Below, piece after piece: positions 1 through 37,840 of a DNA stretch of 37,840 bases (positions are counted from its first letter, which is position 1; the number at the start of each line of letters is the position of its first letter). The notes below the pieces were generated by a model. It did no database searches. It had not been told where the DNA came from and worked only from the letters and a program-made list of their open reading frames with translations. The DNA lies in IMG/VR virus record IMGVR_UViG_3300028767_000047, positions 1-37,840 of that record; one strand, written 5' to 3'. Position numbers and translations under genes: made by a program. Source of the DNA: a virus.

Positions 1-18
1 CGCTAATATCTGTTCCAT
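1..18 (-). CDS. 5' end of a truncated gene
   Basis: Six codons (MEQILA) run off the left edge. The ATG lies one base after the stop codon of the DnaA-like gene and has the same A-rich leader (AACTAAA before ATG) as other genes here, so it is probably the next gene of the operon. Nothing can be said about its function. If the molecule is circular, it would continue at the right edge of the window, but simple joining gives a short reading frame that closes after 15 codons. Confidence 0.4.
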
Positions 19-19
19 T

Positions 20-430
20 TTAGTTATTTAAAAAGTCCTGATATTGTTCCCTGAATGTTCGATCTGTTTCTAAATAGTTGCTAATTACCTTAACTGAATT
101 GAGAACGGTTGAATGATCCTTTTTGCCGAAATACTGACCGATTGCCTTTAATGATTGATTAGTATGTTTCCATGCCATATAATGCGCCATTTGTCGCCAA
201 ATACATTCCCTTCCAGTTAATTTATTAATCTGATCGACCGTAAATCCTGATTCTTTCTTAATACGATCCTCGACCTGATCAATACGATATTTAAACTCTT
301 TAACAGGTACCAATCTGGATTTTACTTCGATCAAACAAATAGCTTTGATTTGTTCTAACTTTTCATCTTCTGATAAGTCAGGATTTATTAATATTCTGGC
401 TATTTTGGTTAATTTATCTTTTTGTTTCAT
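20..430 (-). CDS. DnaA domain IV-like DNA-binding protein
   Basis: This 136-aa protein has a C-terminal half (about residues 60-122) that resembles domain IV of the replication initiator DnaA, the helix-turn-helix part that binds DnaA boxes. The signature FGKKDHSTV (101-109) matches the DnaA hallmark GxRDHSTV, and the preceding helices (QSLKAIGQYFG) fit. The AAA+ ATPase domain is absent, since the N-terminal 60 residues are charged and helical without a Walker motif. It could recruit or compete with host DnaA, mark a phage origin, or act as a regulator. It follows the helicase-methyltransferase gene after a 101-base gap that holds a 12-bp inverted repeat. Family identity is fairly sure; the role is inferred. 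Confidence 0.8.
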   Translation of the reverse strand: MKQKDKLTKIARILINPDLSEDEKLEQIKAICLIEVKSRLVPVKEFKYRIDQVEDRIKKESGFTVDQINKLTGRECIWRQMAHYMAWKHTNQSLKAIGQYFGKKDHSTVLNSVKVISNYLETDRTFREQYQDFLNN

Positions 431-446
431 GTTTAAAGTTTTAGCG

Positions 447-504
447 AATGACCAGATAGAAAAGTGACTTCAAGGCGAATTGAGTTGCTTCTTATCTGGT
501 CATT
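447..504. repeat. 12-bp perfect inverted repeat upstream of the DnaA-like gene
   Basis: Arms AATGACCAGATA (447-458) and TATCTGGTCATT (493-504) are separated by 34 bases. The repeat fills the gap between the helicase-methyltransferase stop (532) and the DnaA-like start (430). There is no T-tract directly after the stem and the loop is long, so it looks more like paired binding sites than an intrinsic terminator. The outward reading TTATCTGG shares TTATC with the DnaA box TTATnCACA, which is only suggestive. Confidence 0.6.
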
Positions 505-531
505 GTTCTGGTTTGGTTACATATTTGAGTT

Positions 532-2847
532 TTAAAACATTGATAACTGTCCATTTTGCTCAACAGCGGTCAAATGGTTTCTTTTATTAATTTCAAAGTA
601 AGAATCTTTTAACTCGATTGATATTGATTTTCTGCCCATTTTAAGAGCCTGATAACCTTCTGAACCAATACCACCAAACGGAGATAAAACGGTTTCGCCA
701 CGATTAGAATACAGCAAAATAATGCGCTCAATAACTCCTAATTGAAGTGGGCAAATATGCTTTTCATCGTTATTTGCTTTTGCGTTCATCCATTGAAGCG
801 TATTTGTTACGTCAATATCCATCCAAACAGGCGAAGCGTAACGCTGCCAAACTTGATGAGAGTACTGTTCTGTTTTTGAATATTTACTTTCCTGATCATA
901 TCCCCAATGTTCATTGAATCCGTTAACATCTCTCGGAAACTCATCGAATTGGTGCATTGGAACGTAATAAGTGAACCGGATATCATCCAACTGAATCGGC
1001 ACTTCGTTCTGTTCTTTTGTCTTAAAACAAAGTACACGATCGGCAATTCCGGCACGAATAATACTCATATCTTTGGTAACCTGTTTATGAGCTAATCCGA
1101 TTGTTTTTGTTCGTACAGCTGCCAAAAGTGGATCTTTCCAGATAGTAAAATCTGAATGTAAAAACATACCGATTGATTCAAACATATCGCTGATCATGTC
1201 AGGGAAACGTCTTAATCCGATAAATCCATCTCTACCTTTTTGAGTAGGTAAGTTCATACAATGAATTGCAATAATACGTCCGGGTTTAATTACCCTTTTA
1301 AGTTCGTTAGCCAAATACCTGAATTGTTCAACAAATTGATCATATCCCGATACGTTGCCCATATCCTCAATATAATTCGAGTATGTGTATAAATCTGCAA
1401 ACGGAGGACTGAACACAATTAAATCAACTGAGTTGTCCGATACTTCTTTAATCCTTTGTACGCAGTCACCACGCATTAACCAGAAATTATCTGATTTTAA
1501 ATCTTCTGAGTTCATTGAATAATTTGTTAGTTTATTATTTAAATTTTTAGTTACAGCTTTGACCATGTTTAATTGCATTGATTCAAATGATTTTTGCTTA
1601 TCCTGTAATATTTTCAGAACATTAATCATCCGGTCGGTAGTTACCATGTAACAAGTTACTTTTTCCTTTCTTCCAAATCTCCACGATCTTCTCATCGCCT
1701 GATAAGTTCCTTCAAAGCTAAAATCAATCGAATCGAATATTTGTATTCCGCAATTTTGATAATTTAATCCCTGAGAAGCAATAGACTGTTTTGTGATTAA
1801 TATTTGAAAATCATTGTGAGCAAATCCAAGTAAGTCTTTTTCTTTCTTTTCATTGGAGTCTGAACCCTGAACATTGCGACAGTCATAACCAAGTGCAGTT
1901 AATTGTTTATAGATGTTTTTAGCTTCATCATTCTGTTTTGTCCAAACAATAATCTGTTCAGTTTTTGGAAGCAACTCTATAATTTCAATAGTCTTTTTAA
2001 TTCGTTCTGTTTCAGTTTCCCGAAGTGATGAATTATAATCAGTTGCATTAACCGCAATACCCGGGAACATTACACCGTCTGGAAGTGGAGTTGAAACTTG
2101 CAATTCTACTATTTCAAGTTCTGGTAAATCAAATCCGGGTGCATCAAATCCAATATCTTTAGGGTGTGAATACATTATAGACCATGTACTAACAAACTCA
2201 TAAAATTTATCAATTGCATGACCTTTTAACCGCCATTTTTGAGTTGATTGCATATCATTAACAAAAAACATGGCAAGCATTTCATTGTACGTCATAGCAT
2301 CTAATAATTGGCTATGGTTGCCAAGTTCCATCGGATCGTTCGGTGAAGGTGTTGCTGAAAAACAGAATTTATACGGAGTCTTTTTGAATGTATCAATCAG
2401 TAAGTTTCTAAACTTGCCTTGTTCGTTTTTTAGGATAGAACTTTCATCCAGACAAACACATCCATATTTTTCAGTATCAATGTTTTCAAGTTGATCGTAG
2501 TTAGCAATACTGATATTTGAATCTTCTGTAAACCATTTTACTTCAATTCCAAACTTAACACCTTGCTCGATTGTTTGTCCGGTAACTGCCAAAGGTGCTA
2601 AAATTAAAACAGGTTTTTGTGTCTTTAAAAATACTTGATGAGCAATTTCAAGTTGCATTGGTGTTTTACCCTGTCCGGTATTGGCAAAAATTGCATACTT
2701 GCCGGATTTTAATGCTCGCTTAACTGTAAACTTCTGGAAGTCAAAAAGCATCGGATTAAGTTCTGATTCATCAATATCAAAACCTGATTCAATAATTTGC
2801 TTTTGTTTGGTCTTTAAAAAATCTTCGTAGGTTAATTCTTTGTTCAT
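532..2847 (-). CDS. SF2 helicase fused to an N4/N6-type DNA methyltransferase
   Basis: This 771-aa protein has two enzymatic parts. The N-terminal part is an SF2 helicase/ATPase: Walker A ANTGQGKT (55-62), motif II DESS (134-137), motif III SATPSP (164-169) and motif VI QAMRRSWRFGR (383-393). The C-terminal part is a beta-class amino-methyltransferase: catalytic motif IV SPPF (480-483), followed much later by the AdoMet-binding motif I region SPFGGIG (about 722-728), the order expected for that class. SPPF/SPPY is common in N4-cytosine enzymes, but the modified base cannot be decided here. Likely roles are protection of phage DNA from host restriction, with the helicase part perhaps acting as a translocase. 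It has its own promoter at 2878-2931. Confidence 0.85.
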   Translation of the reverse strand: MNKELTYEDFLKTKQKQIIESGFDIDESELNPMLFDFQKFTVKRALKSGKYAIFANTGQGKTPMQLEIAHQVFLKTQKPVLILAPLAVTGQTIEQGVKFGIEVKWFTEDSNISIANYDQLENIDTEKYGCVCLDESSILKNEQGKFRNLLIDTFKKTPYKFCFSATPSPNDPMELGNHSQLLDAMTYNEMLAMFFVNDMQSTQKWRLKGHAIDKFYEFVSTWSIMYSHPKDIGFDAPGFDLPELEIVELQVSTPLPDGVMFPGIAVNATDYNSSLRETETERIKKTIEIIELLPKTEQIIVWTKQNDEAKNIYKQLTALGYDCRNVQGSDSNEKKEKDLLGFAHNDFQILITKQSIASQGLNYQNCGIQIFDSIDFSFEGTYQAMRRSWRFGRKEKVTCYMVTTDRMINVLKILQDKQKSFESMQLNMVKAVTKNLNNKLTNYSMNSEDLKSDNFWLMRGDCVQRIKEVSDNSVDLIVFSPPFADLYTYSNYIEDMGNVSGYDQFVEQFRYLANELKRVIKPGRIIAIHCMNLPTQKGRDGFIGLRRFPDMISDMFESIGMFLHSDFTIWKDPLLAAVRTKTIGLAHKQVTKDMSIIRAGIADRVLCFKTKEQNEVPIQLDDIRFTYYVPMHQFDEFPRDVNGFNEHWGYDQESKYSKTEQYSHQVWQRYASPVWMDIDVTNTLQWMNAKANNDEKHICPLQLGVIERIILLYSNRGETVLSPFGGIGSEGYQALKMGRKSISIELKDSYFEINKRNHLTAVEQNGQLSMF

Positions 2848-2877
2848 GTTTTAATTTTAGTCGTTATTAATATTTTA

Positions 2878-2931
2878 CAAAAATACTTTTAATGAATTTA
2901 GTTGAATGTTAATTGTATGTGTTATAAAACA
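2878..2931 (-). promoter_or_regulatory. Early-type promoter A with upstream element
   Basis: Read on the minus strand, the element TGTTTTATA (2923-2931) is followed 37 nt later by the -7 box TATTTTTG (2878-2885), a match to the Bacteroidota consensus TAnnTTTG. A CAAC tetramer (2901-2904) lies between them. The ATG of the helicase-methyltransferase gene is 30 nt downstream of the box. Three other intergenic regions share this arrangement (4010-4063, 6272-6325, 9026-9080). Confidence 0.6.
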
Positions 2932-3348
2932 CTAATCAGTTCTTGTTTCGTTATAACGCATCTTTGATTCTTTCTCGGATTGCAAATCTATTCCGTAATT
3001 TAAAGCATAAGCATCGCAAACGTGACTAATATCTGAAAGTTCTTCGTTTTCATTAAACTTATCGTTATTCAATAAAGCTAATTCAAGTTCTAAAATTTCC
3101 TCTTTCATTTTATCTATAAAGTCTTGCTTTGTAGTTTCAGAATTTATCAATCCACGTTTAACCGTAGAATTGTAATTCCTTAGTGCGACCTCTTCCGGTG
3201 TTAATCTATCAACAACCGTTTCAGGATCGAAATATATATGGCATCGCATATAATTATCTTCGCATGGTTCGACCATTATTAGCTCCACTGCTTCAACTCC
3301 TTGAAGTTGTTGAATCTGTTTGATTAATATTGATTTTTTACTGCTCAT
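2932..3348 (-). CDS. MazG-like NTP pyrophosphohydrolase
   Basis: From the ATG at 3348 the product is 138 aa; a TTG two codons upstream is a less likely start. The C-terminal half carries the EExxE...ExxD metal-binding pattern of all-alpha MazG/dUTPase-type pyrophosphohydrolases: E83, E84 and E87 in KEEILELE, then E103 and D106 in EELSD, followed by a conserved-looking K...RYN tail. Such phage enzymes hydrolyse non-canonical or alarmone nucleotides. The first 70 residues form a domain I do not recognise. The start overlaps the stop of the pentapeptide-repeat gene by 11 nt, so the two are translationally linked. The hydrolase call is moderate. Confidence 0.55.
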   Translation of the reverse strand: MSSKKSILIKQIQQLQGVEAVELIMVEPCEDNYMRCHIYFDPETVVDRLTPEEVALRNYNSTVKRGLINSETTKQDFIDKMKEEILELELALLNNDKFNENEELSDISHVCDAYALNYGIDLQSEKESKMRYNETRTD

Positions 3349-3985
3349 TTTCAAGTACTTTTAATCGTTCAACACCTTGACGATGAAATTTATTTACATA
3401 CTCTAAAATATTAGCGTAAATCTGTTTTTCTTCATCGGTTGAATTGTCACAACTTGAAATAAGTGATGCAAAATGAAAGGCAATCTGAGTTCTGATTTTA
3501 ATGTCTGTTTTCATTTTTAATGAACCGCACCATAACGGAAAGCATGACATATCCAGATTAGCAGATTCCAGATTAGCAAATTCCAGATTAGCCAATTTCA
3601 GATTAGCAAATTTCAGATTAGCAGATTTCAGATTAGCAAATTCCAGATTAGCAGATTCCAGATTAGCAGATTTCAGATTAGCAAATTCCAGATTAGCAGA
3701 TTCCAGATTAGCAGATTTCAGATTAGCAGATTTCATATTAGCAGATTCCAGATTAGCAGATTCCAGATTAGCAGATTTCATATTAGCAGATTCCAGATTA
3801 GCAAATTTCAGATTAGCAGATTTCAGATTAGCAGATTCCAGATTAGCAAATTCCAGATTAGCATATTTCAGATTACACTCAAAGTTCCATTTAATTGATA
3901 ATGAAAATCTCATATATCTATTAAACTTTATTACATCATTTTTTAATAAAAATACTAATCTGTTTTTTAATGTTTGGTTTTTCAT
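3338..3985 (-). CDS. Pentapeptide-repeat protein 1
   Basis: This 215-aa protein has 21 uninterrupted pentapeptides of the form AN(L/M)xx at residues 42-146 (ANLES, ANLKS, ANLEF and variants). That pattern folds into a right-handed quadrilateral beta-helix in the known family, some members of which mimic DNA and inhibit gyrase. A basic 41-residue N-terminus precedes the helix. A Cys-containing segment (DMSCFPLWCG) and a helical tail of about 65 residues follow it. The fourth and fifth positions are mostly E/K and S/F, so the helix faces would be strongly charged. It sits between a zinc-ribbon gene and the MazG-like gene and has its own promoter. Function unknown. Confidence 0.85.
   Translation of the reverse strand: MKNQTLKNRLVFLLKNDVIKFNRYMRFSLSIKWNFECNLKYANLEFANLESANLKSANLKFANLESANMKSANLESANLESANMKSANLKSANLESANLEFANLKSANLESANLEFANLKSANLKFANLKLANLEFANLESANLDMSCFPLWCGSLKMKTDIKIRTQIAFHFASLISSCDNSTDEEKQIYANILEYVNKFHRQGVERLKVLENEQ
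3548..3862. repeat. 15-bp tandem repeat, 21 units, inside pentapeptide gene 1
   Basis: Units of 15 bp such as CAGATTAGCAGATTC encode one pentapeptide each. They are nearly identical at the DNA level, differing mainly at the positions that alternate S/F and E/K codons. This suggests recent expansion by slippage or unequal exchange. Copy number could vary between relatives. Confidence 0.9.
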
Positions 3986-4009
3986 GTCGTTTTAGTTTTA
4001 AATTGTTTT

Positions 4010-4063
4010 CAAAGTTAATTTTTACTTTCTGGTTTAAAGAATATTGGTGTATGTTTAAAAACA
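4010..4063 (-). promoter_or_regulatory. Early-type promoter D (weaker element)
   Basis: The -7 box TAACTTTG (minus strand, 4010-4017) matches TAnnTTTG exactly. The upstream element TGTTTTTAA (4055-4063) differs from TGTTTTATA at two positions but lies 37 nt from the box, as in promoters A and B. AAAC at 4032-4035 corresponds to the intermediate tetramer. It would drive pentapeptide gene 1, whose ATG is 24 nt downstream of the box. Confidence 0.45.
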
Positions 4064-4069
4064 GTTATT

Positions 4070-4216
4070 CTAAATAAATTTACCAATAACTGGCCCGCAA
4101 CAATGATTGCAATCCTGACTTGATTGTTGTATATTTCCACAACACATACATTGGTAATAGTCTGGATTATCATCTTCGTATCGATCATCGTAGTCATCAT
4201 CAAAAAAGTCTGTCAT
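4070..4216 (-). CDS. Small acidic zinc-ribbon protein (48 aa)
   Basis: The N-terminus is very acidic (MTDFFDDDYDDRYEDD). Two Cys clusters follow: CMCC (residues 23-26) and CNHCC (36-40), a CxxC-type pair that could bind one zinc. The ATG at 4216 follows the typical leader AAAAACTAAAACT. It lies 11 bases after the NinB-like gene in the recombination operon and ends at a TAG before promoter D. It may be a DNA- or protein-binding accessory factor of recombination, or a host-takeover protein; no function is assigned. A longer open frame on the same strand in another phase (4015-4203) has no such features. Confidence 0.65.
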   Translation of the reverse strand: MTDFFDDDYDDRYEDDNPDYYQCMCCGNIQQSSQDCNHCCGPVIGKFI

Positions 4217-4227
4217 AGTTTTAGTTT

Positions 4228-4665
4228 TTAATAACCTATTTGTTTTAGGTAGTAATCGAATTGATTCGGAAAGCTAACTGATAGCTTAAGTTTTGCGAAA
4301 TGGTTAGTTAAAACGTCAAGAATAGTATTAATATCAGTCGTTGTTAACTTGGTCGTGCTTTCAATATCAAATAAGGTCTTTTGGATAGGTAGCCAGATAA
4401 ATTGCTTTACTAAATCTTTATCCCATTGCATTTCTAACGGATGACTAAATAGATCAATAGTCTGGAAATATAAACCATGATTATTTAGTGTTTCAGCGAC
4501 AAAGGTAAAGTAAAGATAAATAGCTCTATTTTGAGTGTTTGAGCGTGTTAATTTTACTTGCTTTATCTCAATGGTAGCTGATATACTTTTAAAGTAGTGC
4601 AGTTGATCTAACGCCTGAATATAGCCATCTGACGTTCCGGTGTTGTATGGTTTAGATTCTGACAT
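4228..4665 (-). CDS. NinB-like phage recombination-associated protein
   Basis: This 145-aa protein has the motif RSNTQNRAIY (41-50) and a later W81...VKQFIWLPIQ (86-95) segment, then STTKLTTTDIN. The (R/K)xxxQN start and the size recall NinB/Orf-type proteins, which help recombinases load on SSB-coated DNA in lambda-like phages, but the match is by pattern only. Its position directly behind the exonuclease gene (stop and start share one base) supports a role in recombination. It could also be an unrelated phage family with the same QN motif. Confidence 0.45.
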   Translation of the reverse strand: MSESKPYNTGTSDGYIQALDQLHYFKSISATIEIKQVKLTRSNTQNRAIYLYFTFVAETLNNHGLYFQTIDLFSHPLEMQWDKDLVKQFIWLPIQKTLFDIESTTKLTTTDINTILDVLTNHFAKLKLSVSFPNQFDYYLKQIGY

Positions 4666-5279
4666 TACTTAAAATAGTTTTTGATTGTCTGGAATATTTC
4701 GCCTTTTTTAGTTATTTCTGAAATGATCTTTTCATCCCGATAAACCCTAAACTTTGAACATTCGTTTTCCTGAATTTCCCTAGCAAAGTTTTCCTCATCA
4801 TTGTAAGAATCAACTGAAACAAAGACAAGATTTGCGCTTTCCAATTCGGCACAAAATAATTGAACTTGAACTTGATAATAGTATTTTTTAAAGTTCTTTA
4901 GAATCATTTCTTTTTGTGCTTTTTCATCAAGTCCTAACATTGGAATAATCAAACCGATATAGTCTGAAAAATGAATAGTTTTCATTTCATCAAAATCAAT
5001 TACCTTACCACCGTTTATTTTTGCAAAATCTATGCTTGATGTGAAAACGTCCATTTCTTTATTGGTTACCTTATACTGGATAAAGTAATCATCTGAAAGA
5101 AGTTTTAAGTAGTTCTGTTCAAGTATTGCGCCTGTTCTTAGTGCATCTATCGGACTTGCCAAAGCGTTATAATAAGGTTTGTATTCATCAACAAATTTCC
5201 TCATTAAATCGCCAAATCCTTTCGTATGTATTCCTGACATTAAGGCAGAAATATCACCGCTTCCGATTGTTAGGTTCAT
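4665..5279 (-). CDS. YqaJ/RecB-family exonuclease
   Basis: This 204-aa protein fits the PD-(D/E)XK nuclease fold of phage YqaJ/lambda-exo-like enzymes: RTGAILE (48-54) resembles the usual R.G...E, D84 in SSIDF supplies the metal ligand, FDEMK (96-100) gives the E-x-K pair, and YYYQVQVQL (133-141) matches the conserved Y..QVQ helix. Such enzymes resect double-stranded ends to expose 3' single strands. Its ATG overlaps the stop of the ERF gene by 4 nt, forming a classic exonuclease and annealing-protein pair. The EMK motif in place of the usual EIK/EVK is a small variation. Confidence 0.75.
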   Translation of the reverse strand: MNLTIGSGDISALMSGIHTKGFGDLMRKFVDEYKPYYNALASPIDALRTGAILEQNYLKLLSDDYFIQYKVTNKEMDVFTSSIDFAKINGGKVIDFDEMKTIHFSDYIGLIIPMLGLDEKAQKEMILKNFKKYYYQVQVQLFCAELESANLVFVSVDSYNDEENFAREIQENECSKFRVYRDEKIISEITKKGEIFQTIKNYFK

Positions 5280-5905
5280 ATTAATTTCTTTTCAGAGTAA
5301 GTTTTGAAAATCACTAAAATATCTTTCTCTGTAATATCTGAAAGTTCACCAACATTAAAGTGCTGTAAAATCTTTTGGCAAGTTTCAGAGTTTTTCAATA
5401 GATAGTTTTCAACTAATACTCTTTTTTCTGACGGTGTTTTTGCGGTTGTTGTTTCTTTTGATTTTTCGCCGTCTGGGTCTTCACCTGTTGCAATTTTATA
5501 AGCATTTAAAAGAGCGTATTTTCTTGCATAGGTTGAAGCCTTGCCAAATCCTTTATCACCCGAATCAATACCTTTGCCGAAAGATTCAATTTCAATTGAT
5601 TGTGTTGTATCTTCCAAATCAATAATCTTAACAGTCATTTTGATCGTATCTACATAAGTCAATCCTTCTTCGTTGTTTTTCTTTTGAATACGGATAACTT
5701 CTGAATTTACAAGTTCCTGTTTGATAGGTATAGAAACAAGTTTAAACTTAGTTTCAGCGTCTTTGACCGCTAATGTAACGTCAATATCACTAACGGCTTT
5801 ATAACTGTAAGAACCACTTCCAACAGTCATATCTTTTGATATGTTTCTTACTTCGTTTGATACTGCCTGTATTTTCTCAAACAGGTTTAATTTTTGATTT
5901 TCCAT
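5276..5905 (-). CDS. erf: ERF-family single-strand annealing protein
   Basis: This 209-aa protein carries the ERF signature from about residue 109 to 145, including FGKGIDSGDKGFGKASTYARKY split around residue 120 and a downstream GEDPDG. ERF proteins (P22 Erf type) anneal complementary single strands during phage recombination and genome circularisation. The C-terminal 60 residues after the TTTAKTPSEK linker would be the variable tail, which in the family contacts SSB or other partners. The exonuclease gene follows with a 4-nt overlap. Length is typical. The start has a TAAAAATAACTAAAC leader. Confidence 0.85.
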   Translation of the reverse strand: MENQKLNLFEKIQAVSNEVRNISKDMTVGSGSYSYKAVSDIDVTLAVKDAETKFKLVSIPIKQELVNSEVIRIQKKNNEEGLTYVDTIKMTVKIIDLEDTTQSIEIESFGKGIDSGDKGFGKASTYARKYALLNAYKIATGEDPDGEKSKETTTAKTPSEKRVLVENYLLKNSETCQKILQHFNVGELSDITEKDILVIFKTYSEKKLI

Positions 5906-5917
5906 GTTTAGTTATTT

Positions 5918-6241
5918 TTAGATTTCATAATACTTTGCAATCATTTCAAATACTTTGTCGAAATTTTCTTTAATTTCCTCGCCATCATAAAAGAAAGTCA
6001 TTTTAAAATCACAATAACGATCTTCAATATATGTTTGGTTGTTTTCGTCTTTGTCGGAATAGTAAGTTGAAAGTTTCAATTCAGCTTCGATATTGATATT
6101 ATCAACATTTTCAAATCCGTTTAATTCTGATAGATCAAACTGAAGTGATTGTTTTTGATCTTCGGTGTTAAACTTTGAAACTAAATAATCAAATACTTGT
6201 TTCAATTCCGATTCGTTTAATTCAATTGCTGTGATTTTCAT
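5918..6241 (-). CDS. Acidic protein of unknown function
   Basis: This 107-aa acidic protein has alternating hydrophobic and charged segments (for example KITAIELNESELKQVFDYL) and no motif I recognise. It is the first gene behind early promoter B and lies 12 bases before ERF, so it is probably made together with the recombination proteins. An accessory or anti-host role is possible, but nothing in the sequence shows it. Confidence 0.7.
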   Translation of the reverse strand: MKITAIELNESELKQVFDYLVSKFNTEDQKQSLQFDLSELNGFENVDNINIEAELKLSTYYSDKDENNQTYIEDRYCDFKMTFFYDGEEIKENFDKVFEMIAKYYEI

Positions 6242-6271
6242 TTGGTTTGTTTTACTTGATTAATACTGAAA

Positions 6272-6325
6272 CAAAAATATTCATTATTAGTCGTTTGATC
6301 TAATTTAAACCTATGCTATAAAACA
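6272..6325 (-). promoter_or_regulatory. Early-type promoter B with upstream element
   Basis: On the minus strand, TGTTTTATA (6317-6325) continues as GCATA and then GTTTAA. This stretch is identical to promoter C over the first 14 bases. After 37 nt comes the -7 box TATTTTTG (6272-6279), identical to that of promoter A. CAAAC lies at 6293-6297. The ATG of the 107-aa gene is 30 nt downstream of the box, the same distance as in promoter A. It should drive the ERF/exonuclease/NinB operon. Confidence 0.65.
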
Positions 6326-6776
6326 TCATTTGAAAGTTTATTTCATTTATTCTCATACAACTTTATATCCGTAATCTTAATAGCTTCGATCTGTTTAAAA
6401 TTAGATCAATATTAAAGAAAACAGTTGAAAAACTTTTTTGACTACCTTTTTAGTTTTTCCTACCTCAATCATAAAAACAGTATCCGTACTGCCATTCGTT
6501 TTATCAAGTGACTAAAAAATAGGATTACGTCTGACGTTGTGAGTTGTCCACATTGCGCCAACTGGTTGTACTTGATAAAATATATTCATGTGAAGTTCCG
6601 GTCTTTTTGCAGAATAAGGAGTCTGTTTGTGGAGTAAGACTTCGAGCATAACCACGCAATAAAATGATAAAACCACGCCCAAATAAATGGACATGGTTAA
6701 ATCTTTGGTTTGCTACAACCGGAAGTCTATCACGTTTGATAGATATTGTTTGAAATGAATCGACTATGTGTTTTCC
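6326..6776. other. Non-coding island with nested inverted repeats
   Basis: I find no convincing gene between 6242 and 6838. Positions 6520-6780 are visibly richer in G+C than their surroundings. An 11-bp perfect inverted repeat TTTTATCAAGT (6499-6509) / ACTTGATAAAA (6570-6580) brackets TTGTCCACA (6544-6552), one mismatch from the DnaA box TTATCCACA. A 7-bp hairpin TCTATCA/TGATAGA lies at 6726-6743, and TTCCGGT (6596-6602) can pair with ACCGGAA (6718-6724). The minus strand has open frames of 60 and 89 codons with poor protein character. One of them continues in frame past its TAG for 36 codons. A structured RNA, an origin or a decayed gene would each fit. Confidence 0.4.
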
Positions 6777-6828
6777 AAATTGTAGCATATACAAAAGTAA
6801 TATTTACTTCTGACATATACTACAATTT
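6777..6828 (-). promoter_or_regulatory. Large interrupted dyad (operator, terminator or both)
   Basis: Outer arms AAATTGTAG (6777-6785) and CTACAATTT (6820-6828) are perfect 9-bp complements. ATAT/ATAT steps follow inside, then a perfect inner hairpin AAGTAA (6795-6800) / TTACTT (6804-6809). It begins 10 bases after the stop of the 61-aa gene. A -7-like box TACTTTTG (minus strand, 6792-6799) lies inside the dyad, with TTG 23 nt upstream. The dyad could be an A+T-rich terminator for the upstream operon and an operator over a promoter firing into the non-coding island. Confidence 0.5.
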
Positions 6829-6838
6829 AAAGTAAAAT

Positions 6839-7024
6839 CTATATCGCTTTCAGCAAATAAGTTTTGCTGTCAATAATTACAATCTTATGTTTGCGTTTTG
6901 ATTCACGTTCTTTGCACATTTTAAGCAACTTTAAGGCTCGATCTCTGGATGAACCTGTTGCTTGTTCGTGGATGCAATTTTCGTGGGTATTTGGTTCGTT
7001 TTTGAACTTCTTATTCCGGCTCAT
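6839..7024 (-). CDS. Small basic protein of unknown function
   Basis: This 61-aa Lys/Arg-rich protein (MSRNKKFKNEPNTHENCIHEQ... then a helical LKLLKMCKERESKRKHK stretch) has two or three Cys/His residues but no clean zinc motif. Its ATG overlaps the stop of the upstream membrane-protein gene by 4 nt, so it is the last gene of that operon, just before the large dyad. Nucleic-acid binding is plausible from charge alone. Confidence 0.6.
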   Translation of the reverse strand: MSRNKKFKNEPNTHENCIHEQATGSSRDRALKLLKMCKERESKRKHKIVIIDSKTYLLKAI

Positions 7025-7581
7025 AGTTGTACTAGTTTAAAGTCTTTTTTGTAAACTAAATATGAAGCATTGTCGTTTCCAATAAGAAATAATAAATTAT
7101 CTTTATTTGATTTAATATTTAATTCCTTATACCTGTTATTCATGTTGAATAATTCTTTCATGTAATCCTGATCATTGATACATTCCCATAAATCAGAATT
7201 AATGGATTCAACCACTTTTTTAGTATGCTTTTGGTGTAAGGCTCTTTCTTTCCAATATTTGATAGACTTTAAATTGTCTTGATTGCATGATTTGAGTAAT
7301 TTGTTTTCGCTTGTCAATTTAGTAATTTCTACTATTGCATCCTCAAAATACTTTTTACGCTCTGCAATTTCACAGTCTTGCAACTTGATTTGGTTATCGT
7401 AATCTTCAATAGTCTGAGCCGATACGGTATTGTAAAACTTATAGTCTTTTAGCTTCTTTTTCGCTGATTTAAGACGTTTAAAGAATACCATTGCTAGGAT
7501 AGCAAAGAACAGGATTAAAACTACGTAAATTAACGTCCATACATTCATAAAGTCTGATAAAAATTCGATTAAGTTTTTCAT
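7021..7581 (-). CDS. Membrane-anchored coiled-coil protein
   Basis: This 186-aa protein has one N-terminal membrane segment (about residues 14-34, VWTLIYVVLILFFAILAMVFF) followed by a basic stretch and a long charged helical region (35-125) likely to form a coiled coil. The end (Y-L-V-Y-K-K-D-F) is a short soluble tail. Topology resembles an i-spanin or a membrane tether, but it lies in the accessory early operon rather than next to the endolysin, so I do not assign a lysis role. Function unknown. Confidence 0.7.
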   Translation of the reverse strand: MKNLIEFLSDFMNVWTLIYVVLILFFAILAMVFFKRLKSAKKKLKDYKFYNTVSAQTIEDYDNQIKLQDCEIAERKKYFEDAIVEITKLTSENKLLKSCNQDNLKSIKYWKERALHQKHTKKVVESINSDLWECINDQDYMKELFNMNNRYKELNIKSNKDNLLFLIGNDNASYLVYKKDFKLVQL

Positions 7582-7592
7582 GTGATTTGATT

Positions 7593-8282
7593 TTAATTAT
7601 ATTGTTTTGCTTGTTCTTTAGAAGTAAAAAAGTGAATACCTGTCGAGCATTCATTCCATCGGTTGTCATCAAAGTTTTCTACTGTTACCGTTTCACCTAT
7701 TTTGTAAATGAATTTATAATCGTAATTTGATGCAATTTCAGTTAACTGACATTCAGAACCATCTAAATTTTCAAATGATAATACTTTAGCTTCTGATGCA
7801 CGACATTTTAAAGAGGTTGCTGAACTTCTTTTTGATGTTTCTGTTATTAACAGTTTTATTATTTTACCAGATGCTTTTTTAAAGGCAATAAATGAACCCT
7901 CCTCAGGACAAGAAATATTAAAATATCCTGTATTCTCATTTATTTTTGCACGTCTCAGGTTTGCACCGATCAGGTTTGCACCGATCAGGTTTGCATCGCT
8001 CAGGTTTGCACCGATCAGGTTTGCACGTCTCAGGTTTGCACCGATCAGGTTTGCACCGATCAGGTTTGCACGTCTCAGGTTTGCACCGATCAGGTTTGCA
8101 CCGCTCAGGTTTGCATCGCTCAGGTTTGCATCGATCAGGTCTGCATCGCTCAGGTTTGCATCGATCAGGTCTGCACCTGATTTAATGGCATTAATTACCG
8201 TTTCTTTTACTGAGTTGTTTTCACATTCATATTCAAATAATAACGAACCCCAAATAGTTTTAATTTCGATTTTAGTTTTCAT
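7593..8282 (-). CDS. Pentapeptide-repeat protein 2 with DUF5758-like C-terminus
   Basis: This 229-aa protein has 15 pentapeptides A(N/D)Lxx at residues 37-111 ([15 protein letters not shown] and variants), predicted to form a short right-handed beta-helix. The C-terminal region (about 130-229) has the motifs of the DUF5758-type domain found in phage pentapeptide proteins: [16 protein letters not shown], then [15 protein letters not shown] and SKEQA near the end. The biochemical role of that domain is not known to me. It sits in a run of small accessory genes between promoter C and the dyad. The start follows the leader ACTAAAACTAC. Confidence 0.85.
7950..8174. repeat. 15-bp tandem repeat, 15 units, inside pentapeptide gene 2
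   Basis: Units of the form AGGTTTGCACCGATC encode one pentapeptide each. The variable triplets (CCG, CGT, TCG) set the IG, RR and SD endings. Units are almost identical, indicating recent expansion. The unit is unrelated in sequence to that of pentapeptide gene 1, so the two arrays arose separately. Confidence 0.9.
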
Positions 8283-8288
8283 GTAGTT

Positions 8289-8447
8289 TTAGTATTTATT
8301 ATTTTTATTGTTTAGCATTAACTTCTTTTGGTTTTCTCGCTGTTTGCGTAATTCAAGTTCATTTCGTGTTCCTTTCTCAATTCCAAAATATCCGGCACTC
8401 GGTTGATTTGGAATAAAAGATGGAATCTTATTTTTTCGCTTTTTCAT
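8289..8447 (-). CDS. Small basic protein (52 aa)
   Basis: The product starts MKKRKNKIPSFIPNQPSAGY and continues into a helical, charged, Gln/Asn-rich tail (ELELRKQRENQKKLM). Its ATG lies two bases after the stop of the preceding 56-aa gene, and pentapeptide gene 2 follows after six bases, so it belongs to the same operon. No family recognised; charge would allow RNA or DNA binding. Confidence 0.55.
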   Translation of the reverse strand: MKKRKNKIPSFIPNQPSAGYFGIEKGTRNELELRKQRENQKKLMLNNKNNKY

Positions 8448-8449
8448 GG

Positions 8450-8620
8450 TTAAAATATTGTAGTTTGATTTTCTGATTCAATCATTTTATCAAGTTCAGA
8501 TTTGCTTTCTTTTTCATCATCAATAGGTAGCCAATTTAATGCTAATAAGATCATAAAAACAATAGTACATAATATGCACATAAATCCAATAAAGGCTAAA
8601 AATCCGATAATTATATTCAT
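8450..8620 (-). CDS. Small single-pass membrane protein (56 aa)
   Basis: The N-terminal 29 residues (starting MNIIIGFLAFIGFMCILCTI) form one hydrophobic segment, followed by an acidic soluble tail (DDEKESKSELDK). It lies four bases downstream of another small membrane protein. Small early membrane proteins of phages often alter host envelope functions such as superinfection, but no specific role can be read here. Confidence 0.55.
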   Translation of the reverse strand: MNIIIGFLAFIGFMCILCTIVFMILLALNWLPIDDEKESKSELDKMIESENQTTIF

Positions 8621-8624
8621 GGCT

Positions 8625-8759
8625 CTAAAAGTTAAAGATTAAACGTAAAATGATCAAAGCGAAAAAGGCTAATCCGAAGATCATAACTTTAGTTTGAATC
8701 TTTTGCATGAACTTTTCAAACTTGATTTGTGGTACGGTGTGATCGAAAATTGTTTTCAT
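8625..8759 (-). CDS. Small membrane protein (44 aa)
   Basis: A basic, soluble N-terminus (MKTIFDHTVPQIKFEKFMQK) is followed by one C-terminal membrane segment (about residues 25-42, VMIFGLAFFALIILRLIF). This tail-anchor layout is the reverse of that of the next gene, which makes them a complementary pair of tiny membrane proteins. It begins 6 bases after the 75-aa gene. Unknown function. Confidence 0.5.
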   Translation of the reverse strand: MKTIFDHTVPQIKFEKFMQKIQTKVMIFGLAFFALIILRLIFNF

Positions 8760-8765
8760 GGTTAA

Positions 8766-8993
8766 TTATTTAAATGGTGTTTTTGCCAATACTTTTTTAA
8801 CTTTTAATTGTTCGTTGTGATCTTTTGCAATCATTTTAGCAATCGTTCCATCGTACCATCTATAGTTAGTGCATACATCATCGCCATTAGAATTAACAAC
8901 ATACCACCATCCGTTCGAGGCTTTTGGTTTAATTGCTTTCCATTTACCATTAATATCAGGCGTTGCTCCAATGTTTTGAATTTGTTTTTTCAT
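8766..8993 (-). CDS. Conserved-looking small protein (75 aa)
   Basis: A compact basic protein with several Trp/Tyr residues (GKWKAIKP, NGWWYVVNSNG, NYRWYDG), suggesting a small beta fold, and ending in a Lys-rich stretch. It is the first gene after promoter C, hence probably the first product of this accessory early operon. No family recognised. Confidence 0.65.
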   Translation of the reverse strand: MKKQIQNIGATPDINGKWKAIKPKASNGWWYVVNSNGDDVCTNYRWYDGTIAKMIAKDHNEQLKVKKVLAKTPFK

Positions 8994-9025
8994 GTCGTTA
9001 GTTTTTATGTGATTAATTTATGATT

Positions 9026-9080
9026 CAAAGTAAAGTAATAATTTAATAGGTTGTATCGGTTAAACATATGCTATAAAACA
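9026..9080 (-). promoter_or_regulatory. Early-type promoter C with upstream element
   Basis: TGTTTTATA (minus strand, 9072-9080) continues as GCATA, identical to promoter B over 14 bases. The -7-like box TTACTTTG (9026-9033) lies 38 nt downstream and differs from TAnnTTTG at one base. CAAC lies at 9050-9053. The element starts directly next to the terminator that closes the lysis operon, so this marks the border between late and early transcription. The first ATG (8993) is 32 nt downstream of the box. Confidence 0.6.
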
Positions 9081-9110
9081 CAAAAACCGGATAGCTGAGA
9101 ACTATCCGGT
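9081..9110 (-). terminator. Intrinsic terminator after the lysis genes
   Basis: On the minus strand, a perfect 9-bp stem ACCGGATAG/CTATCCGGT (9086-9094 and 9102-9110) with a 7-nt loop is followed by TTTTTG. It lies 58 bases beyond the endolysin stop and is the most G+C-rich hairpin in the region. The late operon most likely ends here. Confidence 0.85.
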
Positions 9111-9168
9111 AAAACTAATTAACTAAACCTAAAACCAAACATGAAAAAAACCTACACGAATATAGTAA

Positions 9169-9621
9169 TTAATTCAGATCATTAACGACGTACCGATTAA
9201 AATTGTCAATATATTGCTGAACTGTTGCTTTCCCTAAATAAGTATTGTAATATTTTTTGTAGTAATTAGCCTGACCAATTAAATCGCCAGGTATTGCGCC
9301 TTTTTGTCGTAAATAATGAACTCTGCACATACAAATAGATAAACGATCATTCAAATATAAATCACTTAAATTAAGTTCTGAAACGTCGCAAACTAACTTA
9401 ATCTTTTCAATTAATTCATGATGATATTTCAGGTAGTTATTTACGATGTCATTATATGTATTCGGCTCGATCTGACATATACCTAAAGCAACACCATTAC
9501 CTAATTGTTTTCGATACTTTCCATATGCCGACTCTTGAGCAATAGTGCCTAAAACTAAATTAGCAGAATCAGGCGTATAATATCCTAAGTCTGCTAATGT
9601 TTTTTCTACAAGTTGTCGCAT
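9169..9621 (-). CDS. Lysozyme-like endolysin
   Basis: This 150-aa protein resembles phage transglycosylase/lysozyme-like hydrolases. AQESAYGKYRKQLG (28-41) holds the probable catalytic Glu (E30), and GICQIEPNTY (47-56) matches the G.(C/F)Q(I/M)EP.T motif of this group, which cleaves the glycan strands of peptidoglycan. There is no signal peptide or membrane segment, so it would need the adjacent holin candidate to reach the cell wall. Its start shares one base with the stop of the preceding gene. It is the last gene of the late operon. Confidence 0.75.
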   Translation of the reverse strand: MRQLVEKTLADLGYYTPDSANLVLGTIAQESAYGKYRKQLGNGVALGICQIEPNTYNDIVNNYLKYHHELIEKIKLVCDVSELNLSDLYLNDRLSICMCRVHYLRQKGAIPGDLIGQANYYKKYYNTYLGKATVQQYIDNFNRYVVNDLN

Positions 9622-9845
9622 TACTTTTCAGCAATAACAATAAGTGAATTGAATATTTCATCAATAACACCGTAAACGATCGGTAATGTTTCAGCCGGAA
9701 TCTTTGCCTTTAATTTTTCGAGTATCAAGTTATCAACTAACCTGATCGCTGCACCATCTAAAGCCTCAGAAATACCTTTCAACTCAATTAACTCGTCAAC
9801 TTTTTGCTCCTGTTCGGGAGTTAAGAATCCTTTTCTTTCGTCCAT
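9621..9845 (-). CDS. Small acidic phage protein in the lysis cassette (74 aa)
   Basis: I choose the ATG at 9845 (MDERKGFLTPEQEQKVDELI), which has a typical TTAAAAATTAAAATC leader; an upstream in-frame extension to 9881 lacks such support. The sequence is helical and amphipathic, with ALDGAAIRLVDN and KIPAETLPIVYGVIDEIF. It lacks a membrane segment. Its location between the holin candidate and the endolysin suggests a lysis or late accessory role, but no function is known to me. Confidence 0.65.
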   Translation of the reverse strand: MDERKGFLTPEQEQKVDELIELKGISEALDGAAIRLVDNLILEKLKAKIPAETLPIVYGVIDEIFNSLIVIAEK

Positions 9846-9878
9846 GATTTTAATTTTTAAAGTTAATATTAACAAATA

Positions 9879-9886
9879 CAAATTTA
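9879..9886 (-). promoter_or_regulatory. -7-like promoter box
   Basis: TAAATTTG on the minus strand matches TAnnTTTG, 33 nt upstream of the ATG at 9845. No convincing -33 TTG is seen. It could give extra transcription of the last two lysis genes. Confidence 0.3.
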
Positions 9887-9897
9887 CTAAAATATAA

Positions 9898-10248
9898 TTA
9901 CTTTTGTACTATTTCATTTGAAGGTCTGGAAAGTATTTCTGTATTTGTTGTGGTTAGGTTTGCAACTTTCGCCGCACCAACACCTACGCCAGCACCCAAT
10001 ACTCCAAGTCCTGACAAAACGCTCATACCAATGGTAATCCAAGTGGGAACTATTATACCACCAGAGGCAACACTAGTTACCACTACAACCCCGACACTTC
10101 CAATACCACCACATATCCAAGCTGCAATCTTTGCCCATCCTTTTATACGTTCAAAGAATGGAGGTGTTTCAGTTTTACTTCTATCGGTTGCATCAGCTAT
10201 AACTTGCTTAACTGTTACCGTGTTGCCGTTAATTGTTTCTGTTGACAT
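9898..10248 (-). CDS. Holin candidate (two membrane segments)
   Basis: This 116-aa protein has two hydrophobic segments, about 41-60 (IAAWICGGIGSVGVVVVTSV) and 70-93, joined by a short turn, with a hydrophilic N-terminal 35 residues and a polar tail. Two-segment topology, small size and position two genes upstream of the endolysin fit a class II-type holin, which makes membrane holes to release the lysin. The many small residues (G, A, V) in both segments are typical of helices that pack together. Assigned from topology and context only. Confidence 0.55.
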   Translation of the reverse strand: MSTETINGNTVTVKQVIADATDRSKTETPPFFERIKGWAKIAAWICGGIGSVGVVVVTSVASGGIIVPTWITIGMSVLSGLGVLGAGVGVGAAKVANLTTTNTEILSRPSNEIVQK

Positions 10249-10251
10249 TGT

Positions 10252-10371
10252 TTATATGTTTAAAAATTTACGGAGTTTCAAGTATGTTTTATTTATCTCG
10301 TATCTTCCTTTTAAAGTAGTTATTTTCAATAATAAATTAGCTATGTTTATTTTAATAGTTGGAAGTTTCAT
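10252..10371 (-). CDS. Tiny basic protein (39 aa) in the lysis cassette
   Basis: Product begins MKLPTIKINIANLLLKITTL and is Lys-rich throughout, with an amphipathic helix-like pattern. The ATG follows the previous stop directly (TAAATG), and the holin candidate starts three bases after its stop, so the reading frame fits the gene chain. No family recognised. It could be a small antiholin-like or leader peptide, or a non-functional ORF. Confidence 0.35.
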   Translation of the reverse strand: MKLPTIKINIANLLLKITTLKGRYEINKTYLKLRKFLNI

Positions 10372-10494
10372 TTAGTGATAAATGTTTCTTATTAATTGCC
10401 TGAAGTAAGGTTTAAATAACTCCCTTCGCATTGCTTTAACTCCTATTTCATTAAAAGTTATCAAGTACCAAAGTAATTTAATTTTTACCTTCAT
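10372..10494 (-). CDS. Tiny basic protein (40 aa) in the lysis cassette
   Basis: Product begins MKVKIKLLWYLITFNEIG and ends with an Arg-rich segment (AMRRELFKPYFRQLIRNIYH). The ATG lies within the 3' end of the upstream membrane-protein gene (17-nt overlap) and its stop abuts the next ATG. The tight packing argues that it is translated, although its composition alone would not be convincing. Confidence 0.35.
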   Translation of the reverse strand: MKVKIKLLWYLITFNEIGVKAMRRELFKPYFRQLIRNIYH

Positions 10495-11026
10495 TTTTTG
10501 TTAGTGGAATTGTTTTTGTTTTTATGCCCCTCGAATTGCGCTCAAAGATAGTTTCCAACATCCATTGGTAATTTAATTTATCAACCGACTCTATTTTATT
10601 TAATTGATACCTTTGATCTCTATATTTATCTCCAAGCATAATAATATTTTTAGCATCATCTAAACTTAACACTTCATTTGCGTTTGCCTTTGTTGCTATT
10701 GAAACAGTATTTCCGATCGTAAGTCCAACAACGGCCATTACAATTACAAGTATTATCCCAAGAAACCATTTAATTGTAGATGTCATGTCTTTAATTGCTT
10801 CTTTTATGACTTCCTTAAATTTGTCCTCTTGACTTGAATAAAATTGATCTGCTTTTTCTCCGGATTGTTTTAAATGCTTTGTAAATGCCTCCTCGTGCTT
10901 TTCCATTGCTTCGTTTGATTTAACTTCAAACATTCCAAATACATAATTAGCATGAGTATTTATATTTTCAAAACACTCTACACATTCAGGTGTTCTGAGA
11001 ATTTCAGGAGTTATCTTTGGAGGCAT
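10478..11026 (-). CDS. Membrane protein with soluble helical domains
   Basis: I start at the ATG 11026 (MPPKITPEILRTPECVEC), giving 182 aa; a TTG two codons earlier is less likely. A charged helical region (about 35-80) precedes one membrane segment (about 85-105, IKWFLGIILVIVMAVVGLTIG), followed by a soluble C-terminal domain rich in Lys and Asp. A CVEC motif lies at 15-18. Together with the holin candidate it is the second membrane protein in the late lysis region, so a lysis accessory role such as spanin or antiholin is possible but unproven. Confidence 0.6.
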   Translation of the reverse strand: MPPKITPEILRTPECVECFENINTHANYVFGMFEVKSNEAMEKHEEAFTKHLKQSGEKADQFYSSQEDKFKEVIKEAIKDMTSTIKWFLGIILVIVMAVVGLTIGNTVSIATKANANEVLSLDDAKNIIMLGDKYRDQRYQLNKIESVDKLNYQWMLETIFERNSRGIKTKTIPLTKNEGKN

Positions 11027-11094
11027 ATTCAAATATTTTAAATTTTGATACTAAATTAATAAAATATTTTAATTGTCAAATCAGATAGTTTCAT

Positions 11095-11961
11095 TTATGG
11101 ATATAGTGTTACTGATTGTATGACAGCACCAACAGAATTTACTATATAGAAATTTGAACTTGGAGTGAAATAACTTCCATCTGTGTATACATACCAAGTT
11201 CTTGAGTTTGGAGTACAGCTAGTAGATACATCCCACGTGCTTTGTCCAACAGATAACGACTCTGCCCTGAGTCCAGAATTGCTTACTGAGTTTAATGTAC
11301 ATGTTTTTAAATAAGTAATTGCTGTTTGCGCAGTGGCTAAGCTATTAATTAGGACATTTCCACAACTTATCGTTGTTACAGCAAAACATATTGAATATAT
11401 ATTTAAAGCAGATTCAGATGGAGTAAAACTAACCTCATTACCATATGCCGTTCCTTGACTATTAGTCGCATAAGCTCTCACATAATAAGTAGTACCACAT
11501 GTAACAGATAGTGAACTCGAAAAACTGCCAACTCCACTTCCATTAGATGTATAAAAATTAGATAACGTGGGATTTGTTGAGGTGCTATAACAAACGCCCC
11601 TACTCGTTACAGAACATCCTCCATCAGAAGTAACATTACCACCACCATCGCCGGAAAATGGCTTTATATTAGTTATACTTGCTGTTGTTATAGTTGGAAC
11701 ACTACATCCTCCGGTTGGTTTATAATCCCTAAACCTAAGCATACTATTTGAAGGAGCATAACTGTTGTTGTTATATGTTGCATTAAAATAACCACTTATC
11801 GCATTGTCAAAACATGATTGAAGTGTTTTTATTGTTGCAGGTGTATGATTGTGAACTGCATCATATACATCCTGTAAAGAGAAAACTTCATTATTCGGTA
11901 CGGATTGCCCAAAGCTGTACGAGCTTATCAGTAATAAAAATATTAATAGTTTATTTCGCAT
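11095..11961 (-). CDS. Secreted-type protein with Fn3-like domain
   Basis: This 288-aa protein starts with a Sec signal peptide (MRNKLLIFLLLISSYSFGQ, cleavage likely at G/Q). Residues 25-82 contain SLQDVYDAVHNHTP and SNSMLRFRDY. Residues 88-181 form an Fn3-like beta-sandwich with the Bacteroidota surface-protein pattern GGNVTSDGGCSVTSRGVCYS...YYVRAYATNSQGTAYG. A Cys-rich C-terminal region of about 100 residues follows. It overlaps the fibre gene by 11 nt, so the two are co-translated. It may be a virion tip or an envelope-exposed protein; domain origin from the host is likely. Confidence 0.7.
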   Translation of the reverse strand: MRNKLLIFLLLISSYSFGQSVPNNEVFSLQDVYDAVHNHTPATIKTLQSCFDNAISGYFNATYNNNSYAPSNSMLRFRDYKPTGGCSVPTITTASITNIKPFSGDGGGNVTSDGGCSVTSRGVCYSTSTNPTLSNFYTSNGSGVGSFSSSLSVTCGTTYYVRAYATNSQGTAYGNEVSFTPSESALNIYSICFAVTTISCGNVLINSLATAQTAITYLKTCTLNSVSNSGLRAESLSVGQSTWDVSTSCTPNSRTWYVYTDGSYFTPSSNFYIVNSVGAVIQSVTLYP

Positions 11962-14900
11962 GACGTTTGACTTTTTTCATGTTTAGTAATTCCTTTTGTC
12001 CTTCGTTGATGAACTCCAAATCTTCAACCTTTTGAGTCAAGGCATTTATTTTTTTATCCATTTCGGATATTTTAGCAATCAACATATCTATATAGGAAAC
12101 TGCCTTCATTCCATTTTCATCAGTTGATACTAATTCAGGTGCAATTTGTTCTATATCCTGAGCAATAACACCAAACCTAATCTTTTCCTTTGGGTCATCT
12201 TTGAATTGGAATTGCTTGAACTCTATTTTGTCAGTCCAAGAAGTATTTGGCAAGTCAATAATGTTTTTCTTCAATCTTCGGTCTGAACTTAAAATAAAGT
12301 TGTGAGCATACGCATCCGCAGAACCATCCCGCATAACTAATCTTGAAGCCGTTCCTGCTGTTGTACCAAGAATTGATTCCAGCGTGGTTACTGTTATTTT
12401 TGTGTTACTTGAACCACCTGTAACTGGGATATAATAAGACGTTGTTGGATTTACAATTGTTGTCAACCCTGCCAAATATAAGTTTGGCGTCAATCGTACT
12501 CCTCCAACAATTGATGATAAAGCAACCGTTATACCATCGCCATTGTAAAAGTCTACTAATGAGCCAGAATTTATATTATTTGATGTTCCAAAATTTTCAG
12601 ATAAAAGCCAATTCCCATAATTGTCATACACCCCTGCATGATTATGATCTCCATATGCTGCTGTTCCGTGGGTGGTTCCAAGTGTTAGTCCTGTTGGAAT
12701 TGCAGAACTTCCAAGCGTTCCATCACTTGAAACTATTGTCATTCGTGTCCCAGAGCCGGCAAGTTTTGGAATATTAAGTTCACCAAGTGGGTTAATTTCT
12801 AATACCTTTAATGGTGTGTTTGTTCCACTCCTACTATTTACCGAAAATTTAATATATGTTCCACTTGAACCAAGCCATTCGTTCCCAAATGAAATAGAAC
12901 TTTTATATAAGGGGTCTTGTCCATATAATGCTTCATCATAAAAAGGTGCTCCAAAATTACCGCTTCCTGTTGCAAGTGCTGATATTAATGTTTTACTAAG
13001 TATAGAACCATTCACTGCTAACTTATTGTTGTTTATCTCGCTGCCTGTGGAGTAGCCTATTCCTACATTAGTTCCATCCGTATAAATAGGACTATTCCCC
13101 AACCCACTAGCATCTGAAATATGGTAAGGAATGTAGCCGTCAGTTAAGTTAGTTAGTTTGGCTGTGGTGGCTTGAATGGTTGATGAAAATTCAGCTTCCC
13201 CAGTTGCCTGAATAGTTAATCTTTTATTATTCCAACCATTTGTAGTAAAATACATTGGGTTATTCCCAAGCGTAGAAAATCTTAATGCTGTTCCATCTGT
13301 AGCTATATGAGAGTCACCAACACCATAAGCCCCAGTACTTGCATCAACCCCTACAATGTCGTTTACAAAACCAAAAAAAGCTTTTGAATTATTAACCGCT
13401 AGTACTCTGGCTATACCTGTTCCACTAATATTAAAATTTGAATTTGCTTGTTGGGCAGTTCCATTCTGAATAAAATCACCTGCATTACTAGCAGCAGCAG
13501 TACCGAAAGGCCTACCCTCCAAAACAGTTCCAGCAGTTGTACCAAAGTTCTTATTAAAGGCTGTATTTTTTGAGAATGCTGGTTCATAAGTTGAATTGTC
13601 ATAACTTATTGTTGTTCCACTTGCTTTTACAAATCCTGTTCCATTTAATTGAGGTTGCTTATTATCCCATGCCGTTGCACTTGCTGTACTTGGTATCAAA
13701 TAACCACTTGTTACACTTAAATCAGCAGTTCCACCTATAACTTGTCTTGTATTGTCAAATTGTAACCCTGTGATTGATTCAGTTAGATTTCCCTTTGTTA
13801 CAGCAGCATAGGTATCAGGTTTCAAGTTTGACAATGTGACTACGTTCCCTGTTTCACTTATCCCAAGATTTGTTCCATCAACTTGAACTGTAACGCCTGT
13901 TTGTCCAGAAGTATTTGAATTGATAATTGAACTTGTAGACGTTCCTGCTGCAACGGTTAACTGACCTTCATTTGTTATGCTTCCATCAACCTCTGTTGCT
14001 GTTACTGTAATAGCATTACCACTTGCTGAAACAACATTAATTCCAGCACCTCTTATATTCAAGACGTTTGAACCACTTGTATTGGATTGAATTGTAGCGT
14101 TGTTGGCTGTTCCAACGGTACTCAGCTGACCTTCGTTGGTTATAGAGGCATCGGCATCATTCACATTCAAGTTCAAAGTTCCTCCACTTCCACTCAAAGT
14201 TATATTTCCAACAGCCCCTGTGGTTGATATGGTTTGATTATCTGAACCACTTACATGAATTTGACCGATTTGAGTTGTTGTTGGGATTCCATATCCCGTT
14301 GTTTGGGAAATTACCCCTGTTGTATTATTGTAATCTAATCCTGTAACAGTTTCAGAAATTGCAGCCCTTGCTCTAGCATCGGTATAAAATAATTTTGAGC
14401 CTTCGGTTATATCGCTTGATGATCTATTGGTTATTTGAGTAATATTATCAAGTGTAATTGTATTTGGTACTTGACTATCTGTAACACTTCCCCCGATATT
14501 TGAAAGAGTTAAATTTTCTTCATTTACATCAACACTAGCACCACTTCCTATTACAGCCCCTGTACCTGTTCCACCAATAGTCACCTTATTACTTCCAGCA
14601 GTTAGATTGCCTTTAATTAAAGCAGGTTCTAACGATGATTTTAACTGTTTATTAATCAATCCGCTTGTTGTGCTTAATAAATAAGTATCTCCTGTTGTAG
14701 TTGTTTGTGAGGCAGTTATTTGACCTAAACTATTTATATTTGCTACTTCGGTATTTGCATAATTTCTGACTGATACTTTATTTGTACCGGCGTTATCTCC
14801 TGTTCTAAGAATAATATTTTCAGTAGCACCACCAGCAACTATATTTTCTTCAAATCTGACGGCTAATAATATTTTTCCAGTTGGGTAATTTTCCTTTACT

Positions 14901-16480
14901 GTAACCTCCCCAATTCTTATTACTGCTCCAGATGTAGGGGGTGTTGTTACTAAATTTCCAGAGGTAGATAAATACAAAATATCTTTAACATTCCAAGTAT
15001 TTGTTTCAGCATCAAACTGTCCGCTAGTGGCTACAATACCATTGGCCTGATCTGTTATTGAAGCTATTGTAACCCCAATAACGTCATGTTTTAATAAGTC
15101 CGTATTATCAGCTAATTTTATTAGTGGTAAATTGTTAAATCCATCAACATAAACAACTTTAGTATTTGTTATTGTTGTGCCTGTTTCATTGCGGACATTT
15201 AGCCTTGTTTTATTAACTGCAACTAATCCAGCGTTTGTTATTGAAGCATCCCCCGAAGCTGTAACACCTGTGGCAATATTTGAAGCATTACCAACAAAAA
15301 TATTACCTGAATTTAATGTTGTACTAAGTTTATCAGCGATTGAAATAGTTGTATTTGTTTGGGTTAAACCAATATTATCCCCAACCCTTGTAGGTGCTTG
15401 AATTTCATTTAAAGGATCATTATCATTATCAGCAACATTAATACCAATATAATTGCCACCAGAAATGGTTATATTTCGGGTTGTTCCACTTGTGGAAACT
15501 GATAATGTTTGATTATCTAAATCAGTAAATGTATCCGTTAATGTTCCTCCTCCTTGTTTTGTTAGTGTTATAGTTTTTGTATTAGTTCCAGAAACATCCA
15601 AAGAAAAAATTTGGTTGTTTTCAACGCTTATAATGCCTTCATCAAGCATATACTTAGGAATTAATGTAGAATCCTGAAAATATTCAGAATTTATTCTATG
15701 ATACTTTATTCCGGTCGAGTCCTGAATTGTTCCACTGTATTCTATTGTGTTAAAGTCTTTTCTAAATTTATTTGATATGCTATCTGATGTTTGTACTATT
15801 TCTGTTTGATGGCTTCCTTTTTCGGATAACAACGCTACTCTATTATTATACAAACTGACGTTTGAATTGTAATTTATTATATTATCGTTATCGTAATAAT
15901 GCCACCACAATAAAGCATCATCATTAGTTAGCCTCATCATTGTTTGTGTTGAGTCTGAGTTATTTACATTTTCTATTTTGTCTTTTGATATATCAACTAT
16001 TGAATTAGTGTTTGGGATAGAGTCAATTATTGAAATAAATACATTAGATGGTTCTATGCCGAAATATCTACCATTACTGTATTTTGTAGAGTCTGAAAAT
16101 ATTATTGTTTTATCATTTAGTGCGATATTTGTATCCTCAATTAAATTTCCACCTAATTTAACTGTATCGCTTGATAAATGCAATCCATTTGCAGCTTTGA
16201 TAGATGAAGTTCCACCTAATCCCCATCTGGTAGTATCAGATGTTGTGATTTCGGTTTTACTCCAATAATTCCTAAAGTCTCTCAATGAAGCGAACCTATA
16301 CCATCCGGTTTCACCTTTAAATACCCACATTGCTGAATCCAATGTGTTGTAATAAAATACCGGAGTATTTGGTGCAATAAGTTTTTTAACAGTTCCGGTA
16401 ATTGAAGGTAGTGGCGATAGGTCTTGAGCATTGACAATAAATGCGAATAAGATTAATAATATTGTAAGTAACTTTTTCAT
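11951..16480 (-). CDS. Tail fibre with signal peptide and S74 chaperone domain
   Basis: This 1509-aa protein is the largest in the window. It begins with a Sec-type signal peptide (MKKLLTILLILFAFIVNAQ). A long central part is rich in Thr, Ser, Gly and Asn with recurring patterns such as DADASITNEGQLS and TGLDYNNTTGVIS, typical of trimeric beta fibres. The C-terminal 111 residues form an intramolecular chaperone of the peptidase S74 type: SDRRLKKNI starting at S1399, FGVIAQDIEQIAPELV, then a coiled-coil end. In this family the Ser-Lys dyad cleaves the chaperone after trimer folding. It is the likely receptor-binding fibre; the signal peptide is unexpected for a virion protein. Confidence 0.8.
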   Translation of the reverse strand: MKKLLTILLILFAFIVNAQDLSPLPSITGTVKKLIAPNTPVFYYNTLDSAMWVFKGETGWYRFASLRDFRNYWSKTEITTSDTTRWGLGGTSSIKAANGLHLSSDTVKLGGNLIEDTNIALNDKTIIFSDSTKYSNGRYFGIEPSNVFISIIDSIPNTNSIVDISKDKIENVNNSDSTQTMMRLTNDDALLWWHYYDNDNIINYNSNVSLYNNRVALLSEKGSHQTEIVQTSDSISNKFRKDFNTIEYSGTIQDSTGIKYHRINSEYFQDSTLIPKYMLDEGIISVENNQIFSLDVSGTNTKTITLTKQGGGTLTDTFTDLDNQTLSVSTSGTTRNITISGGNYIGINVADNDNDPLNEIQAPTRVGDNIGLTQTNTTISIADKLSTTLNSGNIFVGNASNIATGVTASGDASITNAGLVAVNKTRLNVRNETGTTITNTKVVYVDGFNNLPLIKLADNTDLLKHDVIGVTIASITDQANGIVATSGQFDAETNTWNVKDILYLSTSGNLVTTPPTSGAVIRIGEVTVKENYPTGKILLAVRFEENIVAGGATENIILRTGDNAGTNKVSVRNYANTEVANINSLGQITASQTTTTGDTYLLSTTSGLINKQLKSSLEPALIKGNLTAGSNKVTIGGTGTGAVIGSGASVDVNEENLTLSNIGGSVTDSQVPNTITLDNITQITNRSSSDITEGSKLFYTDARARAAISETVTGLDYNNTTGVISQTTGYGIPTTTQIGQIHVSGSDNQTISTTGAVGNITLSGSGGTLNLNVNDADASITNEGQLSTVGTANNATIQSNTSGSNVLNIRGAGINVVSASGNAITVTATEVDGSITNEGQLTVAAGTSTSSIINSNTSGQTGVTVQVDGTNLGISETGNVVTLSNLKPDTYAAVTKGNLTESITGLQFDNTRQVIGGTADLSVTSGYLIPSTASATAWDNKQPQLNGTGFVKASGTTISYDNSTYEPAFSKNTAFNKNFGTTAGTVLEGRPFGTAAASNAGDFIQNGTAQQANSNFNISGTGIARVLAVNNSKAFFGFVNDIVGVDASTGAYGVGDSHIATDGTALRFSTLGNNPMYFTTNGWNNKRLTIQATGEAEFSSTIQATTAKLTNLTDGYIPYHISDASGLGNSPIYTDGTNVGIGYSTGSEINNNKLAVNGSILSKTLISALATGSGNFGAPFYDEALYGQDPLYKSSISFGNEWLGSSGTYIKFSVNSRSGTNTPLKVLEINPLGELNIPKLAGSGTRMTIVSSDGTLGSSAIPTGLTLGTTHGTAAYGDHNHAGVYDNYGNWLLSENFGTSNNINSGSLVDFYNGDGITVALSSIVGGVRLTPNLYLAGLTTIVNPTTSYYIPVTGGSSNTKITVTTLESILGTTAGTASRLVMRDGSADAYAHNFILSSDRRLKKNIIDLPNTSWTDKIEFKQFQFKDDPKEKIRFGVIAQDIEQIAPELVSTDENGMKAVSYIDMLIAKISEMDKKINALTQKVEDLEFINEGQKELLNMKKVKRHAK

Positions 16481-16481
16481 A

Positions 16482-17159
16482 TTAGTTTTTTATTAAGATA
16501 TATCCTGTTATTAATTCGCCTGTTCCTGAAAATAGCACCCTACCTATAGTACCGTCAAAACCTCTTGATACTTGTGGGTCAACTGGAAGTCTAGAGTATT
16601 TACCATCTTCTACATATTGCCAAACTTCAAACTGAGGATTTTGTCCATAATCTTCAGCTGGGAAAAAGTGAACACCATCTTCATCTATAAGTTCTACATT
16701 ATAATCAGCAATCTCTGGCATTAGTATATTATTAAATGGCAACCTTCTTCCATTCGGGTCGTTCTGCCATAAAATAGACATTGCAAACTTATTGTTATTG
16801 CTTACAGCTGTTTGATGAAGTCTGTAAAGTAACTCACTAGGCAAATGAATAGAATATCCTTTGTAAGCTGATTTATGAACTATTCCAACCTTTCCACCAA
16901 CTGGACACCCTACCCGAAAAATATCAGATACATCTATTGAAGTTGAGTCAAAAGCGATTATTTTATAAGGTGTGCCAATGTTATCAGTAAAAGTGTAACC
17001 TATTTCAACTTCGTTTGCGCCTATGTTGTTTGTGTCAATAGCTTTAACTGTGATATTGAAAGTTGCTACATCGTCAATAGTTTCCCTAGTTAATTGAACT
17101 ACGGATTGAGCTAAAGTGAACCAAGCTACTAAAGGATTATATTTCGTTAAGTCAGTCAT
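16482..17159 (-). CDS. Putative tail-tip/fibre-associated protein
   Basis: This 225-aa protein has mixed beta composition with no cysteine cluster and no signal peptide. It starts MTDLTKYNPLVAWFTLAQSV and includes a segment (residues 110-175) with GRRLPFNNILMPEIADYNVE. It lies between two likely fibre proteins and is joined to the upstream one by a one-base stop/start overlap. Its position suggests a virion appendage component. No family recognised. Confidence 0.6.
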   Translation of the reverse strand: MTDLTKYNPLVAWFTLAQSVVQLTRETIDDVATFNITVKAIDTNNIGANEVEIGYTFTDNIGTPYKIIAFDSTSIDVSDIFRVGCPVGGKVGIVHKSAYKGYSIHLPSELLYRLHQTAVSNNNKFAMSILWQNDPNGRRLPFNNILMPEIADYNVELIDEDGVHFFPAEDYGQNPQFEVWQYVEDGKYSRLPVDPQVSRGFDGTIGRVLFSGTGELITGYILIKN

Positions 17160-18103
17160 TAATCAAATATTAATTCAACTCGAATAGGCAACGAGGTTGG
17201 TGCAAGTCCTTCAATCTTTACAGTCGTTGCACCGCCTAATATTCCGGTATATGCTGTTCCTTTGTCAAAACTCAATAAACGATCTCCGCTGTCAGTTTCA
17301 AATACATTCACAAATCCAACCTTGCGACCTGTTAAAGTATGAGTTATAATTGCATCGTAATCTCCGCTTTGTGCTATCGTTGCCCAACCGGTAGGTGCAA
17401 ATGTAGCTCCGGCAATTTTAGTAGCTATATTTCCGGCTGGCATTAAGATTTGATACGGATTCGATTTGATTGTTAATAGTCTGGCAATTTCAGTATCAGC
17501 AATTAAAGACTTTCCGGTTTCTTTTTCAACTAATCCAGATAAATCTTGATCACCTGTATTAAGTCCTGAAATATCTGGTATTCCTAAAATAGCACATATT
17601 TCCTCTTTAGTTAATTCCCAAACAACCTCTTTAAGTGCAATTAAAATAGTACCATCAAATGCTGAAGTAGGTGTAATTGTTAAATTACCATTACTTGTAG
17701 CAGTTAATGAATAAGTTGTCGAAGAAATTAAAGCCGGAGAAGTATCTCCTCCAAAATTAACGATAAATGAACCTGCTGTACGATTTGAAACAGTTAATTG
17801 TAGTTGATAAGTCTTTCCACTAATTGCAGATAAAACATTGCTTAAAACGCTTGTATTTCCTGTAACGTGAGTCCATCCGATTGATTCATTTCCTGTCCAA
17901 CCGGCAAAAGTCCAACCTGACGAAGTAATTAAATTACCACCAAGTAAAACACCAGAATCAGAAGCCGTCAAAGGATAAAGTATTTTTCTAGGCTCATCCC
18001 ACGAAGGATGATCTAAAAGAATATAAGTCTGATCTATTGGTGTAGGGTCTGTTTCTTGATTAAAGAACAGAGCATCTATTATTCGTTGTGCAGTTAGTGC
18101 CAT
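17159..18103 (-). CDS. Putative tail appendage protein with carbohydrate-binding-like domain
   Basis: This 314-aa protein has an N-terminal segment (1-60) with short beta runs. Residues 60-165 (ITSSGWTFAGWTGNESIGW, then SGKTYQLQLTVSNRT) look like a jelly-roll of the CBM_4_9 kind. A linker with SGLNTGDQDLSGLVEKETGKSLI, a phrase common in Bacteroidota phage tail proteins, is followed by a C-terminal beta domain. It may contact host surface glycans. It lies directly downstream of the large baseplate-type protein. Domain assignment is from pattern only. Confidence 0.6.
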   Translation of the reverse strand: MALTAQRIIDALFFNQETDPTPIDQTYILLDHPSWDEPRKILYPLTASDSGVLLGGNLITSSGWTFAGWTGNESIGWTHVTGNTSVLSNVLSAISGKTYQLQLTVSNRTAGSFIVNFGGDTSPALISSTTYSLTATSNGNLTITPTSAFDGTILIALKEVVWELTKEEICAILGIPDISGLNTGDQDLSGLVEKETGKSLIADTEIARLLTIKSNPYQILMPAGNIATKIAGATFAPTGWATIAQSGDYDAIITHTLTGRKVGFVNVFETDSGDRLLSFDKGTAYTGILGGATTVKIEGLAPTSLPIRVELIFD

Positions 18104-18108
18104 ATCGT

Positions 18109-20754
18109 TTATATTATTGGTTCATCTTTACCTGAACCGTAAATCGGGAACGGATCAGAATACCTATACATAGCTACCACTTTAGTAACTTCATTTTCAT
18201 AATCAACATTTCTTTGTGTTATAATTCCAAGCCCTAAATTAGTAAAAATAATTTTATCTAAAAATATACCTTTAATCGTTATTTCTTCGCCTTGTCTGAT
18301 ATGTTTAGTTGTCTTATATAGATAGAAGTCAAACAAAGTATTGTTAAATCCCTTATTATTAATTTTACTTTGTTTCCATGTACCTTCATACGTGGCATAC
18401 TTAACCAATAATGAAGCACAACTAAGTTCGCCGTTAATAATGGAATCTTTTGTATTTTGTCCTATTCCTTTGCGACAAACATTAATATCATTAATCGTAT
18501 CGTATTGAATTAAAACTATTCCGTTATCAAGTCCGTTTCTGTTTTCTAAACACCATGATAAATCAGTACTTAAAACTTTACTTGAAACTTCTAGTTTAAT
18601 GTCCTGACCTCTTTTATTTGATGCAATCTTTTCAAACAATACCTCTGAACTTATAAAATCAATATTACCTGAGTTTTTGAATAGATATTTTTCAAGTGAA
18701 TAAAGTTTGTCTTTGATATATTCCCACTTTTGATATTTCCTAATGTACGAATACTGATCAACTGTTAAGTCTTTGGCTTTATTAATCCTGTCGTAGTATT
18801 TAACGTGTTCAATATGCAGGTCTTTATTTGAGTCTATAAACCAATAACATTGTGGAAAATGAGCCAAAAAATCAGCCATTAAATCCTGAAAAGTTATTTT
18901 TAAAATAGTCTTTTCTTTATCGGTTGCTGGTTCTGTTGAAAATTCGTAAGTATGAACGGCTGCTATTTTGTTTAATTCATTTTTAGGTTCTACATCGCTT
19001 GTTTGATCTGTTGCAGTAACATAGTTTGTATTTTCATCATTATTAATGTACACATCTAAGGTTTCCTGAACATATAAAGTATCGTTCCAAAGAAAGTTAG
19101 AATAAACATTTTTACCTCTTAGTGAAATGTGGGTTTCCCGATAAACTTTAGTAAATATCTCTCGTAAGTCAATAGCATTATTTATTTCTACTGATTTATC
19201 TACGCTTATAGGATATTGTTTTACTGATTTAACACTATCATAATAACCAAATGTATTATTATAAACTCTCCAATCCCCTATGTCAATAGCTGATTTAACC
19301 CACGGTAATGTATCAGATGCCATATTGAAAGGAGTTCTAATCCAAAGATTTCTACCAGCTACTTTGGTATTTGTATTATACCATCCGGCATCCGTTTCAG
19401 GTGGAACATCTGGCAAATCCTGATTATTTGAATCTTTTGCCATGAAATAGATTTCTTCCCTAGTAAATTCACAAATTGCTCTAAACCTTCTTTTTTTAGT
19501 AGCAATGTATTCGCATTTAAAAATAGTTATTGAGGATAATTCAAACTTATACGATTTGCTTGTTTGTTCCTGAAAAAATTGTATAATACTGCTTATCTGA
19601 ACTCCGTTATCATCTGACATGATTAAATTGCCTTCAATTGGCTTTCCATTTCCATCGAAAAAGTTATCTAAAGATTGTTGATAGTTTATTTTAGTACTAT
19701 AAAAATTAGCCTTTGGTTTGCGCTTTGCCCAAGTTATTTCCGGTGCGTCTTCATTTTTAGTGATAAGTAATTTTGAATTTAACTCTACCTTTATGGTTTT
19801 TAATGCAACGGATGAAGTAGAAATAATAACATCAGTTAATAATAATCTGGTTTGAATATCTGTAAACCCATTATGATAGTGATAAAAATAAATATTTATC
19901 TCTCCTTTTATTGGTGGGTTTTGTGCGTTTATAGACCTTTTAAACCATTCTACCGATGAAATATCCAAAGGTAATAATTGATTACCATATTTGATTCTTT
20001 TATAGCTTAACGACCAATTGCCATTTATATCTAAATAGTAAAATGTTCCTACAATTGGGTCTTTAATATTTATCTCACATTCCAAATCTTCACGGTCTAA
20101 ACCACCACCAGCCAAAGCATATAAAAATGATATTGCAAGACCTTTATCCGCAATTATATTTTTTAGTGTTAATTTTATTCCAGATATAAACCCAAATCCA
20201 GCACCAGGGTCCCCTCTATTTATTAATGATATTGCAGAAGTATCTAAAACAAATGATTTTTCTAAAACAGCCTCACCTATATTTGTCCAACCGTTCGGAT
20301 TTCCGGCTGTCCATTCTCTAAAGTCACCGTTAACAATCTGGTTAGTTTCATCGAACAATTTAACCTCATTCTCCCTGTTTTCAAGTAAGTCAGTATATTG
20401 ATCTAAAATGTAAGGTTTAATTGTTATAAACTTTTCATCATTATCTAATTTACAGTCAATAATTCCAAAGTATGCGTATAAAGTTTCATAAGTAGAAACA
20501 AATTTTAACCATATTTCCTGATTTGGTGCAACCGATTTAATAATGTCGTAAAGTTTATATCTGTCACCGCCTAGTTTAGTGTATTTGTATGGCTCGTTTT
20601 TAGCCTGTATTTCGCCAAATCCACGACGTTCTATTCTTATATTATCATCTACATACTCTGATTGCATTTCAGCAACTTGAACCACGCCAATAGTAAAGAA
20701 TCCGTTTGGATTTTTGCCTCCTGAAGTATCTATGGATAGAGTATAATTAATCAT
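18109..20754 (-). CDS. Large baseplate/tail hub protein
   Basis: This 881-aa protein directly follows the distal-tail-type protein, the usual place of the tail-associated hub (Tal-like) protein. The N-terminal 130 residues are beta-rich (YTLSIDTSGGKNPNGFFTIG, ERRGFGEIQ, KLGGDRYKLYDII). A jelly-roll-like middle part (about 140-300) follows, and a long C-terminal region is rich in Lys, Asn and Tyr. No enzymatic motif is visible. A -7-like box lies five bases before the ATG. It would close the tail tube and carry the fibres. Called by position and size. Confidence 0.65.
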   Translation of the reverse strand: MINYTLSIDTSGGKNPNGFFTIGVVQVAEMQSEYVDDNIRIERRGFGEIQAKNEPYKYTKLGGDRYKLYDIIKSVAPNQEIWLKFVSTYETLYAYFGIIDCKLDNDEKFITIKPYILDQYTDLLENRENEVKLFDETNQIVNGDFREWTAGNPNGWTNIGEAVLEKSFVLDTSAISLINRGDPGAGFGFISGIKLTLKNIIADKGLAISFLYALAGGGLDREDLECEINIKDPIVGTFYYLDINGNWSLSYKRIKYGNQLLPLDISSVEWFKRSINAQNPPIKGEINIYFYHYHNGFTDIQTRLLLTDVIISTSSVALKTIKVELNSKLLITKNEDAPEITWAKRKPKANFYSTKINYQQSLDNFFDGNGKPIEGNLIMSDDNGVQISSIIQFFQEQTSKSYKFELSSITIFKCEYIATKKRRFRAICEFTREEIYFMAKDSNNQDLPDVPPETDAGWYNTNTKVAGRNLWIRTPFNMASDTLPWVKSAIDIGDWRVYNNTFGYYDSVKSVKQYPISVDKSVEINNAIDLREIFTKVYRETHISLRGKNVYSNFLWNDTLYVQETLDVYINNDENTNYVTATDQTSDVEPKNELNKIAAVHTYEFSTEPATDKEKTILKITFQDLMADFLAHFPQCYWFIDSNKDLHIEHVKYYDRINKAKDLTVDQYSYIRKYQKWEYIKDKLYSLEKYLFKNSGNIDFISSEVLFEKIASNKRGQDIKLEVSSKVLSTDLSWCLENRNGLDNGIVLIQYDTINDINVCRKGIGQNTKDSIINGELSCASLLVKYATYEGTWKQSKINNKGFNNTLFDFYLYKTTKHIRQGEEITIKGIFLDKIIFTNLGLGIITQRNVDYENEVTKVVAMYRYSDPFPIYGSGKDEPII

Positions 20755-20758
20755 GAAA

Positions 20759-20766
20759 CAAATTTA
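20759..20766 (-). promoter_or_regulatory. Late-type -7 box next to the hub gene start
   Basis: TAAATTTG (minus strand) matches TAnnTTTG and ends 5 bases before the ATG. The surrounding TTTATTAAATTTGTT is repeated identically upstream of the gene starting at 25294. If active, it would yield an almost leaderless mRNA. No clear -33 TTG is present. Confidence 0.35.
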
Positions 20767-20788
20767 ATAAATGTTTTGAATATTATTA

Positions 20789-21574
20789 TTAGCCATTAAA
20801 GACACTTGCAACCTCTGCCAATACTTTAAATTCAATCTTTACATTCATTAAATCAGCATTAACTAAATCGCTTTCAATTTCGGTTATAATATCGACTGCC
20901 TGGTACTCGATAAACTTATGCGTAAACTTTATCGAGCCATTACATAAAAGTATCCGTAAAGCTCTTAAAAACATAAATATAGGCTCATTAGCTCTAATCA
21001 GATACGATCTTAGCAAAGCTGAACTACCATAATTAATATTCGTTATTGCATCCGTTTCGTTTGCTTCTTCTTTCAGATAGGTATTTGATGAAAGTGGTTT
21101 AATATCCAGATAAAATTCATGCGAATTATTAACCATTTCATATTCATAATCGCCTAATGTTATCTTTGAACTTTCAGCAACGATCTTTAGTTTATCATCT
21201 AAATCGTTTGTCCAAAGAAAGAAGTCAGAATAATAAACGACTGAGTTTATTGTTAGTCTTATTTCATAATTATCAATGTCATCTAAAGTAATGACTGAAC
21301 CTAAATAAATGATCTGACTATATCCGGTTTTAGCGATAGTTGTAAAAGTTGATAATGTTGCAATTTCATCGCCTTTGCAATTATAAATCTTTGCTGAAAC
21401 ACTCGAAACAGCTTCATTAATTATAACGCTGAATTGTGGTACTTTTACTTTTAATGTTGCACCATCTAAATACATTGGATAAGTAACCAACCTACGTTCA
21501 TTTTCTGTGTTTTCCCATTGCCTCGATAGCTTATTAGCGTAAAAGCGTAAAGGGTTTAATTGAGCTACAATCAT
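20789..21574 (-). CDS. Putative distal tail protein
   Basis: This 261-aa protein has a beta-rich N-terminal part (FYANKLSRQWENTENERRLV, then repeated hydrophobic/polar strands) and a mixed C-terminal part. It lies directly after the tape measure gene (4-nt overlap), where the Dit-type distal tail protein is expected in siphoviruses. I see no signature specific to Dit, so the call rests on position and fold type. Confidence 0.55.
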   Translation of the reverse strand: MIVAQLNPLRFYANKLSRQWENTENERRLVTYPMYLDGATLKVKVPQFSVIINEAVSSVSAKIYNCKGDEIATLSTFTTIAKTGYSQIIYLGSVITLDDIDNYEIRLTINSVVYYSDFFLWTNDLDDKLKIVAESSKITLGDYEYEMVNNSHEFYLDIKPLSSNTYLKEEANETDAITNINYGSSALLRSYLIRANEPIFMFLRALRILLCNGSIKFTHKFIEYQAVDIITEIESDLVNADLMNVKIEFKVLAEVASVFNG

Positions 21575-24108
21575 AATACTGAATTTACTGTTCCACGTTT
21601 AACAACTAATCTACCTCTTGAATCTGTATATTTTTGTTCTCTGGTATTTTTTTCAATTCCAGAAAGGTGTTTATTTGTATCTCGCATATCAACAACCTCA
21701 CGAACTTGATTAAATGCCATATTTGCTAACATTCTTTGCGTTTGATCAGCTGGAATAACTGAAGAACCTATCAGACTATTATCAGAGAATAAAGTTGCTT
21801 TATTCGGGGTTAAAATCATTTTACCAGATTTGGTTCTGATTAACTCTGAACCCTGTTCACCTGCGATAAACGAACTAGGCGCAAAGTCTGTACCTTCTGC
21901 GAATTGAGGTATAGGTGTAGCTAAAGCCATACCTAAACCTAAAACAGCACTTGCAATTAAAATAGGTTTAGCAAATACGTTTGGACTACCTATTGCTAAT
22001 GCTAAATTTAAACTAGCAGTAAGTATGGCTTGAAGTTTTTCAGCAATAGCCTGTCTTTGCTTGATCTTCTTATCTTCTGCCTCGAATTTACGTTTAGCTA
22101 AAGTTTGATATTCCAAACTATCTCCAGCTGCTGCCATTTCAGTATCATAAGCCTCTTGCGCTCTTGTTGATTGTGCTGAATAGATTTGTTGTGCGAATGA
22201 TAAACCTTGTTGCAAAAGTGCATTAGTAGCTGTCATGGTTTCAGAAACGATTGCTTTCTTTTCCTCGCTAGTCTTTTGCGCCCATGCTATTTCCTCTTCC
22301 TTGCGCTGAATGTTTAATCTTCTTAGTTGTTCACTAGCTTGTGCATAGGCTTCTGGTTCTAATCCGATTGAATCTAAAATAGCTTGCTTTACGTTACGTT
22401 CAGAATCAATCATGTCTAATGTTAATTGGTGCTGAATATCAGCTATTTTATCAGAATTGCCCTTTGCCTGAGTTATTTGATCTATTGCAGTTTCTTGAAA
22501 GGCTAATTTTTCAGCGTCAGACTGTTCTTGAGCCTGACCAATAACTGTATCAGTTAAATCTTTTCTTGCTTTTTCAATTAAAATAATAGCCTCTTTTGCA
22601 TCCTGAGCAGATTTATCGCTTTCCTCTTTAATAGTATCAGTTATTTCTTTTTCACCTTCTAATCTAATATCCCAAGAAGCCTTTGCAATATCAACTTCCA
22701 TTTTTGCCTTATCTTCTTCTATTTTTTTCGCTGCCTTTGCTTTATCTTCTCTTTCTTTTGCAATTTCATTTATAATAGTTGACTGTTGGCTTTGTGTTCT
22801 TTTATTTGATGCGAAAAATTCAGTATCAGCTTGTATAACTTTTGCATAAGATTCTTCTAATGGCTTGAATTTATCAGAACCTCCTATTAAATCATACATT
22901 TTTTTAAGTGAATTAGAAGTTTTTAATGTTTGCATTTGTTCGACTGCGTCAAGCTCTATGAATGCTCTTAATTGATCACCCGTAACGCCCGAAACTTTAG
23001 CTTTTAATGCTGCCTTATCTGTATCAATTATATATTGTCTTTTTGCATATTCAACTTCTTTTTCTGATTGTTCTTTGCTTAATTTCATTACCAATTTAAG
23101 ATTATCTAATCTTTCTTTATCTGATTTAGTTTTATCTTTTGCAGCAAATAACGCTTTTTGAATTGCGTTAACTTCTTTCGATTCCTCAGATACATGAAAA
23201 GCTAATTCTTTATTTAATGCTGATTGAGCCTCTACTAAATTCCATGCTTCACTTGCTGCTATTTTCATTTGATTACCCATACCAGAAACAGAATCTTCAA
23301 ATAGTCTTGCAGCATCAGCAAAGTCACCTGAAAATAGTTCTTTAAAAGCATCAATTAAAATCGTTGCACGTTGTTTTACAACATCAAATATAGCCCCAAC
23401 AGAGGCCATAACTTCCTTTATTAGTTTAGCTCCATCTGCTGTACTAGTAAATACAGAATACAACGCAGCAAACGCAGCAACTATTAGTGCAATAGGCCAT
23501 AATACTAAAGACTCTGCTACTGATAGTCCGGTAAATGTTGAAGTCAAACCTTTAGCAGAATCAACTACTCCACCAATCGGGCCAGGCAATTTACCTAACT
23601 GATCCGCATAACCACCCACACCACGACTATGTCTATTAGTTGCAGCTTCTGCGGCTCCTATTTCACGACTAAGTTTATTGATTTCGGCAGTAGCCTCTTT
23701 TGTTTTTTTTCCTGTCTTATCGTATGCAGTAGTAAGTTCAGATAATCTCTGTCTCATTCTTACCAAAGAACCTTCCTCTGATTCATCAGCTTTTATTTTA
23801 TCTTTCTGAGCCTTTGTAAGTTCTTGAATTCTTAACCTATTCTCTGCTATTTTTTTTGATCTTTCATCACTTAATTGATTTAATTTAGCCTCGCTTGCTG
23901 CTAACTGTTTTCCAACAGCATCTAGCTCTTTAGCCCTATCGGCAGTTTCTTTCGTTGCCTTTGACAGATCGCCCAATCCGGTAATCGGTTTAACCTTTGC
24001 AGACATATCAATAATACGTCCTATTTGGTCACCAACTATTTTTAATTCATTCGACAACTGATTAAGGTCAGCTTCGACTATTTCAGTCTTTTTTATTCCC
24101 CCTGCCAT
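21571..24108 (-). CDS. Tape measure protein
   Basis: This 845-aa protein is mostly alpha-helical and coiled-coil (residues 1-170 and 290-690 rich in E, K, A), with hydrophobic segments at about 200-220 (LVLWPIALIVAAFAALYSVF) and 694-735. The segment FAEGTDFAPSSFIAGEQGSELI split around 736-757 matches the tail typical of tape measure proteins (FAEGT...GE.G.E). The protein sets tail length and is ejected during DNA entry. By the usual rule of about 0.15 nm per residue the tail would be near 125 nm. It overlaps the upstream gene by 26 nt. At 845 aa it is of medium size for a siphovirus. Confidence 0.85.
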   Translation of the reverse strand: MAGGIKKTEIVEADLNQLSNELKIVGDQIGRIIDMSAKVKPITGLGDLSKATKETADRAKELDAVGKQLAASEAKLNQLSDERSKKIAENRLRIQELTKAQKDKIKADESEEGSLVRMRQRLSELTTAYDKTGKKTKEATAEINKLSREIGAAEAATNRHSRGVGGYADQLGKLPGPIGGVVDSAKGLTSTFTGLSVAESLVLWPIALIVAAFAALYSVFTSTADGAKLIKEVMASVGAIFDVVKQRATILIDAFKELFSGDFADAARLFEDSVSGMGNQMKIAASEAWNLVEAQSALNKELAFHVSEESKEVNAIQKALFAAKDKTKSDKERLDNLKLVMKLSKEQSEKEVEYAKRQYIIDTDKAALKAKVSGVTGDQLRAFIELDAVEQMQTLKTSNSLKKMYDLIGGSDKFKPLEESYAKVIQADTEFFASNKRTQSQQSTIINEIAKEREDKAKAAKKIEEDKAKMEVDIAKASWDIRLEGEKEITDTIKEESDKSAQDAKEAIILIEKARKDLTDTVIGQAQEQSDAEKLAFQETAIDQITQAKGNSDKIADIQHQLTLDMIDSERNVKQAILDSIGLEPEAYAQASEQLRRLNIQRKEEEIAWAQKTSEEKKAIVSETMTATNALLQQGLSFAQQIYSAQSTRAQEAYDTEMAAAGDSLEYQTLAKRKFEAEDKKIKQRQAIAEKLQAILTASLNLALAIGSPNVFAKPILIASAVLGLGMALATPIPQFAEGTDFAPSSFIAGEQGSELIRTKSGKMILTPNKATLFSDNSLIGSSVIPADQTQRMLANMAFNQVREVVDMRDTNKHLSGIEKNTREQKYTDSRGRLVVKRGTVNSVL

Positions 24109-24697
24109 CGGTCATTCGTTTTAAAGTGTTTAATATTCCACACCACTCAATCAATAAAATATCACTAGGTATGTGATAGCCTAATTTGTGACTAGCGATT
24201 CCAATAAGATCGTAAAAGTCATTCTTTGCCGTTTCATTCGATTGCTTTTCTTTGTTAGTATTAAAAAACTTGTATTTCATTCGTTTTTGCTTGATCTGAC
24301 GTATTATTTGATCAATTGAACCTTCTATTCCTATTGTCTTTAATGGTTCAATGTAATCGAATATTTTAACTCCGTACTTATTTTCAAAATCAATAGCCAA
24401 AGAACAACCGTCTATAATTATCATCTCTCTGTCTTGATCATTTTCAAATGAACGCTCAGAAACGAATGTTTTAAACTTCCCTTCATCAGTTGATTTATAG
24501 TACTGTTCCTGAATCTGAATCAATTGGTTTTGTAACAACTCGTTTAACTCTTGACTTTGGTTTAACAATTTCCGATTCTTTACTAACAGACTCAAATCCT
24601 GCGAACTCAATATTTGGTAAAATACTGAGGCTTTCAGGTTCTGAAAATCGTATAATTTCAACGACTTGTAATTTTCGACCTCCGTTGCTTTCTTCAT
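24083..24697 (-). CDS. Tail assembly chaperone candidate, downstream frame
   Basis: From ATG 24697 (MKKATEVENYKSLKLYDFQN) the product is 204 aa, with the sequence ASVFYQILSSQDLSLLV and a helical C-terminal half (NDFYDLIGIASHKLGYHI, DILLIEWCGILNTLK). Position just before the tape measure matches gpT/gpGT-type tail chaperones. The first 203 nt overlap the 114-aa gene in another phase. In the overlap this frame uses many G/C-ending codons, unlike the rest of the phage. Either both proteins are made from separate starts, or this frame is reached by ribosomal shifting from the 114-aa frame. Confidence 0.6.
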   Translation of the reverse strand: MKKATEVENYKSLKLYDFQNLKASVFYQILSSQDLSLLVKNRKLLNQSQELNELLQNQLIQIQEQYYKSTDEGKFKTFVSERSFENDQDREMIIIDGCSLAIDFENKYGVKIFDYIEPLKTIGIEGSIDQIIRQIKQKRMKYKFFNTNKEKQSNETAKNDFYDLIGIASHKLGYHIPSDILLIEWCGILNTLKRMTDGRGNKKD

Positions 24698-24839
24698 AGT
24701 CATAGTACTTTGTTTTTCCATCATACCCAAAGGTAAAATAAATTTGAATATCAATTTTTTTGGTCAATGATTCTGCAACCGCTAATCTTTTAACGTAGTC
24801 AAAATCTAATTTCTTTTTATCTGAACAGAAACAGCTCAT
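24495..24839 (-). CDS. Cys-containing small protein, upstream chaperone-position gene
   Basis: This 114-aa protein starts MSCFCSDKKKLDFDYVKRLA, followed by a small alpha/beta-looking domain (IQIYFTFGYDGKTKYYDYEE...LQVVEIIRF, to about residue 67) and a basic low-complexity tail ending in SGTVL. The A/T-ending codon use across the overlap agrees with the rest of the phage, so this frame appears the older one. The last sense codon and stop are CTA TAA A, and a +1 step there would enter the downstream frame at AAA. Position equals lambda gpG between tail tube and tape measure. Confidence 0.6.
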   Translation of the reverse strand: MSCFCSDKKKLDFDYVKRLAVAESLTKKIDIQIYFTFGYDGKTKYYDYEESNGGRKLQVVEIIRFSEPESLSILPNIEFAGFESVSKESEIVKPKSRVKRVVTKPIDSDSGTVL

Positions 24840-24850
24840 AATCGTAAGTT

Positions 24851-25294
24851 TTAAATTCCTAAATATGATTTTATCTTTTCCTGAATAACAGGCTTTAATA
24901 TCGTTTGTGAATATTTTGTTTTATTCTCATCAGTTAATCCAAATACACGATTTGCACCGCCTCCGTATTTCTCTAACCAAACCTCTTTTAAATCAATAGA
25001 ACCTATTTCCTCAATATCTCCTTTGTCGGCTGCATACATACCATCATGAAAACTTCCATAAAGACTAAAATCATAAATCCCTGAAGGTGCAAGCGATTGT
25101 TTGATCTTTGCCTTTCTTTTGGCATAAGCTGGGGTATAACGACCTAAAAGTGTATTGTCGGTTGCGATACCATGCAACAACTGATCTTTGTTTAAATTCA
25201 CGATTGAATCTTTAGTTTGATCAATGGCGTTATCTACAATCTCAACAAGATTGATATTTTTTAATTTATTTGCCATGTCTTGTAAAGCATCCAT
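24851..25294 (-). CDS. Putative tail completion/minor tail protein
   Basis: This 147-aa protein has an N-terminal helical region and a motif-rich middle (DNTLLGRYTPAYAKRKAKIK, then LYGSFHDGMY). The end holds RVFGLTDENKTKYSQTILKP. The DNT.LG.Y...YA..K pattern is recurrent in Bacteroidota phages near the tail genes, and its position suggests a tail completion or head-tail joining protein. It is the first gene after the internal terminator and has its own -7-like box, so it may head a separate tail transcript. Confidence 0.55.
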   Translation of the reverse strand: MDALQDMANKLKNINLVEIVDNAIDQTKDSIVNLNKDQLLHGIATDNTLLGRYTPAYAKRKAKIKQSLAPSGIYDFSLYGSFHDGMYAADKGDIEEIGSIDLKEVWLEKYGGGANRVFGLTDENKTKYSQTILKPVIQEKIKSYLGI

Positions 25295-25298
25295 GCAA

Positions 25299-25306
25299 CA
25301 AATTTA
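25299..25306 (-). promoter_or_regulatory. Late-type -7 box behind the internal terminator
   Basis: TAAATTTG (minus strand) matches TAnnTTTG and ends 4 bases before the ATG at 25294. TTTATTAAATTTGTT is identical to the sequence before the hub gene at 20754. Being placed directly after the terminator at 25335-25361, it could restart transcription of the tail genes. Confidence 0.4.
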
Positions 25307-25334
25307 ATAAATAAAATTCACATTTATTTTTAAC

Positions 25335-25361
25335 GAAAAAAGGGAATCCGAAGACTCCCTT
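25335..25361 (-). terminator. Intrinsic terminator with UUCG loop
   Basis: On the minus strand, a 9-bp stem (one G-T wobble) AAGGGAGTC-TTCG-GATTCCCTT spans 25340-25361. It has a C(UUCG)G-type loop and is followed by a run of six T. It lies about 50 bases after the stop of the tail tube gene and would end or attenuate the head-gene transcript, limiting downstream tail gene expression. Confidence 0.9.
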
Positions 25362-25411
25362 AATTTGTGCTTATTTTAGAAATGAGTTGTTCTTTGTCAC
25401 CCAATAACTAA

Positions 25412-26293
25412 CTAAGTTACATCAATAGTAGCCGGAACAGTACAGATAACCGGAAAGTCAGATAAACTTACCAACGTAGGATCAACTAAGTTAATCACAG
25501 TTGAATCAGTTGCGCCAACAGTTACAAGCGTATAACGTCCGTCAATAGTTGCGCTTTCAGTTGCACTTGTGATCGTACTTGCACCCGAGATAGCAAAGTC
25601 AGCGGCTACAAGTCCAGTAACAGGCAACTCACAACCACCGTCACAATCAGAGAATACATCTACAACAACCGAAGTAGCAGTTGCAGCACCAAATTGATCA
25701 ATCGTAACAGGGGTTAAACCGTCCAATGTGCGAACATTCCAAGCCATTTCGTTCTGATATGAATACAATGAAAGTTCTTTTTCATCATCCAGATCAATCA
25801 CGATATTAACCATCGGAGCAACAGAGCCATCTGCCATCGGCATCTTCATCTTTTCAACGTTCAACATCGAAACAGTCAAAGCTGAAATATTAACACCTGA
25901 ATCGTTAGATGTTCCTAAGATCACGTTATTGTCGTAAACGAACCAAACGCCACCATTATACTGTCTGAACTTCATCAATTCTTTTTTCAGGCATGGATTA
26001 ACCAAAGCCATAACAGTAAAGCGGTATTTACCTTGCCTTGTTACTTCCCTTGTTTCATCTGGAAAGTCAAAGTAAGTAGGATCAGTTGAATTATCCGCAA
26101 AGTCTTTAATTTTAATCGGAAATTCATTTTTTGCTTTAACACCTATAATGTGCTGAGCAAGTAAAGCGAAATTTGCAGCCGACATAGCGTAACCCTTTTT
26201 TGTAAGGATAATTCCAATCGGCGAACCTAAACCGCTATTTTTTAAACCGTAGAAAGTACCCACATTAGGGGATACACTTGTGCAAGTTGCCAT
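25412..26293 (-). CDS. Putative major tail (tube) protein
   Basis: This 293-aa protein is beta-rich and lies at the position expected for the tail tube, between connector proteins and the tape measure region. Residues 60-200 contain the long tube-like core (TREVTRQGKYRFTVMALVNP, GGVWFVYDNNVILG). The C-terminal part (from about 215, FSDCDGGCELPVTGLVAADF) looks like an added Ig-like domain that would decorate the tail surface. The strong terminator just after it fits a highly expressed structural gene. The function is inferred from position and fold. Confidence 0.6.
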   Translation of the reverse strand: MATCTSVSPNVGTFYGLKNSGLGSPIGIILTKKGYAMSAANFALLAQHIIGVKAKNEFPIKIKDFADNSTDPTYFDFPDETREVTRQGKYRFTVMALVNPCLKKELMKFRQYNGGVWFVYDNNVILGTSNDSGVNISALTVSMLNVEKMKMPMADGSVAPMVNIVIDLDDEKELSLYSYQNEMAWNVRTLDGLTPVTIDQFGAATATSVVVDVFSDCDGGCELPVTGLVAADFAISGASTITSATESATIDGRYTLVTVGATDSTVINLVDPTLVSLSDFPVICTVPATIDVT

Positions 26294-26305
26294 ATTTTCA
26301 ATTTT

Positions 26306-26830
26306 TTATAAACAATTTGATATTGAATAACTTACCTTTAAATTAAACCGCAATAAGTAATGAGGACTCATATCAGCTTTAGCCTGTGTTGTTCTATCTT
26401 CACCCCAATCGTAACCCATAAAGCCTTGATAACCTCTGATTAATCCTTCATAAACGAAGTCAGATTGAACCAGAAGTTTTTCAATCTCAACACATACTTT
26501 TTCAGTTGCTTCTGTTCTGGTTAGTGTAGGATATAAAGCCTGTAAATTAACCATGAAACAAAGCCAAACATCGGAAGTATGTATATGAGTGTTTACAGTA
26601 GAACTTGGTTGAATATCGAAGAAACATTGTGCATCATACCGAATATCTTTCAACACTTCGATATAATTATTAGCACTTAACCAGACCTCAGGCGAAACTT
26701 TACTACCAAAATCAGCAAATCGTTCATTTCTAAAAACCCGACCATAAAAAGACCTGTTTTTGCCTTTCCATAGATAGGTTTGAAACATTGTACGAAGTGA
26801 ATCAATTGGTATGTCTATTCCTTTACTCAT
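26306..26830 (-). CDS. Putative head-tail connector/tail terminator protein
   Basis: This 174-aa protein has a mixed alpha/beta pattern, including DVWLCFMVNLQALYPTLTRTEATEKVC. It overlaps the upstream gene by 4 nt and precedes the tail tube gene. Size and place fit a tail terminator or head completion protein. No specific motif recognised. Confidence 0.45.
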   Translation of the reverse strand: MSKGIDIPIDSLRTMFQTYLWKGKNRSFYGRVFRNERFADFGSKVSPEVWLSANNYIEVLKDIRYDAQCFFDIQPSSTVNTHIHTSDVWLCFMVNLQALYPTLTRTEATEKVCVEIEKLLVQSDFVYEGLIRGYQGFMGYDWGEDRTTQAKADMSPHYLLRFNLKVSYSISNCL

Positions 26831-27867
26831 AGCGTTCCTTTGCTTATTTGCGGTATGTCAATAAACGTTTTCCGAAGTCTTTTAATTTCGGCCGATAGTT
26901 TTGCACGAAGTCCTAGCACCTTTGGCATATCTTCACCAACAATACCTTCTAATTCATACAATACAGCCGATTTAGTGATTCGTTCCGTACGATTGACATT
27001 AGTACTCTTAAGAATCAAGTCTAGCACATCAACAGCCATTTGTAAGCCTAAAGCATTGACAAATTTATTCCTATTCTGTAAGATCGTATTTGTGTAGTCT
27101 TTCCATGCTGAGATATTAAAGTTCATTCCGAATGTTTTATCTGAATAAACTCTGTCCTCAATATTAAAAAGTGTTTCACTATTCCAACCAGAAATGATAA
27201 CAGGATTAATTTTTAGGGTATTGAAACAAGCTCTTACGTTTGCTCTGTTCCAATTCCTATTTTTTGCCTTTGCTACTAATCCACTACGAAGATATCCAAT
27301 ATAAAACAGTCCTCCGTTATACTCTTTCGATAGTGTCCAATTTAAAACCGTATCAACGTCTGAATTCTCAACCGTTGTAATAGTTTTAGTTAATATTGGA
27401 GCTTTCCTTGAGCTATGAAATAGAAGTATTTTAACGCTTTGTACAGCATCGAACGAAAGAACGATGTTATTTAAGACGTGTATTAATTCCATTCGTGTAG
27501 GCTGTTCTAATTCATATCCAACGAAAGAAACATCATTGTCTAAATCATTAGCAAACGATGATTCGTAAGGATATAGAATTTTATTCTCAATCATATCTTC
27601 ATCCTGAAAAACCTGATTTAATACTTTAACAAAAGCAGACTGATTCATTTCTCCCAATAGCGTATTTAATTGCGCTGCTGAGATATTTGGATAGTTCTGA
27701 GCTTGTTGTATATTATCAGCAGTTACTAATGATGAGAAGTCCTGAAAATACGAACCTGATGAGCTGGCTAAATTAGTAGCATCAATAACGGCATGAGCCG
27801 GATCAATCGACTGTTTCCAACCGATCAATCCGATTACATTGCTGTTTATTTTGCTGACTTGAAACAT
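26827..27867 (-). CDS. Virion structural protein of unknown role
   Basis: This 346-aa protein has an alpha-helical C-terminal half (ILQNRNKFVNALGLQMAVDV, then Lys/Arg-rich helices to the end) and a beta-containing N-terminal half starting MFQVSKINSNVIGLIGWKQ. It lies between a capsid-adjacent protein and a connector-type gene, sharing one base with the first. The length is unusually large for a simple connector. I cannot assign a family. Confidence 0.5.
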   Translation of the reverse strand: MFQVSKINSNVIGLIGWKQSIDPAHAVIDATNLASSSGSYFQDFSSLVTADNIQQAQNYPNISAAQLNTLLGEMNQSAFVKVLNQVFQDEDMIENKILYPYESSFANDLDNDVSFVGYELEQPTRMELIHVLNNIVLSFDAVQSVKILLFHSSRKAPILTKTITTVENSDVDTVLNWTLSKEYNGGLFYIGYLRSGLVAKAKNRNWNRANVRACFNTLKINPVIISGWNSETLFNIEDRVYSDKTFGMNFNISAWKDYTNTILQNRNKFVNALGLQMAVDVLDLILKSTNVNRTERITKSAVLYELEGIVGEDMPKVLGLRAKLSAEIKRLRKTFIDIPQISKGTL

Positions 27868-28289
27868 TATTTTAAGACGTATTTAGTTACTACGGTAGTC
27901 GTTTGTGTACCAGCACCAAGAGACGTTACTTTATAATAGTTAAATGGGACTCCTTGAACAATGACATCATAAATATATCCATTACCTACTGATGTTGGCG
28001 TAATCGAAGGAAATCCCTTAACCAAACCAGCAACATCGGATAGCGTAACATATTTAACACCATCAACAGAACCAGATACCGTTGCGGTTACAGAAGTAGT
28101 ACCAGCTATCTGGGTATAAACGGTCTGAATAGTTATTGCATTGCATTGTCCTGTTACGGTAATAACATCAGACGTTACAGTTGCAGCATCAACTAATGTT
28201 TTTGCAGTAGTGGTTTTAACTGCTCCGATTTGTGCGCTTGCAACCGATACTATAAGGGTTAATGCAAGCAAAAAGATAAACTTTTTCAT
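27867..28289 (-). CDS. Signal-peptide-bearing capsid-adjacent protein
   Basis: This 140-aa protein starts with a Sec signal peptide (MKKFIFLLALTLIVSVASAQ, cleavage after ASA). The rest is a compact Thr/Val-rich beta-sandwich (TVTGQCNAITIQTVYTQIAG...SGSVDGVKYVTLS). It starts two bases after the stop of the major capsid gene, the usual place of a decoration protein, yet the leader directs export. It may be a processed structural protein, an envelope protein made late in infection, or a host-derived gene. The leader is clear; the role is not. Confidence 0.6.
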   Translation of the reverse strand: MKKFIFLLALTLIVSVASAQIGAVKTTTAKTLVDAATVTSDVITVTGQCNAITIQTVYTQIAGTTSVTATVSGSVDGVKYVTLSDVAGLVKGFPSITPTSVGNGYIYDVIVQGVPFNYYKVTSLGAGTQTTTVVTKYVLK

Positions 28290-28291
28290 AA

Positions 28292-29332
28292 TTATGAAAG
28301 TTGTCCAGCTTTGAAAATTGGAGAAGCGTTTGCAGTACTCATCGGAGCAATGATAGGAGCTAAGTCGATAGAGATTTCAACTTCAACATCAATGTCCTGA
28401 GTTTCACCAGCAGCAGCCTGATTGTCTGCACCGATAGCATATTCATGAACGGCAAAAGTCAAACCTGAACCAAGTGGATCAGCGATGGTAGAATAACGAC
28501 CACCAACACGGAAAGTTTCACCAAATCCCTGACGGTTCAAAGTAGGAATCCAAGGCAAAATACCGATAGTTCCTTCAGGAATGATATAACTCATCCAATC
28601 ATAACCAACAGCGTTAGCCAATTCAGTAGAAGCAACCATATTCAGACCGTCAATCTGCCAACCTAAGTTAGTAGCGTTGCCCTGTCCTTGCTGACCTAAG
28701 AAGTTAGCATGAGCCATTGCGCGCATATTGTTGATAACATCGAAAGAACCACCGTAGTATTGTTCACCCATGAACATTTTCAAATATTGAAAATACTGGG
28801 ATTTATCAGCATTAAGAACGCCAAAGATAAAAGCAGCAGCATCCCAAGTACCAGACTGAGGAGTCAAACTTTCAACTACCTGTGATTTATTAGTATTCAA
28901 CAAAGCCATTAAAGCAGTTTCAATACCTCCGTGAAGATCAATAGCGGCAGAACGAACCTGAGCGGCAATCATTTCAGCTAATGCGAATACATTACGGTCA
29001 GCTTGTTTAACTGAATACTTAAACTTACGAGAATAAGTAGTATAAGAAGGCGTTACTGTCAAACTGTCACCAATAGCACCAGTATGATTATAAGCACGAG
29101 CAGAACCCAAAGCAACGGTTTGTTTGGTCAAATTCTTGACCGTTACCGAGACCTGATCAGAAGGTTTCTGATTCCATGCTGCTTCACGAGCCGAAGCCGG
29201 AATCAACATATTTGTGTTCTTTAAGAACACCGATAAAGCAGCCGAAGGTTTATGTTTAAACTCCGGTTTTTGCATCATTTCATCCAGCTTGTATTGAGCA
29301 GCAAGCCATAATGAATCAGCGTAATTTGCCAT
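28292..29332 (-). CDS. Major capsid protein
   Basis: This 346-aa protein follows the scaffold gene and has the composition of an HK97-type capsid subunit. Features include a long helix with DLHGGIETALMALLNTNKSQV, loops with strand-rich insertions (TVKNLTKQTVALGSARAYN) and a C-terminal domain (FGETFRVGGRYSTIADPLGS). The G+C content and codon use look more regular than in neighbours, as often for highly expressed genes. Length is typical. Fold assignment is inferred from order (terminase, portal, scaffold, capsid) more than from motifs. Confidence 0.75.
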   Translation of the reverse strand: MANYADSLWLAAQYKLDEMMQKPEFKHKPSAALSVFLKNTNMLIPASAREAAWNQKPSDQVSVTVKNLTKQTVALGSARAYNHTGAIGDSLTVTPSYTTYSRKFKYSVKQADRNVFALAEMIAAQVRSAAIDLHGGIETALMALLNTNKSQVVESLTPQSGTWDAAAFIFGVLNADKSQYFQYLKMFMGEQYYGGSFDVINNMRAMAHANFLGQQGQGNATNLGWQIDGLNMVASTELANAVGYDWMSYIIPEGTIGILPWIPTLNRQGFGETFRVGGRYSTIADPLGSGLTFAVHEYAIGADNQAAAGETQDIDVEVEISIDLAPIIAPMSTANASPIFKAGQLS

Positions 29333-29343
29333 AAATTAATAAA

Positions 29344-30144
29344 TTAAGATTGTGAACTTTTAAATTTTTCAATTAACTTTTCACCGTCTGGACTTGCAGG
29401 ATCAATCTTATTAGTTTCCATATGTTTAAAAACGTCATTGATAGTTTTAAAATCGCTTGAACCATTGTTTTGATTACCAGCACCACGACCGGAAGCGTTT
29501 AACCAGTTGTTTTGAGTTGCGAAGTCGGTTAAAATCTCTTTAACAGGTAATGGTTTTTCTAATTTATCCTTTAGAATATTACCTCCTTTTTTCGCTATTA
29601 ATTGACCGTTCTCATCATAATCGAATTCGTAAGTTGAACGTGCCAATAGTGCGAATTGGTCAGGCTTAATAATATTCAGTCCTTCGGGCATCGACATTTG
29701 TAAATCCGTAGATATTTTAATGTCTTTAACTTTCGATTGATATTGCTTTACTTCATTGTCTTTTGCTAACAAATCAGTTTCATACTGTTTTTGTAGTTTA
29801 GATAACGAGGTTGACAATTCATCAATCTTTTTATTCGGTTCAATCTTTGCATCGTTAATAATCTTCTTTTGAATCTCTGACGCAATTACTTTACGATCTT
29901 TGCCTTCAACTTCAATTCCAAATTCAGATTTAAAATCTTTAATAGCAAAGTCATAACCGATTGAATGACCTTCTTTTTTACCTTCTGCCCTTACTGTTGT
30001 TTTAAGGGTTTCCAGTTCATCGTTGCTTACAAAGCTACCTTCAATAAAATCAATAGACATTTCGTCTTTTGAATCAATTGCTTTTTGCAGAACATCTGCG
30101 CCACCTTTGACGAACTTCGCCAACTCATCAATATTTTTAATCAT
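29344..30144 (-). CDS. Capsid scaffold protein
   Basis: This 266-aa, strongly charged, helical protein has a coiled-coil middle (about residues 95-145) and a low-complexity linker (GRGAGNQNNGSSDF) before a short C-terminal helix that could bind the capsid protein. It lies immediately upstream of the major capsid gene. No protease motif is visible, so it is probably a pure scaffold. Function is from composition and position. Confidence 0.65.
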   Translation of the reverse strand: MIKNIDELAKFVKGGADVLQKAIDSKDEMSIDFIEGSFVSNDELETLKTTVRAEGKKEGHSIGYDFAIKDFKSEFGIEVEGKDRKVIASEIQKKIINDAKIEPNKKIDELSTSLSKLQKQYETDLLAKDNEVKQYQSKVKDIKISTDLQMSMPEGLNIIKPDQFALLARSTYEFDYDENGQLIAKKGGNILKDKLEKPLPVKEILTDFATQNNWLNASGRGAGNQNNGSSDFKTINDVFKHMETNKIDPASPDGEKLIEKFKSSQS

Positions 30145-30147
30145 TTG

Positions 30148-30363
30148 TTATTCAGTTTTTGCAGGTCTGCCTGCTTTTTTTTCTTCTTTCTCTGCTAATT
30201 CGTAAAACAAACCAGTTGCCTGAGTCTGTAAGTTGTTGGTTTTCGCATCACGTTCTGAAATCATAACATGACCTCGTTTAGTTAATTGTTTGCTGACTAT
30301 CCGCTTTTTCGCTGGACTGTCCCACTCTGTCACTTTGTACTCTAAGTGCTTCTTGTCTTGCAT
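30148..30363 (-). CDS. Small basic protein overlapping the portal gene
   Basis: This 71-aa protein starts MQDKKHLEYKVTEWDSPAKK and has helices (RGHVMISERDAKTNNLQTQ) and a Lys-rich end (EEKKAGRPAKTE). Its first 86 bases overlap the 3' end of the portal gene in another frame. The start has an ATCTAAAAATTAAAAACG leader. Position between portal and scaffold suggests a head accessory role. The AGRP tail resembles an AT-hook-like GRP core, which could touch DNA. Confidence 0.55.
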   Translation of the reverse strand: MQDKKHLEYKVTEWDSPAKKRIVSKQLTKRGHVMISERDAKTNNLQTQATGLFYELAEKEEKKAGRPAKTE

Positions 30364-31966
30364 CGTTTTTAATTTTTAGATATGTTTCAAATTCAGTTGA
30401 TAATGTCGTAACATCTTTCAGTAAAATATCTTCGTAAACAAGCGATTTAAACCACTCGTTAAAGTAATACTTGCGTAACTTATCTTCGGTTGAAATCTCA
30501 GTTAATTTGCTTATTTCTTCGTCTGTTTTATGAACGAAAGGCTCTAATTTAATTCCTTTAGTCGCAACAGTTAGACTCTCCAAGTCGTTAGCAAATTCAG
30601 CTTGATAGAATTGATTTAAAAGATAATCTAAAGAAACTTTTGGACTTCCAGAAGTCTTTGCCTTTTCGTATTTATTCCAAATTTGATCAGGACTTTCAAC
30701 TAAGAACCTTCGACCATAATTAATAGAAGCACCTTTAAAAGCATCGCCTAAATAGAATTGACCAATAAACATAACCATCTTTTTCTCTAAATCTTCAAAT
30801 GAATCGGCAATACTATTTAGCTTGTCGTTTACTGGCTGAACATTTATAAACGCTTCGGTTGCTGTCTTTTCTTTACCGTTTGGCGAATCCTGAACGGTTG
30901 TACCCCAAAGCGTAAAATGCATCAATCCCCAAATCCAATCTAATTCAGTTCGTTGTTCTCTCCAAACTTCAAGATCAGGTTGAACATATCCGGCTATATT
31001 TGGTGCAAGTGTAGGTTCTTCGTTTGATGTTGGTGGTTTTAGTTTAATAACGTCTGAAACGTCTTTTCTAAACGTATTACCTTCACCTCGACAACTTATA
31101 CACGTTTCTCCTTCATATAATCCAGTCCCATCGCATTTACGACATGGTTTAACGTATGCCCAGAAGATAGGGTAACCATGTAGAAACTCATATATGTTCT
31201 TTACTGAGCTTGTATTGAGATAATGATCTGCTAATTCAATAACTCCATCAACTGGACTTTTTTTCATTTCCAATTCAGCATCAATTAAGTCTGAATTGAT
31301 AATAGCAGGACAGCGTTTAAACATCAAAGGATAAGTTTCTTCATCGACAATAGTAAATGAATCAGCTTTAACCTTTACAAGATAATCAAACTTATCATCG
31401 ACAACACGATAAAAGTCAGCATCAATTTGCTTTCCAGATATATCGTTTCGTTTCTCTGGTTTGAATATTACCCATTCGCAATAACGACCATTAGCAAGAT
31501 AGTTAAAGATACATTTGATACCCTTAATCGTTGGATAAGTTTCGTTGTCTTTAACCTCAAAAAAGACCAGTCCGTTAGGGTCTGAATAGAACTTATTTGC
31601 TTGTATTTTTTGAATCCAATCAGTTACAGAATAACCGTATTGAATCTCAGAAATCTTATCTTTTAAAAGTTGCTCTTTGGATTTAGTGGAAGCCGAAACG
31701 GTTTTATTTCCACCTTTAGCTGAGAATATTTTGTCTATCGGTCTTAGTAAGTTTTCAAACACAAACTTATTTGAAGTTGCAAACTTTTTTCTCAAATCGT
31801 ATTGCCTTGCATTTTCGTAGTTATTAACAGACTCTAAATATTCAGCAACATCATCGCCATTGATATGAACATTCAGCTTTTTGTGATCTTCACAAGCCTC
31901 TTTAATCCATTCGGGTTTACCTTTTTTAATTAGGACTTTTATATCTTCAATAGATAGTACTGCCAT
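30278..31966 (-). CDS. Portal protein with DnaJ-like zinc module
   Basis: This 562-aa protein lies between the terminase group and the scaffold gene. The mid-region has typical portal features, including TEAFINVQPVNDKLNSIADS followed by a helix. An unusual insertion at 275-296 carries two CxxCxGxG motifs (C275, C278, C289, C292), the zinc-binding pattern of the DnaJ central domain. The C-terminal 40 residues are charged and Gln-rich. It would form the dodecameric DNA entry ring at one capsid vertex. The zinc motif may stabilise an outer clip loop. A TACATTTG promoter box lies 20 bases upstream. Confidence 0.75.
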   Translation of the reverse strand: MAVLSIEDIKVLIKKGKPEWIKEACEDHKKLNVHINGDDVAEYLESVNNYENARQYDLRKKFATSNKFVFENLLRPIDKIFSAKGGNKTVSASTKSKEQLLKDKISEIQYGYSVTDWIQKIQANKFYSDPNGLVFFEVKDNETYPTIKGIKCIFNYLANGRYCEWVIFKPEKRNDISGKQIDADFYRVVDDKFDYLVKVKADSFTIVDEETYPLMFKRCPAIINSDLIDAELEMKKSPVDGVIELADHYLNTSSVKNIYEFLHGYPIFWAYVKPCRKCDGTGLYEGETCISCRGEGNTFRKDVSDVIKLKPPTSNEEPTLAPNIAGYVQPDLEVWREQRTELDWIWGLMHFTLWGTTVQDSPNGKEKTATEAFINVQPVNDKLNSIADSFEDLEKKMVMFIGQFYLGDAFKGASINYGRRFLVESPDQIWNKYEKAKTSGSPKVSLDYLLNQFYQAEFANDLESLTVATKGIKLEPFVHKTDEEISKLTEISTEDKLRKYYFNEWFKSLVYEDILLKDVTTLSTEFETYLKIKNDARQEALRVQSDRVGQSSEKADSQQTIN

Positions 31967-31985
31967 GATTTAGAATATCGTTTGA

Positions 31986-32028
31986 CAAATGTATAAATTC
32001 ATTTTGATATTATTATCAATTTGATAAT
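31986..32028 (-). promoter_or_regulatory. Promoter with TTGATA operator-like repeats
   Basis: The -7 box TACATTTG (minus strand, 31986-31993) is an exact TAnnTTTG match, 19 nt before the portal ATG. A 17-bp perfect palindrome ATTATCAA-T-TTGATAAT (32012-32028) and a further TTGATA half-site (32004-32009) cover the expected -33 position. The set looks like a regulated promoter, but the palindrome could also end the upstream transcript. Confidence 0.45.
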
Positions 32029-32034
32029 TTATTT

Positions 32035-32316
32035 TTAAATTGATTCATCTACTATTATTGATTCACTTGTAGATGTTGAAGTCAACCCATAACTATTTAC
32101 AATAACAACCTTAAATACCCACTCCCCAGCAATGTCATTAAACGCAGTTGTAACATCATATTTTATAATGTTATTGACATTATCTACTGAAGTCGGGTCT
32201 TTTTCAACAAAAGAAATTGTATTAGGCTTTCTTATCAATACTTTTATGCTTTGTGCATTTATGATTGATTCGTTGACTGCCATTTCAACTTTAAAGTCAT
32301 TTGCTATTGTTGGCAT
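32035..32316 (-). CDS. Small Ig/Fn3-like virion protein
   Basis: This 93-aa protein, MPTIANDFKVEMAVNESIIN at the start, has a pattern of strands ending GEWVFKVVIVNSYGLTSTST that resembles a single Ig/Fn3-like domain of phage accessory proteins (a G.W......YG core). It lies next to the 22-residue-repeat protein gene (6-base gap) and may be part of the same appendage. No enzyme motif. Confidence 0.5.
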   Translation of the reverse strand: MPTIANDFKVEMAVNESIINAQSIKVLIRKPNTISFVEKDPTSVDNVNNIIKYDVTTAFNDIAGEWVFKVVIVNSYGLTSTSTSESIIVDESI

Positions 32317-32322
32317 ATCTTT

Positions 32323-33270
32323 TTAATTTAAGTATAAATCTAAATAAATTATTCGTTCTGTTTTAACTTCTAAACTGACTGTCCTTTGTGTTTTTAAGCT
32401 GATTTGTTCAGTTCTTTTTAATAAAAGATGTAAGCCAATAATCGGTATAATATAAACGCCTAGATTGTCTAATTCATTTTTACAATAATTATCGTTTACT
32501 GAAATATAGTAATCCTGAATTACCTCAATCTTATCTAAACCAATTCCTACAAAATTATCCTCAATACTTAATACGTGGTTTTGCAGTATTGTTAAATTAT
32601 CAATCAAAACAGAATTAAATAAATCGCTTATTTCAATCGTGCTATTTTCAACGATTTTTATATTATCTAAAATGTTCGTATTATATATGTCTTGAATAAT
32701 AAGATCAGATACAATGCCTATTATGATATTATCCTGAAAATTAGAAACATAATTATTTTGAATATCTATAACGTGATTCTGAGAAACATTTACTAAATCA
32801 AGACTATTAGCGTTAAAAGAATCATTTACAACTATCAAATGCGCTTGAGTTATCGAAACGCTATTTAATATATTATCATTAAAGCTATTTTCAACTAATA
32901 TAACGTGGTTTTGTAATAAAACAATACTATCTAATTGATTTTCATTTACATTTGCCTGAAGCGTTAAATTATGCGCCTGAGTTAGTGAGATTAAATCAAG
33001 AAGATTAGAATTGATATTATCTTGAACTTGAATAACTACGTTTTGAGTTATTATAATACTATCCAAAATATTACCGTTTAAATTACTTTGAACAGTAATA
33101 TTGTGAAGTTGTATTATTGCAACTGAGTCTAAAATGTTTGAGTTAAATGAGTCTTGTACCTGAATTATATGGTTTTGTGTAATAGCAACCGAATCAAGTA
33201 TATTCGTATTAAACGAATCTTGAACAGTTGCTGTCTTATTATTCCAATTTAACTCAAGTAGTAAACTCAT
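32323..33270 (-). CDS. Protein of twelve 22-residue repeats
   Basis: Residues 16-279 of this 315-aa protein consist of exactly twelve 22-residue units of the type VQDSFNxNxLDSVxITQNHxIx. Alternating hydrophobic positions and a conserved D, F/N and L-D core predict a beta-solenoid or an elongated beta fibre. Later units diverge more than early ones. The last 36 residues (LHLLLKRTEQISLKTQRTV...) form a different, basic C-terminal piece. It lies between structural genes, so a virion spike, head fibre or adhesin is likely. I do not recognise the family. Confidence 0.65.
   Translation of the reverse strand: MSLLLELNWNNKTATVQDSFNTNILDSVAITQNHIIQVQDSFNSNILDSVAIIQLHNITVQSNLNGNILDSIIITQNVVIQVQDNINSNLLDLISLTQAHNLTLQANVNENQLDSIVLLQNHVILVENSFNDNILNSVSITQAHLIVVNDSFNANSLDLVNVSQNHVIDIQNNYVSNFQDNIIIGIVSDLIIQDIYNTNILDNIKIVENSTIEISDLFNSVLIDNLTILQNHVLSIEDNFVGIGLDKIEVIQDYYISVNDNYCKNELDNLGVYIIPIIGLHLLLKRTEQISLKTQRTVSLEVKTERIIYLDLYLN
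32434..33225. repeat. 66-bp coding repeat, 12 units
   Basis: Each 66-bp unit encodes one 22-residue repeat of the fibre-like protein. The units are divergent at the DNA level, unlike the 15-bp arrays of the pentapeptide genes, which points to older duplication under selection for the protein pattern. Confidence 0.75.
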
Positions 33271-33271
33271 G

Positions 33272-33895
33272 TTATTCGACTACAAATACAACAATAATAT
33301 TTGTTGAACCGACTGAACTATTAGTCGTTTGATCAACCTTTAACCCTTCGCCTTCTCTCAAATAAATACCTTGACCATAAGCAAAAGAAGGTACATGATT
33401 TAATATTGATGCCATGCTTCCATAAGGTATAGTTTCTTCGCTGGAAGAGTTTGGAGAAAGCAAAATAAAGTTAGTAGTTGCACCTCCAGAAGGCTTAATT
33501 CTTGCCGTAACATTAGCATTTAACGCTGTATTTGTTGAATCGAATGGTCTTGGCGTTAAAGCTGAACCCCCTGAACCAATGGCAGAAGTCTTTATAATTT
33601 CCCAAGTCAAACCCACACCAGTAACAGCAGCTAGTGTAGGAATAATATAAATTCCCTTAATCTCTATGATTTGACCTGAACCGGAAGCATTGAAAATATC
33701 AATAAATGTTGTTCGTGCTGCGGCTACGTTTGCTGAGTTAGCTGTTTGAACTACCCATGTAGGAATAGAACCGTCTATATGACCTGATTCATTCGCTACC
33801 ATTACAACCTGATATTCTTTGCTATTTACTAAATGAGTAGCAACTAAGTCACCGCTTCCGGCTGTAACTGCTATTGAATTATTAGCCTGGGTCAT
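33272..33895 (-). CDS. Putative virion structural protein
   Basis: This 207-aa protein has low charge and is Ser/Thr/Gly/Val-rich, beginning MTQANNSIAVTAGSGDLVAT. Patterns such as IFNASGSGQIIEIKGIYIIP and LLSPNSSSEETIPYGSM suggest a beta-sandwich. It is separated from the repeat-protein gene by a single base. Probably a virion surface or decoration protein; no family recognised. Confidence 0.55.
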   Translation of the reverse strand: MTQANNSIAVTAGSGDLVATHLVNSKEYQVVMVANESGHIDGSIPTWVVQTANSANVAAARTTFIDIFNASGSGQIIEIKGIYIIPTLAAVTGVGLTWEIIKTSAIGSGGSALTPRPFDSTNTALNANVTARIKPSGGATTNFILLSPNSSSEETIPYGSMASILNHVPSFAYGQGIYLREGEGLKVDQTTNSSVGSTNIIVVFVVE

Positions 33896-33899
33896 TTCG

Positions 33900-34274
33900 T
33901 TATGGTGTTACGTCTGCAATTTCAAACTTATGCGCTGGTATGGTTACAGTATTTCCAGCTGTTACAACCTGAGAAGTACAGGTATGAACCATTAGCAATT
34001 GAGTAGCAGAGCAAAGAGCTACATGAGTAGCAGTACCACCAACATCAATAGTTAATCCAGACTGGGCGTTGATAGTTACTTTACGCCCTGAAATATCACC
34101 ATCTGCTGCACCAGTAAAACTGCCAGAAGTTAATCCAGTCTTTGTTGCTAATGCTGCACTAATAGCAGTTGCCCTTGTTGTTGGTTGTGAACTGCAAAGA
34201 TACTCCTCTGTTGCATTATTTTTGATGTAGTCTATCGCTGCATCATATACTAAATCATTTACATACTTTGCCAT
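33900..34274 (-). CDS. Putative virion structural protein
   Basis: I choose the ATG at 34274 (MAKYVNDLVYDAAIDYIKNN, 124 aa); the upstream 16-codon extension would begin within A/T-rich leader sequence. A helical N-terminus is followed by a Gly/Thr/Ala-rich part (GLTSGSFTGAADGDISGRKV) and a beta-rich end (TVTIPAHKFEIADVTP). This is a pattern of small head-surface proteins in Bacteroidota phages. It follows the large terminase subunit. Confidence 0.6.
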   Translation of the reverse strand: MAKYVNDLVYDAAIDYIKNNATEEYLCSSQPTTRATAISAALATKTGLTSGSFTGAADGDISGRKVTINAQSGLTIDVGGTATHVALCSATQLLMVHTCTSQVVTAGNTVTIPAHKFEIADVTP

Positions 34275-34301
34275 TGTATTAAGTTTTAATGTTATATGAT
34301 A

Positions 34302-34309
34302 CAAATATA
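34302..34309 (-). promoter_or_regulatory. -7-like promoter box behind the terminase gene
   Basis: TATATTTG on the minus strand matches TAnnTTTG, 27 nt before the ATG at 34274, inside an A/T-rich 48-base gap. The context TTTATATATTTGT resembles the boxes before the portal, hub and 25294 genes. -33 not clear. Confidence 0.35.
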
Positions 34310-34322
34310 TAAATAAATTCAA

Positions 34323-35753
34323 TTACCACATTGCTACAAATTCCTTTTTAACCTCAAAGATCATTCTCATTAATAACATATCCATATAGTCAGGAGAATG
34401 TCCTAAACTTTCTTTCATCTTATCTTTGCTGATAAGTTTCTTTTTCTGTTCGTCATTATCGACATTGTCGCTATCTCTTTTAAGACATGATGATATTTCT
34501 TTTTTAATTTCTTCCTGTTGCGCTTGACTGCAAGTAATCTTTATTTCTCTATTGTTGATCACCTCTGCTAATTTAAACCCACATTCAGATTTAAGATTCT
34601 TAAACTCTTTTTTATTCTTAGGTGTTGCGTTTCCGTGAAAAGTTTTAATGTTCTGAATATAGCTTTCAAGATATGCCCCCAAACCGTCACTATCTGCAAC
34701 TATATTTGAATTGCCTACACCTTTATCGTTCTTCAGTTCTTTCAAGTCTAATTCGATTGATTTTCCGGTTGACTTACCTTTATCAATTGCAACAGTACAT
34801 CTTAACCCTTCCCAATATCCGGCAATAAATTTATCTCGCCCTTGCATCGCTAAATCAGCACTAATATACTTCGTACCACCTTTTACATGATCGTTTGTAA
34901 ATATGTCGCAAATAGCATCGTACTGGCACAAAGCCGAAGGATCATCGTCATAATCGAAGTTACCTAATATCTGACGTTGGATAGTTACTTGATCGCCTGT
35001 TTTAGTTAAATCCTGAATCCACTCTTTTACGCTTGGATGAGGATTATCAGCAGGTAATGCCGGAATAAACTTTTTATGATCATCCTCAGTGCCTTCTTTG
35101 AACGGCACATAGTAACGATTATAAACATGATTCTTTGCCGGATTAAAACATTCAAACTGTTTTCTTTTTAGGTTGTATTTATCGTTGTTTCTCCATCCAG
35201 TACGCTCAAACAATTTATAAACAACAGATAATTCTGTTTCGTTGCTTTCATCTATTGCTGATCTGGTTAACTCAAAACCTCCAAATCTAGTGTTTAGCGG
35301 ATCGCTAGGTTTATAAGCCGTATCAATCAAAAAAACGTCTGACTTATTGCCGAACGATATTTTATTTAGCTCCTGATTGTAGTTATAAGTATTTTTAGAT
35401 GTTTTATTTAGTTTGTAGTCAACTATTCCATAAAATTCAAACTGCTTGAATAAGGTTAGTAAAACAGTCCTTTTAAGCGTTGATAATTCCTTTCGAGCCA
35501 ATCCCCAAGCTATGTCGGAATAAGCGAAACAATCAAATATAATAGCGGTACATTCGATAATAGATTTTCCACTGCGAGCAGATCCTCCATATCCTACATC
35601 GGTAGTATTTTCATCATTCAACAATTCAATAGCACGAATCTGCTTTGGTGTCATATAAAAGTAATTCCCATCAGGATAAATACCGATAGGAATATGCTTG
35701 TATTCTTTACGCTTGTAAAGTTCTATGTAAATGTCAAATTCGTGAGAAGTCAT
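34323..35753 (-). CDS. terL: Terminase large subunit
   Basis: This 476-aa packaging motor has an N-terminal ATPase and a C-terminal nuclease. Walker A is GGSARSGKS (56-64), and a DES acid pair at about 168-170 in RSAIDESNE fits motif II. The RNase H-like nuclease has the expected acids: D300 (SADLAMQGRD), D354/D356 (VADSDGLG) and D455/D458 (SPDYMD). The protein binds the portal, pumps DNA into the capsid and cuts concatemers. It overlaps the upstream gene by 4 nt. Its two partner genes lie upstream. Length is normal for the family. Confidence 0.92.
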   Translation of the reverse strand: MTSHEFDIYIELYKRKEYKHIPIGIYPDGNYFYMTPKQIRAIELLNDENTTDVGYGGSARSGKSIIECTAIIFDCFAYSDIAWGLARKELSTLKRTVLLTLFKQFEFYGIVDYKLNKTSKNTYNYNQELNKISFGNKSDVFLIDTAYKPSDPLNTRFGGFELTRSAIDESNETELSVVYKLFERTGWRNNDKYNLKRKQFECFNPAKNHVYNRYYVPFKEGTEDDHKKFIPALPADNPHPSVKEWIQDLTKTGDQVTIQRQILGNFDYDDDPSALCQYDAICDIFTNDHVKGGTKYISADLAMQGRDKFIAGYWEGLRCTVAIDKGKSTGKSIELDLKELKNDKGVGNSNIVADSDGLGAYLESYIQNIKTFHGNATPKNKKEFKNLKSECGFKLAEVINNREIKITCSQAQQEEIKKEISSCLKRDSDNVDNDEQKKKLISKDKMKESLGHSPDYMDMLLMRMIFEVKKEFVAMW

Positions 35754-36010
35754 TGCAAAAATTGTAATTGCATTTGATTTTTTTCAATAGCTTTTTCAAC
35801 TTCACTAACTTTTAATGTCGAATAATAACTATGGCTTCCACTATAAATCTGACAATACTCTATTTCATTTTCTATATAAGAAGTTATTGCATCTATTCTG
35901 TAAAATATAATCGGTCTAACGTCGCATAATCTTAAATCAAAATCAATATCGGCATTATCCAACATTTGAAGCGAATCAGTATTAAATAATATTGGTAGTT
36001 TTATTTTCAT
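35750..36010 (-). CDS. Small protein of unknown function (86 aa)
   Basis: This acidic protein starts MKIKLPILFNTDSLQMLDNA and has a beta/alpha pattern with a hydrophobic core (DFDLRLCDVRPIIFYRIDAI). Its start shares one base with the stop of the upstream gene and its end overlaps the large terminase start by 4 nt, so it is expressed with the terminase. No motif recognised. A packaging accessory role is possible. Confidence 0.6.
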   Translation of the reverse strand: MKIKLPILFNTDSLQMLDNADIDFDLRLCDVRPIIFYRIDAITSYIENEIEYCQIYSGSHSYYSTLKVSEVEKAIEKNQMQLQFLQ

Positions 36011-36342
36011 TAAGTAGTTGTTAATTCTTCTTTCTGAATAGTAGTTTTATTGCTTTCTGAATAGTAGTTTATAGTCATAATTGCAGCCTTTGAAACTATT
36101 CTTTTAATCAGTTGCTTTTGAACAGTTGTGCAATATGATTTGTGGTTTGCAATTCTGATATATTGATATTTTATTTCTTCGATTGTGAACTTATCTAAAA
36201 AGTCTTTAACGCCACCTTTGACTCTTTTAAGTTTAAAGATTTGTTCTTTGATGGCTTTAATTTCATTTAACGTCAATTCATCAAATTTAGGATCATCAAA
36301 TATTTCCTGTAATGAACTTTGCATTGTTAGTTTTGGTGTCAT
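36010..36342 (-). CDS. Helical protein of unknown function (110 aa)
   Basis: A mostly helical, basic protein (SLQEIFDDPKFDELTLNEIK, then KRVKGGVKDFLDKFTIEEIK and a Lys/Thr-rich end). It lies between the two terminase genes. The first half recalls short phage DNA-binding or regulatory helices but lacks a clear HTH. The leader AATAAACTAAA before ATG is typical. Unknown function. Confidence 0.6.
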   Translation of the reverse strand: MTPKLTMQSSLQEIFDDPKFDELTLNEIKAIKEQIFKLKRVKGGVKDFLDKFTIEEIKYQYIRIANHKSYCTTVQKQLIKRIVSKAAIMTINYYSESNKTTIQKEELTTT

Positions 36343-36440
36343 TTTAGTTTATTTATTGATTATTAATAGTTTAGTATTTTTATTACTTACAATCGCTTGC
36401 CTTGACTCGCTGGCTGTTTTTATAATCGTAAGTTAAAAGT

Positions 36441-36941
36441 CTATTTTTCTTTCAATTTATTAGTAGCGTTCGCCCTCAATAGTAGTTCTTCGGTTGAAAG
36501 TTGAGCTAAATCCAATACCTTAGGAGTCATTGAACCGTCTGAACTTGATAAATCTAATCTTTCTCCATATTTCTTAGGTTGCATCTTAGCAAGTATCCAT
36601 TTTCTCGCATCAATTCGCAATCTTGATCTTTGTATATGTTCTAAGTTTAGTATTTCAACTTCAACACCTTCGGATATCTGTTTCTTTACAAAGTCATTAA
36701 TACCATCATCGGCAATGTCAATCATTTCATCAAAAAGAATATCTGATCTTATCAATGTCGCGTAGTTATAAAGCTCTTTTAACTGATCTGATTTTGAAAG
36801 CCATTGAAAGAAAGTAACATAGCTAATTTTTGATTCCTTAACAGCCTTATTAAAAGATATTTTTTCCTCTATTACCCTATCGCATATTTCGGTGACAATA
36901 ATTATCTTTTCTTCTTCTGTATGATTATAAGGCTTTGCCAT
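36441..36941 (-). CDS. terS: Terminase small subunit
   Basis: This 166-aa protein has an N-terminal helix-turn-helix (about residues 5-60, NHTEEEKIIIVTEICDRVIE, KISFNKAVKESKISYVTFFQW) for DNA recognition. The Sf6-type core EHIQRSRLRIDARKWILAKM with PKKYGERLD (about 120-150) follows, then a C-terminal helical tail. Such proteins bind the packaging site and feed DNA to the large subunit, encoded three genes downstream. The start abuts the stop of the zinc-ribbon gene. A recognisable packaging site was not located. Confidence 0.85.
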   Translation of the reverse strand: MAKPYNHTEEEKIIIVTEICDRVIEEKISFNKAVKESKISYVTFFQWLSKSDQLKELYNYATLIRSDILFDEMIDIADDGINDFVKKQISEGVEVEILNLEHIQRSRLRIDARKWILAKMQPKKYGERLDLSSSDGSMTPKVLDLAQLSTEELLLRANATNKLKEK

Positions 36942-37094
36942 TTACTTTATCTTTAGTTCTTCTTCCCAATCAATGATCTCAACTTCTTTTGCTAAATCCA
37001 TACTGCAATTACATCTAGGACAATCTATACAGCAAGTGCCCATATATATTTCATCTAAATAACCACATTCAGGACATTTCTGAGCTTTTTTCAT
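36942..37094 (-). CDS. Small zinc-ribbon protein (50 aa)
   Basis: The product begins MKKAQKCPECGYLDEIYMGT and continues CCIDCPRCNCSMD, giving CPEC (7-10) and a CCxxCxxC cluster (21-28), enough ligands for a zinc ribbon. A helical acidic end follows. Its stop is directly adjacent to the ATG of the small terminase gene. Such tiny ribbons often act as transcription or packaging accessories; the role is not known. Confidence 0.6.
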   Translation of the reverse strand: MKKAQKCPECGYLDEIYMGTCCIDCPRCNCSMDLAKEVEIIDWEEELKIK

Positions 37095-37100
37095 TTGGTT

Positions 37101-37259
37101 TTAATTTAAGCTAAACAATGTTCTTATTCTAATCCGGTTTAAAGGTAGTATTTTATATTCAAAGCAGTAAATAGTTTCAGTATTGAATCTTAGGCTAAAC
37201 TTTTTATAGTGTCCTTTAAATTCAATTACTTCTAATCTGTATTGCTTTGTTTTAGACAT
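37101..37259 (-). CDS. Small basic protein (52 aa)
   Basis: The product starts MSKTKQYRLEVIEFKGHYKK and is basic and beta-like (KKFSLRFNTETIYCFEYKIL, then Arg-rich RIRIRTLF). It lies between the broken zinc-finger gene (2-base gap) and the zinc-ribbon gene (6-base gap), so it fits the same operon. No family recognised. Confidence 0.5.
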   Translation of the reverse strand: MSKTKQYRLEVIEFKGHYKKFSLRFNTETIYCFEYKILPLNRIRIRTLFSLN

Positions 37260-37261
37260 AT

Positions 37262-37465
37262 TTAGAGTTTATCAAAGTCGTTGCAATATCTAAAGTAACC
37301 CATATTGTCAAGATGTAAATTAGTTGGCATCCTAAACATTACTCTTTTGCCTAAACTACACTTTGCTTTCTTTTCAACTGTAAAAGATTCTTTATCGCCA
37401 AACTTTTTAAATTATGGCATTATGAAGTTTGAACAGTTTATACATTCAACTCTTTTTGTTTTCAT
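37262..37465 (-). pseudogene. Zinc-finger gene interrupted by TAA
   Basis: From ATG 37465 the frame reads MKTKRVECINCSNFIMP, then TAA (37412-37414), then continues for 49 codons in the same frame. The restored 67-residue protein has a zinc-finger pattern typical of small phage proteins: C8-x2-C11, then KCSLGKRVMFRMP (C36) and GYFRYCNDF (C61). No base is lost or added, so a single substitution created the stop. A sequencing error, true decay, or stop readthrough are possible. A promoter box lies five bases before the ATG. Confidence 0.55.
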
Positions 37466-37470
37466 AAATC

Positions 37471-37478
37471 CAAAGTTA
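37471..37478 (-). promoter_or_regulatory. -7-like promoter box upstream of the terminase operon
   Basis: TAACTTTG on the minus strand is an exact TAnnTTTG match, 5 nt before the ATG at 37465. It lies in the 73-base gap after the 80-aa gene, so the operon leading into the terminase genes may start here. -33 is not clear, and the TGTTTTATA element is absent. Confidence 0.4.
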
Positions 37479-37538
37479 CAAATAAATTAGTAAATATAAA
37501 AACTTAGTTTGGTTCAGATACTCCAATAGTCGAACTAT

Positions 37539-37781
37539 TTAATAAACTGTGATAATTTCATCAACTGGTATTTTTCTTTCTCGTAATTGTTTAAAAGAAA
37601 CATTCGATCTGTGATAATTGATCGCCTTTTTATTCCCATTATCAAACGGCTCTAGTTTCTTAAAATAAACAGTTCTTCGATAATGGAAATGAGGAATCAA
37701 ATAAAGATTTCCGGCATAATCAGCAACTAAATAATCAAATCCGCGATACCTATAAGCTATTTTTAAAAGTATTGGTTTCAT
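37539..37781 (-). CDS. Small basic protein of unknown function (80 aa)
   Basis: I start at ATG 37781 (MKPILLKIAYRYRGFDYLVA); a TTG five codons upstream is less likely. The protein is rich in Tyr, Arg and Lys, with short strands (YAGNLYLIPHFHYRRTVYFK) and a helical end (HRSNVSFKQLRERK). The pattern of a short beta sheet followed by an S-x-K-Q-L-R helix recalls small DNA-contact modules of phage proteins. No family assigned. Confidence 0.6.
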   Translation of the reverse strand: MKPILLKIAYRYRGFDYLVADYAGNLYLIPHFHYRRTVYFKKLEPFDNGNKKAINYHRSNVSFKQLRERKIPVDEIITVY

Positions 37782-37840
37782 TGGTGTTTTGAGCAATTAA
37801 CTGCGGGTATTTACAAGTTATGGCTAATGCTACCAGAAGT
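37750..37840 (-). CDS. Possible 3' end of a gene cut by the right edge
   Basis: An open frame of 29 codons (LLVALAITCKYPQLIAQNTN...) enters from the right edge and ends at a TAG inside the next gene, overlapping it by 32 nt. The composition is protein-like, but the stretch is too short for a firm call. Confidence 0.25.
   Translation of the reverse strand, partial: LLVALAITCKYPQLIAQNTNETNTFKNSL

Follow-up and report, generated by a model that had tools for sequence, protein, structure and literature searches.

A stand-alone DnaA domain IV protein and a separable, covarying intercistronic hairpin in a phage replication module

What does a phage do with the DNA-binding end of DnaA alone, and is the inverted repeat that lies beside its gene the site to which this protein binds? 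The window, by which we mean the whole stretch of DNA analyzed, is a linear 37.8-kb IMG/VR virus record whose gene content reads as that of a virus with Bacteroidota as host group. It terminates just beyond the gene in question, here called mini-DnaA (Table 1). Related contigs (L002/L003 and L004) share the mini-DnaA stretch and then diverge into different genes, and the assembly break past mini-DnaA may come from these differing continuations. Elsewhere in the window, two minus-strand ORFs (3338-3985 and 7593-8282) have sequences that look like pentapeptide repeats, and a 15-bp tandem-repeat array underlies each.

Table 1. Features of the mini-DnaA gene and the adjoining hairpin in the window.
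Feature	Position	Strand	Basis
mini-DnaA gene, stand-alone DnaA domain IV protein, 136 aa	20..430	minus	ORF, Pfam, AF2/Foldseek, dN/dS
Region coding for the Bac_DnaA_C (domain IV) match	86..280	minus	profile match
FGKKDHSTV codons, recognition-helix signature, residues 101-109	104..130	minus	translation, alignment to 1J1V
Hairpin element as conserved, flanks included (covariance model R1)	429..514	minus	R1 matches, compensatory changes
Hairpin 3' arm on the coding strand (TATCTGGTCATT)	447..458	minus	repeat search, pair count
Hairpin 5' arm on the coding strand (AATGACCAGATA)	493..504	minus	repeat search, pair count
Upstream neighbor, helicase-DNA methyltransferase fusion	532..2847	minus	Pfam

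The preliminary description spoke of a 136-aa protein that carries FGKKDHSTV and lacks an ATPase, and both the ORF and Pfam agree. Bac_DnaA_C matches at residues 51-115 (E=3e-13, 50 bits against a cut-off of 31.5) and is the sole Pfam domain above cut-off, with no AAA+ domain found. The score above the curated cut-off and the domain IV fold place the protein in the Bac_DnaA_C family (PF08299), and it is not a full-length DnaA initiator, which would combine AAA+ domain III with domain IV. NCBIfam DnaA profiles align to it through their C-terminal ends only, with scores far under cut-off (for TIGR00362, 53 bits against 343.9). Where did such a protein come from? In two relatives (L059 and L063), the match starts at TIGR00362 position 312, ahead of domain IV, which suggests that the stand-alone form arose by truncation of an ancestral DnaA. 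PADLOC gave no result for mini-DnaA. An AlphaFold2 model built from an eight-sequence alignment has a mean pLDDT of 85.8, and the structural comparison with domain IV that had been proposed at the outset comes out in its favor: in Foldseek, the predicted fold superposes on 1J1V, E. coli DnaA domain IV complexed with DnaA-box DNA, with TMt 0.82 and an rmsd of 2.0 Å over 90 columns. Further Foldseek matches are the M. tuberculosis DnaA-DBD and B. subtilis DnaA (3PVP, 8BTG).

Does a protein with this fold still recognize a DnaA box? Residues of the 1J1V chain are numbered here by what we take to be the standard scheme. In DnaA, the residues that contact bases are R399, P423, D433, H434, T435, and H439 (PMC7561715). 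Their equivalents in the window protein are T72, K95, D105, H106, S107, and N111, so that two are identical, one is conservative, and three (those matching R399, P423, and H439) are replaced, the minor-groove Arg among them; the full set of six expected of a canonical DnaA-box binder is not present. The major-groove recognition helix, DH(S/T)TV, is preserved, and Arg at the R399 position is retained in the relatives in L011, L039, L041, L042, and L044 (alignment A2, profile match). Because three of the six base-contacting positions differ, mini-DnaA has probably moved away from the canonical DnaA box as its target, and it is doubtful whether it recognizes that box. Across the window, DnaA-box-like sites occur at chance level, with no enrichment and no cluster, and GC skew along the window shows no switch.

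Mini-DnaA is one of a family of proteins in which DnaA domain IV stands alone and whose genes lie in phage replication modules. A Bac_DnaA_C protein above cut-off was found in all 11 relative contigs scanned, and two had a second one; all related contigs are fragments. In L002, a second, divergent DnaA-domain-IV protein of 110 aa (6729-7061, plus strand) directly follows an AAA+ ATPase that reads as DnaC-like, and G009 also encodes two such proteins. A scan of a genome collection with the mini-DnaA protein returned two distant loci only, in Oscillospiraceae MAGs. The gene evolves under purifying selection, with a dN/dS of 0.15-0.19 between the window gene and its L006 or L038 versions, as given by simple Nei-Gojobori counts in which synonymous sites are near-saturated against L038. 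Neighbors of the relatives are recombination and replication genes, including HNH, a ResIII-type helicase, DUF6291 or DUF1376, DnaB, and a TOPRIM primase-helicase. A neighboring AAA+ ATPase reads as DnaC-like and another neighbor as RusA-like, the latter with no RusA match in Pfam. In L042, mini-DnaA, DUF1376, and the ATPase reading as DnaC-like are consecutive. The same contig carries the helicase half only of the helicase-methyltransferase (2261-3397), whose end overlaps the start of the DnaA-like gene, and further upstream an ORF (799-2124) that reads as a tyrosine integrase. Mini-DnaA closes its module in L038, L059, and L063, with convergent genes opposite, and has an internal position in the window lineage and L011.

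What, then, of the repeat? As the preliminary description had it, a perfect 12-bp inverted repeat sits just upstream of the gene. Its arms, AATGACCAGATA and TATCTGGTCATT, are separated by a spacer of 34 nt, and the near arm lies 16 bp 5' of the mini-DnaA ATG, within the 101-bp gap that follows the helicase-methyltransferase gene. Length alone does not make such a repeat rare, as 56 of the 200 dinucleotide-shuffled windows had one or more. The folding of the gap strand beats 200 of 200 gap shuffles (z=-4.8). The repeat is a real element and not a product of chance, and it is judged so because it is conserved in other phages. The window holds no additional copies, the arms contain no DnaA-box core, and Rfam gave chance-level matches only, none of them at the hairpin. 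As coding sequence the hairpin was rejected, since the window copy does not hold the frame open (ATG ACC AGA TAA) and a 2-nt length change breaks it in L057.

Pattern scans of IMG/VR contigs, made with exact patterns, located the element also in L011, L057, L059, and L061, and these together with the window copy were used to build covariance model R1. A search with R1 then found a sixth, far more divergent hairpin in G006 (33.3 bits, E about 1e-6), for which the score alone is independent of the model. The six occurrences (the window and five other phage contigs) represent three distinct stem sequences: GACC/GGTC in the window and L011, CCTC/GGGG in L057, L059, and L061, and CAACCGGG/CCGGTTG in G006. 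Across all stems, 6 of the 12 base pairs are altered on both sides yet still paired, G-U pairs counted. The pair count took its register from the conserved flanks, because MAFFT had set the right arm of the G006 copy one base off. In the first five copies, 94.6% of cells are paired, versus at most 46.7% after partner columns are slid. The 3' flank ATTCG is present in all six copies, and a 5' flank containing AAAAAT in all except the window. Compensatory changes that preserve pairing are what is expected of a structured RNA; they fit a DNA hairpin equally well, and with six hairpins and three distinct stems, few independent events lie behind the covariation. The other pattern matches (L007-L010, L012-L014, L016-L027, L028, L029, L031-L034, L060, and L062) were set aside as chance by their flanks, and those in L015 and L030 as repeats of contigs already included. 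The phage and plasmid collections gave no convincing match to the hairpin DNA. In a close contig, L005, the right arm alone remains, 5' of a different gene.

In the window, L011, L057, and L061, the hairpin stands shortly 5' of a start codon and in the same orientation. The gene before it differs by phage and may be a helicase-methyltransferase, a methyltransferase, a ParB-like protein, or a short gene that, by reading, is related to window 2932-3354. Several of these surroundings are worth recording. In L066, the helicase and methyltransferase that are fused in the window are two genes (3885-6244), directly upstream of the hairpin. Just 5' of the hairpin in L061 are PAPS-reductase/DUF3440 and ParB-N-like proteins (2490-3809 and 5159-5770), the former with weak similarity to DndC; these genes are possible DNA-modification cargo. 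A noncoding stretch past the hairpin in L059 (about 700-900) may be structured and has no Rfam match, and the ORF after it (1082-1696) reads as an HNH-type nuclease.

Do the gene and the hairpin belong together? The repeat is directly 5' of the mini-DnaA gene in the window, L002, L003, and L004, as would suit a model in which mini-DnaA binds the repeat and thereby controls its own gene. In L011 (G003), 0.5 kb holding small ORFs separates the two, and in three other contigs they are much farther from each other: the hairpin occupies about 10.05-10.1 kb of G012, where the DnaA-like gene lies at 4.3-4.7 kb, and the respective positions are 13.35-13.44 and 19.3-19.5 kb in G013, and 16.3 and 6.0-6.2 kb in G006. 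G014 has the hairpin and no DnaA-like protein was found in it, an absence that is not proof, as G014 is a fragment. Close relatives of the window gene in G011 (L006) and G004 (L038) have no hairpin by the R1 search. The mini-DnaA gene and the hairpin are two separable features, and their adjacency in the window is most likely incidental. The hairpin is probably not a mini-DnaA operator, because it is kept ~5-10 kb away from the gene or without it, because close mini-DnaA relatives do without it, and because the letters of its arms vary while pairing is kept; a DnaA-box core, as noted, is also missing. Control of the gene through the repeat is therefore very unlikely; in a variant of that model, the protein and the arms may have coevolved. 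Of the interpretation first offered, the DnaA-domain-IV protein without an ATPase and its predicted fold stand, and the repeat as its binding site is not supported. Might the hairpin, instead of serving in the sense RNA, terminate transcription that arrives from the other side, or be a DNA site at which modules are exchanged? The opposite strand has a T run after the hairpin (six T in four of six copies, five in one), L061 has convergent genes downstream, and the varying genes upstream would suit a site of exchange. As a terminator, however, the element would have an atypical loop of about 34 nt, the T run is absent from the window copy, and a consensus scan confined to loops of 3-8 called no terminator there, whichever strand of L057, the window, or L066 was read. 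We find this pair of alternatives doubtful, and consider the hairpin most likely an intercistronic RNA element. On the coding strand, it would act as RNA, for example in RNase III-type processing or as a stability or 5'-leader element, at a site that may form the junction of variable cargo genes and the next operon stretch.

How might mini-DnaA itself be used? As a stand-alone DnaA-type domain, it would dock on specific double-stranded DNA; because it has no AAA+ domain, it cannot melt DNA or build ATP-driven filaments by itself. Most likely, it would regulate the phage early/replication module in a sequence-specific way or serve that module as an adaptor. The leading guess, by analogy, is a GafY-like transcription switch. 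The last gene of a module before convergent genes is a usual location of a late-gene regulator, and a late switch fits L038, L059, and L063, where mini-DnaA ends its module; it is weakened by the window lineage and L011, where the gene sits inside. The second guess is an origin-binding protein that would mark the phage origin and recruit the helicase of the phage, or a helicase loader, to take over there, with ATPase activity coming from the loader or from host DnaA. The DnaC-like and helicase neighbors suit this role equally well, as do linkage to DnaB and primase-helicase genes and the gene row in L042. Against it, the window has neither the cluster of DnaA-box-like sites nor the skew switch that an origin might show, and the initiator role could already be filled by the DUF6291/DUF1376 proteins of these modules. 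An origin function is a possible reading that we rate as less probable than a regulatory one. It has also been suggested that mini-DnaA sequesters host DnaA sites; it would then compete with host DnaA for its boxes (TTATCCACA), blocking or retargeting host replication. The retained recognition helix speaks for such competition, yet half of the base-contacting residues are replaced and the gene would appear to belong to the replication module rather than to host-takeover genes, which makes this unlikely.

The account that we consider probable joins two parts: mini-DnaA would be a DNA-binding phage regulator or adaptor, and the hairpin a separate intercistronic element, probably acting as RNA. 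A bolder version, which we put forward tentatively, is that the hairpin represents an undescribed cis-acting RNA family at an exchange point for DNA-modification cargo and that mini-DnaAs are widespread, ATPase-free phage switches with changed DNA specificity. If mini-DnaA is a switch or origin marker, phages take from the host initiator its DNA-binding head and leave the motor behind, and the protein is small and easily tested. The hairpin, which is not in Rfam, would mark a junction where phages exchange DNA-modification genes.

How do these features compare with known systems? The operons of T7-type phages contain intercistronic RNase III hairpins. Like these, the window element is irregular, about 60 nt, intergenic, and shortly before a start codon; the likeness is one of form, as no relation in sequence is known and Rfam has no match for the element. 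With DnaA domain IV (PF08299; 1J1V, 3PVP, 8BTG), mini-DnaA has in common the fold, the RQ motif, and the DHSTV helix, and it differs from DnaA in being without domains I to III and in the replaced equivalents of R399, P423, and H439. The TnpA-REP proteins of subclass 2.1 carry a C-terminal Bac_DnaA_C extension and are another case of domain IV reused outside DnaA and linked to inverted repeats (PMC6006769). Unlike them, the window protein has no HuH transposase, and the window repeat is a covarying hairpin. GafY/HdaB of Caulobacter and the N-terminal domain of GafA, like mini-DnaA, are DnaA-domain-IV homologues without an ATPase and are linked to a phage-like element. Promoters in a prophage-like element are bound by GafY, a DnaA domain IV homologue (PMC9632790), and GafA has a DnaA-like N-terminal domain and contacts RNA polymerase omega (PMC9638019). 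These proteins are alphaproteobacterial and work with a partner, GafZ, or through the part of GafA that touches RNA polymerase omega; inspection of the neighbors of the window gene, made without a profile search, recognized no such partner. Mini-DnaA resembles GafY in domain content and phage setting, and is, in the same sense, a DnaA-domain-IV-only protein in a phage-like element.
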